From: Tissierellia bacterium
GTDB taxonomy: Bacteria > Bacillota > Clostridia > Tissierellales > Tepidimicrobiaceae
Assembly: GCA_012839745.1 (NCBI GenBank)
Contig: DUMS01000087.1
Span: 1 to 64,000 of the forward strand
Length of the DNA stretch: 64,000 bases
Reading direction: 5' to 3'
This document shows positions 1 to 64,000 of this stretch, one piece after another. Below the pieces are notes generated by a model. That model was not told where the DNA came from. It did not search any database and saw only the letters and a list, made by a program, of their open reading frames with translations. The stretch's first letter is position 1, and each line of letters opens with the position of its first letter. Made by a program: the position numbers and the translations under genes.

Positions 1-22
1 AAAACCCCCGTCCCCCTTGCAC
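1..22. repeat. Partial copy of small GC-rich repeat
   Basis: A C-rich run at the window edge, just past the hydrolase stop codon, matches the element at 8231-8253 except for one gap and one substitution. In this AT-rich DNA such C-runs stand out. The left part of the element lies outside the window. It resembles the short GTCCCC-containing palindromic repeats scattered in many Firmicute genomes, but that family assignment is from memory. Confidence 0.5.
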
Positions 23-34
23 CTTTTGCATGCA

Positions 35-802
35 CTAGAGATATTTGTGAAACCAGATTATGACTTCTTCCATCATATTGGTGGTTACAAAATGATTCAG
101 GTTTGGATATTCAATAAGCTTTATTCTGTCCTTATCTTCATGTATTGGCCTTGCTTTTTCATAGAAGAGCCTTTGGCTCCTTACAGGTACAGAAGTATCA
201 CTTTCTCCATGTAATATAAGTATCGGTCTGCCTTTTAAAAGCTCTAAATTACTTACCGGATCCAAAACGCGTACCCTATTCTTTATTTCTCTCATCTCTT
301 CATCCATTTCCACATATTTCTCAAAGTCCTCATTAAAATTTTCCCATGCTAATGAGCCATTTAAAACCACAAGAGCTTTTAGTTCAGGATTATGTGTGAA
401 TATGCCTGCTGCAGTAATTCCCCCCATAGAATGGCCTGTTACTCCAATTCTCCTGGGGTCTCCATCATATTTTGAGATTGCCTCCTCAATTATCCTTGGA
501 TATTCCTCCATATTATTCAATACGACTTTCCAGAAAAGCCTTATTGCCTTTTTGTTGCCATAATCGCTAAGAGGCATTCTCTCCCCATGGTATATGGCAT
601 CTGGAATTATGACCTGATACCCTACACTGGAAAGGATAAATCCTCTCATCCTCTGAAATTCCTTTTTAGAACTCCAGCCGTGGTAGAATATGATTGTAGG
701 CATAGGCCCTTTCTTACTCATTGGTCTAAACAATATGGCTGGTATTTCTCCTATGTTTATTCTTTCTTCCACTACACAATCAGACTTCAAATAGTTATCC
801 AT
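35..802 (-). CDS. Alpha/beta hydrolase (esterase-like)
   Basis: This 255-residue cytoplasmic alpha/beta hydrolase shows a complete catalytic triad: Ser125 in GHSMGG, Asp202 in GESDTSVPV and His237 in the NHF segment. An oxyanion-type HGW motif sits near residue 41. The fold and spacing match the dienelactone hydrolase/prolyl oligopeptidase-like esterases, such as the YitV type of Bacillus. The natural substrate cannot be read from the sequence. The ATG at 802 follows an AAAGGGG ribosome site. It is the last gene before the window edge and is separated by only 41 bp from the anti-sigma gene upstream, but shared transcription is unproven. Confidence 0.85.
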   Translation of the reverse strand: MDNYLKSDCVVEERINIGEIPAILFRPMSKKGPMPTIIFYHGWSSKKEFQRMRGFILSSVGYQVIIPDAIYHGERMPLSDYGNKKAIRLFWKVVLNNMEEYPRIIEEAISKYDGDPRRIGVTGHSMGGITAAGIFTHNPELKALVVLNGSLAWENFNEDFEKYVEMDEEMREIKNRVRVLDPVSNLELLKGRPILILHGESDTSVPVRSQRLFYEKARPIHEDKDRIKLIEYPNLNHFVTTNMMEEVIIWFHKYL

Positions 803-843
803 ATCAAAACCCCTTTACTCCTAACTTTATAATATACTATACC

Positions 844-2181
844 TTATTTTTCCTCATAAGTGTATATTATCTTATCATATTCTCTGTTAAGCTTAATTCT
901 TTCAATTTTAAGCTCTAAATTTTCCCCTGTGCCTATAAATTCAATAGTCCTGGTGTACTTAATCCTGGCATGTCGAATAACATTATTTGAAGAGTCCATT
1001 TCTACCTCTTCCATCTTTTCATATTCACCTGGTATCGTTCTTTCAGGCTCTACCTCCACTCCATCCATTATAAGCTTTATATTGCTTAAAACCAAATCCT
1101 CATAGGTGGTAATTTCCAAATAGGTATTCCCTTCAGATTCATATACGTCATTTATAATTATTTCTCTATCCAGAATTCTTATATTATCATTTTCCTTACC
1201 CTTATCAAGCTTAAAAGTCTCATTTAGGCTTTCAAATACTGAAAGGGAAACAAGCTTTATATCTATTCTCCTGGTATCTCTAGGAATCGCATCATATCTC
1301 ATTTCAAATCTTACGCCTTTTAAACTGCTTCCAATGCTTGATTCTAAAGTCCCAACTTCCTTTCCGTCTGCTATTAAAGCCAGGTTTATACTGTCTAGCT
1401 TAAAACTTTCCCCTTTAATATAATCCATTCCCAGCTCAATTATGCTCTGTATCTGCCCTTTTATAACTGTAGATATAGGTGTTGCCAAAAGTTCCTCAAT
1501 TTCTATTTTCCTCTGGCCTATTTCCAATTTAGCATTAATTGGAATACTTAGTGTATGACCCATAGCCTTGCTTCTATCTATTTTAAACTCTATTGTTCCT
1601 ATTTCCATTCCACCGCCTGTAAGCTCCAAATTAAACTTCAGCTTTCTTTCATAAAGCTTTGGCTTATCAAATTCAACAATCCATTTCATCTCCTTGCCAT
1701 CTTCGCTTATCTCTCCCTGTCCGCTGTAATTATACTTATTGCCAAAAAATCCTTCCATGCTAATCCTCAAATTGGAATACACTTCTTCCACATTTCCTTG
1801 TGGAGCATAAATGGTATAATAGACAATTAAATTGTTGTCATCCATCATAATGCCATCCAGCGTAACCTTTACTCCGTTTTCAAACTCATAGGACTTGTCA
1901 ATAATCTGCCCCATTCCCAGTTCATCCAGCTCCTTCAGCGTTCCCCTCATTACATTATCATATCCAATGAACTTTCTTCCATAATAGGCAAGAGCGTCAA
2001 AATTGTATCCTATGAGGAGCATTGCTGCCACAATAACTGCAGCCTTCCTTAAGCCTCCAGTTCTTCTTCTTGCAGGTACTTTATTTAAGGATTCCCTCAT
2101 CCTTGCTTCCATGTCCTCCGGTATTTCCATATTATCCAGTTCCTCTTTATATGCGCTCAACAATTTTTCTATATCAGCCAT
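844..2181 (-). CDS. DUF4179-type anti-sigma factor
   Basis: A 445-residue membrane protein. It has a short cytoplasmic N-terminal part, one transmembrane segment near residues 45-65 (AAVIVAAMLLIGYN), and a long extracellular beta-rich region with repeated YYTIY- and GTIEF-like strands typical of DUF4179/DUF5643 proteins. Such proteins are encoded beside ECF sigma factors and are taken to hold them inactive. Here the gene overlaps the sigma gene by 8 bp, which supports that role. I chose ATG 2181 because AGGAGGTG lies about 9 bases before it. An in-frame TTG at 2202 is possible but has no ribosome site. The signal it senses is unknown. Confidence 0.8.
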   Translation of the reverse strand: MADIEKLLSAYKEELDNMEIPEDMEARMRESLNKVPARRRTGGLRKAAVIVAAMLLIGYNFDALAYYGRKFIGYDNVMRGTLKELDELGMGQIIDKSYEFENGVKVTLDGIMMDDNNLIVYYTIYAPQGNVEEVYSNLRISMEGFFGNKYNYSGQGEISEDGKEMKWIVEFDKPKLYERKLKFNLELTGGGMEIGTIEFKIDRSKAMGHTLSIPINAKLEIGQRKIEIEELLATPISTVIKGQIQSIIELGMDYIKGESFKLDSINLALIADGKEVGTLESSIGSSLKGVRFEMRYDAIPRDTRRIDIKLVSLSVFESLNETFKLDKGKENDNIRILDREIIINDVYESEGNTYLEITTYEDLVLSNIKLIMDGVEVEPERTIPGEYEKMEEVEMDSSNNVIRHARIKYTRTIEFIGTGENLELKIERIKLNREYDKIIYTYEEK

Positions 2182-2698
2182 CCTTACATTCACCTCCTGC
2201 AATTTCCTTTAATATCTTCATTCCATTGCTTATTCTGGATTTAACAGTTCCTATTGGAATTTCCAAAATCTTGCTAATAGTTTCGTAATCTAAATCCAGC
2301 AGATACTTAAGCCTTATTACCTCTGCATGTATAGGATTTAATCTGGATAAATACATATCCAGCATTATTCTTGTGTCTTTATCCTCATAGCCCTCATTGA
2401 ATTCATGTATATCAGCATTTTCAAAGGATAGAGTATTGTTGTTTTCCTTAAGCATCCTTTTACAGCAGTTTACCAGTATGGTCTTGCTCCAGCTATAAAA
2501 GGATTCTTCTTTCCTCAGCTTATGTATATTTTCATAGAGGATTACTATCATGTCCTGAAGGGCATCCAATGAATCCTCCCTATTCTTCAGGTATACATAG
2601 GCCAGTTTATAGTATTCATCCTTTTTATTCATAACAAGCTCTATTAACGCTTCTTTATCCCCTTTTTTCGCCCTTTTGATAAGCAGCTTCGTCTCCAA
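2174..2698 (-). CDS. ECF-type RNA polymerase sigma factor
   Basis: A 174-residue sigma-70 family factor with region 2 (residues about 10-75, including DSLDALQDMIVILYENI) and region 4 (about 110-165, with LNPIHAEVIRLKYLLDLDYETISKILEIPIGTVKSRI, here split: HTH core ETISKILEIPIGTVKSRI). It should direct RNA polymerase to a small stress regulon and often its own promoter. The start is taken as TTG 2698 because GAGGTG lies 5 bases upstream. A longer reading from 2794 adds a non-conserved hydrophobic stretch without a ribosome site. Its coding end overlaps the downstream anti-sigma gene, as usual for such pairs. Confidence 0.88.
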   Translation of the reverse strand: METKLLIKRAKKGDKEALIELVMNKKDEYYKLAYVYLKNREDSLDALQDMIVILYENIHKLRKEESFYSWSKTILVNCCKRMLKENNNTLSFENADIHEFNEGYEDKDTRIMLDMYLSRLNPIHAEVIRLKYLLDLDYETISKILEIPIGTVKSRISNGMKILKEIAGGECKDG

Positions 2699-2767
2699 TA
2701 TCTCACCTCTTTCTAAATGGGAGGTTGTTTCATATATAAGAGTATTATACTCTATAAAAAGTTCATT

Positions 2768-2807
2768 AAAAATAAAAAATAAGGAACATATCACTTTGAT
2801 ATGCTCC
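2768..2807 (-). terminator. Rho-independent terminator of the PH-domain gene
   Basis: On the minus strand an 11-bp stem (GGAGCATATCA paired with TGATATGTTCC, one G-T) with a 3-base loop is followed by a T-rich tract. It lies directly after the PH-domain gene and before the sigma gene. Confidence 0.8.
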
Positions 2808-2819
2808 CCTTACTCATAT

Positions 2820-3188
2820 TTATTTCAATAAAGCTTCTGCAATAAGCTTATCAAATTTTCTAATATCCACTCCCTTTTGCAGGTTTATCTTGATATGGCC
2901 TGCTCTGGTCCAAAGCTCAACTTCTGCATTAAAATCCAGAAACTTTCCTGCATTCTCTGTAGACCACATGTTTATTGAGGAATAGGGCAATGAATATATC
3001 TCAACCTTTTTACCAGTCAAACCTTGAGCATCTCGTACAATTAACCTCTTGTTTGTAAAAATAGCACTATCCCGGAAGGTTTTGTAAGCTGCTATTGCTA
3101 CTTCACCATCAACCAGAAGATCATCTACATCCTTTGGTATTGGGCATTCTGATATTAAGGTCCATTCAAGTATCTTTGAAGCTTCCAT
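2820..3188 (-). CDS. PH domain-containing protein (bPH_1/DUF1696-like)
   Basis: A 122-residue soluble protein that is essentially one bacterial pleckstrin-homology domain. The signature is the strand-turn pattern with FTNKRLIVRD near residue 46 and IYSLPYSSINMWS near residue 65, ending in a helix. Family members form oligomeric rings, and their physiological role is unclear. ATG 3188 has AGGAGG 6 bases upstream. The gene is a single unit closed by the terminator at 2768-2807. Its position next to a sigma/anti-sigma pair may be incidental. Confidence 0.82.
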   Translation of the reverse strand: MEASKILEWTLISECPIPKDVDDLLVDGEVAIAAYKTFRDSAIFTNKRLIVRDAQGLTGKKVEIYSLPYSSINMWSTENAGKFLDFNAEVELWTRAGHIKINLQKGVDIRKFDKLIAEALLK

Positions 3189-3418
3189 AACCAACCTCCT
3201 TTTATTAATTTAGTATTATATCATATATTATTCCACACGAGAGGTAATAAAGCTAATTTAGATAAAAAATATTAAGAATGCGAGACAAAACTTTTCAAAT
3301 TACAAATTCCATTAAATTCTAAAATTCATTGCTATAATTTATTCTATATTATTAATTTTTTACTATACATCAATTGGGGTATTATATTAATAACAAATAT
3401 TATAAAGGTGGTAATAAG

Positions 3419-4273
3419 ATGTCAAATTTCCATAAAAGCCCTAACACATACCCAACCCATATTGCTTTGAAAATAACAGACTTAGATAAATCCCTTAAAT
3501 TCTATCAAAAAATAATGGGATTTAATATACTTGAGAAGAATAAAAAAAGTGCCATACTTACAGCTGATGGCATAAACCCTTTGATTACACTTGAAGAACC
3601 TGAAAACATAAAGCGAAAGGAATTAAGAAGAACCGGCCTTTACCACTATGCTGTTCTGCTCCCCAGCAGAAAGGATTTAGGCAAGTTTATAAAGCATATT
3701 ATGAACACTGGATATCCCATAATAGGTGCATCGCACCATGGAATCAGCGAGGCAATATATCTGCAGGACATTGATGATAATGGCATTGAAGTATATGCTG
3801 ATACCCCGGTTTCCACCTGGAGGTGGAAGAATAACACTCTGGAAATGCCCACAAAAGTTCTGGACATAAGGAGTACAGTAGCGGAAGCAGTAAACGAAAC
3901 ATGGGAAAGAATGCCAGAGGAAGCCATAATAGGGCACATACACTTACATGTATCAGATTTAGATGAAGCTGAAAAGTTCTATGTAAATGGATTAGGGTTT
4001 GATATAGTCACTAAAATTCCAAATCAGGCCACATTCATATCCACAGGAGGCTACCACCACCACATAGCATTTAATATATGGAATGGGAAAAACGCTCCAC
4101 CTCCTTCTGAAAACAGCGTTGGTATGAAATACTTTACAGTGAAGCTGGCAGGTCATAAATCAAGGCATGATGCAATTGACAGATTAAATAGACTCGGTTA
4201 TGAAGTAAGGTTTGAAAATGGTGACTTTGTAACTAAGGATCCGTCAAAGAATGAAATTCATCTGGTTATTTGA
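3419..4273 (+). CDS. VOC family protein, catechol 2,3-dioxygenase (CatE)-like
   Basis: A 284-residue protein with two glyoxalase/VOC modules: residues about 10-120 (HIALKITDLDKSLKFYQKI start) and about 165-284 (IGHIHLHVSDLDEAEKFYV start). Candidate metal ligands are the His of HIHLHVSD, the His of the GYHHHIAFN segment and a Glu in the C-terminal strand (NEIHLVI). The two-module plan matches ring-cleaving dioxygenase relatives such as Bacillus CatE, although in an anaerobe the substrate may be different. ATG 3419 follows AAGGTGG. It is a monocistronic plus-strand gene convergent with groEL and sharing its terminator. Confidence 0.82.
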   Translation: MSNFHKSPNTYPTHIALKITDLDKSLKFYQKIMGFNILEKNKKSAILTADGINPLITLEEPENIKRKELRRTGLYHYAVLLPSRKDLGKFIKHIMNTGYPIIGASHHGISEAIYLQDIDDNGIEVYADTPVSTWRWKNNTLEMPTKVLDIRSTVAEAVNETWERMPEEAIIGHIHLHVSDLDEAEKFYVNGLGFDIVTKIPNQATFISTGGYHHHIAFNIWNGKNAPPPSENSVGMKYFTVKLAGHKSRHDAIDRLNRLGYEVRFENGDFVTKDPSKNEIHLVI

Positions 4274-4296
4274 TGTGTAAAATAAAGACTCAAAAT

Positions 4297-4330
4297 AAAA
4301 GCAGCAGGGACTTTCCCTACTGCTTTTTTT
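4297..4330. terminator. Bidirectional terminator between VOC gene and groEL
   Basis: AAAAGCAG and AGGGA pair with TCCCT and CTGCTTTT (one bulge on each side) and are flanked by A- and T-runs. The hairpin can therefore stop transcription of both convergent genes. Confidence 0.85.
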
Positions 4331-4331
4331 A

Positions 4332-5957
<1,626 letters not shown>

Positions 5958-6059
5958 TTATTTATTCCGTTGTAGTATTTTTTAGGACATTTTTGATGCT
6001 TGAAATCGAAACCTAAGGGGCCTACCTGCATATTTTCTGCCAACTACAGTTAACCCCTG

Positions 6060-6075
6060 AAATAAGTACTTATTT
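6060..6075. repeat. 16-bp perfect palindrome in the groES-groEL spacer
   Basis: The sequence AAATAAGTACTTATTT is its own reverse complement. It is flanked by outer arms CAGTT and AACTG, so the transcript could fold here between groES and groEL. It might be an mRNA processing or stability element, or a protein site. No run of Ts follows, so it is not a standard terminator. Confidence 0.55.
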
Positions 6076-6085
6076 GAACTGTTGA

Positions 6086-6367
6086 CTATTCTACTACAGC
6101 CAGTATGTCATTTAACTTTAATATTGTATATTCTTCTCCATCAATCTTAACTTCTGTTCCAGCATACTTGGAGAATATAACCTTGTCTTTTACCTTTATT
6201 TGATCTTTTTTCTTCTCATCATTCAGAATATCTGCTCCAATGGCTACAACTTCTGCCATTTGAGGCTGTTCTTTAGCTGTACTTGGAAGGACTATACCAG
6301 ATTTGGTCTTTTCTTCTGCCTCAATTAACTTAATTACTACTCTATCTCCTAATGGTCTAAGGTTCAT
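6086..6367 (-). CDS. groS: Co-chaperonin GroES (10 kDa)
   Basis: A 93-residue cap of the GroEL chamber. It has the canonical start NLRPLGDRVVIK, the mobile loop EEKTKSGIVLPSTAKEQPQ and the VIFSKYAGTEVK segment. ATG 6367 is set by GGGAGG about 7 bases upstream. An upstream in-frame reading from 6418 would run through the CIRCE element and is rejected. First gene of the groESL operon. Confidence 0.97.
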   Translation of the reverse strand: MNLRPLGDRVVIKLIEAEEKTKSGIVLPSTAKEQPQMAEVVAIGADILNDEKKKDQIKVKDKVIFSKYAGTEVKIDGEEYTILKLNDILAVVE

Positions 6368-6407
6368 ACAACTACCTCCCTGTTTTTTATTAATTTTTCT
6401 CATTTTA

Positions 6408-6434
6408 TTAGCACTCATCGTCGGTGAGTGCTAA
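6408..6434 (-). promoter_or_regulatory. CIRCE operator (HrcA binding site)
   Basis: A perfect TTAGCACTC-N9-GAGTGCTAA inverted repeat lies 41 bases before the groES start. This is the conserved CIRCE element bound by the HrcA repressor, so groESL should be heat-shock controlled. hrcA itself is not in the window. Confidence 0.98.
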
Positions 6435-6600
6435 CATGTACAGTATTATGTTACTTAATAAAAAAACTAGAATCAAGTTCAAAAAATAGCCATCATTTAA
6501 AATTAGCATGATTTTCCTTATAATATTTCATGTTTTCTCATTATTTCATTAAATATCTTTCTATATGCCAATTTTGCTCTATTTCATAGCACTTTATACA

Positions 6601-7290
6601 TCAGAATCCCAAAAAGCCCTTTAAGGTAAAAAAGATAAGAGGAATAAATATGGCAGGAAGCATATTACCTACATTTATCTTCTTAATCCCAAGTATGTTT
6701 ATTCCTACAGCGGCTATCAATAGCCCTCCCACTGACGACATCTCATTTATGGCTTCAGGTGTTAGCAGGTACTTTATTGATGAAGCCAACAGTGTAATAG
6801 TTCCCTGGTATAAAAGCACTGCAAAAGAAGAAAATCCAACTCCTATGCCTAATGTGGATGCAAATATAACGGATGTAATGCCGTCAATTATGGATTTTGC
6901 AAATAGAGTGCTATGATTTCCCTGAAGGCCACTCTCTAATGAACCTACGATAGCCATAGCCCCTACACAAAAAACTAAAGAGGCAGTTACAAAGCCCTTT
7001 GAAAAATTTGAATCCCCTTTTCCAAATCTATTTTCCAATGAAGCACCCAGGTTGTCCAGCTTTTTTTCAATTTCCAAGGCTTCTCCAATGATGCTCCCCA
7101 ACTCTATGCTTATTATCATCAAAATAAGATTATCATTATTCAATGCACCCATTATTCCAATCAGTATAACTGTTAATGCTATTCCATCCATTATGGTATT
7201 CCTGTATTCTTCCTTAATACCCTTATTCAATAATACTCCCAAAATACTTCCTATGGCTATTGCAGCTGAGTTTACTATGGTTCCTAACAT
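6601..7290 (-). CDS. DUF554 family membrane protein
   Basis: A 229-residue integral membrane protein with about six hydrophobic segments. The N-terminal MLGTIVNSAAIAIGSILGVL and the ALTVILIGIMGAL segment are typical of the DUF554 (YdfK/YqgA) family. The transported or sensed molecule is not established for most members. ATG 7290 has AAAGGA about 9 bases upstream; a GTG six bases earlier is also possible. It follows the DNA glycosylase gene by 14 bp and is probably co-transcribed with it. Confidence 0.85.
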   Translation of the reverse strand: MLGTIVNSAAIAIGSILGVLLNKGIKEEYRNTIMDGIALTVILIGIMGALNNDNLILMIISIELGSIIGEALEIEKKLDNLGASLENRFGKGDSNFSKGFVTASLVFCVGAMAIVGSLESGLQGNHSTLFAKSIIDGITSVIFASTLGIGVGFSSFAVLLYQGTITLLASSIKYLLTPEAINEMSSVGGLLIAAVGINILGIKKINVGNMLPAIFIPLIFFTLKGFLGF

Positions 7291-7304
7291 AAACACTATC
7301 CTTT

Positions 7305-8195
7305 CTATTTGTTATTCTTTCCAATGCCTAATTCCCTGGCATAATAAAAAAGGTACTGCTGTGCAAAACCTGCTAATGAGCCAAATTTCTCCTTAGCAAA
7401 AGCGGAGATATCCTTTAGCTTTGTTTCCTTTTTAAAATAAAAATGCTCCATTACTCTTTTAACCCATACGTCTACTGGAAATGCATCCATTTTCTTTAGG
7501 GAAAACAACAGTATACAGCTTGAAACCTTTGGCCCTACTCCCGGTAATGTCATGAGTATCTCCTGGGCCTTATCTGTGGGCAAATCATATAATGAGTTTA
7601 AGTCTGTTTTACCTTCTTCAATGGCTTTAGAGGATTCAACTATATATTTTGCTCTGAATCCCACTTTATAATTTCTTTCCAGTTCCTCCACATCTGCATT
7701 TGACAATATACCTGGTTTTGGAAAAGAATAGTATTCTCTTCCGTTAAACATGCCTATATACTCTCCAAATCCTTTGGATATAAGCTCTATGGATTTTTTA
7801 ATTCTCGGTATCTGGTTGTTTGCAGATATAATAAATGAAATAGTGGTTTCATAAGGCTCCTGGTTCAATATCCTGATTCCCTTGCCAAATCTTATTGCTT
7901 CTTTCAGTATAGGGTCTTTGGATAGCTCCTGTTTTATTTTGCTATAATCCCTTCCCAAATCAAAATAGTCAAACCAGATATTTTCAAAATCCTCTCTACT
8001 GGTGTTTGTAAATACTATGTCTTCTCCATCCCTTTTTACATTTACCACCTTACCCCTATGGATGGCAGTATAGCTTTTATCCTCCTCAACATACCACCTG
8101 AAGGCCTGGCCACATTCAAATATATCCCTGGGCTCAAAGTCATCCATATTCTTCAGTATAATTTTATTGTCCCTTTCTATGATATTATAGTCCAT
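7305..8195 (-). CDS. ogg: 8-oxoguanine DNA glycosylase (OGG1-like)
   Basis: A 296-residue bifunctional glycosylase/AP lyase that removes oxidised guanine from DNA. It has the N-terminal OGG domain (FECGQAFRW near residue 26) and the HhH-GPD domain. The motif LPGVGPKVSSC carries the catalytic Lys223 and PVDVW carries the activating Asp242. ATG 8195 has AAAGGAG 6 bases upstream. The open frame continues to 8402, but the first 69 codons encode an acetyltransferase remnant and a repeat, so they are excluded. Confidence 0.9.
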   Translation of the reverse strand: MDYNIIERDNKIILKNMDDFEPRDIFECGQAFRWYVEEDKSYTAIHRGKVVNVKRDGEDIVFTNTSREDFENIWFDYFDLGRDYSKIKQELSKDPILKEAIRFGKGIRILNQEPYETTISFIISANNQIPRIKKSIELISKGFGEYIGMFNGREYYSFPKPGILSNADVEELERNYKVGFRAKYIVESSKAIEEGKTDLNSLYDLPTDKAQEILMTLPGVGPKVSSCILLFSLKKMDAFPVDVWVKRVMEHFYFKKETKLKDISAFAKEKFGSLAGFAQQYLFYYARELGIGKNNK

Positions 8196-8227
8196 TTTAA
8201 TGCTCCTTTCCTTCATTTTCAACTTAA

Positions 8228-8252
8228 TGCAAAATCCCCCGTCCCCGTTGCA
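8228..8252. repeat. Small GC-rich palindromic repeat
   Basis: TGCAA and TTGCA ends enclose a CCCCCGTCCCC core. A close copy is at 1-22. The element sits exactly where an acetyltransferase reading frame loses homology, which suggests insertion or recombination there. It resembles REP-like elements linked to RAYT/IS200-type transposases in Firmicutes, but no transposase is in the window. Confidence 0.6.
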
Positions 8253-8257
8253 CTGAA

Positions 8258-8402
8258 TCCTTTTATAAAACGCCCCTACATGAAATGCCCCCTCATCATA
8301 GTCCATAGCATATTTGCAGTCTTCCATGGACTGATGAGGTCGGAGAATAATGTGCCTTAATTCATAAGTCATCTCCGGAGCAATCAATTTAACCTCAAAC
8401 AT
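8258..8402 (-). pseudogene. Truncated GNAT acetyltransferase fragment
   Basis: The first 49 codons from ATG 8402 (ribosome site GGGAGG) encode a typical GNAT N-terminus: TYELRHIILRPHQSMEDCKY followed by DEGAFHVGAFY. Homology then stops, just before the repeat at 8228-8252. The acetyl-CoA-binding part of the family (about 100 more residues) is absent. The frame happens to stay open into the glycosylase gene. I read this as a gene remnant rather than a fusion protein, because the glycosylase has its own strong ribosome site. Confidence 0.75.
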
Positions 8403-8526
8403 ATTTACCTCCCAATTTACATTTGCAGCCTATGTTATTGAATACATCTTTATTGAATATTATATATTAAGTATAGGCTTGTTACAATTTAGAACATTTC
8501 AAGCTATCAAACAAGACAAAGGGCCA

Positions 8527-8557
8527 ATAAAAAAACTGGCCAAAATTGGCCAGTTTT
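8527..8557 (-). terminator. Terminator of glutamate dehydrogenase gene
   Basis: On the minus strand AAAACTGGCCAA pairs with TTGGCCAGTTTT and is followed by a T-run. It is a strong hairpin 11 bp after the gdh stop codon. Confidence 0.93.
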
Positions 8558-8567
8558 CTATAAAGGA

Positions 8568-9833
8568 TTAATACCATCCTCTTAACTTCATTACTTCTGC
8601 AACTTTCTTTACTGAAATCATGTAAGCTGCTTGTCTTAGTGTTACTCCTTTTTCTTCCTTTAGATTCCATACATCATTAAAGGCTTGTACCATTTTAACT
8701 TCCTGTCTTTCTTCAACTTCTTTTTCTGTCCAGTAGTATCCATATAGGTTTTGTACCCACTCAAAGTATGATACTACTACTCCACCAGCATTTGTTAATA
8801 TGTCTGGAGTTACTGGTATTCCTCTAGCATTTAATACTTCGTCTCCATCTGGAGTTGTTGGACCATTAGCAGCTTCGCATACCAGCTTAGCTTTAATCTT
8901 TTCAGCTACTTCCTTAGTAATGGCATTCTCCAAAGCTGCTGGAATCAATATGTCAACATCTAATTCCCAGAATTCGTCAAGGCTTATCATCTTAGCCTTT
9001 GGATAATCAACAAGGTTCTTATGTTCGTTCATATAAGCCATTAATTCTTCGAAATCCAATCCATCTTCATTGTATATCGCATAAGTACCAACTGATGGTG
9101 CCCATTCTGCAACAGCTACTACTTTAGCACCTTGTTTTTGAACATTTTTAACAGTGTAACGTCCTACATTACCAAAGCCTTGAACTGCTACCTTAGATTT
9201 AGTCATATCTATACCAAGCTTCTTAGCAGCTTCTCTTGCAATTATTGCAACGCCAAATCCTGTTGCTTCGTTTCTGCCTTCAGAACCACCCCATGCAACT
9301 GGCTTACCAGTAATAACGCCAAGTGCATTAGTTCCTGTAAGCTTGTTGTATTCATCAACCATCCATGCCATAATCTGTCCATTAGTGTTTACATCTGGTG
9401 CTGGTATATCGCATTTTTCTCCTAAGTACTTGTAAAGTCCAGCAATATATCCTCTAGAAAGTCTTTCCAGTTCTCCCTGAGATAACTTTGATGGGTCAAC
9501 TATAACTCCGCCTTTTCCTCCACCATATGGAAGTCCCATTACTCCGCCTTTAAATGTCATCCAGATGGAAAGAGCTTTTACTTCATCTAAGCTTACATTT
9601 GGATGGAATCTTACTCCACCTTTTGTTGGTCCTATTGCATCATTGTGTTGTGCCCTATATCCTTTAAATGTTTTAATAGTCCCATCATCCATTTTTACAG
9701 GGATATTAACTTCAATTACTCTTTGTGGCTCCTTTAATATTTCATAAACCGCTGGGTCCAGTCCAAGAGCGTCACATGCAATTTTTACTTGTCTTTGCGC
9801 ATTTTCCAATGGATTTAAATTCTCTTTTGCCAT
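8568..9833 (-). CDS. gdhA: NAD(P)-dependent glutamate dehydrogenase
   Basis: A 421-residue enzyme of the Glu/Leu/Phe/Val dehydrogenase family, interconverting glutamate and 2-oxoglutarate plus ammonia. The substrate pocket is shown by KGGVMGLPYGGGKGG (residues about 95-110, with catalytic lysines). The nucleotide fold GFGNVG is near residue 215. Size and sequence match the NAD-type RocG/GudB enzymes used catabolically, but cofactor choice is inferred. ATG 9833 has AGGAGG upstream. It lies after buk with its own promoter and a leader inverted repeat. In this block it can regenerate 2-oxoglutarate for the aminotransferase. Confidence 0.93.
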   Translation of the reverse strand: MAKENLNPLENAQRQVKIACDALGLDPAVYEILKEPQRVIEVNIPVKMDDGTIKTFKGYRAQHNDAIGPTKGGVRFHPNVSLDEVKALSIWMTFKGGVMGLPYGGGKGGVIVDPSKLSQGELERLSRGYIAGLYKYLGEKCDIPAPDVNTNGQIMAWMVDEYNKLTGTNALGVITGKPVAWGGSEGRNEATGFGVAIIAREAAKKLGIDMTKSKVAVQGFGNVGRYTVKNVQKQGAKVVAVAEWAPSVGTYAIYNEDGLDFEELMAYMNEHKNLVDYPKAKMISLDEFWELDVDILIPAALENAITKEVAEKIKAKLVCEAANGPTTPDGDEVLNARGIPVTPDILTNAGGVVVSYFEWVQNLYGYYWTEKEVEERQEVKMVQAFNDVWNLKEEKGVTLRQAAYMISVKKVAEVMKLRGWY

Positions 9834-9869
9834 CACTATACCTCCTAATATTATTGTGAGCATTTTGTA

Positions 9870-9907
9870 GGATATTGTTATTTTTTGACTACAAATTAAC
9901 AATATCC
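9870..9907 (-). promoter_or_regulatory. Inverted repeat in the gdh leader
   Basis: Two perfect 11-base arms (GGATATTGTTA and TAACAATATCC) are 16 bases apart, between the predicted gdh promoter and its start codon. It could be an operator or an RNA hairpin. The TTGTTA and TAACAA half-sites recall Rex operators, but the spacing is too wide. Confidence 0.55.
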
Positions 9908-9919
9908 CTGGTCACATTT

Positions 9920-9948
9920 ATTCTACCATTGTATTAATTTTTATTCAA
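9920..9948 (-). promoter_or_regulatory. Sigma-A promoter of gdh
   Basis: On the minus strand TTGAAT and TAGAAT are separated by 17 bases, about 90 bases before the gdh start codon. This suggests gdh can be transcribed independently of the buk operon. Confidence 0.65.
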
Positions 9949-9965
9949 GCATTTGGTAATATTAT

Positions 9966-11033
9966 TTATTCAGTATATACTCTGAATTTTTCTTCTCCTC
10001 TTAAAACCCTCAATATACCATAAGCCAGAGACTCCATTTCATTTTCCCCAGGCATTATTTCAACAGGTGCTATAAACTCCACTCTCTTCTTAATCCAGTT
10101 TGTGAGCATTTCTGAATAGGCTATTCCACCTGTAAGTATTATATAATCCACATTTCCTTCAACTACAGTAGCCAGCTCTCCAATGCCTTTTGCAACCTGG
10201 TATGCCATTGCCTCATATATAAGCCTTGCTTTTTCGTCCCCTTTTTCAATGAGCCTTTCAACCTCTCTAGCATCTATTATGCCCAAATATGCCTTAATAC
10301 CTCCATTGCCTCTTAGCTTTTTAAGCATTGTCCTTTTATCATATTTTCCTGAGTAGCATAGCTCTATTAGCTTTCTGCAAGGCACTCTGCCTGCTGATTC
10401 CGGTGAAAAGGGACCTTCATCATCAGAAATTATATCCACTATCTGCCCTTTTTGGTGTACATTTAAGGAAATTCCTCCGCCTAAATGGGCTACAATGAAA
10501 TTCATATCCTCATATTTTTTCCCCATTTTCTTTGCCAGCTTTATAGCCATGGCTCTTGTATTCAAAACATGGCTTGTACTGGTACGTGGAATATCAGGCA
10601 TGCCTGATATACGAGCTATTTCATTTAATTCATCTACCCTTACTGAATCATATATGTAGGCCTTAACTCCTGCTACCTTTGCTATTTCGTATGCAATAGG
10701 AGCTCCCAGATTTGAAGCATGTTCCATGTATGGCTTTTCCCTCAATGTTTTTAACATCAATTCATTTACCTCATAGGCACCTGATTTAACAGGTGGCAGC
10801 ATTCCGCCTCTTCCTACTACTGCTGATAATTCTTTTACGTCAAATCCTTTTTCCCCCAGAAAGGACAATACTACATTCTTTCTCATCTCATACTGATCCT
10901 GTATATGGTCATATTTCTCAATTTCCTCAACAGGGTGGTCCAGTGTAGCAGTAAACAGCTCCCTTTCGTCTTCATATACAGCTATTTTTGTGGAAGTTGA
11001 GCCAGGATTTATAGCAAGTATCTTGTAGCTCAC
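9966..11033 (-). CDS. buk: Butyrate kinase (acyl kinase)
   Basis: A 355-residue acetokinase-family enzyme that makes ATP from acyl phosphate, giving a free short-chain or aryl acid. Signatures are the N-terminal INPGSTSTKIAVYE and the conserved VAHLGGGISL loop near residue 185, plus GRVPCRKLIELCYSGK. GTG 11033 is preferred because GGAGG lies 7 bases upstream; the ATG at 11039 is too close to it. It is the last gene of the iorA-iorB-ptb-aminotransferase-buk run, so its substrate may be a branched or aromatic acyl phosphate rather than butyryl phosphate. Confidence 0.92.
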   Translation of the reverse strand: MSYKILAINPGSTSTKIAVYEDERELFTATLDHPVEEIEKYDHIQDQYEMRKNVVLSFLGEKGFDVKELSAVVGRGGMLPPVKSGAYEVNELMLKTLREKPYMEHASNLGAPIAYEIAKVAGVKAYIYDSVRVDELNEIARISGMPDIPRTSTSHVLNTRAMAIKLAKKMGKKYEDMNFIVAHLGGGISLNVHQKGQIVDIISDDEGPFSPESAGRVPCRKLIELCYSGKYDKRTMLKKLRGNGGIKAYLGIIDAREVERLIEKGDEKARLIYEAMAYQVAKGIGELATVVEGNVDYIILTGGIAYSEMLTNWIKKRVEFIAPVEIMPGENEMESLAYGILRVLRGEEKFRVYTE

Positions 11034-11063
11034 AAGCATCCCTCCTTCAAGTGCATAGTATAA

Positions 11064-12167
11064 TCATTGCTTAAGAACTTCCTTTAAGGCGCTGATAAAC
11101 TTCTCTGTCTGTTCAACAGTACCTGTACTGACTCTTAGCCAGCTGTTCCAACCCCAAATGGTACCAGTCTTTACTACTATTCCCCTTTTTAAAAGCTCCT
11201 TTGATACAGATTCCGAATCCTTCCTTATATTTACAAATATAAAGTTGGAATTGGACTTTACGTATTCAAGTCCCAATTCATCAAAGGATTTCTCCATTAT
11301 TAATAAAGACCTGTAATTCAGTTCAACAGTTTTACTAATATGCTCCTCATCTTCCAATGCTCCCAAAGCTGCAGCCTGGGCAAGCCTGTTTACATTAAAT
11401 GTCCCTTTGACCTTGCTCATTTCAATAGCTATATCCTTCGATGTCAAAGCATACCCTATGCGGAGGCCTGCAATGCCGGCTATCTTTGAGAAGGTCCTAA
11501 GTATTATGGTATTTGGCCTCCTCTTCAATATATCAATGGTTTCAGGATATTCAGGATTAACCCTGGCAAAATCATAATAGGCTTCATCAAATATTAATAC
11601 TACATTGTCAGGAACATTTTCCACCAGGTAGTTTACTTCATCCTTTGTCATTATGTTTCCCAAAGGGTTATTTGGATTGCAGACATAAATCAATTTGGTA
11701 TTTTCATTTATATTCTCTATATATCCCTTAAAATCCTGCTTATACCCATTTAAAGGTACAGTTACATTTTTTCCTCCAAGATATTCTACCCATATGCCTA
11801 ATATGGTAAATGTGGTATCGGACGTTATTACTTCATCACCTGCATTTATGAAAGTTTGGGCAATTATCTGCAACAGCTGCTCTCCACCGTTTCCTACAAC
11901 TATATTTTCCATTTCAAGTCCATGCTTTTCTGCAAGCTTATTTCTAAGTTCCATACATCCCGGATCAGGATATATATTTATGTTCTCAAGCTCCCTTCTT
12001 ATTGCTTCCACTGCCTTAGGGGATGGGCCTAGCTGATTTTCATTTGAAGCCAGTTTTATAACCTCAGAGATCCCATATTCCTTTTGAACTTCTTCAATTG
12101 GTTTGCCAGGAATATAGGGTCTTAGGCCTGCTAACTCCTTTCTAAACAATCCTATGGATGTGCTCAC
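11064..12167 (-). CDS. PLP aminotransferase, HisC-like (probable aromatic/branched amino-acid transaminase)
   Basis: A 367-residue fold-type I aminotransferase resembling histidinol-phosphate aminotransferases. It shows [15 protein letters not shown] at residues 38-52, CNPNNPLG near 163 and the PLP-lysine motif [15 protein letters not shown] near 225. No his genes are nearby. It lies between ptb and buk, 13 bp after ptb and 30 bp before buk. I therefore infer that it supplies 2-oxoacids to the adjacent oxidoreductase. GTG 12167 has AGGAGG 8 bases upstream. A true HisC role cannot be excluded from sequence alone. Confidence 0.82.
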
Positions 12168-12180
12168 CTCATCTTCCTCC

Positions 12181-13089
12181 TTATTTTAAATTCACTGCTG
12201 CAGACAAAGCCAATGACAAATACTTTTCCTCAGAAGAGGCTCCTCTAGAGGTCAGTACAATAGGCACCTTGGCACCTACGATTATGCCAGCCATCTTGGC
12301 ATTGCCTGAATATATGAGGGATTTTGCCAGTATATTTCCTGCTGCTATATTAGGGACAACCAGTATATCCACATCCTCTACCACAGGGCTTTCGTATCCC
12401 TTTATCCTTGCAGATTCCATGTTCATGGCCAGGTCATAGGATATTGGCCCTTCAACTATACAGTTTCCAATCTCGCCTCTTTCTGCCATTTTCTTCAACT
12501 CAGCTGCATCCACTGACTCAGGCATTTTAGGATTTACCTTTTCTACTGCTGCCAAAACCCCTACTCTTGGATATTCATATCCAAGGGAAAGAAGAATGCT
12601 TACGGCATTTTCTATTATTGCCTTTTTCTCCTCCAAAGTTGGATACATTACCATGCCGCCATCTGTTACTACCAACAGCTTATGATATGTTGGAACTTCA
12701 AGCATTGCAAAATGGGACATAAGCTTTCCCGTTCTTATTCCCTTTTCTTTATCCACTACTGCCTTTAAAAGGTCTGCTGTTTGAATTTTGCCTTTCATAA
12801 TAAAATCCGCACTGTTTTCATTTATCATCTCAACAGCTTTATATGCCGCTTCCTTATCATTTTTTATATCGATTATTGACTCCTCATCTATACTAAATTC
12901 ATTTTCCTCAAGTATTTTATGAATTTCCCTTTTGTCCCCTATTAAAACAGGTTCTACAAGCCTATCATCTTTTGCTCTAAATACAGCCTGCAAGGTATGT
13001 TCATCGTGGGCTGCAACTACTGCCACCTTTTTTCTGTCCTTAAAACTGGACACCTTTTCTATAAGCTCATCAAAATTCCTTATTACCAT
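12181..13089 (-). CDS. ptb: Phosphate butyryltransferase
   Basis: A 302-residue enzyme of the phosphate acetyl/butyryltransferase family, exchanging CoA for phosphate on an acyl group. It shows [13 protein letters not shown] near residue 19, the long [14 protein letters not shown] segment near 99 and the C-terminal [16 protein letters not shown] loop near 268 that binds the substrate phosphate. ATG 13089 follows GGAGGAG. It works with buk downstream. The interposed aminotransferase and the upstream iorAB suggest acyl-CoAs from amino acids as substrates. Confidence 0.93.
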
Positions 13090-13106
13090 GGATTCTCTCC
13101 TCCTTC

Positions 13107-13697
13107 TTATGCTTCAGCTAATTCCACTGCATCCATTCCTGCATGAAAGGCTTTTATGTTAATGTCGACGAACTTATCCTTAACATTGTTTCTTATGGCT
13201 TCTTCCCAGTCTATATCTGTTAAACCCATTGCCTTAACCAGAGCTCCCAGCAATACAATGTTCATGGCTTTAATATTTCCCAACTCCATTGCAATTTTAG
13301 CAGCATCCAGCACATGCGTTTTAGCCTTCTTCTTTATTGTCCCAATTACATCCTCAGGGTAATCCGCCTTTGCCATCAATATTGGTGCTGAAGGTATCTT
13401 GTAATCGTTTACAACAACCCTTCCCTCTGGCTTCAGGTATTCAAGATATCTTAAGGCTTCCATTGCCTCAAAGGAAACCAGTATGTCTGTCTGTCCCTTT
13501 CCTATTACAGGGGAATAAACCTTATCTCCATACCTTACCTGCGTGGAAACACTTCCTCCTCTTTGGCTCATTCCGTGGATTTCAGACATCTTTACATCAT
13601 ATCCTGCTTCAACCAGCCCATCTGATAATATCTTGCTTGCCAATATGGTTCCCTGTCCTCCTACGCCTACCAGCAATATGCTCTTTGTTTCTCTCAT
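13107..13697 (-). CDS. iorB: Indolepyruvate:ferredoxin oxidoreductase, beta subunit
   Basis: A 196-residue gamma-type subunit of 2-oxoacid:ferredoxin oxidoreductases. The N-terminal ILLVGVGGQGTILASKIL and the MSQRGGSVSTQVRYG segment near residue 50 are diagnostic. With IorA it decarboxylates aryl pyruvates (or related 2-oxoacids) to acyl-CoA while reducing ferredoxin. ATG 13697 lies one base after the iorA stop; an in-frame GTG at 13706 would overlap iorA but sits too close to its ribosome site. Translational coupling with iorA is likely. Confidence 0.92.
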   Translation of the reverse strand: MRETKSILLVGVGGQGTILASKILSDGLVEAGYDVKMSEIHGMSQRGGSVSTQVRYGDKVYSPVIGKGQTDILVSFEAMEALRYLEYLKPEGRVVVNDYKIPSAPILMAKADYPEDVIGTIKKKAKTHVLDAAKIAMELGNIKAMNIVLLGALVKAMGLTDIDWEEAIRNNVKDKFVDINIKAFHAGMDAVELAEA

Positions 13698-13698
13698 A

Positions 13699-15474
13699 TT
13701 ACTCACCTACCTTACTTATTGCATTTACTGGACATACCTGAACACAAAGGTTGCAGCCTACACATTGAACCTTATCAATCCTTGATTTTCTTTCAGATTT
13801 TATAAACTGAATTGCAGGGCAGCCAGTATTTACACATCTCTTACAGCCAATACACTTATTGCTGTCTATTTCACATTTTCCTTTCAGAGGTTCAAATTCC
13901 TTCTTGTCAAATTCTGATAATTTCTTCAATGCACATGGGTATCTTGTAATTATTACCGAAGGCTCATTTAGCTCAAAGGCCCAGTCAAATGCTTCCTTAA
14001 GCTCATTTATCTTCAATGGGTTTACAGTTCTTACATGTTTAATTCCCAAAGCCCTTACTATACTGGGTATGTCAACCATTTCAGTCATTTCCCCCTGCAG
14101 GGTATATCCTGTTCCCGGGTTATCCTGATGTCCTGTCATTCCAGTAACCCTATTATCCAGAATACATGTAATAATGTTTGACTTGTTGTAAACTACATCC
14201 ATAAGGCTGTTGATACCTGTATGGAAGAATGTAGAATCTCCTATGACGCTTACTACTCTCATATTCTTGTTGTATCTGTCCAATACCTTTTTAGCCCCAT
14301 GGCCTACGCTTATGCTGGCTCCCATGCATATAGTAGTATCCATGGCATTTAATGGGTCTGCTCCTCCTAATGTATAACAGCCTATATCTCCTGTTATCAT
14401 TACATTCTTTCTCCTGCCTAATTCGTAGAAGAAACCTCTATGAGGGCATCCTGCACACAGAGTTGGAGGTCTATTTACAACAACTGACTTGTCGTAATCT
14501 ATGGTAGGTGTTTTTTCTCCAAATAAAGATGTAGCAATAATTTCAGGATTTAGCTCCCAGATGTTTGGTATCCTTTCCTTGCCTATGCATTCAATTCCCA
14601 ATGCTTTAACATGTTCCTCTATATATGGTTCCAGCTCCTCTACTACATACAGAACTTCCACTTCCCTGGCAAAATTCCTTATCATGTCAGATGGGAGAGG
14701 ATAAGTAAATCCCAGCTTTAGGTATGAAGCGTTTCTCCCGAACACTTCTCTTGCATATTCATAGGCAACTCCAGAGGATATAACTCCAATTTTCCTGTCA
14801 TTCCATTCAATATAGTTCAGCTCCGTTTCATTGGAGAATTCCTCCAGCTTTTTTAGCCTTTCCTCCAGCTTAACGTGCAGCTGCTTTGCTACAGCAGGAG
14901 CTACGTAGTATTTCTGCAGGTTCTTTACATAAGGCCTTAATTCCACCTCCTGTCTTTCCCCTACTTCAACAAGGGATTTGCTGTGGCATACCCTGGTAGT
15001 CATTCTCATCATAACCAGAGTATCGTATTTTTCGCTTATTTCCAAAGCCTTTTTCACCATGTCCTTGGCTTCCTGACTGTTGCTTGGCTCTAACATGGCA
15101 ACCTTTGCGTGCTTTGCATAATACCTGCTGTCCTGTTCATTTTGAGATGAATGAAGCCCAGGGTCATCGGCAACAACTAATACCATTCCGCCATTTACTC
15201 CAGTATATCCTGCTGTGAAAAATGGATCTGCTGCAACATTAAGCCCTACATGCTTCATGGCAGCAAGGCTTCTTGCACCAGCAATTGATGCACCAAATGC
15301 AGCTTCAAATGCAACCTTTTCATTTGGTGACCACTCTGCAATTATTTCTTTATAAGGAGCGATGTTTTCCAGTATCTCAGTACTTGGAGTACCTGGATAG
15401 GCAGCTGCAAAATGAACTCCGGCTTCATAAGCTCCAAGAGCCACTGCCTCATTTCCTGTTAACAGTTTTTTCAT
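13699..15474 (-). CDS. iorA: Indolepyruvate:ferredoxin oxidoreductase, alpha subunit
   Basis: A 591-residue catalytic subunit that uses thiamine diphosphate. It has an N-terminal pyrimidine-binding domain (LLTGNEAVALGAYEAGV), a ThDP-binding core (GDIGCYTLGG near residue 365 and GDSTFFHTG near 415), and two C-terminal [4Fe-4S] clusters (CIGCKRCVNTGCP and CVGCNLCVQVCP, residues about 537-580). Substrates of the family are indole-, phenyl- and hydroxyphenyl-pyruvate. ATG 15474 has GGAGG upstream. It is the first gene of the operon and is preceded by a sigma-54 promoter. Confidence 0.95.
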   Translation of the reverse strand: MKKLLTGNEAVALGAYEAGVHFAAAYPGTPSTEILENIAPYKEIIAEWSPNEKVAFEAAFGASIAGARSLAAMKHVGLNVAADPFFTAGYTGVNGGMVLVVADDPGLHSSQNEQDSRYYAKHAKVAMLEPSNSQEAKDMVKKALEISEKYDTLVMMRMTTRVCHSKSLVEVGERQEVELRPYVKNLQKYYVAPAVAKQLHVKLEERLKKLEEFSNETELNYIEWNDRKIGVISSGVAYEYAREVFGRNASYLKLGFTYPLPSDMIRNFAREVEVLYVVEELEPYIEEHVKALGIECIGKERIPNIWELNPEIIATSLFGEKTPTIDYDKSVVVNRPPTLCAGCPHRGFFYELGRRKNVMITGDIGCYTLGGADPLNAMDTTICMGASISVGHGAKKVLDRYNKNMRVVSVIGDSTFFHTGINSLMDVVYNKSNIITCILDNRVTGMTGHQDNPGTGYTLQGEMTEMVDIPSIVRALGIKHVRTVNPLKINELKEAFDWAFELNEPSVIITRYPCALKKLSEFDKKEFEPLKGKCEIDSNKCIGCKRCVNTGCPAIQFIKSERKSRIDKVQCVGCNLCVQVCPVNAISKVGE

Positions 15475-15522
15475 CTATAAACCTCCTTTTATTTTATGTT
15501 AAACCATGAATTACCAGATTTG

Positions 15523-15631
15523 TGTCTAAAAAATATTAATGCAATCTTTATGCCAGACAATTTTTGATAATGGCTGGAATAGGGAATATTATTGCAATCT
15601 TATAAACACAATAAATACTGTTTTTTAGACA
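15523..15631. promoter_or_regulatory. Inverted repeat bracketing the iorA promoter
   Basis: TGTCTAAAAAA (15523-15533) and TTTTTTAGACA (15621-15631) are perfect 11-base inverted arms 87 bases apart. They flank the -24/-12 element on both sides. They could be paired sites for the adjacent activator, one near the start point and one at an upstream-activator distance. Confidence 0.5.
15539..15556 (-). promoter_or_regulatory. Sigma-54 (-24/-12) promoter of the iorA operon
   Basis: On the minus strand the sequence reads CTGGCATAAAGATTGCAT, matching the TGGCA-N6-TTGCA consensus with GG and GC exactly 10 bases apart. Transcription should start about 55 bases before the iorA ATG. A sigma-54 activator is encoded immediately upstream. 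Confidence 0.9.
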
Positions 15632-15664
15632 TTATAATTATATACTGCACGTTAACACCAAAAT

Positions 15665-15706
15665 AAAGGGTGTAATGGTTTTTTTATTTAACCCATTACA
15701 CCCTTT
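15665..15706 (-). terminator. Terminator of the sigma-54 activator gene
   Basis: A perfect 14-bp stem (AAAGGGTGTAATGG with CCATTACACCCTTT) overlaps the last codons of the regulator gene. On the minus strand, T-rich sequence follows in the loop and beyond. Confidence 0.75.
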
Positions 15707-17759
15707 TGCCTTTTTCTATACTATTAAGCATCCGCCTTCCTTCTTCTGTTATTACAGTACCTCCTCTTCCTCTGGAAATGCTCACTAGATTTAGTTTTTC
15801 CAATGTATGAAATATATTTCGTACCTCCTGTTCGCTGATGAACAAGCCTTTCATATTTGCTAAACTGCAGATGGACCTTCTTCCGGTTCTCTCCCTCTTT
15901 ATATAGGCATTTTCCAATTCCTTTAATACAAATATATATTTATCCATATTTCCTTCGGCTATATCCAGGAATTTTGACATGGTTTCATCTTCACCTGTAT
16001 ATTCATCCAAGGCATCTTCATCACTGTAGAAGGGCAAATCCTCAGCATCTATTACCTCTTTCCCCAGGTTTACAAAGTACTCTACATAGTTTCTCAATTC
16101 CCTCACATTGCCATTCCAGCTGTGGTTTAACAGCATTTTTCTTGCCCTGTCCGTCAATGTAAAGCTGCTTCCAAACTCCTTCCTTACGCTGTCAATAAGA
16201 TAGAGTATATCCTGTTTTCTTTCCCTTAAAGGAGGTATGTGAAGAGGTAATACGTTCAGCCTGTAATACAGGTCTTGCCTAAACAGACCTTTTTTAACAA
16301 GCTCCTTTATGTTTTTATTGGTAGCTGAAATTATCCTGATATTTACATTTATAATTCTATCTCCGCCAATTCTTACTACTTCCCTTTCCTGCAGAACTCT
16401 TAAAAGCTTTACTTGTAAATTCATTGGCATTTCTGCTATCTCATCCAGAAACAGCGTGCCATTATGGGCCAGTTCAAATAATCCTGGCTTTCCTCCTTTT
16501 CTGGCTCCTGTAAATGCTCCTTCCTCATATCCAAACAATTCACTTTCCAGAAGGGATTCAGGAAAGGCACCGCAGTTTACAGCGACAAACTGATAGTCCT
16601 TCCTGGGAGAATAGTTGTGTATTGCCTGGGCAAAAAGCTCCTTTCCAGTACCAGTTTCACCTGTAATGAGTATTGAGGAATTTGATTTGGCCATTCTCAT
16701 GGCTATTTCCTTACACCTTTTAATAGCCGGGCTTTCCCCTAATATGTTCCTAAAATGGTATTTTGCAATGTGTCCCTTCCCAATGATCTTCTTTCTCAAC
16801 ATATGCTGCTTCATTTCAGTATCGCTGTACTTTCTCAGTATTGCAATGGCACCATACTGCTTTTTTGAGTGCAAAAGAGGATTTAGGGATACTACTATAT
16901 CATATCCGTTTATTTTTATTATGCTCTCCTCAATGGGTACAAGGCTCTCCAATACCCTTCTGAAGGATAATTGGGGAAAAAGCTTTATTCCGTTATTTCC
17001 TATTACCTTTTCCCTGTCAAGTCTCATTATCTCCTTTGCATTATCATTGTATATAAATACCTTTCCTGTAGAGTCTATAGCAATAACGCCTGCATCGATT
17101 ACCTGAAGCAGTATATCCAACTGGCTTTCCCTGCTGTTGGTAACGCTAAAAAGCTCTTTAAGTCCAAAATTTGCAGTTTCAACTTCCTTATAGCTTCTCC
17201 CTATATCCTGCCTGTTTAACAAAGACATAAGGTTAAATTTCATTCCTATATCGATAATTGTGTTTATATCCAAAAGGCTGTTTCCTATATTTATTATTTT
17301 CTTTGCTTTCTTTGGTATATAATCAGACTGTCCCAGTATTATCACAGTTTTTTCCTCAACATCCCTTTTATCCATTTCCCAATAGGATTTTAGGTTAAGC
17401 CTCATGCCCATAAGCTGGTATATAACAGATATCATATTCGATGTCATTTCCGGGCTTTCGTCTATTAAAACCACTTCCTCATCTTCTGGAATTGATTCCA
17501 TCATTTTAAGCCCATTTTTTGATATAGTCCTGTTGGCAAATATCAATTCCGTATTCTTGTTTATATACTTTTTTATCTTCTCAAACATATCATAGGAAGG
17601 CACCAATACTACGTCTGAATCTATGCAATCAAGTCCAACGGGATTATCCATGCTGATTTTTTTTATAATTATCTCATCTGAAAAAAGGCTTTTAATTTGA
17701 TTATAATATGTGTCTACAGATTCAGGACTATAGCTTACAATGGTTAGAGTTTTCTTCAT
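15696..17759 (-). CDS. Sigma-54-dependent activator with PrpR-like N-terminus and winged-helix C-terminus
   Basis: A 687-residue enhancer-binding protein. Residues 1-190 resemble a PrpR-type sensory region (weak). A PAS domain follows at about 210-310 (VIAIDSTGKVFIYNDNAKEI). The AAA+ domain spans about 335-560, with Walker A GETGTGKELFAQ, the sigma-54-contacting GAFTGA loop, Walker B GTLFLDEI and arginine fingers near FRQDLYYRL. The C-terminus lacks the usual Fis-type helix-turn-helix. Instead residues about 610-680 look like a winged helix (EQEVRNIFHTLEKLNLVSI). It most likely activates the sigma-54 promoter of iorA just downstream. The ligand is unknown. Confidence 0.9.
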   Translation of the reverse strand: MKKTLTIVSYSPESVDTYYNQIKSLFSDEIIIKKISMDNPVGLDCIDSDVVLVPSYDMFEKIKKYINKNTELIFANRTISKNGLKMMESIPEDEEVVLIDESPEMTSNMISVIYQLMGMRLNLKSYWEMDKRDVEEKTVIILGQSDYIPKKAKKIINIGNSLLDINTIIDIGMKFNLMSLLNRQDIGRSYKEVETANFGLKELFSVTNSRESQLDILLQVIDAGVIAIDSTGKVFIYNDNAKEIMRLDREKVIGNNGIKLFPQLSFRRVLESLVPIEESIIKINGYDIVVSLNPLLHSKKQYGAIAILRKYSDTEMKQHMLRKKIIGKGHIAKYHFRNILGESPAIKRCKEIAMRMAKSNSSILITGETGTGKELFAQAIHNYSPRKDYQFVAVNCGAFPESLLESELFGYEEGAFTGARKGGKPGLFELAHNGTLFLDEIAEMPMNLQVKLLRVLQEREVVRIGGDRIINVNIRIISATNKNIKELVKKGLFRQDLYYRLNVLPLHIPPLRERKQDILYLIDSVRKEFGSSFTLTDRARKMLLNHSWNGNVRELRNYVEYFVNLGKEVIDAEDLPFYSDEDALDEYTGEDETMSKFLDIAEGNMDKYIFVLKELENAYIKRERTGRRSICSLANMKGLFISEQEVRNIFHTLEKLNLVSISRGRGGTVITEEGRRMLNSIEKGKRV

Positions 17760-17779
17760 AAAAGTTCACCTTCACAATA

Positions 17780-17812
17780 AAATAAAGACACCACTAGGTG
17801 TCTTTATTTTAT
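17780..17812 (-). terminator. Terminator of the bcd-etfBA operon
   Basis: AAATAAAGACACC pairs perfectly with GGTGTCTTTATTT around a 4-base loop, giving a 13-bp stem with A/T flanks. It separates the Etf operon from the sigma-54 activator. Confidence 0.88.
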
Positions 17813-17844
17813 CATTTAATCTTTATATATGCAATTTCTCTTTA

Positions 17845-19062
17845 CTATTCTTCTGCTGAAGCAACTTCCAGTAATTCATCCCCACTGTCCAGTGCCTTGA
17901 TGATTTCTGGAATTATTTCATAAAGGTCTCCAACTATTCCGTAGTCGGCAACTTGGAATATTGGTGCATCCTTGTCCTTGTTAATAGCTACTATGCACTT
18001 GGATTCCTTCATACCTGCCAGGTGCTGAATAGCTCCTGAAATACCGCAGGCAATATACAGGTCTGGCCTAACTGTTTTCCCTGTTTGGCCAACCTGGTGA
18101 GCATGGTCTATCCATCCTGCATCTACAGTTGCACGGCTTGCTCCAACAACTGCGCCCAGTTTTTTAGCTAATTCTTCTATAAGCTTAAATCCTTCCTTAT
18201 TTCCTAATCCTCTTCCGCCGGAAACTATAATCTTTGCTTCTTCCAGCTTAACTTCTGCTTTTCCGCCTTTTACAGTTTCTACTACCTTAGCCTTTATATC
18301 TGATTCAGTTAACTCTGGAACAAACTTATCAACTATTCCCTTTCTGGATTCGTCATATTCAGCCTTTTCCATAACTCCAGGTCTAACTGTTGCCATCTGT
18401 GGCCTGTGGTTTGGAGTAATAATAGTTGCCATCAGGTTTCCGCCAAAAGCAGGACGGGTTTGCATTAGCCTTCTGTTTTCCAAATCTACATCAAGCTTTG
18501 TACAGTCTGCTGTAAGTCCTGTATGAATTCTTGCTGAAATTCTTGGTCCTAAATCTCTGCCTATATTTGTAGCACCAATTAACAGTATCTCTGGCTTTCT
18601 TTCATTTATAAGCTCACAGATTACCTTTGCATATGCATCTGTTGTATATACTCCCAACAGCTCATGTTCTGCATAGATAACCTTGTCAGCTCCGTATTTT
18701 ATAAGCTTGTCAGCTAAATTATCCACCTTGTTTCCCAATAAAACTGCTGAAAGCTCAACGCCTAGAGCATCTGCAATCTTTCTTCCTTCTCCCAATAACT
18801 CCAGGGCTATATTCAATAGATTGCCTTCACGTTGCTCTGCAAATACCCATACTCCTTTATAATCATCTATGTTTACTCCCTTTTTCTTCTCTTCTTCCTT
18901 ATAAATAGCCTCTACAGGGCATACCTTAATACATGCACCACATATTCTACAAGCTTCTCCTATTACAGCCTTTCCATTTATCATTTCAATTGCATCAAAT
19001 GGGCATCTGTCTACACACGCGCCGCAACCGATACATTTTTCTTCATTTACAATAACTGCCAT
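17845..19062 (-). CDS. etfA: Electron transfer flavoprotein alpha subunit with N-terminal 2x[4Fe-4S] ferredoxin domain
   Basis: A 405-residue EtfA. Residues 1-60 form a ferredoxin domain with two cluster motifs (CIGCGACVDRCP and CRICGACIKVCP). Residues about 70-250 are the Etf N-terminal domain, and residues 275-395 are the FAD-binding domain (SGGRGLG, QVGQTGKTVRPDLYIACGISGAIQH). Ferredoxin-bearing EtfA subunits occur in bifurcating systems such as caffeyl-CoA reductase and lactate dehydrogenase complexes. ATG 19062 follows GAGGGGG. It is the third gene after bcd and etfB, so it should channel electrons between ferredoxin or NADH and the acyl-CoA dehydrogenase. Confidence 0.95.
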   Translation of the reverse strand: MAVIVNEEKCIGCGACVDRCPFDAIEMINGKAVIGEACRICGACIKVCPVEAIYKEEEKKKGVNIDDYKGVWVFAEQREGNLLNIALELLGEGRKIADALGVELSAVLLGNKVDNLADKLIKYGADKVIYAEHELLGVYTTDAYAKVICELINERKPEILLIGATNIGRDLGPRISARIHTGLTADCTKLDVDLENRRLMQTRPAFGGNLMATIITPNHRPQMATVRPGVMEKAEYDESRKGIVDKFVPELTESDIKAKVVETVKGGKAEVKLEEAKIIVSGGRGLGNKEGFKLIEELAKKLGAVVGASRATVDAGWIDHAHQVGQTGKTVRPDLYIACGISGAIQHLAGMKESKCIVAINKDKDAPIFQVADYGIVGDLYEIIPEIIKALDSGDELLEVASAEE

Positions 19063-19090
19063 AGCATTTTCCCCCTCTCAATAGTCGTAC

Positions 19091-19882
19091 TTATATGATA
19101 TTTTCCTGTTTAAGTCTTGCAATCAGCTTCGTTGCTTTTTCCTTTGGTGTGCCTTCTATCATCTCTAAATTCTTAACCTTTACTGGAGGTGTAAAGGACC
19201 TAAGGACATTAGTTGGGGAACCATCCAATCCAATATTGTCCATGTCTGCATTTACATCCTTTGCAGATACTACCTTAATCTTATCTCCTTTAAATCCTTC
19301 ATATATTCCCTTTATTGAAGGATATCTTGGCTCATTTAATTCCTTTATTGCAGTAAGTAAAACTGGCATTTCTGATTCAATAACAAAATATCCGTCTTCA
19401 AGAGATCTTCTAGCTATTACCTTATTTCCTTCTATCTTTAAGTTTTCAACATATGTTATCTGTGGTATTCCTAAATGCTCTGCTATCTGTGGCCCAACCT
19501 GTGCTGTATCTCCATCTATAGCCTGTCTTCCGCAGAATATAATATCAAAATCTCCTATATATTTTATTGTTGCTGTTAAGGCAGTGGATGTAGCCAATGT
19601 ATCAGAACCTGCAACGGCTCTATCTGACAATAGGTATGCTTCATCTGCTCCCATTGCAATGGCCTCAACTAAAGCAACCTGTGCTTGTGGAGGTCCCATG
19701 CTTACTACAGTAACCTTAACATCTTCAAATTGATCTTTTATTCTTAGCGCTTCTTCCAATGCATTTCTATCATCAGGATTTATGATACTTGGTACTCCTT
19801 CGCGTATTAAAGTTCCCTTAACTGGGTCTATTTTAACTTCATTTGTATCAGGAACCTGTTTTATACATACAATTATATTCAT
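19091..19882 (-). CDS. etfB: Electron transfer flavoprotein beta subunit
   Basis: A 263-residue EtfB with the N-terminal MNIIVCIKQVPDTNEVKID and the nucleotide-binding region around DIIFCGRQAIDGDTAQVGPQ (residues about 111-130). In bifurcating Etfs this region carries the second FAD. ATG 19882 follows AGGAGG. It lies 16 bp after the acyl-CoA dehydrogenase gene and 28 bp before etfA, consistent with one transcript. Confidence 0.96.
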   Translation of the reverse strand: MNIIVCIKQVPDTNEVKIDPVKGTLIREGVPSIINPDDRNALEEALRIKDQFEDVKVTVVSMGPPQAQVALVEAIAMGADEAYLLSDRAVAGSDTLATSTALTATIKYIGDFDIIFCGRQAIDGDTAQVGPQIAEHLGIPQITYVENLKIEGNKVIARRSLEDGYFVIESEMPVLLTAIKELNEPRYPSIKGIYEGFKGDKIKVVSAKDVNADMDNIGLDGSPTNVLRSFTPPVKVKNLEMIEGTPKEKATKLIARLKQENII

Positions 19883-19898
19883 TGTCCTTCCTCCTTTA

Positions 19899-21038
19899 CT
19901 ATTTTAGTATGTTTGCTGCAATAACCATCTGTTGTACCTGGGAAGTACCTTCATATATTTCAGTTATCTTAGCATCTCTCATCATTCTTTCAACAGGATA
20001 ATCCTTTGTATATCCGTATCCACCGTGTAATTGAACGCATTTTGTAGTTACGCTCATAGCAGTATTTGCAGCAAATAGTTTTGCCATAGCAGCTTCCTTG
20101 CTATATGGCAGTCCGCTTGCCTTATTCATGGCTGCTCTATATACTAACATCTTTGCAGCTTCTATTTCAGTAGCCATATCTGCTATCATCCATTGTAATC
20201 CCTGGAACTTAGCTAGAGGTCTTCCAAACTGCTGCCTTTCCTTTACATACTTCACAGTTTCTTCAAAAGCTCCTTCAGCAATTCCCAATGCTTGAGCTGC
20301 AATACCAATTCTTCCGCCATCTAATGTTGACATGGCAATTTTGAATCCTTTGCCTTCTTCTCCCAGAAGGTTTTCCTTTGGTACAACACAGTCTCTGAAT
20401 ATTAGTTCAGCTGTTGCTGACCCTCTTATTCCCATCTTGTCCTCAATTTTTCCTATTGAAAATCCTGGGAAGTCCTTCTCTACTATGAAGGCTGAAATAC
20501 CTTTATTTCCCTTTGATTTGTCAGTCATAGCAAATACAATGTATACATCTGCCTGACCACCATTTGTTATGAATATCTTTGTACCATTCAATATATAGTT
20601 GTCTCCGTCAAACACTGCAGTTGTCTGCTGCCCTGCAGCATCTGTACCTGCATTTGGCTCAGTCAAACCAAAAGCTCCTAATTTCTCACCTTTGGCCAAT
20701 GGAACCAAATACTTTTGTTTTTGCTCTTCAGTTCCGTATTTATATATAGGCCAGCAGGCTAATGATGTATGGGCTGACACTATAACTCCTGTTGTAGCAC
20801 ACACCTTTGACAACTCTTCCACAGCTATAACATAAGCTAGATCATCTCCACCTGCTCCACCGTATTCTACAGGGAATGGGATTCCTAACATATTATATCT
20901 TGCCAGCTTCTTCACATTTTCCACAGGGAATCTTCCTGTTTCATCAATCTCTGCAGCTATTGGCTTTACCTCATTTTCTGCAAATTGTCTCATGACTGTT
21001 CTAACCATTTCTTGTTCTTTTGTTAAATTAAAATTCAT
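19899..21038 (-). CDS. bcd: Acyl-CoA dehydrogenase (short-chain/butyryl type)
   Basis: A 379-residue FAD enzyme. It has [19 protein letters not shown] near residue 122, the FITNGG flavin loop near 155, the [19 protein letters not shown] helix near 240 and the C-terminal [13 protein letters not shown] with the catalytic glutamate (residue about 363). It reduces an enoyl-CoA, or oxidises an acyl-CoA, with the adjacent EtfAB. ATG 21038 follows AAGGAGG. Whether the chain is butyryl, branched or aryl-propionyl cannot be decided; the neighbouring aromatic-type operon makes an aryl-acyl substrate possible. Confidence 0.92.
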
Positions 21039-21138
21039 ATTTACCCCTCCTTATGATAAAATTCCTACAAATATATTTTATAATAAAATCGACAACATTT
21101 CCAATAGTTTTGTCAATATTTTATCTAAAAAAGTCAAT

Positions 21139-21182
21139 AAAAAAACGGCAACCCCTGTTTATAAGCCTTTCAGGAATGCCGT
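21139..21182 (-). terminator. Terminator of rex
   Basis: ACGGCA with CCTG pairs with CAGG and TGCCGT across an internal loop. On the minus strand it is followed by TTTTTTT. It isolates rex from the acyl-CoA dehydrogenase operon. Confidence 0.82.
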
Positions 21183-21217
21183 AATAATTTTATTGTAAAA
21201 AACATCCCTTTAATTTT

Positions 21218-21868
21218 TTAATCCCTTCTTATGTAATCATTTTTATTATTCATAAAGTATGATAAAGCAAATAAAGATTCGTTTAAATGCACATTTTCCA
21301 CTATTACATCATCAGGCACCTTAATATCTGCAGGTGCAAAATTCCATATACCCTTTATACCGCTCCTTACATATATATCTGCAATCTCCTGGGCGCTGGA
21401 CTTGGGAACAGTTATTATACCAATATCTACCCCATTTTCCTTTATAAAGGATTCCATTTCCTCTATGTCCCTTATCTCTATATCCCTTATCTTAATGCCT
21501 ATAAGCTTTGGATTTTTATCAAAAAGTGATAATACTTCAAATCCTGCATCCTGAAATCCTCTATAGTTTGCAATTGCCTGACCAAGATTACCTGCACCTG
21601 CAATTACTGCCTTGTAAATCTTATCTAATCCCAGAATCTTACCCAGCTGGTTTTTTAACTCCTCTACATTATAGCCATATCCCTGCTGACCGAACCCGCC
21701 AAAGTTGTTTAAATCCTGTCTTATCTGTGAAGCAGTAAATCCAGTCATATTGCTCAATTCCTGTGAAGAGATCCTGTTTATTCCTTTGTTAAGCAAATCT
21801 GACAGATATCTATAGTATTTAGGCAACCTTCTGATTACTGTGATAGAAACTTTATTGTCCCTTTCCAT
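21218..21868 (-). CDS. rex: Redox-sensing transcriptional repressor Rex
   Basis: A 216-residue repressor that releases DNA when NADH rises. The N-terminal winged helix (about 1-80) includes the conserved PKYYRYL, ISSQELSNMTGFTASQIRQDLNNFG region (split here). The Rossmann part shows VIAGAGNLGQAIANY near residue 92. ATG 21868 is 6 bases after GGGGTG; a GTG two codons earlier is possible. In fermenters Rex commonly controls bcd-etf and similar genes. I looked for a TTGTTAA-N4-TTAACAA operator before the adjacent bcd gene and saw none. Confidence 0.95.
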   Translation of the reverse strand: MERDNKVSITVIRRLPKYYRYLSDLLNKGINRISSQELSNMTGFTASQIRQDLNNFGGFGQQGYGYNVEELKNQLGKILGLDKIYKAVIAGAGNLGQAIANYRGFQDAGFEVLSLFDKNPKLIGIKIRDIEIRDIEEMESFIKENGVDIGIITVPKSSAQEIADIYVRSGIKGIWNFAPADIKVPDDVIVENVHLNESLFALSYFMNNKNDYIRRD

Positions 21869-22021
21869 TTTCACACCCCTAACCTTTTCTATTTATTATT
21901 TGAATGATAACATTATAACATTACTGAATTTTCAGGTCAAATTATTGTCTTCTACAATATATGCATATTTTTATTATTATTACCCATAATACTATTATCT
22001 TAACCATATAGGAGGAATTTT

Positions 22022-22237
22022 ATGGCCAGTAAAGAACAGCTGAGAAAGATAGCAATTTACTGTGATTCTTACAATCCTCACGAGGGAAACGATTTGAAAA
22101 ATATTTCACAAAATTTTGACAAAAAATATGAAAGCTGTGAGAACTGTACACATTTCACCAGAGAAGGAAAATGCGAACTAAATTTAATAGATAAGGTACT
22201 TAGCAGTTTAGCAATGGAGGAGGATTTGAAATCTTAA
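22022..22237 (+). CDS. Small Cys-rich protein of unknown function
   Basis: A 71-residue protein with four cysteines: one near residue 14 and a CENCTHFTREGKC cluster near residues 39-51, which looks able to bind zinc or an iron-sulfur cluster. No family is recognised with confidence. ATG 22022 has AGGAGG 6 bases upstream, and a clear terminator follows, so it is a real monocistronic gene. It is divergent from rex across 153 bp, so the two may share a control region. Confidence 0.75.
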   Translation: MASKEQLRKIAIYCDSYNPHEGNDLKNISQNFDKKYESCENCTHFTREGKCELNLIDKVLSSLAMEEDLKS

Positions 22238-22240
22238 ATT

Positions 22241-22269
22241 GCCCTTACTTTAAAAGGGCTTGTTTTTTT
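22241..22269 (+). terminator. Terminator of the small Cys-rich gene
   Basis: GCCCTT pairs with AAGGGC and is followed by TTGTTTTTTT. Confidence 0.88.
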
Positions 22270-22343
22270 GATAAAATATTGTAAAGATACAATATTATAA
22301 ATAAGTATTATATCTTTGGTATATATTTAATAAGAAATACAGT

Positions 22344-22397
22344 CGATTACTGTTTCGCCTATGGAAACTTATGTTTACCATAGGCTGCAAATGTAAT
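22344..22397 (+). promoter_or_regulatory. Two-part stem-loop leader before the ABC-F gene
   Basis: Inner arms GCCTATGG and CCATAGGC enclose a 13-base loop. Outer arms GATTAC and GTAATC extend the fold across an internal loop. It ends 33 bases before the ABC-F start codon and has no T-run. It may be a cis-regulatory RNA leader, as several ABC-F genes are controlled by ribosome-mediated attenuation. Confidence 0.5.
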
Positions 22398-22430
22398 CAT
22401 AGTCAATATTGTAGAAAGTAGGAGATTGAT

Positions 22431-24341
22431 ATGATAGTACTTTCGTGTACAAATATTTCCAAAACCTATGTTGTGGATACTATATTGAAGGATATAAGCT
22501 TTGCAGTGGAAGATGGAGATAAAATAGGATTAATTGGCCTCAATGGCTCTGGTAAGACCACATTATTTAATATATTGGTCGGAGAAACAGAAAAGGATAG
22601 CGGAGATATTTATATACAGAAAAACCTTAAAATAGGATATTTAAAACAACATGTAGATGTCAACAGCAATGAAACCGTATTTAATGAATGCTTAAAGGTA
22701 TTTGAGCCTTTAATTGAGATGGAAAAAAAGCTGAGGAGCCTTGAAGAGGAAATAAGCAAAATAAGTGAAAAGGGAGAAACCAGAGAGCTTGAACTTTTGA
22801 TGAAGGAATACTCCCAACTTCTGGAGGAGTTTAACGAAAAAAACGGATATGGTTTCAAAAGCGAAATAAAGGGAGTGCTAAAGGGGCTTGGATTTGATGA
22901 TGAGGATATGGACAAAAAAATAAGCATATTAAGCGGAGGCCAGAAGGCAAGGCTGTCTTTGGCAAAGCTTCTCCTTGAAAAGCCTGACCTGCTATTATTG
23001 GACGAACCTACCAACCACTTGGACATAGAAGCCATAGGATGGCTGGAGGAGTTTTTAAAGGAATATAAAGGGGCTGCAATAATAATATCCCACGACAGGT
23101 ATTTTCTGGATAATGTAGTAAACAGAATATTCCATCTGGAAAACCACCATCTTAAAACTTATACCACCAATTACACAGGATATATGAAACAGAGAAAATT
23201 GGAACTGGAAATTATGAGAAGGGAATATGAGAATCAGCAAAAAGAAATAAAAAGGCAGGAGGAAATAATAAGGCGCTTTTCCAATTATGGCGGGCAAAGA
23301 TATATTAAACAGGCTCAAAGCAGGCAAAAGCTATTGGATAAGATGAAGGCAGTACCGGAACCTCCAAAGGAAGGCAAGAAATTCAAATTGACCTTTGAAC
23401 CCAAGGTAATAAGTGGCAGGCAGGTGTTAAAGGTTGAAAACTTAGGAAAGAGCTTTGATGACTATAAGCTGTTGGAGGATATTAACTTCAGCATATACAG
23501 AGGAGAAAAGGTAGGTTTAATTGGCCCAAACGGAATTGGAAAAACCACACTTTTTAAGATGATACTAAGGGACATTCCCTGTGATGAAGGTAACATCATA
23601 CTGGGCCATGGAGTAAATATAGGATATTTTGACCAGGAGCAGAGCAATTTGAATCTAAACAAGACTGTAATAGATGAAATATGGGACGAAAATCCAACCT
23701 TCGACCACTTTACCATAAGAAGCCTTTTGGGAAGGTTTCTATTCATAGGAGATGACATATTCAAGGAAATAGAGGAATTAAGCGGTGGAGAAAGAAGCAG
23801 GCTATCCCTTTTGAAGATGATGCTGTCAAATGCTAATTTTCTACTTATGGACGAGCCTACTAATCATTTGGACATAGATTCCAAGGAGGTACTGGAGGAA
23901 GCACTTATAGACTATAAAGGAACGCTCCTTGTAATATCCCACGACAGATATTTTCTGAACAGGGTAACAAACAAGATATTGGAGCTTACAAAGGAGGGCA
24001 TTAAGGAATATCTGGGGAACTACGACTACTATTTGGAGAAGAAAAGGGAAGTAATTGTTGAGGAAGATGAAGAATACAAGACAAAAACCCAGATTAAACA
24101 GGAGAAAAAAAAGGAAAAAGAAATGCTTATGCTAGAGAAAAAAAGGAAAAAAGAAATTCAGGATTTGGAAAAATCCATCGAAGAATATGAGAATAAAATC
24201 AGCAATCTCGACGAAGAACTATGCAATCCAAAATTATACGAAAATCCGGAAAGGATATTGGAATTAACAAAAGAAAGAGAACAGATAAAGTTGAATTTAG
24301 ACTATCTGTATGAAAAATGGATAGAATTGACAGAAAATTAG
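22431..24341 (+). CDS. ABC-F family ATPase (YdiF/Uup-like)
   Basis: A 636-residue soluble protein with two ABC ATPase domains and no membrane segments. Domain 1 has Walker A GLNGSGKTT near residue 39, signature LSGGQKARLSLAK near 165 and Walker B LLLLDEPTNHLD. Domain 2 has GPNGIGKTT near 366 and LSGGERSRLSLLK near 452. An arm-linker region with a KQAQSRQKLLDKMK motif lies around residue 300. The C-terminal 90 residues form a charged coiled coil. ABC-F proteins act on ribosomes, some as antibiotic-protection factors. Which class this belongs to is unclear. The ATG follows TAGGAG; the preceding leader is structured. Confidence 0.92.
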   Translation: MIVLSCTNISKTYVVDTILKDISFAVEDGDKIGLIGLNGSGKTTLFNILVGETEKDSGDIYIQKNLKIGYLKQHVDVNSNETVFNECLKVFEPLIEMEKKLRSLEEEISKISEKGETRELELLMKEYSQLLEEFNEKNGYGFKSEIKGVLKGLGFDDEDMDKKISILSGGQKARLSLAKLLLEKPDLLLLDEPTNHLDIEAIGWLEEFLKEYKGAAIIISHDRYFLDNVVNRIFHLENHHLKTYTTNYTGYMKQRKLELEIMRREYENQQKEIKRQEEIIRRFSNYGGQRYIKQAQSRQKLLDKMKAVPEPPKEGKKFKLTFEPKVISGRQVLKVENLGKSFDDYKLLEDINFSIYRGEKVGLIGPNGIGKTTLFKMILRDIPCDEGNIILGHGVNIGYFDQEQSNLNLNKTVIDEIWDENPTFDHFTIRSLLGRFLFIGDDIFKEIEELSGGERSRLSLLKMMLSNANFLLMDEPTNHLDIDSKEVLEEALIDYKGTLLVISHDRYFLNRVTNKILELTKEGIKEYLGNYDYYLEKKREVIVEEDEEYKTKTQIKQEKKKEKEMLMLEKKRKKEIQDLEKSIEEYENKISNLDEELCNPKLYENPERILELTKEREQIKLNLDYLYEKWIELTEN

Positions 24342-24361
24342 TTTTCCCTATTTTTAAATAT

Positions 24362-24442
24362 TTATACACATAATTCACAAAATTATCCCCAATGGTTTGT
24401 ACTATTATAGCTGTATTCAACAGGTTTCCCACATTATCCACA
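24362..24442. other. Group of DnaA-box-like 9-mers
   Basis: TTATACACA (24362), TTATCCCCA (24383) and the perfect TTATCCACA (24434) lie in the convergent space between the ABC-F and tsaD genes. Only one is a perfect box, so functional DnaA binding is uncertain. Confidence 0.4.
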
Positions 24443-24488
24443 GGATATATTTCGCAGCATCAATGTCGAACTGTGGAAATAATGTGGG
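24428..24488. terminator. Long imperfect hairpin between convergent genes
   Basis: CCCACATTATCCACAG pairs with CTGTGGAAATAATGTGGG, with two extra bases on one side and a 27-base loop. It lies between the ABC-F and tsaD stop codons and could end transcription in one or both directions, although T-runs are weak. Confidence 0.45.
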
Positions 24489-24505
24489 GATTTTGTTAAT
24501 AACTA

Positions 24506-25522
24506 TTATGCAAGATCAAGATTTGGCACAACATTCAGATAAAGGTCTGAAACCTTTCCATTTATATAGTTGAAATAGGCAGCAGAGCCTATCATGGCTG
24601 CATTGTCTGTGCATAAAATCCTTGAAGGATACAGTATTTTTATATTTTCCTCATTGCCTCTTTTCTCCATAAGGCTTCTCAATCCTTCATTGGCTGCAAC
24701 TCCTCCAGCTATGACTATCCTGTCAGAATGCCTTTCCTTAGCAAGGTGTATGGACTTTTCCACAAGGACTTCAATAACAGCTTGCTGAAAGCTGGCAGCT
24801 ACATCCTTTACTATTATTTCCTCACCCTTTTGCCTTGCCTGATTGAGATAATTAAGCACTGCAGTCTTCAATCCGCTGAAGCTAAAATCATAGCTGTTAT
24901 GCTCCAAATAAACCCTGGGAAATTCTACAGCATCCTTGTTGCCTTCCTTGGCAAGCTTGTCTATTACAGGCCCTCCCGGATAAGGTAATCCCAGGGCTCT
25001 TGCAACCTTGTCAAAAGCTTCCCCTGCTGCATCGTCCCTGGTTCTTCCAACCAGCTCATAATCTGTATAGTCCCTTACATATATCAAATAAGTATGTCCT
25101 CCTGATACTACCAGACATGTAAAAGGAGGCTGAAGATCCTTATGCTCAATGTAATTGGCACAAATATGGCCTTCTATATGATTTACTCCTACTATTGGCT
25201 TGTTTAAGGCATAGGCTATAGCCTTTGCGCTGGATATGCCCACTAAAAGAGCTCCAACAAGTCCCGGCCCCCGGGTTACACCAATAAGGTCTATATCATC
25301 AAATGTAATATTGGCTTCATCTAGAGCCTGTTGTATAATTATGTTTATATTTTCTATATGCTTTCTTGATGCTACTTCCGGTACTACCCCTCCAAACTTT
25401 CTATGAATGTCAATTTGAGAGGATATGACATTGGAAAGGACCTCTCTGCCATTCTTTAGAACTGCAACAGAAGTTTCATCGCAGGAGGTCTCTATGGCTA
25501 ATGTAATAATATCCTTTTCCAT
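24506..25522 (-). CDS. tsaD: tRNA N6-adenosine threonylcarbamoyltransferase TsaD
   Basis: A 338-residue ASKHA-family enzyme that transfers the threonylcarbamoyl group to A37 of ANN-decoding tRNAs. It shows [13 protein letters not shown] near residue 8, metal-binding HIEGH near 112-116, [11 protein letters not shown] near 140 and the ATP-site segments [11 protein letters not shown] and [12 protein letters not shown] 25522 follows GAGGTGG. It is the last gene of the tsaE-tsaB-rimI-tsaD run. Confidence 0.97.
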
Positions 25523-25539
25523 ATTTCCACCTCATCCTG

Positions 25540-25983
25540 TTAAATATCCTTCCACATTATAATGGCGTCTTCATTGTTATCCTGGTAATAATTCTTTCTT
25601 ATTCCATATTCCTTAAACCCAAATTTTCTATATAAAGCCTTTGCAGCTTCATTGGATTTTCTTACTTCCAAAGTCATAGCTATAATATTTCTGTCAATGC
25701 AAAGCTGAATAAGTCCTTCTATTATCTTGCTTCCTATACCCATATTCCTGTAATTTTCATCTACAGCAATATTGGTTATGTGCCCTTCGTCAATTATTAG
25801 CCATATTCCTCCGTATCCTACGACTTTTCCGTCGACTTCCGCCACTATATATTTTGCAAGTAGGTTCTTGGTCAATTCTAATAAAAAGGCCTCCCTTGAC
25901 CAAGGAGGGGTAAAAGTTTTATTTTCTATCTCCATCACCCTGTCTAAATCCGATTCTTTCATTTCACGAATGATTATGTTCAT
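25540..25983 (-). CDS. rimI: Ribosomal protein S18-alanine N-acetyltransferase RimI
   Basis: A 147-residue GNAT enzyme with the acetyl-CoA loop NYRNMGIGSKIIEGLI near residue 75 and the NEAAKALYRKFGFKEYG motif near 110. The order between tsaB and tsaD is the usual Firmicute arrangement. Its start ATG overlaps the tsaB stop by 4 bases (ATGA), so translation is probably coupled. Confidence 0.93.
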   Translation of the reverse strand: MNIIIREMKESDLDRVMEIENKTFTPPWSREAFLLELTKNLLAKYIVAEVDGKVVGYGGIWLIIDEGHITNIAVDENYRNMGIGSKIIEGLIQLCIDRNIIAMTLEVRKSNEAAKALYRKFGFKEYGIRKNYYQDNNEDAIIMWKDI

Positions 25984-26684
25984 ATAATATCACTTTCCTT
26001 CTTTCTTAACTCACCTTGAGCTTGTGATTCCTTAATATATTCAGGTACTAAATTATAGTAGTTTGCGTTTCCAGTATTATCCACTTTCTTTAGAGCCAGT
26101 TCAGCAACACTTAAGGCTCTACAGTGATTATGTATGTTTTGTGCAAAATGTACTCTATCCCCTAGCTTATCTTTTATATGATCTTTGTGGATATATACGG
26201 CATTGCCATTTACCAGAATATTCTCTTCCTTTGGAAGTGTTTCAATTAAGTTGTTTATATCCATTACAGTTGGTTCCATTACATTTATTAGCCTATCCCT
26301 TTTCCATCTATATATTCCAGTATAAACCCTATTTCTTCTGGCATCAATCATAGGAACAATGAGTCCGTTGAAGGAAAGGTTAAAAGCTAAGGCTTCTAAA
26401 GTTGAAATGCCTACAATGGGCTTATTATATACATGGGCAAAGGCCTTTACAGTTGCAATTCCAATCCTAAGGCCTGTAAATGAGCCTGGCCCAACTGCTA
26501 CTCCATACAGGTCTATATCCCTTACATGTAATTTTAGACTGTCCAGCACTTCCTTTATCATAGGAACCAGATTTTCCGAATGGCTCATATTCTGATTGAG
26601 AGAATACTCTCCTAACAAGTTTTCATCCTCCATAACTGCACAGGTAGCAATTACAGTCGATGTATCTACAGCTAATACTTTCAA
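25980..26684 (-). CDS. tsaB: tRNA threonylcarbamoyladenosine biosynthesis protein TsaB
   Basis: A 234-residue inactive ASKHA homologue of TsaD that scaffolds the TsaBDE complex. The N-terminal VLAVDTSTVIATCAV and GVAVGPGSFTGLRIGIATVKA near residue 62 are diagnostic. The start is TTG 26684, overlapping the tsaE stop (TTGA), with GGAG 10 bases upstream. Confidence 0.95.
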   Translation of the reverse strand: MKVLAVDTSTVIATCAVMEDENLLGEYSLNQNMSHSENLVPMIKEVLDSLKLHVRDIDLYGVAVGPGSFTGLRIGIATVKAFAHVYNKPIVGISTLEALAFNLSFNGLIVPMIDARRNRVYTGIYRWKRDRLINVMEPTVMDINNLIETLPKEENILVNGNAVYIHKDHIKDKLGDRVHFAQNIHNHCRALSVAELALKKVDNTGNANYYNLVPEYIKESQAQGELRKKESDII

Positions 26685-27142
26685 TTGTTATTCAACTCCT
26701 TAACTATCTGGTCATATCTTTCCCCTTGTCCATCAATTGTAACAATCCGCTCTTCCAGGCCCTCCCCCTTATCAATGTGAATATTGATTGTATAATCAGG
26801 CAACAGGTCCTTAATCTTGTCTCCCCATTCGACTATTGTAACGCCATCAGAATAAAAATAGTCCTCATATCCCAAATCATATAGATTTTCCATATCTTCT
26901 AATCTGTATATATCAAAATGATACAGAGCTACTCTTCCCTTGTACTCATTTATTAATGTAAAAGTAGGGCTTGTAATATAATCCTTAATATCCAGCCCTT
27001 TGCCTATGGATTTGGTCAAGGTTGTCTTACCTGCCCCCAGATCTCCAGTAAGAGAAATTATATCTCCTTCTTTTAATAATTTACCCAGTTTTATCCCAAA
27101 CCTCTCTGTATCCTCTTTGCTCTTTAGTATTATTTTAACCAT
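26681..27142 (-). CDS. tsaE: tRNA threonylcarbamoyladenosine biosynthesis ATPase TsaE
   Basis: A 153-residue P-loop ATPase with LTGDLGAGKTTLTKSI near residue 32 and the conserved HFDIYRLE and EWGDK segments. It drives turnover of the TsaBD complex. First gene of the t6A operon, starting at ATG 27142 after GGAG. Confidence 0.96.
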   Translation of the reverse strand: MVKIILKSKEDTERFGIKLGKLLKEGDIISLTGDLGAGKTTLTKSIGKGLDIKDYITSPTFTLINEYKGRVALYHFDIYRLEDMENLYDLGYEDYFYSDGVTIVEWGDKIKDLLPDYTINIHIDKGEGLEERIVTIDGQGERYDQIVKELNNN

Positions 27143-27361
27143 ATCTCCAACCTTCCTATACCTAAACTAAGTATTATTATAACTTATTACACAGACAATT
27201 GACAATGATAAAACCCAGTTATTATTATTCCTGTTTAATTGAATTATTATCTATATGCTTAAATATCATAAAATATAAAAAGAGGAATGAATAGCATATA
27301 TTAAACTATCCATCCCTTAATCCATTTTCTACTTCTTTTAATGAACTAATATAACCGGTAT

Positions 27362-27967
27362 TTATTTATGAAGAATTGGTGATACCCTCTTGTAAAGAAT
27401 TGTAGTCACCAATGTTACCAGTATGCCTTTAACTAAATTAAAAGGCACTACTGCAAACAGTATCAGGGTCTTAAAGTCTACTATAAACTTATTTACTGCT
27501 GTTCCTAAGGCTACAATCTTATCTATTGGCCATCCGAACAGCTTTGCATATAGCGGAATCAGAATATAGTAGTTTATAATTGACATGCTCGCTGTCATGG
27601 CAAGGATACCTAAGACCATTCCAATTACAGCATTTTTAAATGTTTTCTTCTTATGGTAAAATAATCCCGATGTAAAAGCAAATATGCTTCCTACTACAAA
27701 GTTTGCAAGTTCCCCTACTGCAGCAGTATCTGTGCCTTGTATTGCCAAGTTCAATAAGTTCTTTACCAGTTGAACCATAACACCTGCAAAAGGCCCCAAT
27801 GCAAAGGAACCAATCAGTGAAGGTACATCTGAAAAATCAAATTCAAGAAATGATGGTGCAAACCATAGCGGAAACTCAAAGAGCATAAGTAAAAATGCTA
27901 TAGCTCCCAATACTGATACCTTTACAAGAACCTTTGTGTTAAGATATTCTTTTCTTATCATTTCCAT
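27362..27967 (-). CDS. ribU: ECF transporter riboflavin-binding S component RibU
   Basis: A 201-residue membrane protein with about six transmembrane helices. It shows LLMLFEFPLWFAPSFLEFDFSDVPSLIGSFALGP at residues about 27-60 (key part FDFSDVP) and the KNLLNL helix, both hallmarks of RibU. It binds riboflavin and docks on the shared EcfAAT energising module, which is not in the window. An FMN riboswitch with a terminator precedes it, confirming flavin control. ATG 27967 follows GGAGG. Confidence 0.95.
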   Translation of the reverse strand: MEMIRKEYLNTKVLVKVSVLGAIAFLLMLFEFPLWFAPSFLEFDFSDVPSLIGSFALGPFAGVMVQLVKNLLNLAIQGTDTAAVGELANFVVGSIFAFTSGLFYHKKKTFKNAVIGMVLGILAMTASMSIINYYILIPLYAKLFGWPIDKIVALGTAVNKFIVDFKTLILFAVVPFNLVKGILVTLVTTILYKRVSPILHK

Positions 27968-28010
27968 AGCAAACCCTCCATGTTTTATATTTCTTTAGGG
28001 CATGGAAGAT

Positions 28011-28036
28011 AAAAGCCCCGAAGAAAACTTCGGGGC
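28011..28036 (-). terminator. Riboswitch-controlled terminator before ribU
   Basis: GCCCCGAAG pairs with CTTCGGGGC and is followed by TTTTAT on the minus strand, between the FMN aptamer and the ribU start. FMN binding should favour this hairpin and stop transcription. Confidence 0.92.
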
Positions 28037-28063
28037 GAAATATTAAGCATAATAAATACGCTC

Positions 28064-28180
28064 AAAATCTTCTTCCATCCAGACTATCACTGTCGGCCTT
28101 GGAATTTCACCAAGTCAACCTGTAAAAGGCTCGCGGGCTTTACCGCCGGTGAGGAATTGCACCTCGCCCTGAAGATTTTT
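28064..28180 (-). promoter_or_regulatory. FMN riboswitch (RFN element)
   Basis: The minus strand has the P1 arms ATCTTC and GAAGAT, the conserved GGGCGAGGTG entry, CCTCACCGGCGGTAAAGCCCGCGAG-type core and the GATAGTCTGGATGGAAGAAGAT exit (each quoted only in part). This is the complete RFN consensus. It controls the downstream ribU gene. Confidence 0.97.
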
Positions 28181-28261
28181 ATTAAACTAGTTTTATTATA
28201 ATATTGTATATATACATTGTCAACTATATGCTCAAATTCATTTATATCCTGTGTCAATATT

Positions 28262-28663
28262 CTACCTTACTGATTTTAACTTTGCTATATCATGCCAGTT
28301 CTTTGATGTAACTATTTCCAGTGTATTTAATTCTTCTATTATCCTGTCTACCTTTGCGTTGATTTCTTCCCTGAATTCAGTCAAGGTAGCTGTTTGTTCA
28401 ATTACCGATTCTAAACTCTTTCTTATTTCTTTCTGTCCCTTATTTAAACTATCAGTTTTCTGTTCCAGGTTATCTGCTTTCTGGTCAAGATTTATTACTT
28501 TCTGTTCCAGGTTACCTATCTTCTGATCAAGATTTACTACTTTCTGCTCTAGGTTACCTACTCTTTGATCAATATGACCCACTTTCTGCTCTATTCTCCC
28601 TACCTTCGTATTTAAATCTCTAAGCTCCTCTATGACTATTCTTTGAAATTCCTCATTGGTCAT
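28262..28663 (-). CDS. Heptad-repeat coiled-coil protein
   Basis: A 133-residue protein that is almost all predicted coiled coil. From residue about 22 to 75 it carries near-identical seven-residue units such as GNLEQKV and NLDQKI, giving a visible repeat in the DNA. There are no cysteines, no signal peptide and no membrane segment. Its function is unknown. It could be a structural or scaffolding protein. ATG 28663 follows GGAGGT. It is a single gene between the FMN riboswitch and the amidohydrolase. Confidence 0.78.
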   Translation of the reverse strand: MTNEEFQRIVIEELRDLNTKVGRIEQKVGHIDQRVGNLEQKVVNLDQKIGNLEQKVINLDQKADNLEQKTDSLNKGQKEIRKSLESVIEQTATLTEFREEINAKVDRIIEELNTLEIVTSKNWHDIAKLKSVR

Positions 28664-28744
28664 TCTAATACCTCCAATCCCAACTCCTCTTTTGTAATAT
28701 TATATCATATTTCCAAACCCTAGTTTCACATAGCACACTTTTCT

Positions 28745-29911
28745 CTAACAGCAATTGCAATATACTACTTCTCCATTTATTATAGTAACATATGTCTTGC
28801 ATTCTAAATCCTTAATTGGATTTCCGTCGAATATTACAATATCAGCATCCTTGCCAACTTCTATGCTTCCTACTCTATCAGCTATACCAACTATTTCAGC
28901 AGGATAAATTGTAATAGCCTTTAAAGCCTCCATTTCATCCATTCCTGATTTTACAGCTAACCCTGCGCATATTGGAAGGTACTGTATTGGTATTACTGGT
29001 GCATCTGTAATTATGCCTATCTTTATGCCTTTTTTATTTAAAATTCCTGGAGTTTCAAAGGATAGATTCCTAAGCTCTACTTTAGACCTGTTTGATAACG
29101 TAGGTCCAACAAATGCAGCCTTTCCCTCTTCAGCCAGATAATCAGCAATTAAATGGCCTTCTGTACAGTGGTCCAATGTAATATCCAGCTCAAATTCCTT
29201 TGCAATTCTCAATGCAGTAAATATGTCATCTGCCCTATGGGCATGGGCTTTTAAAGGGATTTCCTTCTTGAGTACCATAGCCATCGCTTCCATCTTCAGG
29301 TTAAATTCTGGCATCTTTGATATATCTCCCTTAGCTGACTCCTTTTTTTCCAGATAGGCTTTTGCCTTAAACAGATTCTCCCTTAGAATTGCAGCTGTTG
29401 CCATTCTAGTCATTGGAGATTTATTCTGAGAATTATATACCCTTTTTGGATTCTCTCCAAAAGCAATCTTCATTGCCACAGGGTCTTTTATAATCATATC
29501 GTCTATTCTTTTTCCGTAGGTTTTAATTGCAGTTGCAAATCCACCAATTACGTTGGCAGAGCCAGGTCCGGTAACAACGGATGTAATCCCTGCCTTATAT
29601 GCATCTTCAAATCCTTCATCCATTGGATTAATAGCATCAATGGCTCTCAGGTGTGGTGTTACAGGGTCCACCATTTCATTTCCATCGCTTCCTTCAAATC
29701 CTATTCCCTCTTCCCACATTCCCAAGTGGGTATGTCCATCAATAAATCCTGGTAAAACCATCCTTCTGCTTGCGTCAATAACCTCTGCATCAAGTGGTGC
29801 AACAAGGTCTTTCCCAACTTCTACAATTTTCCCATTATCTATAAGTATTGAGCCATTTTCAATTACCTCTCCTGCCATTGTATATATATTACCATTTTTT
29901 ATTAATAGCAT
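28745..29911 (-). CDS. Amidohydrolase family protein (imidazolonepropionase-like)
   Basis: A 388-residue metal-dependent hydrolase of the amidohydrolase superfamily. The metal-binding motifs are GHTHLG near residue 59, KAHAHRADD near 221, DHCTEGH near 245 and the catalytic ITDAPV Asp near 300. The C-terminal ADIVIFDGNP strand is typical of imidazolonepropionase and related enzymes. Substrate unknown. ATG 29911 follows AAGGGGG. It lies 29 bp after the histidine kinase gene on the same strand. Confidence 0.85.
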   Translation of the reverse strand: MLLIKNGNIYTMAGEVIENGSILIDNGKIVEVGKDLVAPLDAEVIDASRRMVLPGFIDGHTHLGMWEEGIGFEGSDGNEMVDPVTPHLRAIDAINPMDEGFEDAYKAGITSVVTGPGSANVIGGFATAIKTYGKRIDDMIIKDPVAMKIAFGENPKRVYNSQNKSPMTRMATAAILRENLFKAKAYLEKKESAKGDISKMPEFNLKMEAMAMVLKKEIPLKAHAHRADDIFTALRIAKEFELDITLDHCTEGHLIADYLAEEGKAAFVGPTLSNRSKVELRNLSFETPGILNKKGIKIGIITDAPVIPIQYLPICAGLAVKSGMDEMEALKAITIYPAEIVGIADRVGSIEVGKDADIVIFDGNPIKDLECKTYVTIINGEVVYCNCC

Positions 29912-29940
29912 ATTATTCCCCCTTAAATTATTTCGCTTCT

Positions 29941-31314
29941 CTAATCAGTATTATATACCTCCTGTTTTTTTTCAGCAACTGATTCATCAAATTTTATAGC
30001 AGGAAAATAAATGGTAAACTTAGTGCCTTCTCCTACTTTGCTATCAATATATATTTTCCCTCCATGTTCTTCAAATATCTTCTTGGCAATGCTTAAGCCC
30101 AATCCGGTTCCTCTGGCACCTTTAGTTGTAAAATAGGGTTTAAACACATGATTCATTAACCTTTCATCAATGCCACAGCCTGTATCAGATATTTCCAGCA
30201 CTATATTGTCCCCTTCATCATAGGTCCTTACAGTCAGTATTCCCCTATCTTCCATAGCTTCAATTCCATTTTGAATTATATTGTTAATGGAATGCCTCAG
30301 GTCATATTCATTTGCATATATGTAATTTTTTGAATCCAGGCTTACACTTAGCTCCAGATTCTTTGTTTTGCTTAGGGCCAGTGATTTAAACTTATGTTTA
30401 ACCATATCCAGGCAGTTTTCAACTATGTAATTGAATTTATATATATCCTTTTGAGTTTCAAAGGAACGCTTGAAATTGCTCTTAACCTTTTTAGTAATAC
30501 AGCTTCCATCCAAAGCTAACCTTGAAATTACTTCTAAGCCTTTCCTAATTTCATTCATATCATCAATTTGCAAAGAATATTGTGCATATCCCAATATAGA
30601 TACCAGCAGGTTATTTATATCATGGATTATTCCAGCCATTGATTGTTCCATGTTTTCAAGATATTCATTTTTCATCATGACTTTATAGCATTTATAATTA
30701 ATAGAATGTTTTTCAGATAATAAAGTCAATGCCTTATGTACAAGCTCTTCTGGTGTATATGCTTCGAAATTGTCCACTCCATCTACAATCAGATAATCGT
30801 GATATTGTAGTATTGGAATTATATGAGGGTTATCTATATCTTCAACTATATACCTTATGATAAAATTAGCCTTCCCAGCATTATATAATTCCCTTAGTTT
30901 TATGTAAACTTCTCTAACCTTACGAAGGTTTAAGGAATTCCAGAATGAGTCAACACATATATATACACAGGTTTTCTTATCCGCTATTATTTCACTAAGC
31001 CTGGCAATTTCCATAGCTATCCTATTTATTAATTTATCCATATTTATTTTCCTATTTACTATATATTCATCTCTGGATATCAGCACTAATCTATTAATAT
31101 TTATCAGCTTCTTTAAATCCTTATCCAATTCATTCAGAAACTGCAAACATTGTTCCTTTATGGAAGAAGAACATACATATACTAAGCCCCCATCATTTAC
31201 AAAATTATTCTTTATATACTCCTTAAATAGATTTAACTCGTTTTCTGAAATATAAGAACTGATAACTCCAATAAAGCCACTTCTCCCATTTATCAATTCA
31301 TTTATATTCCACAT
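29941..31314 (-). CDS. Orphan sensor histidine kinase with MEDS-like N-terminal domain
   Basis: A 457-residue cytoplasmic kinase without membrane segments. Residues about 10-205 resemble a RecA-like MEDS/DcmR sensory domain (uncertain). The HisKA helix carries the phospho-acceptor His231 in AGIIHDINN. The HATPase domain shows NNIIQNGIEAM, DTGCGIDERL and TKGARGTGLGLSIAKKI. ATG 31314 is chosen because GGGGG lies about 8 bases upstream; earlier in-frame starts overlap tex by up to 44 bp. No response regulator is adjacent, so its partner is elsewhere. It might be a sporulation-type kinase, which is only inference. Confidence 0.83.
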   Translation of the reverse strand: MWNINELINGRSGFIGVISSYISENELNLFKEYIKNNFVNDGGLVYVCSSSIKEQCLQFLNELDKDLKKLININRLVLISRDEYIVNRKINMDKLINRIAMEIARLSEIIADKKTCVYICVDSFWNSLNLRKVREVYIKLRELYNAGKANFIIRYIVEDIDNPHIIPILQYHDYLIVDGVDNFEAYTPEELVHKALTLLSEKHSINYKCYKVMMKNEYLENMEQSMAGIIHDINNLLVSILGYAQYSLQIDDMNEIRKGLEVISRLALDGSCITKKVKSNFKRSFETQKDIYKFNYIVENCLDMVKHKFKSLALSKTKNLELSVSLDSKNYIYANEYDLRHSINNIIQNGIEAMEDRGILTVRTYDEGDNIVLEISDTGCGIDERLMNHVFKPYFTTKGARGTGLGLSIAKKIFEEHGGKIYIDSKVGEGTKFTIYFPAIKFDESVAEKKQEVYNTD

Positions 31315-31330
31315 CAAACACGCCCCCATA

Positions 31331-33430
31331 TCAAACATCTTTAATGCTAAGCGATATACGTCTTTTGTTAACATCCACCTTAAGCACCTTTACACTTATG
31401 ATATCTCCTACTTTAACTACTTCCTTTGGATGTTTTATATAGCTATTGGACAGTTGAGATATGTGGATTAGTCCATCCTGTTTCACACCAATGTCTACAA
31501 AAACACCAAAATCAACTACATTTCTGACAACTCCCGTTAGAACCATATTTTCCCTTAAATCCTCAAATTTCAACACATCCTGTCTAAAAACCGGCTTTGA
31601 CATTTGGTCTCTGGGATCCCTTCCGGGCTTTTTTAGCTCCTCTATGATATCCTTTAGTGTCAGAATACCTACATTTAACTGTTGTGATAGTTCTTCCATG
31701 TCTAAACTATCCAGATTTTTCCCTATCAGCTTCCTTGCTATATCATATGATTCTGGATGAACAGCAGTATTGTCCAATGGGTCTGACCCTCCCGGAATCC
31801 TTAGAAACCCTGCACATTGTGTAAAGGTCTTATCTCCCAGTCCTTTAACCTTTAATAGCTCCCTTCTGCTTGTAAATCTGCCAACCTCCTCCCTGTATTC
31901 TATAATATTCGAAGCTACTTTAACTGAAATCCCGGCCACATATTTAAGCAAAGACAAGCTGGCAGTATTTAAATCCACACCCACTGTGTTGACACAGTCC
32001 TCTACTACCCCTTTTAAAGCCTCATCTAAGTTCTTTTGATTAAGGTCATGCTGATACTGGCCTACTCCTATATGCTTAGGGTCAATTTTCACCAGCTCAG
32101 CCAAGGGGTCTTGCAGTCTTCTGGCTATAGACACAGCCCCTCTTATGGAAACATCTAAATCCGGGAATTCTTTCTGCCCAATTTCCGATGCTGAATAGAC
32201 TGAAGCTCCTGCCTCATTTACTATGGTGTAGGATACCTTATAATTCAATTCCTTAATCAAATCAGCAACTACCATTTCTGTTTCCCTGGATGCAGTTCCA
32301 TTTCCTATGGCAATTACTGATACTTTATAATCATAGATTAATTTACTTAATGTTTCTTTTGCTTCTTGTACTTTGTTATGAGGTTCTGTAGGATATATTG
32401 TTGTATATTCCAATAGCTTTCCTGTTTCATCAATCACTGCAACCTTACAGCCTGTTCTATAGCCTGGATCAATTCCCATAATCACTTTTTCTCTGGTTGG
32501 AGGCTGCATTAACAATGACCTAAGGTTAAGAGCAAATACCCCTATTGCTTCCTTTTCAGCCCTTTCCTGAAGCATACCTCTGATTTCCCTCTCAATGGAA
32601 GGAAAAATGAGCCTTTTATAGCTGTCTTTTATACAGTTTTCTAAAATTTTAGATGTTTCCAGGGATGGATTTAATATTACCTTTTCCTTTATCCTTGATA
32701 AAACCTCTTCATCAGGCAATACAAGGCTTACCTTAAGAAACTTCTCCTTTTCTCCCCTGTTGATGGCAAGAATTCTATGATTAGGTATTGTCCTTACGGA
32801 TTCTTGGAAATCATAATACATCTCATAGGGCGATTCAATTTCTTTATTTACAGCTTCAGATTTTAGAATCCCCTTCCTATTGGCAATACTCCTTACTATA
32901 TCCCTAATTTCAGAATTATCTGACATTATTTCAGCTATAATATCCATAGCACCCGTCAATGCTTCTTCTTCATTGTTAACCCCCCTATCTACATTTATAT
33001 ACCCACTAATTGTTTCTTTTAATTTTCCTTTTTTTACATTTTGTGTTAAAATTGCCTCAGCCAGACCATCTAATCCTTTTTCCCTGGCAATGGTAGCCCT
33101 TGTCCTTCTTTTTGGTCTAAAAGGCCTATATAAATCCTCCAGTCTCTGCAAAGTAAAAGTGTTTAATATTTCATTCTTCAATTCCTCCGTAAGCTTGCCC
33201 TGATTTTCTATAAGCCTTATTATCTCATACTGTCTGTTTTCAAGATTTTTCAAGTAATTTAGCCTGTCATGGAATTCCCTTAGAACTGTATCCTGAAGAT
33301 TACCAGTCTGTTCCTTTCGATACCTGGCAATAAAAGGAATAGTGTTTCCTTCCTCTATTAGCTTTATGGTATTTTTCACCTGATATGGCTCAAGCTTAAA
33401 CTCTTTCGCTAATATTGCTGCTATATCCAT
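31331..33430 (-). CDS. tex: Tex family RNA-binding transcription accessory protein
   Basis: A 699-residue protein with the N-terminal Tex domain, a YqgF-like nuclease fold (IMGIDPGYRTGCKVAVIDETG near residue 318), helix-hairpin-helix motifs (VKGLGDKTFTQCAGFLRI near 525) and a C-terminal S1 RNA-binding domain (VLTGVVRNVVDFGVFVDIG near 625, ending SLSIKDV). It is close to the usual length of about 720. Its role in transcription or RNA turnover is poorly defined. ATG 33430 follows GGAAGGG. Confidence 0.95.
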   Translation of the reverse strand: MDIAAILAKEFKLEPYQVKNTIKLIEEGNTIPFIARYRKEQTGNLQDTVLREFHDRLNYLKNLENRQYEIIRLIENQGKLTEELKNEILNTFTLQRLEDLYRPFRPKRRTRATIAREKGLDGLAEAILTQNVKKGKLKETISGYINVDRGVNNEEEALTGAMDIIAEIMSDNSEIRDIVRSIANRKGILKSEAVNKEIESPYEMYYDFQESVRTIPNHRILAINRGEKEKFLKVSLVLPDEEVLSRIKEKVILNPSLETSKILENCIKDSYKRLIFPSIEREIRGMLQERAEKEAIGVFALNLRSLLMQPPTREKVIMGIDPGYRTGCKVAVIDETGKLLEYTTIYPTEPHNKVQEAKETLSKLIYDYKVSVIAIGNGTASRETEMVVADLIKELNYKVSYTIVNEAGASVYSASEIGQKEFPDLDVSIRGAVSIARRLQDPLAELVKIDPKHIGVGQYQHDLNQKNLDEALKGVVEDCVNTVGVDLNTASLSLLKYVAGISVKVASNIIEYREEVGRFTSRRELLKVKGLGDKTFTQCAGFLRIPGGSDPLDNTAVHPESYDIARKLIGKNLDSLDMEELSQQLNVGILTLKDIIEELKKPGRDPRDQMSKPVFRQDVLKFEDLRENMVLTGVVRNVVDFGVFVDIGVKQDGLIHISQLSNSYIKHPKEVVKVGDIISVKVLKVDVNKRRISLSIKDV

Positions 33431-33509
33431 TTTATATCATCCCTTCCATTAAGTAAATATTTTTACAATATTATTTACCAAAATTAATAAAATATTTCCT
33501 GCCCAAGTG

Positions 33510-33543
33510 AAAAAAAATGGCTCTTTTAAAAGGCCATTTTTTT
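33510..33543 (-). terminator. Terminator of prfB
   Basis: AAAAAAATGGC pairs with GCCATTTTTTT. It overlaps the last codons of prfB and on the minus strand ends in a T-run. Confidence 0.85.
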
Positions 33544-34630
33544 CAGGTATTCATGGATAAATATATCTATATCCCCATCCATCACTCTATTTACATCTCC
33601 AACTTCCGTATCTGTTCTATGGTCCTTTACCAAGCTATAAGGGTGAAATATATAGGACCTTATTTGTGAACCCCATGCAATTTGAGTATATTTTCCCTGT
33701 AAATCCTCAATTTTTTCTTTTTTCTCCTCTTCTTTCAGCTGTATTAGCTTTGCCTTCAGCATCTTCATAGCAGTTTCCCTATTGCTGTGCTGAGAACGCT
33801 CATTTTGGCATTGGACTACAATACCTGTGGGTATATGGGTAATCCTTACAGCAGAATCAGTGGTGTTAACATGCTGTCCACCTGCACCGCTAGCCCTGTA
33901 GGTGTCGATTTTCAGATCTGATTCATTAATTTCTATATCTATATCATCATCTATTTCGGGAAAAACATCAATGCTGGCAAAGGAAGTATGCCTCCTGTTG
34001 GATGCATCAAAAGGAGAAATGCGAACCAGCCTGTGTACACCCTTTTCAGATTTTAAATATCCATAAGAGTTGTATCCTTTTACAAGCATGGTTACAGACT
34101 TAATGCCGCCCTCAGGATCAGGTAATATGTCTAATACCTCAACGCTATATCCCTTGTTCTCAGCCCATCGCTTATACATTCTAAACAGCATTTCTGCCCA
34201 ATCCTGGGCTTCCAGACCACCTGCTCCTGAATGTATGGATAGAATTGCATTGTTCTTATCGTATTCCCCTTTTAACAGTGTAGAAAGCTTATAGTCCTCT
34301 GCTTCCTTTGAAAAAGCCTTAAATTTTTTCTTTATCTCCTCATAGGTTTCATAATCCTCTTCTTCTATGGCCAGGTCTATTAATATTTCCAGCTCTTCTG
34401 CAGAGTTTATCAAGTCCTCGTATAACTTTATCTGGTCCTTTATGGAGCTTATCTTCTGCATGGTCTTTTGAGCCTTATCTATATCGTTCCAAAAGCCTTC
34501 TTTATAAGTTTCCTTCTCCAGTTCTTCCAGTTCCTTTCTTATCCCCTCTATGTCAAAGGGAAACACCCAATTCTTCTATCATATGTTTTAGTTCTTCTGT
34601 TTTCTCCTTATATACATGAATATCCTGCAT
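33526..34630 (-). CDS. prfB: Peptide chain release factor 2 with programmed +1 frameshift
   Basis: RF2 reads UGA and UAA stop codons. Translation starts at ATG 34630, runs 25 codons to CTT (34558-34556), meets an in-frame TGA at 34555-34553, and must shift +1 at CTT-TGA-C to continue as DIEGIRKEL to 33526, giving 367 residues. The GGQ motif (SGAGGQHVNTTDSAVR) and the stop-codon-recognition tripeptide SPF (RISPFDAS) are present. Low RF2 favours the shift, so RF2 controls its own synthesis. The upstream SD-like GGGTG is weaker and farther from the slip site than the usual AGGGGG. The ribosome site is GGGAG before ATG. Confidence 0.96.
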
Positions 34631-34699
34631 AATTATCTCCCTTTCAGAATGTTTAAATTAATAGTTATGTGGAATATTAATTACTTCAATTGGCATATC

Positions 34700-34855
34700 A
34701 GTTAAAGAACGGCTCTCCAATTCCGAATTTGTAAAATATCACAGCTCGTAAAACCGATTTACGAATTCGCTTACGCGATGAATTGCAAATCTTTTTGGTT
34801 TTACTTCGCTGGATATTTCAATCAAATTCTCCATAGTCGAGCCTTTTCTTTAACT
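34700..34855. repeat. 156-bp imperfect palindromic element
   Basis: The left arm (from AGTTAAAGAACGGCTC) and right arm (to GAGCCTTTTCTTTAACT) are imperfect inverted copies that stay alignable inward to a centre near 34775. Matching blocks include GAATTTG, AAATATC, CAGC, GTAAAACC and GAATTCG-type segments. It lies between secA and prfB. It has no coding capacity. It may be a MITE-like element or a folded RNA. Confidence 0.65.
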
Positions 34856-34881
34856 ATATGCCTTTTTGTTAACCTTCATCC

Positions 34882-37617
34882 CTAATTGGTATTAGCTCCA
34901 CAGCATTTTTTGTACTTCTTGCCACTTCCACATGGACAAGGGTCGTTTCTGCCTATTTTCTTCTTGTTAACTACAGTTTGACTGCCGCTTTTGCTGCCTG
35001 TATCCACAGGATCAGCAATCCTTTTTCTCTGAACATTGTTGGGCTTTTGTATATGGAACAGATATCTAACCGTATCTTCCTGAATGCTTTGAATCATCTC
35101 TTCAAACATTTCAAATCCTTCATTCTGATATGCCATAACGGGGTCTTCGTGACCATATGCCCTAAGACCTATGCCTTGCCTTAACTGGTCCATTAAATCA
35201 ATATGGTCCATCCACTTCCTGTCCACTACCTGCAAAAGTATTATTCTCTCTATCTCTCTTAGGGTATTTTCTCCTATTTCGGCTTCTTTTTCTTCATATC
35301 TCTTTTCTGCTATGGAATAAAGCCTGTTCTTTAAATCTTCCTCTGATAGTGATTTTATCTCCTCATCATTTAAGGTTCCCTTTGGAAGGAATATATTTTC
35401 CAGATAGCTTCTTAAGCCTGCAACATCCCTTTCAGAAGATTCCTTGCTGTGAGATATATATAGATTTATTGCCTTCTCTATAATGTTTTTTATCATCGCA
35501 AGTATATCTTCCTTAAGATTCTTTTCCTCCAGCACCTTTCTTCTTTCAGCATATATAACTTCTCTTTGCTTGTTCATTACATCGTCATACTGCAATACGT
35601 GCTTTCTTATGGCAAAGTTATTGCTTTCCACCTTCTTCTGAGCACTTTCTATGGACTTTGTAAGGAGCTTATGCTCAAGAGGCTCATCTTCAGGCATGTT
35701 AAGAGTATCCACTATTGACTTTACCCTTTCTCCGCCAAATAACCTCATCAGGTCATCTTCCAATGAAATATAGAATCTTGACGAGCCTGGGTCTCCCTGT
35801 CTGCCGGAACGGCCCCTAAGCTGGTTGTCAATTCTTCTGGATTCATGCCTTTCAGTACCTATAATATGCAGTCCTCCAACTTCAATTACCTTTTTAGCCT
35901 CCTTGCTTGTTTCAGCCTTGTGCTTTTCATAAAGCTTTCTATATTCTTCTCTTCCCTTTAGAATTTCCTCATCGTCCGTTTCTATATAACTATCTATAAG
36001 GGCTATCATTTCATCGGAATATCCTTGTTTTTTCAAATCCATCTTCGCCAGATATTCAGGATTTCCTCCCAGGACAATATCCGTACCTCTACCTGCCATA
36101 TTTGTTGCAATGGTTACAGCTCCAAATCTTCCTGCCTGTGCTACTATTTCCGCTTCTCTTTCATGATGTTTGGCATTTAAAACCTCATGGGGTATGCCTT
36201 CCTTTTTGAGCATTTTGCTCAGCATTTCTGATTTTTCAATGGAAATTGTTCCTACCAACACCGGCTGACCTATACTATGCTTTTCCTTTATCTCATTTAC
36301 TATTGCTCTGAACTTTGCTTCTTCAGTACTGTATATAACGTCAGGATAGTCAATCCTTATAACCGGCTTGTTTGTAGGTATTTCCACTACATTCATTCCG
36401 TATATTTCCCTGAACTCTGATTCTTCAGTTTTGGCTGTACCTGTCATACCTGCCAGTTTTTCATACATTCTGAAATAGTTCTGGAACGTAATGGTAGCCA
36501 AGGTCTTGGATTCGCTTCTCACCCTCAATCCTTCCTTGGCTTCTATAGCCTGATGAAGTCCTTCACTGTACCTTCTTCCATACATAAGCCTTCCTGTAAA
36601 GGCATCAACAATAATTATTTCTCCATCCTTAACTACATAGTCTATATCCCTTTTCATTATATAATTTGCCTTCAATGCCTGGTTAATGTGATGTGCAATT
36701 TCCATATTTGCAGGATCTGCCAGGTTTTCAATCCCAAAATAGCTTTCAGCCTTATGGGTTCCCTTTTCAGTCAATACACAGCTTCTTGCCTTTTCATCAA
36801 TCAGGAAGTCAACTGTTTCTTCTCTGAATTCCCTGTTGAATGGGTCCTTCTTGTCCTCATTTGGATCCAGAGTTCTTCCCTTCAAAGTCTTTACAAACAT
36901 ATTTGCCCTTTCATAAAGGCTTGTAGACTTTTCTCCTCTTCCGGAAATAATCAATGGTGTTCTGGCTTCATCTATTAATATACTGTCCACTTCGTCTATT
37001 ATTGCATAGTGGAGCTTCCTTTGTACCATTTCGTCCTTGTATATTACCATATTATCCCTTAAATAATCAAATCCAAACTCATTGTTGGTTCCATAGGTAA
37101 TATCACAATTATAAGCTCTTTTCCTTTCAGAATTTGTAAGTCCATGTACTATGCATCCTACAGATAATCCCAAAAACTCATATATCTTACCCATCCAGTC
37201 CCTATCTCTTTTAGCAAGATAGTCATTTACAGTAACAATATGAACTCCCTCGCCTGATAGGGCATTCAAATAGGCTGGTAATGTAGCTACCAAGGTCTTG
37301 CCTTCTCCAGTCTTCATTTCAGCTATGTTTCCCTGATGGAGAACAATACCTCCTAATAGCTGCACTCTAAAATGCTTCATGCCCAATACTCTTGAAGATG
37401 CCTCTCTCACTACTGCAAAGGCTTCAGGCAGAATATCATCAAGAGTCTGGCCTTTTGCCAGTCTTTCCCTGAATTCCAGGGTTTTCCCTTTAAGTTCCTC
37501 ATCAGATAGCCTTTCCATATCCTTTTCATAGGACTCAATTTTATCTACTATTGGTTCTATACGCTTAAGCTCCCTATTACCACCAGAGCTAAACAACTTA
37601 CCCAAAAAGCCTTTCAT
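34882..37617 (-). CDS. secA: Preprotein translocase ATPase SecA
   Basis: A 911-residue motor that pushes proteins through SecYEG. Walker A is in [17 protein letters not shown] near residue 102, the DEAD-type box is [15 protein letters not shown] near 205, and [14 protein letters not shown] lies near 490. The C-terminal zinc-binding SEC-C motif ([14 protein letters not shown]) is intact. ATG 37617 follows AAAGGCGG; the frame is open 14 codons further upstream without a better start. Confidence 0.98.
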
Positions 37618-37694
37618 ACTTAGACCGCCTTTCAATTCAAATGTAACAATGTTTATCATTAGATTTTATCACTTATTACAATATAACACAAGGG

Positions 37695-38210
37695 TCATAG
37701 CTTATATACCCTGCTGTGAGAACTTCCTCCTATCATCACTTCCTGTATTAATGCAAATATGCCAAAGCTGATTATTATATCCCCAAGGGTCAACAGCTTA
37801 GGAAACGGATACGGTTCAAAAGCTTTTATAGTATATCCTAAAACGGGAAATTTTACATCCTGTGAAGTATTTTCAATTAGATTGGGAATAGTCCAACCGT
37901 TAAACGCCAGGGAAATGAAATTTAATCCATATCCTACAAGCAGGGCCCATAGGGACCTGAGTCTTATATTGAATATGATTCCTATGAGTATCAGTATATA
38001 GGAGAATACCTGTATTTGTGTATAATACCTCAGTACAAATTCTACGCTTCCATTGCCCTCTATAGCATCCAGAAATATAAGAAGATATTGAATCACTATT
38101 CCCAACAGCATTGCCCAGAAACTGCTATTGTTAATAATCCTTATTCTTTTTATACTTCCTCCTCGAATGAGGCCGATGATTATTGAAAGTATAATTGCCT
38201 CCGCAAACAT
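37695..38210 (-). CDS. DUF5317 family membrane protein
   Basis: A 171-residue integral membrane protein with about five hydrophobic segments and the conserved FNGWTIPNL and ending-helix GDIIISFGIFALIQE pieces of DUF5317. Its function is not known. ATG 38210 lies after GGAGATGATG. It stands between hpf and secA, all on the minus strand, but a terminator separates it from hpf. Confidence 0.8.
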   Translation of the reverse strand: MFAEAIILSIIIGLIRGGSIKRIRIINNSSFWAMLLGIVIQYLLIFLDAIEGNGSVEFVLRYYTQIQVFSYILILIGIIFNIRLRSLWALLVGYGLNFISLAFNGWTIPNLIENTSQDVKFPVLGYTIKAFEPYPFPKLLTLGDIIISFGIFALIQEVMIGGSSHSRVYKL

Positions 38211-38237
38211 ATCATCATCTCCTTATACTTATACATA

Positions 38238-38264
38238 AAAAGCAGGATAATTTCTTATCCTGCA
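38238..38264 (-). terminator. Terminator of hpf
   Basis: GCAGGATAA pairs perfectly with TTATCCTGC around a 4-base loop and is followed by TTTTTAT on the minus strand. Confidence 0.9.
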
Positions 38265-38293
38265 TTAGTACATTCTTTATATCAATTATACTA

Positions 38294-38824
38294 TTAAAAT
38301 TCAGGTTCTATCAAGCCATAATTGCCATCTTTTCTTTTATATACAACGCTTACTTCCTCTGAGTCTGCATTCATAAATACAAAGAAATTATGCCTTAATA
38401 ATTCCATCTGTAAAACTGCTTCCTCTACACTCATGGGTTTCATCCCAAATCTTTTTGTTTTCACAATTTTAGGCTTTTCATCTTCATTTTCCTTTAGGGG
38501 TATTACATTTTCAAACCTAATTGTCTCTCCTGTCTGATTTCTTTTCTGAAGCCTTGTCTTATACTTTCTAATCTGGCGTTCCAATACATCTACGGCTTTA
38601 TCAATGGATGTGTACATATCATCACTTGATTCCTCAACTCTCAAAATTGTTCCAGGCAGGTTTATGGTTATCTCAATAATCTTCCAATTCCTTTCTACAC
38701 TATATACAACATTTCCTACCACATCTTTTTGAAAATATTTATCCAGCCTTTTTAATTTCTTATTTGTTACATCTTTTAAAGCATCAGTTACCTCTACATT
38801 CTTTCCTGTAAAGTTAAGTATCAT
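38294..38824 (-). CDS. hpf: Ribosome hibernation promoting factor, long form
   Basis: A 176-residue long-form HPF. The N-terminal domain (about 1-100, with the FTGKNVEVTDALKDV start and KLKRLDKYF) blocks the ribosomal decoding site. The C-terminal domain (about 120-176, with KRFGMKPMSVEEAVLQMELL and HNFFVFMNAD) dimerises ribosomes into 100S particles. ATG 38824 has AAGGAG 9 bases upstream. A long upstream region with DnaA boxes precedes it. Confidence 0.96.
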   Translation of the reverse strand: MILNFTGKNVEVTDALKDVTNKKLKRLDKYFQKDVVGNVVYSVERNWKIIEITINLPGTILRVEESSDDMYTSIDKAVDVLERQIRKYKTRLQKRNQTGETIRFENVIPLKENEDEKPKIVKTKRFGMKPMSVEEAVLQMELLRHNFFVFMNADSEEVSVVYKRKDGNYGLIEPEF

Positions 38825-38833
38825 AAACCCCAA

Positions 38834-39221
38834 CTCCTTTCACATAAGCCAGAAGCTTATATCTTTGTTATTTATAATATACCCATTATTTGAAATTTTG
38901 TAAACAATTATTTGTCATTAATTTTATACACCCGTTTTGTATAATTATTAAAGGTATTTTTTAACATATTCCTGTGATTATTGTGTGGATAAAATATGGT
39001 GTTATATGTGGATAATGTGAATCATTTTGTGAATAACTATTATTACAATTATTTGCCTGTGGATAAAATTCTTAATAAAATCTTTATAACTTTTTTCTTC
39101 TACTATTTTCTACTTTTTCCCTTATTTTATTAATAAAAATTGTTTAATACTTATAAATTTTTTTGTGTCAATTCTTTTTGCATACACAATATATCGTTGG
39201 GAACGCGTGAATCAGTGTTTA
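38834..39221. other. Long intergenic region upstream of hpf
   Basis: This AT-rich region has no open frame of note. It contains the DnaA-box array at 38984-39066 and, to its right, T-rich tracts (39087-39175). The hpf promoter must lie in its left part, but I could not fix a convincing -35/-10 pair. Confidence 0.6.
38984..39066. other. Array of four DnaA boxes
   Basis: Perfect TGTGGATAA boxes lie at 38984, 39007 and 39058, and a one-mismatch TGTGAATAA at 39028. All have the same orientation with start-to-start spacings of 23, 21 and 30 bases, near two or three helical turns. AT-rich DNA follows on the right. Clusters like this bind DnaA outside oriC in Bacillus. Confidence 0.7.
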
Positions 39222-39260
39222 TAAAAAAAGAGTTAAGAATTGTATCTTAACTCATTTTTT
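39222..39260 (-). terminator. Terminator of the flagellar gene run
   Basis: GAGTTAAGA pairs with TCTTAACTC, flanked by A-run and T-run. It overlaps the last codons of the FlgN-like gene and ends the flaG-fliD-fliS-flgN transcript. Confidence 0.88.
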
Positions 39261-39722
39261 CTTATCTATAAGTATACCCTGAGATTCTTTATAGTTGTAC
39301 ACTTTCATGGCCTTTCTGCCAAGCCTGACTCTTTTCAAATCCTCCCTGGCTTCCTTTAGCTTTGACCTTACAGATTCAGTATTCTTTTCATCCAAAAGGG
39401 AAATAGCCAGAAGGTTTGACATAATGCTCTTCACTTCCTCCTTAAGTTCCTTTAATTTCGGATATTCTTCGATGCTAAGCTCATTTATATCCTCAATTGA
39501 ATTCTCTTGTTTAAACTTATAAAAATTCTCTAAAAATAATTTATCTATTTCATCAATTTTCTTTATTATTTTATCCTTTTCAGTTAAGCTTCTGTCCAAA
39601 TCTAAGTACCTTTCCCCCTCTATTTCCTCCATCTGCCTTTTTGTAATGCTTATAAAATCGTTTAACAGCTTATTCTTTTCCCTGGCAAGAGAAATCAATT
39701 GAAGTATCCTTTCTTCATTCAT
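39252..39722 (-). CDS. FlgN/FliT-type flagellar chaperone
   Basis: A 156-residue, all-helical, highly charged protein. Its size, coiled-coil character and place right after fliS fit a flagellar export chaperone for hook-associated proteins (FlgN) or for FliD (FliT). The sequence alone does not decide between the two. ATG 39722 lies two bases after the fliS stop and follows GGGGAGTG. Confidence 0.75.
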   Translation of the reverse strand: MNEERILQLISLAREKNKLLNDFISITKRQMEEIEGERYLDLDRSLTEKDKIIKKIDEIDKLFLENFYKFKQENSIEDINELSIEEYPKLKELKEEVKSIMSNLLAISLLDEKNTESVRSKLKEAREDLKRVRLGRKAMKVYNYKESQGILIDKKK

Positions 39723-39724
39723 AA

Positions 39725-40120
39725 TTACACTCCCCTGTTGCTGTAGATCTGCTTTTTCACCTGCTTCATAGCCTCTTTCCAGGTATCTCTTAATTCAGTT
39801 ACAATTTCCAAAGCTTCATCTATTGATTTTGTATCCTTCCTTACATTGGCATTTACAAGCCTATCTATTATAAAATCATAAAGCTTCATGAGATTTGATG
39901 AAATCTCATAGGAAGTATCCAGAGTCGTTTTAAGCTCCATTATTATATCCTGCGCCCTTATTAACGCATGGTGAGCTTTTGCTATATCTTTATTTTCAAT
40001 GCTGTATTTTGCTATATTCATGAACTTTATGCAGCCATCGTACAGCATCAATGTCAATTCTTCAGGTGTTGCAGTATATACCGTATTCTGCTTATATTGA
40101 TTTAAGGCGCTATATGTCAT
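39725..40120 (-). CDS. fliS: Flagellin export chaperone FliS
   Basis: A 131-residue helical chaperone that keeps flagellin unfolded for export. The sequence YSALNQYKQNTVYTATPEEL at the N-terminus and MLYDGCIKFMNIA are diagnostic. ATG 40120 is preferred; the ATG at 40129 directly abuts the ribosome site GAGAGG. It sits 18 bp after fliD. Confidence 0.95.
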   Translation of the reverse strand: MTYSALNQYKQNTVYTATPEELTLMLYDGCIKFMNIAKYSIENKDIAKAHHALIRAQDIIMELKTTLDTSYEISSNLMKLYDFIIDRLVNANVRKDTKSIDEALEIVTELRDTWKEAMKQVKKQIYSNRGV

Positions 40121-40138
40121 CTTCCCCATCCTCTCCCA

Positions 40139-41827
40139 TTAATAATTATTATAGTTAAATTGCTGCGCCAGCCACATGCTTTGAGCATTCATCCGGCTAA
40201 TGGCCGTTTCCAATGCAGCAAATTTCTTGTAATAGTAGTTTTCTTTATCTCTCAAAGCATCATTTAAATCGGCAATTCTTTTATCATAGTCAGCAATGCT
40301 TTTATCCAATAGGCTGATGCTTCCATACTCTGTAACAAAATCCAACAATATTGTGGATTTTACATTCCTGTACAAGCTGGCATTATCCCCTGTGCCTGAT
40401 TTCTTAATAATTTCCTCCATGCCTGAAATGAGATTGTCGTATATTCTTGTTACTATACCCCCAGCTGATTCCTCTGAGCTTTCCTTAAATAATAATTCCA
40501 TAACCCCTTCTGGATTTTCAGATATAGCTTGTCTTAATTTCTGTTCATCCTTTATTTCAAGCCTTCCTCCTGCTGTTCCACTTGCATATTTTTCAGTTGT
40601 TATACCTATTTCTGTAATGAGCTTAAAGACCCCTTCAAACTCCTCATATATGGAGGACCTGATATTCTGCATTGTTCTTGCTATTATGTCGTCATTTTTC
40701 AATAACCCTGATTTAGCCTTTTCCTCCCACAATTCTATTTCCTTATCCTTCATCTCTTCCTTTTGAGCATCAGTAAGAGGCTTATAGTCATAATATCTCT
40801 TCTGCTTCAGAAGCTCGTCCACTTTGTCCACTAGCTTATTGTATTCTTCTATAAAACTTGAAATCTTCTGGTATATTCCATCTACATCTGTATTTACCGT
40901 TACTGTAAACTCTCCTGTACCCATAAGGCTCATATTTATGCCATTGATGGTTATATTGTTGGATGAACTAGTTATATTCTCCGCTCCGTTAAAATGAATC
41001 AAGGCATCCTGCCCAATATACTTAGTTCCTAATGCAAGGTCATGGCCAGTTCCATCAGCCTCCACTACATTTCCATTGGAGTCCTCATATCCGTTGTAAC
41101 TTACCTTTAGGTTTAATGCTTCTATAAAGTCCTTTCCACTGGTGCCTTCGTCTGCATCAATTTTTATATAGACATTTCTTCCCGTTTCTTTCGTCTGGAT
41201 GAAAAACCTTCCAATATTTGCATCATAGGAAGCCTTTATTCCAAGGGATACCTCTTTGTTGTTCTCATCCAGTACTGTGGCAGAATTAAGCTCTTTAACT
41301 ATATCTTCCACAGTAAGCTTTTTTTCAGATTCATTTCTAAATACAAACTCCTTTTCTCCCTTATGGGTGGCTATGGTAAATCTGATTTCATCATCTTCTC
41401 CTAATGAAGCTAAAATATCTTTTAAATCACCGCCAATATTGCTGCCGCTTACCATGCTTACCCCTTGAGCTATCTTTTCAACATTTACTCTGTAGATTCC
41501 GTCAAATGGAATTCCGCTGGCAGATACACTAGCTATGGAAGTGTCAGATGAGGTAACCCTTTTAACCCAGCTTAAATTCTTATATGAATTTGATAGGAAA
41601 ATACCAGTGGATGTAGTGTAAGTCAATCCAAAGTTCTTTCTCGTATTTATTATGAAATTTGCAAATTCCTTATTTAAATTGTTATACATTTCCTGGCGCC
41701 ATAAAACAAGCTGCCTGTCCTGCTTCAGAGTATCAACCTTTACTCTTTCTGCCTTCATAAGGCTTTCTATCATGGATTCAGTATCTAAACCCGACATAAG
41801 GCCTGTTATTCTCAAATTCGTACTCAT
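40139..41827 (-). CDS. fliD: Flagellar hook-associated protein 2 (filament cap) FliD
   Basis: A 562-residue cap protein that assembles flagellin at the filament tip. The N-terminal LRITGLMSGLDTESMIESLM and the FliD_C region (from about residue 300, with ISSFIEEYNKLVDKVDEL) are clear. The C-terminal coiled coil ends in MNAQSMWLAQQF. ATG 41827 follows GAGGGTG. The flagellin gene is not in the window. Confidence 0.95.
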   Translation of the reverse strand: MSTNLRITGLMSGLDTESMIESLMKAERVKVDTLKQDRQLVLWRQEMYNNLNKEFANFIINTRKNFGLTYTTSTGIFLSNSYKNLSWVKRVTSSDTSIASVSASGIPFDGIYRVNVEKIAQGVSMVSGSNIGGDLKDILASLGEDDEIRFTIATHKGEKEFVFRNESEKKLTVEDIVKELNSATVLDENNKEVSLGIKASYDANIGRFFIQTKETGRNVYIKIDADEGTSGKDFIEALNLKVSYNGYEDSNGNVVEADGTGHDLALGTKYIGQDALIHFNGAENITSSSNNITINGINMSLMGTGEFTVTVNTDVDGIYQKISSFIEEYNKLVDKVDELLKQKRYYDYKPLTDAQKEEMKDKEIELWEEKAKSGLLKNDDIIARTMQNIRSSIYEEFEGVFKLITEIGITTEKYASGTAGGRLEIKDEQKLRQAISENPEGVMELLFKESSEESAGGIVTRIYDNLISGMEEIIKKSGTGDNASLYRNVKSTILLDFVTEYGSISLLDKSIADYDKRIADLNDALRDKENYYYKKFAALETAISRMNAQSMWLAQQFNYNNY

Positions 41828-41838
41828 AAAATCACCCT

Positions 41839-42195
41839 CTATACATGTTCATCTATAATAAGCCCTGATATCTCCCATATAGCAGCAACTAAATCAAGTA
41901 TCTTCTCGGGAGGTATCTCCCATATAACTTCATCTGTAGTTACGTCTATAATTTTAACCATTATCTGCTTTGTCTTTTCATGGATTGAAAACTCGAATCG
42001 CCTATCAAATACAACAAGCTCCTTATTGGCTGATTCTATGGATTTTATCAGTTCTTTTTCCGTTATCTTATGGTCCCTAGTGTTCATATGATTAATATTA
42101 CTTTCTTCTATTATGCTGCTTTTTAGGCTGTTGTTTTTGTGAACGCTATTGTAACTTACAGGATTATAGTGATTTAATACGCTTTTAACCTCCAT
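41839..42195 (-). CDS. flaG: FlaG family flagellar protein
   Basis: A 118-residue protein with a variable N-terminal half and a conserved C-terminal half (FEFSIHEKTKQIMVKIIDVT, then WEIPPEKILDLVAAIWEISG), as in FlaG proteins that affect filament length. It lies 11 bp before fliD in the same transcript. ATG 42195 follows GGGGGA. Confidence 0.9.
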   Translation of the reverse strand: MEVKSVLNHYNPVSYNSVHKNNSLKSSIIEESNINHMNTRDHKITEKELIKSIESANKELVVFDRRFEFSIHEKTKQIMVKIIDVTTDEVIWEIPPEKILDLVAAIWEISGLIIDEHV

Positions 42196-42245
42196 TGGAG
42201 ATTCCCCCTCAATATATTCTTGATTTTATATCGGCTTAAAAGCAT

Positions 42246-42926
42246 TTATTCTTTAGTGCTATATTTGCTTTTCTTCTCCCAAAATATTATCGTCAAAAAA
42301 TATATTCCTTTAAGCACTGTAGCAATTAATGTATCCAAAGGATTATCACCTATACTGATGGCCTTATTAATAAGATACACATTAATGGATTGCCCTACTG
42401 CAACACTTATGAAAGTGGACAGCAGAAAATCCCTAAATGAAACAAAGCTTATTCCAAATATGTAATTTAATATGCTAAAGGGTATAATAGGCATGCTCCT
42501 TATGAATAAAACATATCCAAATCCATAATTGCTTAGCTTTGAATATATTTCCTTAAGGCTCATTCGCCTATGCTTTTTATAGTATTGCCTTTCAATAAAC
42601 AAGGAAATGTCTTCTTTAAATACCCTTGCTATTGAAAAGGATATTATGCCGCTTATTAATCCTGCTATTGTTACTAGCACTGCTCCCCTTAGCCCAAAAA
42701 AAATAGCACCAGCCAATGTAATCCAGGATAAAGGGATAAGGAATACCATCAAAATAGCTGAAACTATTACAAAGAAAGCATCGAAATATAATCCATGCCC
42801 TCTTCGAGAAAATAATTCCACCACGTTATTCTTGTCAAATATATTCATTTTCAACATTAAGTATGAGAAGGCAGCCAATAAAAGTACTATAATGCCAATT
42901 TTAATGTATTTGGCTTCTCTATTCAT
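42246..42926 (-). CDS. TVP38/TMEM64 family membrane protein
   Basis: A 226-residue integral membrane protein of the DedA-like TVP38 (VTT domain) family. It shows IPLSWITLAGAIFFGLRGA near residue 68 and the re-entrant segment FIRSMPIIPFSILNYIFGIS near 138. The bacterial roles of this family are ill defined; lipid handling is suspected. ATG 42926 lies after GGGGTG; a GTG three codons earlier is also possible. Confidence 0.88.
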   Translation of the reverse strand: MNREAKYIKIGIIVLLLAAFSYLMLKMNIFDKNNVVELFSRRGHGLYFDAFFVIVSAILMVFLIPLSWITLAGAIFFGLRGAVLVTIAGLISGIISFSIARVFKEDISLFIERQYYKKHRRMSLKEIYSKLSNYGFGYVLFIRSMPIIPFSILNYIFGISFVSFRDFLLSTFISVAVGQSINVYLINKAISIGDNPLDTLIATVLKGIYFLTIIFWEKKSKYSTKE

Positions 42927-43075
42927 CCGATACACCCCTAATTATAATTGACATAATATATTTTGCCTTTACTTAATAAATATTTCCCTGTAATCAAAAT
43001 ATAACCTCATATAATACTTGCCTTATTTTACCTATATATTTATAATATCCATATAACTATAAAAAAGGTGGTTTT

Positions 43076-43942
43076 ATGAAATTACAAAAAATAGGCATGA
43101 GAACTATTAAAACTGCTTTTGCAGTATCCCTTACAATATATATTTCCTATCTTTTAAATCTGGATAGTCCTATTTTTGCAGGTATTGCTGCAATTCTGGC
43201 TATGAAAGCTTCAGTTTCAGAATCCTTATCAATAGGAAAAAACAGAATGCTGGGCACAATACTGGGAGGTGTTGTAGCTCTTTCTTTTTCATATATTGCA
43301 CCAACCAATGTTCTCACCATAGGAATAGGAATAATAATAATCATATATATATGCAATCTATTGGGCTGGAAAAAAACCATTGAGCTGGCTTCAATAGTAT
43401 TTCTATCTATAATTATTAACTATGAAGAAAGAAATAGGCTGAACTATGCTATTTCAAGAACCCTATCCACATTAATCGGCCTTGTAATTGGAACAGTTAT
43501 CAACTATTTCATAGTACCTCCTAAATCAAACTATCAAAGACATATTGAAGATGCCATTCATAAAATAAATTTGGATTTTAAATATGCCATAGAAAGATTA
43601 ATATACTATAAAGAACGCCCATTATTGGACAAATTGAGGGCAGCACTAAATGAACTGGAAAAGGAGTACGAGATTCTTAAAAAGGATACAAAATTAGCTA
43701 TTAGGAAAATGGAGGAATATACCAAATTTGAATCCGTATTTGATTCCTTCGAAAACATGTATAATCATCTTAATATTATCTCTTCCATTGGAGAAATTCC
43801 TCCCATGGACGAAGAAAACAGGAAAATTGCTGAAGATCTTTTTAACAAGGAAATACCTCATGAATACAATGAAGATAACAGTATAAGCATTATATACAAT
43901 TATCATATGAGTAAAATACTAAATGAAATGAATTCCAAATAA
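43076..43942 (+). CDS. Aromatic acid exporter family protein (ArAE_1, DUF939-like)
   Basis: A 288-residue protein with four to six transmembrane helices in residues 1-150 (GMRTIKTAFAVSLTIYISYLL, MLGTILGGVVALSFSY) and a helical cytoplasmic C-terminal half with charged coiled-coil segments. This matches the short Firmicute ArAE proteins. The substrate is not known. ATG 43076 follows AAAGGTGG. It is a monocistronic plus-strand gene with its own terminator. Confidence 0.85.
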   Translation: MKLQKIGMRTIKTAFAVSLTIYISYLLNLDSPIFAGIAAILAMKASVSESLSIGKNRMLGTILGGVVALSFSYIAPTNVLTIGIGIIIIIYICNLLGWKKTIELASIVFLSIIINYEERNRLNYAISRTLSTLIGLVIGTVINYFIVPPKSNYQRHIEDAIHKINLDFKYAIERLIYYKERPLLDKLRAALNELEKEYEILKKDTKLAIRKMEEYTKFESVFDSFENMYNHLNIISSIGEIPPMDEENRKIAEDLFNKEIPHEYNEDNSISIIYNYHMSKILNEMNSK

Positions 43943-43946
43943 TAAA

Positions 43947-43977
43947 GGTGGGATTGAAGTAAATCCCACCACATTTT
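43947..43977 (+). terminator. Terminator of the ArAE gene
   Basis: GGTGGGATT pairs with AATCCCACC around a 6-base loop; a short T-run (ACATTTTA) follows. It may also serve the convergent phosphatase pseudogene. Confidence 0.75.
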
Positions 43978-44009
43978 AAAAAAACCATGCTAATTACTGG
44001 CTTATATTG

Positions 44010-45304
44010 TTATGGAAGAATCAGTTCCTGCCCAACATAAATCAAATCAGGATTCTTAATCTTATCCCTGTTAAGATTATATATTTCAATATAACGCCTG
44101 CCATCTCCAAGGAATTTCTCAGCTATTTTCCATAAGCAGTCTCCTTTAACAACAATGTAGGTCCTGACTGTCTTAGGCTCCTCTGAATATGATATTTCAG
44201 TTGAAAGCTTATCCTTTAAGGCATTGATCTTTTCAATGTCCACTCCACCCTTAACCAGATAGTCTTCTGCAGCCTTTGAAAGGTCTACATTATCTAAATC
44301 CTCAGTTCCAGCAATGGCCTTTAGCATCTCAATTACATCATTGCTGATAGTATTATACTGTACTGAATCCTTACTAATTCCGAAATAGTTTATATAGCTT
44401 TGCATATAATCTTCTACTATTTCATCCTTAGATGCGCCCATCAATGCCTCAATCAGTGCTGCAAAGAACCCTGCACGGTCCTTGCCTTCTGTACAGTGGA
44501 ATAGATAAGGCCCATCATTATTTATTAAAAAGCGCAGTCCTTGAACCAGCTTTTGGCCAAAATCCTCTCCTGATATGTCTACTCCCATGTTCAGGGTTAT
44601 TACTTTTCCAGCATCATAAAGTGACTTGTAATAATCAGAATTAAATCCTTCTGCCTCAAAATATGCCTTAATATCTTCTTCTGAATCAGATAAATTAATC
44701 ATCGTATTTATTCCTACAGCTTCAGCTAATCCATTGGCGTAAGCTGCACGGCCAATTTCATTGTTTACAGGGCTGCTGCTTCTATACAATAGCCCTGGCT
44801 TAATTCCTGTAGTTGCAATACTGCGGAAATTGGCAAATATGGAATCTGAAGCATAATCATTGCGCTCATTTGTACGCTTCAGCTGGTGTAGCAGGTACTC
44901 TGAAAGGTAGCCTTCCTTTTCCAGCATTGAGAATATAACCTTATCGCCAATGCTTACATTATATGTAGAAGCAAAATTTCCCATGTTAATTGCAATGATG
45001 AGTAAATCATTTCCTCTGTCGTCACGTACTATAAGGCTTCATGTATCAACATCGCTGTAGGATGTTCCAAAGGGTATCTCTAACACATTGTCTCCAATAA
45101 TAACCTTTAACATGTCACCTACTTCATATCCTGCATCGTATAGAGCTTTAGGCTTAATGTCCAGCACAAGATTTCCATACTTTTGAATCTCCACTACAGT
45201 TCCAACTACTTCAGCATAGCCTTCTTCTGCCAAGGCTGTAACGGATAATGAAAACACCATAGCAGCAACCAGAAGCAAAGCAAAAATCCTTAATGCTTTT
45301 GCAT
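44010..45304 (-). pseudogene. Broken secreted tyrosine phosphatase-LysM protein gene
   Basis: Read as one gene it would encode a secreted protein of about 430 residues: a signal peptide (RIFALLLVAAMVFSLSVTALA), a SAM-hydroxide-adenosyltransferase-C-like beta domain, a tyrosine phosphatase domain with the P-loop HCTEGKDRAGF (Cys-x5-Arg intact), and a C-terminal LysM wall-binding domain (YIVVKGDCLWKIAEKFLGDG). Two lesions split it. From ATG 45304, one A is missing from the run at 45297-45300. An in-frame TGA at 45041-45039 replaces what should be a glycine (GGA). The rest of the frame is clean, so decay is recent or the lesions are sequencing errors. Ribosome site GGGGGAG is intact. Confidence 0.72.
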
Positions 45305-45399
45305 ATCCACTCCCCCTTATGGCTTTGAATTTAATCTTATTATACCATATTGTCCTACTATTTCCATAATATTCTTATACTAGCAAATATCTTAACATA

Positions 45400-45459
45400 C
45401 AAAAAATACCTCCAAAGACAATCTAATTTAATCAATTAGATTGTATACTTTGGAAGTAT
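45400..45459 (-). terminator. Long-stem terminator of the M3 peptidase gene
   Basis: ATACTTCCAAAG and AATCTAATT arms pair with their inverted partners over about 54 bases, and TTTTTT follows on the minus strand. Confidence 0.78.
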
Positions 45460-45480
45460 CAAAAAATTTAAATTGCATTA

Positions 45481-47175
45481 TTAAAATTTGCTGTCATCAA
45501 CAGAATCAAGCCATTCCTTTATTGGCTTCATTGTTTCCTTTATGGTTCCATCTGCAAATGGGTTCTTAAGGTTTGCAACCTCTACTAATTCAAGGAAGGA
45601 TTTACTTCCTCCTGCCTTACATAGCCTTAAATAATCCTCCCATCCCTTTTCCCTGTTTTCCTGCATCTTAATCCAGAACTGGAATGCACATACCTGAGCC
45701 AATGTATAATCAATATAATAGAATGGGTTTCCAAATATATGGCCTTGTCTAAACCAGTATCCGCCCCTGTTGTATAAGTCCAGATCATCATAATCCCTGA
45801 ATGGAAGATACTTCTTCTCTATTTCTCTCCATTTTGCCTTTCTTTCCTCTGGAGTTGCATCAGGATTTGAATAAATATAATGCTGAAACTCGTCTACAGT
45901 CACTCCATAGGGGATGAAGTTCACAGCTCCGCTTAGATGGCTGAATTTATACTTTTCTGCCTCATCCTCAAAAAAAAGCTCCATCCAGGGCCAGGTTATA
46001 AACTCCATGCTCATGGAGTGAATTTCACAAGCCTCTAGAGTTGGGAAAGTATATTCTGGAAGCTTGTAGTCCCTGCTCATATATACCTGGAAGGCATGGC
46101 CTGCCTCATGAGTTAAAACATCCACATCCCCGCTGGTTCCATTGAAATTGGAGAATATAAAAGGAGATTTATAATCTGGAATGTACGTACAATATCCTCC
46201 GCTCATCTTGCCCTTCTTGCTTACTAAGTCCATAAGTTCCCTTTCAGTCATAAATGTGAAGAACTCATCAGTTTCCTTAGATAGCTCCTTATACATCCTC
46301 TTGCCATTGTTTAGTATCCATTCAGGGTCTCCCTTTGGCTTGGCATTCCCTGATAGAAACTCCAATGATTCATCATAGAACTTAAAATCATCAAGTCCAA
46401 GTCTCCTTCTCTGTCTTTCCTTAAGCTCTACTACTATTGGAACTAAATCCTCATATACCTGCTTTCTGTAGTTGGCAACCATTTTGGCATCATAATCAGA
46501 CCTGGACATTCTTGCATATCCCATTTCAACAAAGTTTTTATAGCCCAGCTTCTTAGCCATTCTGGTCCTTACCTTCACCATCTCATCATATATTCTATCG
46601 AATTCGGATTCATTTTCCTCGAAGAAGCTTACATATTTCTGGGTAGCCCTTCTTCTCATATCCCTGTCTTTTGACTCCATGAAGGGTGCCATTTGGCTTA
46701 GGTTTCTTATCTCTCCTTCAAACTCAAGCTTCGCTGATGCAATTAGCTTTTCGTATTCTGTTACCAGCTTGTTTTCCTTAACCAGATCCTCCATAATCTC
46801 TTCTGAGAAGGTTTTAATCTGTAATTCCGCAAGCCTGAATATTTGACTTCCCCATGTCTTTTCAAGGTCAGCCCTGAATTTTGAATCAATTAAGGCCTTG
46901 TAATACTTAATGACCATATTCTGATATATAGGCATATTTTCATCTATAAAATCCTTTTCCTTTGCATAAAACTCATCTTCAGTATTGATTGAATGCCTTA
47001 TGGAAACCAAGGTACCCATAGTCTCTATATAGGACCTTATCCTATTGATTTCCTCAATAGCTTCATTTTGCTCCTCAAAGGACTTTGCATTAGAAAACTT
47101 ATGTAACAGCTCATCAAATTCCTTGCCCAAGCTGACCAGGTCAGGCCTTTCATATTTATATTCGCTGAATTTCAT
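45481..47175 (-). CDS. M3 family oligoendopeptidase
   Basis: A 564-residue cytoplasmic zinc peptidase of the PepF/thimet family. The active site HEAGH is near residue 355, with the downstream Glu ligand in TLEACEIHSMSMEF about 25 residues later, as expected for M3. It is predicted to cut short peptides, fitting amino-acid fermentation. ATG 47175 has GGAGGTGG upstream; a start five codons earlier overlaps that site. Confidence 0.93.
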   Translation of the reverse strand: MKFSEYKYERPDLVSLGKEFDELLHKFSNAKSFEEQNEAIEEINRIRSYIETMGTLVSIRHSINTEDEFYAKEKDFIDENMPIYQNMVIKYYKALIDSKFRADLEKTWGSQIFRLAELQIKTFSEEIMEDLVKENKLVTEYEKLIASAKLEFEGEIRNLSQMAPFMESKDRDMRRRATQKYVSFFEENESEFDRIYDEMVKVRTRMAKKLGYKNFVEMGYARMSRSDYDAKMVANYRKQVYEDLVPIVVELKERQRRRLGLDDFKFYDESLEFLSGNAKPKGDPEWILNNGKRMYKELSKETDEFFTFMTERELMDLVSKKGKMSGGYCTYIPDYKSPFIFSNFNGTSGDVDVLTHEAGHAFQVYMSRDYKLPEYTFPTLEACEIHSMSMEFITWPWMELFFEDEAEKYKFSHLSGAVNFIPYGVTVDEFQHYIYSNPDATPEERKAKWREIEKKYLPFRDYDDLDLYNRGGYWFRQGHIFGNPFYYIDYTLAQVCAFQFWIKMQENREKGWEDYLRLCKAGGSKSFLELVEVANLKNPFADGTIKETMKPIKEWLDSVDDSKF

Positions 47176-47252
47176 TTGTTCCACCTCCATTGTTTATATA
47201 TATAATATTATCAGAAAAGTGAGTAAATGTATTTATGTTTTTTACTATTTGA

Positions 47253-48026
47253 TTAAAGTTTGCACCCCAAAATATCCAAAACAGCATTTATATCCCCTAT
47301 AGGTATCTGTCCAGGCGCAGAAGGCTTTTTCCCCACAGCATATGTCATATCTGAGCCAAATAATCCTCCCACCATTCTTGTTACCATTCCAATATCTCCC
47401 ATTGACACTGATATTAGGGGAATATTAATAACATCCCTTGATCTGTATGTTACATTCAACAACTTCAACACATCTCCATAATTTTTAGGCATTACTGCAA
47501 TTTTAACTATATCAGCACCCAAATCCTCGCCTTTCTTAATCATATCCAACATAAACTCCTCATCTGGCGTTTCATTGAAATTATGATAGGATAATATCAG
47601 CTTGGTGTTATTTTCAATAATAAGGCTTTTAACCTTATTTATAAAATCAACACCATTTAGCATTTCAACATCCAGAATATCCACATGTCCTGTATTTATG
47701 GATTCATTTATTATTTCCAATCTTTTACACTGTGTTAATATAACCTGTCCTCCTTCATTGTGGTGCCTTAACGTAAATATTAATGGCATATCCCCAATTA
47801 TGCCGGATAAATCCATTAAACCCTCCACAATGCTTTTTACATTGGAGACATTTTTAAAATAGTCAACTCTCCATTCAATTATATCCGGCTTTAATTCACA
47901 AATTTCCCTTGCTTGGGAAAGCAAAACTTCCTCATCCCTTGCCACCAGTGGAATACAGGTTAATACCCTATCTCCTCCAAATACCTTGTTTTTCACCATA
48001 ACTTTCTTCCTGCTTTGCAGCCTCAA
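47253..48026 (-). CDS. aroD: 3-dehydroquinate dehydratase, type I
   Basis: A 257-residue class I enzyme that dehydrates 3-dehydroquinate to 3-dehydroshikimate via a Schiff base. It shows LVARDEEVLL near residue 29, EWRVDYF near 51, the active-site His in ILSYHNF near 148 and the Schiff-base Lys in VKIAVMPKN near 175. TTG 48026 has a perfect AGGAGG 7 bases upstream; ATG 47999 with AGGAAG is an alternative giving 248 residues. It follows aroE by 15 bp. Confidence 0.93.
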   Translation of the reverse strand: MRLQSRKKVMVKNKVFGGDRVLTCIPLVARDEEVLLSQAREICELKPDIIEWRVDYFKNVSNVKSIVEGLMDLSGIIGDMPLIFTLRHHNEGGQVILTQCKRLEIINESINTGHVDILDVEMLNGVDFINKVKSLIIENNTKLILSYHNFNETPDEEFMLDMIKKGEDLGADIVKIAVMPKNYGDVLKLLNVTYRSRDVINIPLISVSMGDIGMVTRMVGGLFGSDMTYAVGKKPSAPGQIPIGDINAVLDILGCKL

Positions 48027-48041
48027 ATTTCTGCCTCCTCT

Positions 48042-48899
48042 TCATTCCTCAAATACAGCTTTCTTAATAAGATCTACAGGCATATCCTTTTGAGTCCAAA
48101 TATTAAATGCCAAAGCTCCCTGCCATATAACCATCATTAATCCATTCATATATCTACAGCCTGCTCTTTCAGCAAACTCCAGCAGTTTTGTCTTCCTGGG
48201 TTCATATACTATATCTGCAACAAATAAATCCTTATGCAATACTTCCGGTGAAGGGATAATGGATTTGTCTATATTAGGCTTCATGCCTACAGATGTACAG
48301 TTTACCAGTATGGCTGCATCCCTTATTTCTTCTTTCAATAAAGATTCATCCATTTCCAGCCCTCTACATCTGCATGTGGGAATACTGGCGTTTATATTCT
48401 CTGCTATTTCCTCCGCCTTGCCTAAGGTTCTGTTAAACAAAACGACTTCCGCTGCGCCGTCATAAGCCAGCTGTGTTGCTATGGCTCTTGCAGCCCCACC
48501 TGCTCCCAGTATTACCACTTTTTCTTCCACATAATTTACTCCCTTTTCATCCAGTGATTTTATAAAACCACTGCCATCAGTGTTATACCCAATAAGCCTT
48601 CCGTTTTCATTCTTCACCGTATTTACGGAACCCATTATCCTTGCTTCCTCGGATATGTCATCCAGATACTTTATTATTTCAGTCTTGAAAGGCATTGTAA
48701 CATTAAATCCAATAGCGTTTAATGTCTTCATGGCTTCTACAGCCTTCTTAAGATTTCCTTGGGGTATTTCAAACGCCAGATAAACATAATCTAATCCCAA
48801 TGCTTCAAATGCTGTATTGTGCATCTGTGGGGATTTGCTGTGCTTTACAGGATTTCCTATTAATCCCGCCAATAACGTTGTTCCTTTTATATAATTCAC
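48042..48899 (-). CDS. aroE: Shikimate dehydrogenase
   Basis: A 285-residue NADPH enzyme for shikimate synthesis. The substrate motif LIGNPVKHSKSPQMHN near residue 14, the catalytic Lys in VTMPFKTEI near 69, NTDGSGF near 105 and the nucleotide-binding VILGAGGAARAIA near 128 are all present. GTG 48899 follows AGGAGG at 11 bases. It forms a pair with aroD, with the peroxiredoxin gene 36 bp upstream. Confidence 0.95.
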   Translation of the reverse strand: MNYIKGTTLLAGLIGNPVKHSKSPQMHNTAFEALGLDYVYLAFEIPQGNLKKAVEAMKTLNAIGFNVTMPFKTEIIKYLDDISEEARIMGSVNTVKNENGRLIGYNTDGSGFIKSLDEKGVNYVEEKVVILGAGGAARAIATQLAYDGAAEVVLFNRTLGKAEEIAENINASIPTCRCRGLEMDESLLKEEIRDAAILVNCTSVGMKPNIDKSIIPSPEVLHKDLFVADIVYEPRKTKLLEFAERAGCRYMNGLMMVIWQGALAFNIWTQKDMPVDLIKKAVFEE

Positions 48900-48935
48900 T
48901 ACTTAAAACCTCCTAAAGCAATAACTCAAATGCTT

Positions 48936-49409
48936 TTATTCCCCGGAATATATACCTTCAATGTATTCCAATACCTCAATAGCATTGGTCTTTGGATTTG
49001 CCTTTGGAAATACCTTTTCTATTATGCCATCAGGCCCTATTACAAAAGTGGTTCTTGCAACTCCAAAGCCTGTTTTCCCGTAAAGCTTTTTCTCCTGCCA
49101 TACACCATAGGCATTAATTGCCTCAAGTTCAGGGTCTGATAGCAATATGAAAGGTAAATTGTTTTTCTCTGCAAAGCGTTTATGGGATTTCTCACTGTCC
49201 CTACTGATACCAATTACTACTACATCTCTCTTTTGAAAACTATCATAGTTTTCTGCAAAAGAATTTGCCTGAGCTGTTCATCCTGATGTATTGTCCTTTG
49301 AATAGAAATAAAGAACTACCCTTTTCCCCCTGAAGTCAGATAATCTCACCAAATTGCCGTCTTTATCCTTCAATGCAAAATCGGGAGCTTTAATTCCTTC
49401 AACAAGCAT
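48936..49409 (-). CDS. prxU: Selenocysteine-containing peroxiredoxin (BCP/PrxQ-like)
   Basis: Read through an in-frame TGA at 49280-49278, the gene encodes a 157-residue peroxiredoxin. Its frame is otherwise uninterrupted from ATG 49409 (ribosome site AAAGGAGAGG). The TGA is codon 44 in [13 protein letters not shown], exactly where the BCP family has its peroxidatic cysteine (usual DNTPGCT). The product has no cysteine at all, so selenocysteine would be the only redox residue. It would reduce peroxides with a thiol partner. Both sides of the TGA are well conserved ([15 protein letters not shown] before, [20 protein letters not shown] after). Selenoprotein peroxiredoxins are known in Clostridia such as Eubacterium acidaminophilum. 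A frameless stop in a dead gene is the less likely alternative. Confidence 0.88.
49235..49253 (-). promoter_or_regulatory. Candidate bacterial SECIS hairpin
   Basis: GAAAACTA pairs perfectly with TAGTTTTC around a 3-base loop that lies 33-35 bases after the UGA, within the usual window for bacterial SECIS elements. A second small stem (GCAAA/TTTGC, 49255-49268) is closer to the UGA and is an alternative. Confidence 0.45.
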
Positions 49410-49500
49410 TGTTCACCTCTCCTTTCAAGCATTAATTCTCTTTGTTTATCATAAATATAAACTTACAGCAATTTCACAAAACTGATACAATACTCATTTT

Positions 49501-50526
49501 CTAATAAGCTATTGGCCTTTCATCAAGTACCTCTTCCGGAAGGGTTTCCAGCGCTTTTTTCAGCACATCCTTTGCATAAATGCCATCTTCCCAAGGAGGA
49601 GTCAAAAGCTGCCTCCATATTCTGCTTCCCCTTTTATTATGAAACAACCCCAATGTATTTTTTAAGGCGTGGTATCCCATTTTCTGGTCCTTTCCAAATA
49701 ACTCCACGTAATCCATTAGCTTCTCTATTATCTCACGTCTTGAAATATTGTTGACTTCTCCCCCTTCAACAAATTGGTCCACTTCTGTTAGCATAAAGGG
49801 ATTTTCATAGGCAATCCTTCCCAGCATTGCCCCATCTACATGTTTCAAATGCTCCCTGATGGATTCGATGGTCTTTATTCCTCCGTTTATTTCAATGAAT
49901 AGCTCAGGAAATCTTTCCTTTATCCTATATACCTCCTCATACCTTAAAGGTGGTATTTCTCTATTCTCCTTTGGACTCAACCCTTCCAGTATTGCAATGC
50001 GTGCATGAATAATGAAGTGACTTACTCCTGCTTCAGATAGAACTTTTACAAAATGCTCTAAATCCTCATATTTATCAAATACCACTCTTGGAAGGGAATC
50101 AGGGAGTATATTTGTTCCATCAATTCCTATTCTATGCTTTACAGTAACAGGTTTTCTGGTTTCCCTTTTCATGGCCTGAACTATCTCAGCAACCAGTTCA
50201 GGATATGCCATAAGTACTGCTCCCATCTGATTCCCTGAAACCCTGTCTGAAGGGCAGCCCACATTTAGATTTATCTCGTCATAATCCCAATCCTCAGCAA
50301 TTTTTACTGCTTCAGCAATTTCCTCCTTATCGCATCCTGCTATCTGCAATGCCAGGGGTTTCTCAAATGGATGAAAATCAAGTAATTTATTTCTATCTCC
50401 ATGTATGATGGCACTGCTTGTTATCATTTCAGTGTATAAAATAGATTTCTTAGTGAGAATCCTGCAAAAATACCTAAAATGTCTATCGGTTATATCTACC
50501 ATAGGTGCAATGCTTATCCTGGACAT
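49501..50526 (-). CDS. dusA: tRNA-dihydrouridine synthase (DusA-like)
   Basis: A 341-residue FMN enzyme reducing uridines in tRNA. It shows SIAPMVDITDRHFR at the N-terminus, INLNVGCPSDRVSGNQMGAVLM near residue 86 with the catalytic cysteine, HARIAILEGLSPKENREIPPL near 172 and a GGIKT FMN loop near 213. The STPKENR-like loop matches DusA rather than DusB. ATG 50526 follows AAAGGAG. Confidence 0.93.
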   Translation of the reverse strand: MSRISIAPMVDITDRHFRYFCRILTKKSILYTEMITSSAIIHGDRNKLLDFHPFEKPLALQIAGCDKEEIAEAVKIAEDWDYDEINLNVGCPSDRVSGNQMGAVLMAYPELVAEIVQAMKRETRKPVTVKHRIGIDGTNILPDSLPRVVFDKYEDLEHFVKVLSEAGVSHFIIHARIAILEGLSPKENREIPPLRYEEVYRIKERFPELFIEINGGIKTIESIREHLKHVDGAMLGRIAYENPFMLTEVDQFVEGGEVNNISRREIIEKLMDYVELFGKDQKMGYHALKNTLGLFHNKRGSRIWRQLLTPPWEDGIYAKDVLKKALETLPEEVLDERPIAY

Positions 50527-50852
50527 TACATTCTCCTTTCCATATAGTAATCAGCTATTCAACAATATATTTACATATTCAATTTATCCATCTATTATCA
50601 TTTCCTGATATTCCGAATATTTTCCTTGTTTCTCAAATAATTTAACTTATTCATCCTGGTATCCATCTATTTATTCTATTGAAACTGCTCTGTTATACTC
50701 ACTTGCTCCGTATTCCAAAGCAGTGAGATACCCTTATTCTTGGAGTAGCCATATATTTTGAAATATTTACTACTATTATATCAGATAAGTCACCATTGGG
50801 ATTATTAAATCTATATTCACATTTATTTGTTCTTTATTAAGCCCATGAAATT
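50527..50852. other. Intergenic region without a recognised gene
   Basis: Only a small hairpin is evident (CTCACTTGCT with AGCAGTGAG, 50698-50727). The minus strand carries a short ATG frame of 17 codons from about 50750 without a ribosome site. The dusA promoter must lie in the left part. Confidence 0.5.
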
Positions 50853-50882
50853 AAAAAAGTCTGCATTATAGCAGACTTTTTT
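50853..50882 (-). terminator. Terminator of the aminotransferase gene
   Basis: AAAAAAGTCTGC pairs perfectly with GCAGACTTTTTT around a 6-base loop, directly after the stop codon. Confidence 0.93.
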
Positions 50883-52199
50883 CTATCTTTGTGCCTCGTA
50901 TTTTCTTAGAAGCTTAACGAAAAGCTCTGGCACCTTTAACATATTTTCTGGTGACTCAACAAATGATATTCTAAATTGAGTTCTTCCTGGATTTTCTTCG
51001 TCATTATCCACATTATAGAAGCCCTTCATTGGTGCTACCAAAAGGGTTGTCTCTACTCCATCCAATTCAACAGAACCTTCTGAAGCACAGTAAAGAACAA
51101 AGTCAATTGAATCAAATCCTGGTTTTACAACATTTCTTACGTCAATTACTGAATAAATGGATGCATCTGGGCTTGATACAATAAGGCCTGGTTCCAATTC
51201 TTTAAGTCTATTATAGACCTTTACTATTAAATCCCTGTAATAATCCCTTTGTTGCTTACACCATCCCAGTATGCTTTCTTTGCTTTCATGAGCCAATGCT
51301 CCAAAAATATACTGCCCAATTGCATTAGCACATAGATTAGCTGTATATTCTGCAACAGAGCGAGTGTGGAATTCCTTGTTATCAGTAATTACTGCACCTA
51401 TTCTTAAACCACAGGCATTCCATACCTTTGAAGCTGTTTCAATGCTTATTCTTCTTCCTTCAATTCCTGGTACATCTTCATCTGATAATCCCCAGATGCT
51501 TACAAGTTTTTCATCATCCTTATAATATAGTTCACGATAAGCTTCATCACTTACCATCCACATATTGTACTTAACACAAAGTCTAGCAAGGTTCTTTAAA
51601 AGATCATAAGTATATAATTGCCCTGTAGGATTATCATAAGGTATTATCAAAAGTGCTCCTGGCTTATGTTTCTTTATAGCTTCTTCAACTTCATTCATAT
51701 CTGGCAAGTTGAACTTCCCATCATCACCCATATGGCGTTTTATAGTTACAGTCTTACGGCCTATTCTCTCTGCAAATGAAATATAGTTTGTATATGCAGG
51801 GTCAATCATCATAAGAGGTCTTTCATCAGTTCCAGCTGGTCCGCATACACCAATGAGCAGCAATTCCATTCCGGCTGAACCACCGTCTGTTATTTGTACA
51901 TACAGATTTTCTGTATTAAACCCTTCACTCTTTAATATATTCTTAAAAGCATTCTGTGCTTCAACAGTTCCTGCAGTCCCTGTATATCTTATAACTCCAT
52001 TTGCAAATGGGCTTTCAGGTGCATTAAGTGCAAACATTCTCTTCTGCATAGCTGGATTTGTTGGTAATGACACATTTCCTATTCCAACATTTATTACAGC
52101 TTCCGGTTTAACTTTTCGCTCTTCATATTTCATTTGAGCTAAGCGAACATCTGATGGCTTTCTTGATTGAAAATGTGCTGATAGTATTGGTTTACTCAT
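50883..52199 (-). CDS. Class I/II PLP-dependent aminotransferase
   Basis: A 438-residue fold-type I enzyme. It shows GGSAGMELLLIGVCG near residue 108, PYDNPTGQLY near 186, the DEAYREL segment near 218 and the PLP lysine in ETASKVWNACGLRIGAV near 255. It belongs to the aspartate/aromatic aminotransferase group, but is longer than usual and not close to a family I can name. ATG 52199 follows GGAGAGAG. It is a single gene between strong boundaries. Confidence 0.87.
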   Translation of the reverse strand: MSKPILSAHFQSRKPSDVRLAQMKYEERKVKPEAVINVGIGNVSLPTNPAMQKRMFALNAPESPFANGVIRYTGTAGTVEAQNAFKNILKSEGFNTENLYVQITDGGSAGMELLLIGVCGPAGTDERPLMMIDPAYTNYISFAERIGRKTVTIKRHMGDDGKFNLPDMNEVEEAIKKHKPGALLIIPYDNPTGQLYTYDLLKNLARLCVKYNMWMVSDEAYRELYYKDDEKLVSIWGLSDEDVPGIEGRRISIETASKVWNACGLRIGAVITDNKEFHTRSVAEYTANLCANAIGQYIFGALAHESKESILGWCKQQRDYYRDLIVKVYNRLKELEPGLIVSSPDASIYSVIDVRNVVKPGFDSIDFVLYCASEGSVELDGVETTLLVAPMKGFYNVDNDEENPGRTQFRISFVESPENMLKVPELFVKLLRKYEAQR

Positions 52200-52345
52200 T
52201 GCAACTCTCTCCTTTACTCATCTTAAATGATACTTGTTAAAATTTTATTTATATGCCTAGTTCTATTATACACTAATTTAAATTTCTTTCATCAAGTTTT
52301 GTGTTTTTGTTTTTACTATTCTCATATAACATACATAATTTGACA

Positions 52346-53353
52346 TTATGCTATGCTGAACTTCTGTTTCCTGTCCAATCTATATCTTCTTATGGCATTT
52401 TCCACTATTCCAAATATCAGGCCTTTATACCCTAAACTGCAGGCATCTGCCATTTTAGTCAGATCACTGTATCCTTTCATAAGCCCAGGCAAAGAATTTA
52501 TCTCCAGTACATAAGGTATTCCATCCTTTAGCCTAATGTCAATGCGTGCATAATCTTTCATATCCAGGGCGTTATATGCTTTAATTGCAGTATCCTCTAT
52601 TTTCTTCTGTATATCCTTATCCAGTTTTGCTGGTACATGATATAGCGTTTTATCTGAATAATAGAACTTCACCTCAAAGCTATAGAATTTATGTAGGTTT
52701 TTTGGAAGGTTGGAAAAATCCACTTCCAGTATTGGAAGTACAATTAAATTCTCATGGTTGCCCAAAATTCCAACTGTAAATTCTCTGCCTTCTATATATT
52801 CAGCAATCATTATTGGAGGGTCATAAAAGCTTAATTCTTCCTTAACCTTTTCAACTAAATCCCTTTTATTAAAAACCAGGCTGTTTTGATGTATCCCCCT
52901 GCTGGACCCTTCGTCCTTAGGCTTTACTATAACCGGAAAATCAATATCTATATTCCTTGCATCTTCTGCACTATTTACATAGATGAATTCAGGTGTACAT
53001 ATATTGCTTTCTCTAAACAGCTTGCATGAGTATACTTTATTGTAGGCTAATGCATGGCCTAAAGGAGAAGAGCCTGTATAAGGTATGCCTGCATACTCCA
53101 AAATAGCAGGAAGCTGACTTAATCTTGAATTTCCTCTAATGCCATTGCACAGATTAAATACCAGGTCAACCTTTTCTTTTCTCAGCTTATTGATTATATT
53201 GTCATCGAATATTAAATCAATACATGTGTATTTTTCTGAAAGAACCTCCTTTACATCCACAACAGTCTTCCTCTTTTGCTTATCTTCCATTAATCCTTCT
53301 TCTTTTGGCAAAAACTTTGTTCTTGACTGATCGGTTACAATGGCAATTTTCAT
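52346..53353 (-). CDS. ATP-grasp protein, D-alanine-D-alanine ligase-like
   Basis: A 335-residue ATP-grasp ligase. It shows FNLCNGIRGNSRLSQLPAILE near residue 68, YTGSSPLGHALAYNK near 93, the ATP-binding PVIVKPKDEGSSRGI near 143 and the metal site YARIDIRLKDGIPYVLEINSLPG near 275. This resembles D-Ala-D-Ala ligases but lacks their usual N-terminal start, and no cell-wall genes are adjacent, so another amino-acid ligase activity is possible. ATG 53353 has AAAGGAG 9 bases upstream; an earlier ATG is too close. Confidence 0.82.
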   Translation of the reverse strand: MKIAIVTDQSRTKFLPKEEGLMEDKQKRKTVVDVKEVLSEKYTCIDLIFDDNIINKLRKEKVDLVFNLCNGIRGNSRLSQLPAILEYAGIPYTGSSPLGHALAYNKVYSCKLFRESNICTPEFIYVNSAEDARNIDIDFPVIVKPKDEGSSRGIHQNSLVFNKRDLVEKVKEELSFYDPPIMIAEYIEGREFTVGILGNHENLIVLPILEVDFSNLPKNLHKFYSFEVKFYYSDKTLYHVPAKLDKDIQKKIEDTAIKAYNALDMKDYARIDIRLKDGIPYVLEINSLPGLMKGYSDLTKMADACSLGYKGLIFGIVENAIRRYRLDRKQKFSIA

Positions 53354-53561
53354 AAAACGCATCTCCTTTATGAATAATTGTAATAATTATCATAAAAAAG
53401 ATACTTTTTTTATTAATATATACCACTTTTTTTCAGACGTTAAAATAAGCTAAAAGCTTTTTTGAAAATTAAACGAAAAGCACTCTGAAATAAAACCCAT
53501 TTATTTTCGTATTTTTTTTCTGAATCAGTGCACAATATACATTTGAAAGGAGGAATAATCA

Positions 53562-54728
53562 ATGAGGAAAATGGGATTGTTGCCCAAGTTAATTATAGCC
53601 ATTATTCTTGGAATAATTATCGGGAATTTTGCACCCGCTTGGGTAATCAGGGTATTAGCAACTTTTAACGGCATATTTGGAAATTTCCTTGGATTTGCTA
53701 TTCCTTTAATTATAATAGGATTTGTAGCTCCTGGAATTGGAGATTTAGGAGAAGGAGCTGGTAAGCTTTTAGCCATAACTGCCGGTATTGCCTATGTTTC
53801 CACTATTATTTCCGGCCTTTTGGCATATTTAACATCTTCATTATTATTACCCATGTTTTTAACTGCCGGAGCTTTAAATCTGGATTCAACTAATCCGGAG
53901 GAAGCTTTATTACCAGCTTATTTCAACATTGAAATGCCTCCTATTTTTGGAGTAATGACAGCATTGCTAATTGCTTTTATACTAGGTCTTGGTATTGCTG
54001 CCATTAAAAGCAGCACTATAAAAAGCTTTATGAGCGAGTTTCAAACTATCATTGAGAATCTGATATCAAAGATAATAATTCCATTGCTGCCCTTCCATAT
54101 ACTGGGCATATTTGCCAATATGACACATGCAGGACAGGTGGCAACTATTTTATCTGTATTCGCCAGGGTATTTGCAATGGTGATACTGCTCCAAATAACA
54201 GTAATAATTATACAATTTATAGTTGGAGGCGCAATTGCAGGAGGGAACCCATTTAGATTACTAAAAAATATGATTCCTGCATATTTTACAGCTATAGGTA
54301 CCCAATCTTCTGCAGCAACTATTCCAGTTACTTTAGAACAGACTAAAAAGAATGGAGTCCATGATGGAATAGCAGATTTTGTAATACCACTATGTGCTAC
54401 TATTCATCTATCTGGAAGTACCATTACATTGGTCAGCTGTTCTATGGCAGTTATGATGCTAAATGGTATGAGTACTAGTTTTGGTGTAATGTTCCCATTT
54501 ATATTGATGTTAGGAATAACCATGGTAGCTGCTCCTGGAGTGCCTGGTGGTGCTGTTATGGCAGCTTTGGGATTATTAGAGTCAATGTTAGGTTTTTCTT
54601 CTGCAATGCTTTCATTAATGATTGCTTTGTATGTAGCCCAAGACAGCTTTGGTACAGCAACAAACGTTACAGGAGACGGTGCCATTGCTCTTATAGTAAA
54701 TAGGATTTCCGGATATAGATTAAAATAA
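53562..54728 (+). CDS. Dicarboxylate/amino acid:cation symporter
   Basis: A 388-residue membrane transporter of the DAACS (glutamate/aspartate) family, with about eight transmembrane helices and two re-entrant loops. Hallmarks are GTQSSAATIPVTLEQ near residue 245 (serine-rich loop), CATIHLSGSTI near 275, and the substrate motif DSFGTATNVTGDGAIALIVN near 363. It probably imports an acidic or neutral amino acid with Na+ or H+. ATG 53562 follows AAAGGAGG. It is monocistronic with its own terminator. Confidence 0.93.
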   Translation: MRKMGLLPKLIIAIILGIIIGNFAPAWVIRVLATFNGIFGNFLGFAIPLIIIGFVAPGIGDLGEGAGKLLAITAGIAYVSTIISGLLAYLTSSLLLPMFLTAGALNLDSTNPEEALLPAYFNIEMPPIFGVMTALLIAFILGLGIAAIKSSTIKSFMSEFQTIIENLISKIIIPLLPFHILGIFANMTHAGQVATILSVFARVFAMVILLQITVIIIQFIVGGAIAGGNPFRLLKNMIPAYFTAIGTQSSAATIPVTLEQTKKNGVHDGIADFVIPLCATIHLSGSTITLVSCSMAVMMLNGMSTSFGVMFPFILMLGITMVAAPGVPGGAVMAALGLLESMLGFSSAMLSLMIALYVAQDSFGTATNVTGDGAIALIVNRISGYRLK

Positions 54729-54744
54729 TTGATAGTTCTGCTCT

Positions 54745-54788
54745 TACCACCTGCTTCTATAAGTGGGTGGTTAAATTTTTTTTATTTA
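54745..54788 (+). terminator. Terminator of the symporter gene
   Basis: ACCACC pairs with GGTGGT (with an inner GCTT-type stem) and is followed by TTTTTTTTATTT. Confidence 0.85.
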
Positions 54789-54861
54789 AGTAACTATCGA
54801 ACAAGTTCTCTAATATACTATTATAAGCAAAAAAATAATATATTAATTAGGAGGTGCAAGT

Positions 54862-55242
54862 ATGGCAACTAAGCTGTTTAAGCTGGTAATAGATGCAACT
54901 ACCACAACAGAAGTTAAAACTAATCCCATAGTAGATTTATATTTCTATGAGGTTGATGACGCTCATAGATTTGATAATACACTTGTAATTCCATCAACTG
55001 CATTTGTTGATGGAGAAGGAAATGACGTTACTGGCAATCTCACCCTTGCAGAGAGCGAAAATGGTTACTATTCATTGTTTATAAATGGTGTACAACAACA
55101 AAATTCTCTCTTTCAAGTGGAAGAAACTGGTGCTAGCCTTACTATTCAGCAGGCTACAACTATTCCTACAGGTGCAACCATTGTATTCATAGTAACTAAT
55201 TTTGACCCAATATCTAATTCTACTACAACAATAACAACTTAA
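54862..55242 (+). CDS. DUF4183 domain protein
   Basis: A 126-residue protein with one DUF4183 domain. The key segment is YYSLFINGVQQ near residue 73, followed by a beta-strand region ending in a Thr-rich tail. DUF4183 proteins are known from Bacillus spore exosporium and related surface layers. The same YYSLFINGVLQ motif recurs three times in the large next gene, which links the two. No signal peptide is seen, as is usual for spore-coat proteins. ATG 54862 follows AGGAGG. Confidence 0.8.
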   Translation: MATKLFKLVIDATTTTEVKTNPIVDLYFYEVDDAHRFDNTLVIPSTAFVDGEGNDVTGNLTLAESENGYYSLFINGVQQQNSLFQVEETGASLTIQQATTIPTGATIVFIVTNFDPISNSTTTITT

Positions 55243-55252
55243 TCAGAAAATA

Positions 55253-55282
55253 TCAGGGTGTGCAATTATTTGCACATCCTGA
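55253..55282 (+). terminator. Hairpin after the small DUF4183 gene
   Basis: TCAGG-TGTGCAA pairs with TTGCACA-CCTGA (one mismatch) around a short loop. The following T-tract is weak, so read-through into the next gene is possible. Confidence 0.6.
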
Positions 55283-55316
55283 AATGTTAATTTTATTCAT
55301 TGTGGAGTGATTATTA

Positions 55317-58316
55317 GTGTATAATGTAGATGTTTATCATTATAATGCATTATCCAATGGAGAGAAAAAAATCTATACTAATAATGATGAAATAAAGGAA
55401 TATGGTAATAGGGGAATACTTGACCCTAATAGCGTTACTTATTATAGTCTATTCATTAATGGAGTTCTGCAGCCAAAAGTTAACTATGAAATTAAGGAAG
55501 GGTTCCTAATACTAAAAACTGATGATGCTCCTTTAGAGGGCTCTCCAATTATTCTAACCTTTATTACCATCTCTATAAAGGAGAGTATATATTCAAAGCT
55601 TAATTCACTAACAGCTGAAGGCATGCTACCTACTGGTCATACATCCATTGGCCCTGTTTTTGATTTGGATGTTTGCATTGATAATGAAGCTAATAATTCA
55701 AATTTAAGACTTGAAAAATCCATTATATCTGGACCAAATCCTGTATATACAGGTCAAGTATCTCAATGGGATTTTACGTTAACAGTCACAAATACCAGCA
55801 ATAAATCAATTAACAATATAGTTGTAACAGATGACATCCTTCTGGACTTAATAGTAAGCTTAAATAGCTTATACTACTCCCAAGGAAATGTTGCACTTGA
55901 GGATAATACAATAACCTGGAGCATAGATATATTGAATCCAGGCCAATCTGCTACTGCCATATTCAGGGTTAAGGGTTTATTTAGTGCTCCTGGTACCCGC
56001 TCTATCAACAGGTCCTTTGCAGCTGGTACTGATACTACAGGTCAAATATCTACAGATGTTATTTATACTGAACCTATAAAAGTACATAGAGGGATATTTA
56101 TTACAAACACAATTTTATCAGGCCCTATGACAGTAAATTCTGGAAAATTACATAACTGGAGAGTTGAAATAAAGATATCCAATATAAGTAATGATAGAAT
56201 TACAGACATTTTAGTAATGGAAAATCTATTCATTGAAACAATACACAATATTAAGGTTGTAAATATATCTAAGGGAAATGCTAAATTATACAAAAATAAA
56301 GTCCTCTGGAATATAGAAGAGCTAAAATCACAGGAAGTTGCCATACATATACTTGATATAGAGGGCTCATTTTATTCTGAAGGGTTTAAAAACTTAAGTG
56401 CTACTATAGGATTTGGAAGTACATCATCTGGAGTAATTTTTTCTAATATGTCTAAAGACTTCCAAATTGCAGTCTGTCCAACATTAAAAGAAATAGAAAA
56501 GGAAATTGTTTTAGAAAAAAGCATAATAAGCGAGCCATTGGCAGGATTCCTAAACACTTTTAAAAAATGGACCTTTTCCATTAAAGCAACAAACACAACC
56601 AACGATTCTCTAAAGAACATAATCATAACAGACTACATGCTATTTGATAGATTGGATTATATCCAAAACTTATCTGTTCCATCAGGCAATGTCTCTATTT
56701 ATAATGATACAATCATCTGGAATATTGATGAGCTTAAACCAAAGGAATCCATAGAAGCAACCTTCGAAGCTGTAGGTCTCTTTTCTACTACAGGATTTCG
56801 GGCCATTAATAGAGCTATTGCTACAATAGGCTCCTGCACTTTATCCAATATTGATTCTGGAAAATTAGTTGCTATTTTTGATCCAATACATGACCTCAAT
56901 AAAACCTGTATATTGGCAAACAAAGTTTATTCTCAGTATCAACAGAGAAACTGCATTTTTAACATGGCTGTATATGTAGGTGAGGATGATTTTAAAAAGA
57001 TAACATTTAAGCCTGGATTCATTGCATATGGTACTTTAAAAATAAGGAGTATTAAAAATCATCCCCATTTTAAAAAGGTTACATTCCAATTAAAAATACC
57101 ATTCCAAATAGTTACCACAAAAAATAACATTATAGATGGATATTTGCCCAATATACTGGTAGATAAAATCATGTTCATGCCAAAAGCAAGAGATGAATTT
57201 TCATATGATATTAATGTAGAAACCTACTCGAAGCTTTTATGTCCTCCCATTAAACAGGATAATCAACTGAACTTTCCTGTTGGAGTATTTATTAAAGTTG
57301 GAGCAATTGGAAAAGTTCAGCTGTTCATACCTACCTATGAATTTCAATCAAACTATATAGCATTGGAAAGGATAGAGAAAAACTCCATATATAATATTGA
57401 CATATTAAAGGATATACTTAACCGCTATTTATCTCATAATGATAAACCAGCAAAGGATATTCAAAAAAACAAGTGTCCTGTATTTGGTCGCTTAAAGTTA
57501 GAAAAGCACATTGTATCAGGTCCCCTTAATGTTAGCTCCAGTACAGATAATACTTGGATAGTTGAAATAAAGGTCACCAATGAAGGAAATGGACCTATTA
57601 GCAATACAGTTGCAGTAGACACTTTATTGCTTAATAAGCTAATTAATTTTAGCATAATTAGCATTTCCAAAGGAAATATATATCCACAGAAAAATAAGAT
57701 AATATGGAATATAGGAAGGTTAAATTCCAGTGAAACAGCTGTACTATTAATAGAAATAACAGGTTCCTTTCATAATAATTCCAATTATATATTAAGGGGA
57801 GAAAGCTATCAGTATAATGCTGTTTCAAATGGCTCTAAAATCTACACTAATGGCGATAAAATACCTGACTATGGAAATTACGGCATCCCTAATCCAGATG
57901 AAATATCCTTCTTGAACTTATTTGTAAATGGAATACTACAGCCTAAACCAAACTATAGTGTAGAAGAAGGATCTCTAACATTGTTGACTGATGATGTGCC
58001 TTTAGAGGGTGTACCTATTATATTGGAGTACTTTAAAATAAGAAATAAAAATGGTCAGCTATTAAAAGCAGATGTTTATCAATACAATACTGTTGCTAAA
58101 GGAAAGAGCATTTATACAAATGATGATGAATTAACTACTTATGGAAATCAAGGAATACTTAACCCTGAAAAGGTTTCTTATATTAATCTCTTCATTAATG
58201 GAGTAATACAGCCAAAGACCAATTATTTGGTATCAGAAGGTATCCTTGAATTGACATTAGAACCATTGCCTATTGAAGGAGCTCCAATTATTCTCCAATT
58301 TATTACTCTTTTATAA
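55317..58316 (+). CDS. Large DUF4183/DUF11-like repeat protein, probable spore or cell surface protein
   Basis: A 999-residue modular protein. DUF4183 domains lie at residues about 1-85, 826-912 and 918-999. Between them are four DUF11-like beta repeats starting near 127, 256, 394 and 724, each opening like RLEKSIISGPNPV and continuing with an I-x-VTNTS-type strand and an IxWxIxxL turn. Residues about 540-690 form a different beta domain that weakly recalls the SPOCS (DUF3794) fold of SipL. No signal peptide or membrane anchor is seen, which fits assembly from the mother cell rather than secretion. GTG 55317 has GGAG 11 bases upstream. Function is inferred only. Confidence 0.78.
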   Translation: MYNVDVYHYNALSNGEKKIYTNNDEIKEYGNRGILDPNSVTYYSLFINGVLQPKVNYEIKEGFLILKTDDAPLEGSPIILTFITISIKESIYSKLNSLTAEGMLPTGHTSIGPVFDLDVCIDNEANNSNLRLEKSIISGPNPVYTGQVSQWDFTLTVTNTSNKSINNIVVTDDILLDLIVSLNSLYYSQGNVALEDNTITWSIDILNPGQSATAIFRVKGLFSAPGTRSINRSFAAGTDTTGQISTDVIYTEPIKVHRGIFITNTILSGPMTVNSGKLHNWRVEIKISNISNDRITDILVMENLFIETIHNIKVVNISKGNAKLYKNKVLWNIEELKSQEVAIHILDIEGSFYSEGFKNLSATIGFGSTSSGVIFSNMSKDFQIAVCPTLKEIEKEIVLEKSIISEPLAGFLNTFKKWTFSIKATNTTNDSLKNIIITDYMLFDRLDYIQNLSVPSGNVSIYNDTIIWNIDELKPKESIEATFEAVGLFSTTGFRAINRAIATIGSCTLSNIDSGKLVAIFDPIHDLNKTCILANKVYSQYQQRNCIFNMAVYVGEDDFKKITFKPGFIAYGTLKIRSIKNHPHFKKVTFQLKIPFQIVTTKNNIIDGYLPNILVDKIMFMPKARDEFSYDINVETYSKLLCPPIKQDNQLNFPVGVFIKVGAIGKVQLFIPTYEFQSNYIALERIEKNSIYNIDILKDILNRYLSHNDKPAKDIQKNKCPVFGRLKLEKHIVSGPLNVSSSTDNTWIVEIKVTNEGNGPISNTVAVDTLLLNKLINFSIISISKGNIYPQKNKIIWNIGRLNSSETAVLLIEITGSFHNNSNYILRGESYQYNAVSNGSKIYTNGDKIPDYGNYGIPNPDEISFLNLFVNGILQPKPNYSVEEGSLTLLTDDVPLEGVPIILEYFKIRNKNGQLLKADVYQYNTVAKGKSIYTNDDELTTYGNQGILNPEKVSYINLFINGVIQPKTNYLVSEGILELTLEPLPIEGAPIILQFITLL

Positions 58317-58321
58317 AAAGA

Positions 58322-58348
58322 CCAAGCCAAAACTAGATTTTGGCTTGG
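58322..58348. terminator. Terminator between convergent genes
   Basis: CCAAGCCAAAA pairs perfectly with TTTTGGCTTGG around a 5-base loop. The minus-strand side has a TCTTTTTAT tract, so it may serve both the large surface gene and the coiled-coil gene. Confidence 0.85.
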
Positions 58349-58368
58349 AATTTCCATCTTTATCATTT

Positions 58369-58668
58369 TTAAAACCTTATATTCTCTAAATCCATATATT
58401 CATCTTTTAGCTTATTTTTATTTACTAATATATCTTCTTTTTTTGATTTATTTGCCCCTTTTAATTTGCCTTCGCTTTCTAATTTATCTTCTCCTTCCAG
58501 TTTCATTAGTTCCTGTTCAAGGGCTTCCAATTGACTCTTATAGATTTCCAGTACAAATTCCTGATTAGGCCTTAAGTGCTTTGGTACTTCCTCCATTATA
58601 ATTTCACTATCTTCTATTAATTTTCTTTTTCTTTCTATTTCTTTTTCTATTTTTCTTTTTATATCCAT
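58369..58668 (-). CDS. Small charged coiled-coil protein
   Basis: A 99-residue protein, about 40 percent Lys and Glu, with a predicted helical core (residues 1-62) and a Lys-rich tail. No family is recognised. Its ATG overlaps the stop codon of the beta-helix gene (TAATG), so translation is probably coupled and the two products may act together. The ribosome site is GGAAGGTGA within the upstream gene. Confidence 0.75.
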   Translation of the reverse strand: MDIKRKIEKEIERKRKLIEDSEIIMEEVPKHLRPNQEFVLEIYKSQLEALEQELMKLEGEDKLESEGKLKGANKSKKEDILVNKNKLKDEYMDLENIRF

Positions 58669-59699
58669 TAATTATCACCTTCCTTTAATTCCTCATTACT
58701 ATTATCTTCTCTATAAGAACAATTTCCACAGATATCACTTGGGGATTCACAAGGTTCGCATGGTTTGTCTATGTTGTTTATAAAATTATTGTTAGTACCT
58801 CCATCAACTATATTTTCTGGAATGTTACATACCAGCTCATTGTCCATTACAAGATTTGCCATAAAGCTCTCACCAAGTATAATTCCATTGTCTCCATTAT
58901 ATGCTATTTCATTATTCATAAATATTCCAAACTGGCTATTGTTTTCTGTGCCTATGCTTCTATTGCATAATATATTGTTTTCTCCTGCAAAATAGTTAGT
59001 ATATTCATTGAATACGAAGTGAGTACCCAGCTTAGTTCCTTTGACTATATTTCCAATAGCCACAGAGCCACTTCCCTCGTTTATGATTATTCCAAGGCCA
59101 TTATCTATTAATAAATTATCCAATAGCAAATTGTTGCTGCCATATATATCTAATCCATTAAATCTACTTCTCATGGCTGTATTAGATATGAAGGCATTGT
59201 TGCTGTCCGGTGCTAAAAAGGACTCAAATCCATCATCAAAGCATTCCTTAACTACATTTTCTATAACTCGGTTACTGGTGCTACCTTGAATTAATCTTAC
59301 ACCATCCGAACAACTACATATTTCATTTTTCCAAATTAAATTGCCACTGGAGCCAAAGACATCAATAGCATTACCTATTGTATTGCTAATTTTATTATTT
59401 ACTATTCTATTGCCTGACCCAGATTGAATTAGCATACCATTAGCTCTATATTGCTTAATATTGATTCCTTCTATTGCAGTTCCAGTTACATTTGACAGTG
59501 TAAAGGCCGTTAATAAAATGCTTTTACCATCGAATATGACTTGAGGACCTTTAGCTACAATTCGAATATAATTTTTAGTAATGTTTACAGTTTGAAAATA
59601 TATTCCTTCCTCTAAAAGAAGCACATCTCCTTCACTTACATCATCAGAGACTATTAAAGCAGTAATATCTATAAGTGGCGTTACATTTATTATGGCCAT
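58668..59699 (-). CDS. Right-handed parallel beta-helix (NosD-like) repeat protein
   Basis: A 343-residue protein with about ten beta-helix coils: repeated SGNRIVNNKISNT-, GNLIWKNEICSC- and NLLLDNLLIDNG-like rungs (residues about 60-300), as in NosD/pectate-lyase-like families. The C-terminal tail has a CEPCESPSDICGNC cysteine cluster that could cross-link or bind metal. No signal peptide. No catalytic residues are evident, so a structural surface role is plausible. ATG 59699 follows GAAGGGAAG. It is convergent with the DUF4183 genes. Confidence 0.82.
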   Translation of the reverse strand: MAIINVTPLIDITALIVSDDVSEGDVLLLEEGIYFQTVNITKNYIRIVAKGPQVIFDGKSILLTAFTLSNVTGTAIEGINIKQYRANGMLIQSGSGNRIVNNKISNTIGNAIDVFGSSGNLIWKNEICSCSDGVRLIQGSTSNRVIENVVKECFDDGFESFLAPDSNNAFISNTAMRSRFNGLDIYGSNNLLLDNLLIDNGLGIIINEGSGSVAIGNIVKGTKLGTHFVFNEYTNYFAGENNILCNRSIGTENNSQFGIFMNNEIAYNGDNGIILGESFMANLVMDNELVCNIPENIVDGGTNNNFINNIDKPCEPCESPSDICGNCSYREDNSNEELKEGDN

Positions 59700-59792
59700 A
59701 AAATAACTTCCCTTCTAATTAAATTTAATTGGCTTGTTCAATAATAATATATTCACCATATTACAATGTGTGACAAGCTTGACACAAAAATA

Positions 59793-59816
59793 CCCTCGAT
59801 ATCTAGATACCGAGGG
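59793..59816 (-). terminator. Terminator of the BceAB operon
   Basis: CCCTCGATATC-type arms pair around a TAGA centre, and on the minus strand TATTTTTG follows. Confidence 0.82.
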
Positions 59817-59834
59817 CTAAATCCATAGGAATTA

Positions 59835-61769
59835 TTATACAACAAATCGCTTCAGATATTTTATATATCTCCAACGAACAGAAATATAATAAATAATATT
59901 CAATAGTAAAAATACCGCCATAACTGCAATATACTGCCCAAAAACTGACGAATACAACACTGTCTGCAGCACATTTATTGCAAAATACGTGTGTATGCTT
60001 GCAAGAATATAAGGCACAAAGAACAATACTCCTATTTGAATGCTTGCCACCTTCTTCATCTCTTTAAAGCTTAATCCTAATTTTGATATACCTATATACT
60101 TATTCTTTTCCTGGTTCAGGTCCGTATATAGCCTGAAATACAGGAAGCTGCTTGCTCCTAAAAAGAATATGGCACCTAAAAAGAATCCAACATACAGGAA
60201 TAATTTCTTGTTTTGATTTTCCAGAATATATCCTTCTATCCTCGTTGACCAGAAATACTTTCCATGTTCACCTACTCCAAGTACTTCCCTTAGCTTTTCA
60301 GTAGCTTTGAGGGTGTTTAACCAATCAGGAATATCATAGGAATATGAATGGTATTTTTCCTGTATACCTGTTATTCTGCTATATGTTACATCATTTACCA
60401 CAACTAGATTTCTAAACAACCCCGAGTAGAATATAACCTTAGGGGCTACTCCAACTACTTCAAGGTTTATTTCTCCATTATTAAGAGCAATTTTTTTCTG
60501 GCTCAATGTTTTATCCCTTTTTACATCGAATCTTACATAGACAGGGACCAAAAATGCCTCATCTTCATCAAGAGCCACCTTATCCAGCCCTAGTGCAGAT
60601 GCCCTGTTATTATAATCCGACTGACTTATGATATGAACTATATAATTATCATTTGAAACCTGCTTTTTAACTTCACTCTTATACTTTTCATACTTAAACC
60701 CAAAGCTTTCCAGCATTTCATCAATTACTTCTATATGTTTATCTTCATTATCATTCCCACTGTAAGATGTATAAGTCAGTGCAAATGGATTATCCTTCAG
60801 TGACTCATCCTTAACTACCGAACTTAGTGCATATACTCCCGTTATGGCAGTAAATGCAATGGCAGATAGAATGGTAACCAGAAACAGCATACGCGTGTTA
60901 TCCCTAATACGATAGATGAGGTCGGAAATCCACAGCATATTGGTTTTGTTCATATAGAAGCTTCTGTTCTTCTTAAAGCAGCTTAGTACAAAAATGCTCA
61001 GCTGAGAGAAGAAAAGATAGGTTCCTATAACCACAGAAGTTGTTAGAATAACTTCCAGAAATGGTATCTTTTCAATGAATATAACAATCCTGTCCAATAA
61101 TGGGTTTATATCATACAGCTGTGGAGATACCGCCATAAAATAGCCTGCACCTAACAGCAGTATAGCTAATATGGATTGAATTGCTGAAAACTTTATCTCC
61201 CTGTTGGCCCTTTTTGCTCCCTTCAATAAAGCATTTATATTGCTTGTACGTATTATAACGGGAGTCAGAGCTGAAATGCCCAAAAATATTAATATAAAGA
61301 ATACTGCAGTTAGAAGTATGGCTTCATATGGAAAATAAAAGGATAAAGAGCCATAGGACAGAATGCTGCTTAAAATCATCAATAAAAGCTTGGAAAACAC
61401 CAATCCAATGGTGATGCCTAAAACAATAGCCAGGCATCCTATCACCATATTTTCAAGGAAAACCAGCTTTCTAAGCTGTTTTTTTGACATTCCCAGTATC
61501 ATCAGAACTCCAAATTCCTTGCTCCTTACTTTCAAAAATGCATTGACAGATATTAACACAAACAGGAATGAAAATACCAGTATAGCCACTTCAGTCTGTC
61601 CCATTATCAGTTCAATTGCTCCACCGCTTTTACTTGCTATAACAGGGTGAAACAAATTGACTGCAAAGGAGAAAAAAACCATAATTGTAAAAACACTGCT
61701 TAGAAAATAGGCTAGATAGACCCTTGTATTTCTTCTCACATTATTTAAGGCGAACTGAAAAAATGTCAT
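59835..61769 (-). CDS. BceB-type ABC transporter permease (FtsX family)
   Basis: A 644-residue permease with one N-terminal helix, a three-helix FtsX core, a large extracellular domain (residues about 300-505) and further C-terminal helices. This is the plan of BceB permeases that free membrane lipid targets from bacitracin or lantibiotics. It opens with MTFFQFALNNVRRNTRVYLAYFL. ATG 61769 has GGAGGTG upstream and lies 29 bases inside the ATPase gene; the frame is open further upstream but only in antisense-free junk of the ATPase 3' end. Which peptide it handles is unknown. Confidence 0.9.
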   Translation of the reverse strand: MTFFQFALNNVRRNTRVYLAYFLSSVFTIMVFFSFAVNLFHPVIASKSGGAIELIMGQTEVAILVFSFLFVLISVNAFLKVRSKEFGVLMILGMSKKQLRKLVFLENMVIGCLAIVLGITIGLVFSKLLLMILSSILSYGSLSFYFPYEAILLTAVFFILIFLGISALTPVIIRTSNINALLKGAKRANREIKFSAIQSILAILLLGAGYFMAVSPQLYDINPLLDRIVIFIEKIPFLEVILTTSVVIGTYLFFSQLSIFVLSCFKKNRSFYMNKTNMLWISDLIYRIRDNTRMLFLVTILSAIAFTAITGVYALSSVVKDESLKDNPFALTYTSYSGNDNEDKHIEVIDEMLESFGFKYEKYKSEVKKQVSNDNYIVHIISQSDYNNRASALGLDKVALDEDEAFLVPVYVRFDVKRDKTLSQKKIALNNGEINLEVVGVAPKVIFYSGLFRNLVVVNDVTYSRITGIQEKYHSYSYDIPDWLNTLKATEKLREVLGVGEHGKYFWSTRIEGYILENQNKKLFLYVGFFLGAIFFLGASSFLYFRLYTDLNQEKNKYIGISKLGLSFKEMKKVASIQIGVLFFVPYILASIHTYFAINVLQTVLYSSVFGQYIAVMAVFLLLNIIYYISVRWRYIKYLKRFVV

Positions 61770-62514
61770 TTGCTTCACCTCCAAGCAGAGAAAGAACATC
61801 CAGAATCTGCTGATAGAATCTCTGGCGGCTATCACCACGGTGAATCTCGTTGAAGAACTGACCATCCTTTATAAATATCACCCGGTGGCAGTAGCTGGCT
61901 GATTTAGGATCATGGGTTACCATAACAGTAGTTACTCCTGTATCCCTGTTTATTCTTTCAAATAGCTCCATCACATCCCTTGCTGCCTTTGAATCAAGAT
62001 TTCCCGTAGGTTCATCAGCAAGAAGAAGCAAAGGCGAATGGATAATTGCACGGGCAATGGCAGTACGCTGGGCCTGCCCACCTGACACTTCATAAGTTCT
62101 TTTATTGATTATATTTTCTATGTTAAGCCTTGCAGCTATCTCTTTTAACCTCTTATCCATATAAGAAACTTTCTGCCCATCCAACGTTAAAGGAAGTACA
62201 ATATTTTCACCGATGGTTAGAGTATCAATAAGATTAAAATCCTGAAATACAAATCCAAGCTTCCTTCTCCTGAATAATGCCAGATTGGAATTATCCAGCT
62301 TATAAGGGTTTTCACCATTTATCAGCACCTCTCCGGATGTAGGAGGGTCAATGGTGGAAATAACATTAAGGAGGGTTGTCTTCCCGCTTCCGGAAGGTCC
62401 CATTATTCCAACAAATTCACCTTCTTCAATATTAAGGTTTATATCCTTCAGTGCACAATACTGTACCTTGTCTCCATATACTTTAGAAATATGATTTAGC
62501 TTTAGAATATCCAA
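61741..62514 (-). CDS. BceA-type ABC transporter ATP-binding protein
   Basis: A 257-residue ATPase of the MacB/BceA class. Walker A is MGPSGSGKTTLLN near residue 36, the Q-loop FQDFNLIDTLT near 90, the signature VSGGQAQRTAIARAI near 140 and Walker B LLLADEPTGNLD near 163. TTG 62514 is preferred because AAAGGGTG lies about 8 bases upstream; ATG 62532 lacks a ribosome site. It pairs with the permease downstream and the two-component genes upstream. Confidence 0.92.
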   Translation of the reverse strand: MDILKLNHISKVYGDKVQYCALKDINLNIEEGEFVGIMGPSGSGKTTLLNVISTIDPPTSGEVLINGENPYKLDNSNLALFRRRKLGFVFQDFNLIDTLTIGENIVLPLTLDGQKVSYMDKRLKEIAARLNIENIINKRTYEVSGGQAQRTAIARAIIHSPLLLLADEPTGNLDSKAARDVMELFERINRDTGVTTVMVTHDPKSASYCHRVIFIKDGQFFNEIHRGDSRQRFYQQILDVLSLLGGEANDIFSVRLK

Positions 62515-62617
62515 TTTCAAACACCCTTTCATATTTTGATGCTTTTATTTTAAGGTAGCCGTGCACCATCTGCCATCGATTATTATTACATTAACCTTAC
62601 ATTTATGTAATAATACC

Positions 62618-63601
62618 TTAGCTGGAAAAGATAATTCTTACAGAAGTTCCTTCCTCTGGCTTTGATTCTAACTCTATATTATGTTCCAGCCTTTTACATA
62701 CTTCATTTACAAGATACAGCCCCATACCTGTGGACTCACCAAACCTTCGTCCATTTTCTCCTGTGTAAAAGGGTTCAAAAACCCTGCGGATATCTTTTTT
62801 GGGTATTCCAACACCCTGGTCTTTTACTTCCAAAACTTTATTTTTCCCGCTTTCGTAAGCTGAAATAATAACCTTTTTGTTTTCCCCCTCTGTATATTTA
62901 ATGGCATTTACAAGCAATTGCTCTACTATGAACTTGAGCCATTTCCTGTCGGATTTAACAGACATGTTTGAGTCCATTCTAACTTCCGGATAGACCTTTT
63001 TGCGGATGAAATACCTTTTCTGCTCATTTACCACTTCAGAAACAATGGAATGCAATAAAACAGTTTCAACGGCAAAATCATGTTGAAAGCTATCAAGCCT
63101 TGCCATATTTAGTGCCATATTTAGCCCTCTGCTTATGCGTTCCAGCTCCTTATGGATATTTTCAACATAAGGTTCCCCTTCATTTTCCTGGAGTATCAGG
63201 TGAATTACTGATATGGGTGTTTTCATCTGATGAACCCATTGATGGATAAAGGTCAAATGTTCTTCCTGTTTCCGCTTGTACATCTGAATCTGCTCCTGAT
63301 ATAGGTTATATTGTGTCCGAAGTAGTCTGTTGACACCCTCAGAAACAGGGGTATTTCCTGCTGATGACAGGGTATCTTCAAGAGTAGAAGGCATATTGCT
63401 CAGCTTATCATATAGCCTTTTGCGGGATAAATAACGGTATAGCAAAAATACTGCAAGGAGGAAATTGCTTAGAAATATAAAGTAATACATGTTTTCTACA
63501 GTATTAAATCCTCCTAGATTTTTATAAAAAACAAGCAGGAAAACCATATTGAAAAGGTATAATAACACAAAGGATATATGGTCCATTAGAAATATTTTCA
63601 T
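62618..63601 (-). CDS. BceS-like intramembrane-sensing histidine kinase
   Basis: A 327-residue kinase with two transmembrane helices (residues about 10-25 and 38-55) and almost no extracellular loop, the mark of intramembrane-sensing kinases that listen to their BceAB partner. The phospho-acceptor is His124 in WVHQMKTPI. HATPase motifs are EQLLVNAIKYTEG, DQGVGIPKKDI and GESTGMGLYLVNEV. Its ATG overlaps the response regulator stop (ATGA). Confidence 0.93.
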   Translation of the reverse strand: MKIFLMDHISFVLLYLFNMVFLLVFYKNLGGFNTVENMYYFIFLSNFLLAVFLLYRYLSRKRLYDKLSNMPSTLEDTLSSAGNTPVSEGVNRLLRTQYNLYQEQIQMYKRKQEEHLTFIHQWVHQMKTPISVIHLILQENEGEPYVENIHKELERISRGLNMALNMARLDSFQHDFAVETVLLHSIVSEVVNEQKRYFIRKKVYPEVRMDSNMSVKSDRKWLKFIVEQLLVNAIKYTEGENKKVIISAYESGKNKVLEVKDQGVGIPKKDIRRVFEPFYTGENGRRFGESTGMGLYLVNEVCKRLEHNIELESKPEEGTSVRIIFSS

Positions 63602-64000
63602 TGCTTTTCCCTCCAGGTTACATTGAGCCTGTATCCATGTCCTCTTACAGTTTCAAGGGCCTCCTCAATCCCTACCTCCTGAAGTTTTCTCCTTAAGCGT
63701 GCCACATTCACATTGAGCGTATTTTCATCTATAAAGGCCTGGTCATCCCAAAGCTTTTCCATTAGCACATCCCGGCTTACAGCCCTTGGAGACATGCGCA
63801 TTAGTGTTTCAGCAAGTACAGCCTCCTTCTTTGTAAGCACGGTGGAATTGCCGTTAAAATGCAGTTCTGGCCTTTCAGGGTACAATATGAGCCCTTCCAG
63901 TTCAATTTTCCTTTCCTCCGACATATCAGGAGCAAATATTCCATAGCAGCGCCTTAACTGGCTTTTTATTTTCGCAATAACCACATCATAGTAGAAGGGC
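63598..64000 (-). CDS. BceR-like response regulator, C-terminal part (cut by window edge)
   Basis: The frame is open to the window end, so the receiver domain is missing here. The visible part has the receiver-linker end (VIAKIKSQLRRCYG) and an OmpR-type winged helix (LTKKEAVLAETLMRMSPRAVSRDVLMEKLW, then ENTLNVNVARLRRKL and RGHGYRL). It should bind the promoter of the adjacent bceAB genes on activation by the kinase. Confidence 0.93.
   Translation of the reverse strand, partial: PFYYDVVIAKIKSQLRRCYGIFAPDMSEERKIELEGLILYPERPELHFNGNSTVLTKKEAVLAETLMRMSPRAVSRDVLMEKLWDDQAFIDENTLNVNVARLRRKLQEVGIEEALETVRGHGYRLNVTWREKQ

Follow-up and report, generated by a model that had tools for sequence, protein, structure and literature searches.

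Proteins with a DUF4183 domain form fibrillar endospore appendages (F-ENA) on spores, a system described in 2025 in a preprint (PMC11952670). In Clostridium aceticum, F-ENA-3 and F-Anchor-3 are encoded by CACET_c28680/c28690; the anchor consists of one DUF4183 domain, four DUF11 domains, a CsxA-like domain and two further DUF4183 domains, and it was proposed to replace one subunit of the CsxA lattice of the exosporium (PMC11952670). "CsxA-like" is the preprint's name for this anchor domain. Unexplained O-glycan densities were reported on another fibre, F-ENA-4.

Here we analyzed a locus from a Tissierellia bacterium (genome assembly 86% complete), located in a 64,000-nt stretch of DNA that is referred to in full as the window. 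A check of the open reading frames of the window placed the four predicted genes where the initial annotation had put them. Gene content, homology, domain order, conservation of promoters and of a hairpin, and co-occurrence with a sporulation gene make it very probable that the locus serves to produce and anchor an F-type endospore appendage, with a convergent beta-helix gene pair as a separate component.

Fibre subunit and anchor genes

54862-55242, + strand: F-ENA subunit gene, 126 aa, comprising an N-terminal hook/neck and a DUF4183 head (Pfam DUF4183, 3.5e-13; PDB 9n0b match)
55317-58316, + strand: F-Anchor-3-type anchor gene, 999 aa, GTG start (architecture; 14 orthologues aligned)
55347-55562, + strand: anchor DUF4183 head 1 (1.5e-24)
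55701-56879, + strand: three DUF11 (Ig-like) repeats, limits approximate (Pfam DUF11 in three stretches, 1.3e-17; beta-rich model)
56892-57344, + strand: CsxA-like domain, a predicted exosporium-lattice plug (identity to stand-alone CsxA-like proteins)
57489-57767, + strand: fourth DUF11-like repeat, limits approximate (BLAST of repeat 1 against an orthologue, 2.6e-9)
57834-58301, + strand: anchor DUF4183 heads 2 and 3 (2.1e-21 and 5.0e-21)

The DUF4183 domain of the 126-aa protein scored 49.6 bits against a Pfam cut-off of 25.1. Residues 1-125 aligned colinearly, hook region included, with residues 1-123 of PDB 9n0b (1.1e-30), a cryo-EM "spore filament protein subunit" that is about half identical to it in sequence and that we infer to be the F-ENA-4 entry; a weaker match was 9i65, also a DUF4183 protein. 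By this homology, the product of the first gene is an F-ENA subunit. Three DUF4183 domains above the curated Pfam cut-off (2.7e-65) were found in the 999-aa protein, and these and the single domain of the subunit were the only four detected in the whole genome. The initial annotation had counted the motif YYSLFINGVLQ once in the small and three times in the large protein. This distribution, including the placement at both ends of the large protein, holds for the DUF4183 domain, whereas the exact string is present only once, in the first DUF4183 domain of the 999-aa protein, with the variants YYSLFINGVQQ, FLNLFVNGILQ and YINLFINGVIQ elsewhere. The four DUF11-like repeats noted previously were recovered, three as stretches matched by Pfam and the fourth (about residues 717-820) by the BLAST comparison of repeat 1 with an orthologue, and what had been called a distinct beta domain is the CsxA-like domain at about residues 525-676. 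The domain order and gene context of an F-Anchor-3 were found, namely, a DUF4183 head, DUF11 repeats (0-4), a CsxA-like domain, two further DUF4183 heads and an adjoining F-ENA gene. Since this is the F-Anchor-3 architecture, the first two genes belong to the described F-ENA-3/F-Anchor-3 pair, and the earlier statement that no described system has such a combination fails for them; the preprint contains the pair with equal domain order. This core of the locus is therefore already described, ordinary in kind and well supported.

Anchor residues 525-676 are 42-43% identical to a stand-alone 210-aa protein that Tissierella sp. P1 encodes about 2 kb away from its F-ENA and anchor genes. The genome under study carries its own stand-alone copy (C33:80333-80905), which is 45% identical to the anchor domain and 60% identical to the Tissierella sp. 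P1 protein, with an isc gene neighborhood in both organisms. The domain had no match among Pfam and NCBIfam models, and a profile search of the stand-alone family against the PDB found nothing. The own stand-alone protein (213 aa; G000:C33:80279-80920) contains 6 cysteines compared to 25 in C. sporogenes CsxA (PMC7333573). On sequence grounds, paralogy of the anchor domain with a stand-alone gene fits the proposal of an anchor that sits in a CsxA lattice. A Cys-containing DUF4489 protein is encoded near the own CsxA-like gene (L074:6237-6770, in G000:C33).

Since exported surface proteins often contain DUF11 repeats, the 999-aa protein might be taken for a DUF11 adhesin or S-layer-type protein of the ordinary kind, exported to the surface of vegetative cells. 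We consider this highly improbable: neither a signal peptide nor a cell-wall anchor was seen, the protein carries DUF4183 heads and a CsxA-like domain, sigma-K-type promoters precede its orthologues, and it matches the published anchor. Inspection of the N-termini by eye revealed no signal peptide in any of the four proteins, in line with the initial annotation.

Where the locus is complete, DUF4183 genomes almost always have one single-head subunit gene and one three-head anchor gene; the exceptions are G030, in which a contig end cuts the locus, and G048, which has two subunit genes. Anchors are about 420 to about 1046 residues long and differ in the number of DUF11 repeats, while the heads stay three; in long anchors, head 1 is separated from heads 2-3 by the lattice and spacer domains. 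In a tree of the heads, second heads grouped together whether they came from long or short anchors (18/20, support of 0.80), and this grouping by position suggests that the three-head arrangement is old. An AlphaFold2 monomer model of the anchor was beta-rich (pLDDT 72, pTM 0.35) and, with this pTM, neither proves nor excludes a triad of heads; a fold search with it returned generic Ig-like chains only. The natural reading is that the three heads on one chain represent a pre-fused trimer. The F-ENA subunit would trimerize and stack into a thin C3 fibre, the N-terminal hook of each trimer being inserted into the preceding one, and the heads of a single 999-aa chain would seed this fibre at its spore end. 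The CsxA-like domain would stand in for one CsxA subunit of the exosporium lattice, as extrapolated from the preprint, with the four DUF11 Ig-like repeats probably acting as spacers.

In short anchors (L139-L150), the place of the CsxA-like and DUF11 part is taken by a conserved domain of unknown family (CFLTDKxGNILNPY...) that spans the first ~190 residues. This domain may provide another route of spore attachment; its assignment as CsxA-like was unsupported (hhalign probability of 2%). The anchor gene of Alkalithermobacter paradoxus (L023:7980-10782) is present in two overlapping frames, split near residue 408, reflecting either a real frameshift or a sequencing error.

Sporulation context, promoters and the hairpin downstream of the subunit gene

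The own genome contains spoIVA. Among 100 relatives (own genome counted), spoIVA scored above the cut-off in 66, with no match over the cut-off in the other 34, and it was present in 12/12 genomes with DUF4183 and in 6/6 with the beta-helix gene. Together with the 9n0b homology and the sigma-K-type promoters, this co-occurrence lends good support to the proposed spore-surface location and mother-cell expression. A search for SigE/SigK-type promoters, suggested at the outset, revealed sigma-K-type elements before F-ENA and anchor genes and a close variant before beta-helix genes.

54793-54820, + strand: sigma-K-like promoter of the F-ENA subunit gene, AC-N17-AATATACTA

The sigma-K consensus of B. 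subtilis is AC, 16-17 nt, CATANNNTA. The C. difficile sigma-K signature combines a -35 AC with a -10 like that of sigma-E (PMC3789822). Counted over orthologues, which are not independent samples, the canonical element (AC, 16-17 nt, CATANNNTA) was found before 10/22 anchor genes and 5/10 outgroup F-ENA genes but 0/142 control genes; allowing a TA or TG end raised these counts to 12/22, 8/10 and 1/142, respectively. The -10 of the window subunit gene, AATATACTA, is one base off the consensus, with A in place of the first C. This one-base variant, AC-N17-AATATAYTA, precedes the window gene and its order-level orthologues (6/13 F-ENA loci compared to 0/145 control upstream regions), a count that is biased, as the pattern was chosen after the sequences had been viewed. 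Genome-wide, the variant gave 25 matches compared to 41 in a reversed control and, lacking enrichment, does not count as evidence by itself. The case for the promoters therefore derives from the conserved position in orthologues and from the canonical form in the outgroup, the occurrence of the canonical form there and before anchors being the less biased test. During late sporulation, the mother cell would thus be expected to make the 126-aa subunit from sigma-K-type promoters.

55253-55282, + strand: conserved RNA hairpin just 3′ of the F-ENA stop codon

Subunit and anchor genes are separated by 74 nt, which fold into a 13-bp hairpin (z = -4.7). In most linked relatives, its core, GGATGTGC-loop-GCACATCC, is found again a short distance 3′ of the stop codon of F-ENA. 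In the 100 genomes, the pattern was found in 10 of the 12 with DUF4183, as one copy each after the F-ENA gene, and in 3 of the 88 others, where two matches are ordinary terminators and one lies within a gene; the reversed control matched in one genome. One further, more distant genome has the core; in several others, the equivalent place is taken by GGGTGGGC/GCCCACCC-type stems, which represent compensating changes. In an alignment of 19 loci, 97.7% of cells were paired and 5/9 pairs had changed on both sides; the covariation score was reached by 0/500 shuffles. No Rfam family matched the hairpin (the best hit, at chance level, had E = 0.22). A DNA-binding palindrome was rejected because the arm spacing varies and because the window copy pairs via G-U, which is workable only in RNA of the + strand.

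We read the hairpin as a 3′-end element that would cap the abundant subunit message and limit read-through to the anchor, thereby separating the expression of the two genes and allowing many subunits per anchor. That it is a mere intrinsic terminator with no special role is an explanation to which we give about the same weight as to its opposite. Most copies are followed by several T residues, and the position is that of a gene 3′ end even in L067, where the hairpin remains at the subunit gene with the anchor 13 kb away. However, the stem sequence is kept at about 50% protein identity and is almost confined to the place after F-ENA in the 100 genomes, and two loci, those of the window and of G015, retain the hairpin but lack the T run. 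In both of these loci, the anchor has no recognizable promoter of its own, and loci with an anchor promoter tend to have the T run.

The convergent beta-helix gene pair

58322-58348, - strand: terminator-like hairpin between the convergent gene pairs
58369-58668, - strand: 99-aa Lys/Glu-rich protein, probably helical, beta-helix partner (homologues beside beta-helix genes elsewhere)
58668-59699, - strand: right-handed beta-helix protein, 343 aa, Cys tail (Pfam Beta_helix, 9e-10; AlphaFold2 model)
59745-59771, - strand: sigma-K-like promoter of the beta-helix gene, AC-N16-AATATATTA (conservation; genome match)

The 343-aa protein matched Beta_helix above the Pfam cut-off and was modeled by AlphaFold2 as a right-handed beta-helix (pLDDT 82, pTM 0.83). 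A fold search with this model returned generic PDB beta-helices (lyases, an adhesin, tailspikes) and no specific function. The CxxC-rich tail pointed out previously contains three cysteines, C314, C317 and C324, that are invariant in seven relatives. The 99-aa protein had no match to known families (Pfam etc.); homologues lie directly downstream of beta-helix genes in L027, L029 and L140. The two genes share one base (TAATG), which makes the translational coupling claimed for them plausible. The element AC-N16-AATATATTA precedes 8/10 beta-helix genes and 0/145 controls. CTTGT/ACAAG boxes that look like SpoIIID sites flank the beta-helix promoters, in the window at 59730-59790 (- strand) and also upstream of paralogues; the pattern WWRRACARNY was present in 6/10 beta-helix and 6/13 F-ENA regions compared to 13/145 controls. 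Close paralogues of the beta-helix gene are found in the own genome on C88 and, just beyond the window, on C83. Tandem or single extra copies were observed in G000:C83:75390-77393 (L025), G012:C46 (L028) and G004:C84 (L030), and several are broken by stops or frameshifts at places that differ between genomes.

The initial annotation had treated the four genes as one locus, and the beta-helix and 99-aa proteins could be integral to the F-ENA machinery, for instance as a tip or as an accessory on the exosporium side. In a distant genome of another family (G145, locus L140), an F-ENA gene and an anchor gene are followed by convergent 99-aa and beta-helix genes in the same order as in the window; the modules are adjacent in two of the three genomes that have both (G000 and G145), and their sigma-K-like promoters are similar. 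Nevertheless, such a single system appears unlikely to us. The modules are unlinked in the third genome (G094), and neighbors in other loci are unrelated. Among the 100 relatives, 4/6 beta-helix genomes have no DUF4183 and 10/12 DUF4183 genomes have no beta-helix gene, which is also missing from 9/10 further class members with DUF4183. The beta-helix pair was absent beside F-ENA in L020-L024 and in the order-level loci read. Neighborhood conservation, a check put forward with the initial annotation, gave partial support to the one-system claim: the beta-helix pair was found beside F-ENA once more, in G145.

Mostly separate occurrence combined with one shared order points to a spore-type module of its own, whose link to the fibre locus is real but occasional. 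Expressed from its sigma-K-like promoters, this separate module would probably decorate the exosporium. Our best guess, which has roughly even prospects of being right, is that the 343-aa protein is a disulfide-linked exosporium surface protein; a literature search for beta-helix proteins in the spore coat and exosporium found none. A bolder, rather doubtful proposal is that the hairpin is a dedicated RNA element, acting through sequence and shape, which sets the subunit-to-anchor ratio, and that the beta-helix/helical pair is moreover a new disulfide-linked class of spore-surface accessories of clostridial exosporia. If this were true, the hairpin would set the length and number of spore fibres.

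Comparison with described systems

The locus adds one more Tissierella-group genome to those encoding F-ENA fibres. The text of PMC11952670 contains no mention of a promoter, hairpin, terminator or beta-helix; new compared to it are the sigma-K-type promoters, the covarying hairpin, the beta-helix/99-aa module and a glycosylation cluster between fibre genes. The promoters of the subunit, anchor and neighboring genes provide sequence evidence for the timing of fibre production, the hairpin hints at a way in which the output of subunit and anchor may be kept in balance, and the module points to an uncharacterized beta-helix family in spore formers.

The 343-aa protein shares the right-handed fold of NosD and other parallel beta-helix proteins. 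It differs from NosD in its score (32.6 bits compared to a cut-off of 300), in the absence of a signal peptide by inspection and in its Cys tail. The own stand-alone CsxA-like gene is divergent from another ORF, like csxA of C. sporogenes (PMC7333573), but its product is far poorer in Cys. The F-ENA/F-Anchor/F-BclA system of Bacillus thuringiensis likewise combines a DUF4183 subunit with a DUF4183-bearing anchor. However, the window anchor has neither the collagen repeats of a stalk nor an exosporium leader, and it bears three heads on one chain in place of one head per trimerizing chain; no counterpart of the F-BclA tip gene was seen beside the window locus.

In G043:C31:12000-44000 (L066/L067) and G048:C1:1514000-1546000 (L072/L073), a 13-kb nonulosonic acid cluster lies between anchor and F-ENA genes. 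It encodes a GDP-mannose dehydratase-type protein, UDP-GlcNAc 2-epimerase, NeuB, a CTP transferase, and MptE/Maf-like and GT2-TPR glycosyltransferases, and this nonulosonate/Maf-like cluster is a candidate for the machinery behind the O-glycan densities on F-ENA-4. With 9n0b, the presumed entry of F-ENA-4 of Anaerovoracaceae, the window subunit shares an end-to-end alignment that includes the N-terminal hook region, at roughly half identity. The closest counterpart in organization is F-ENA-3/F-Anchor-3 of Clostridium aceticum, a different organism with the same adjacent genes, single-DUF4183 subunit and anchor domain order.
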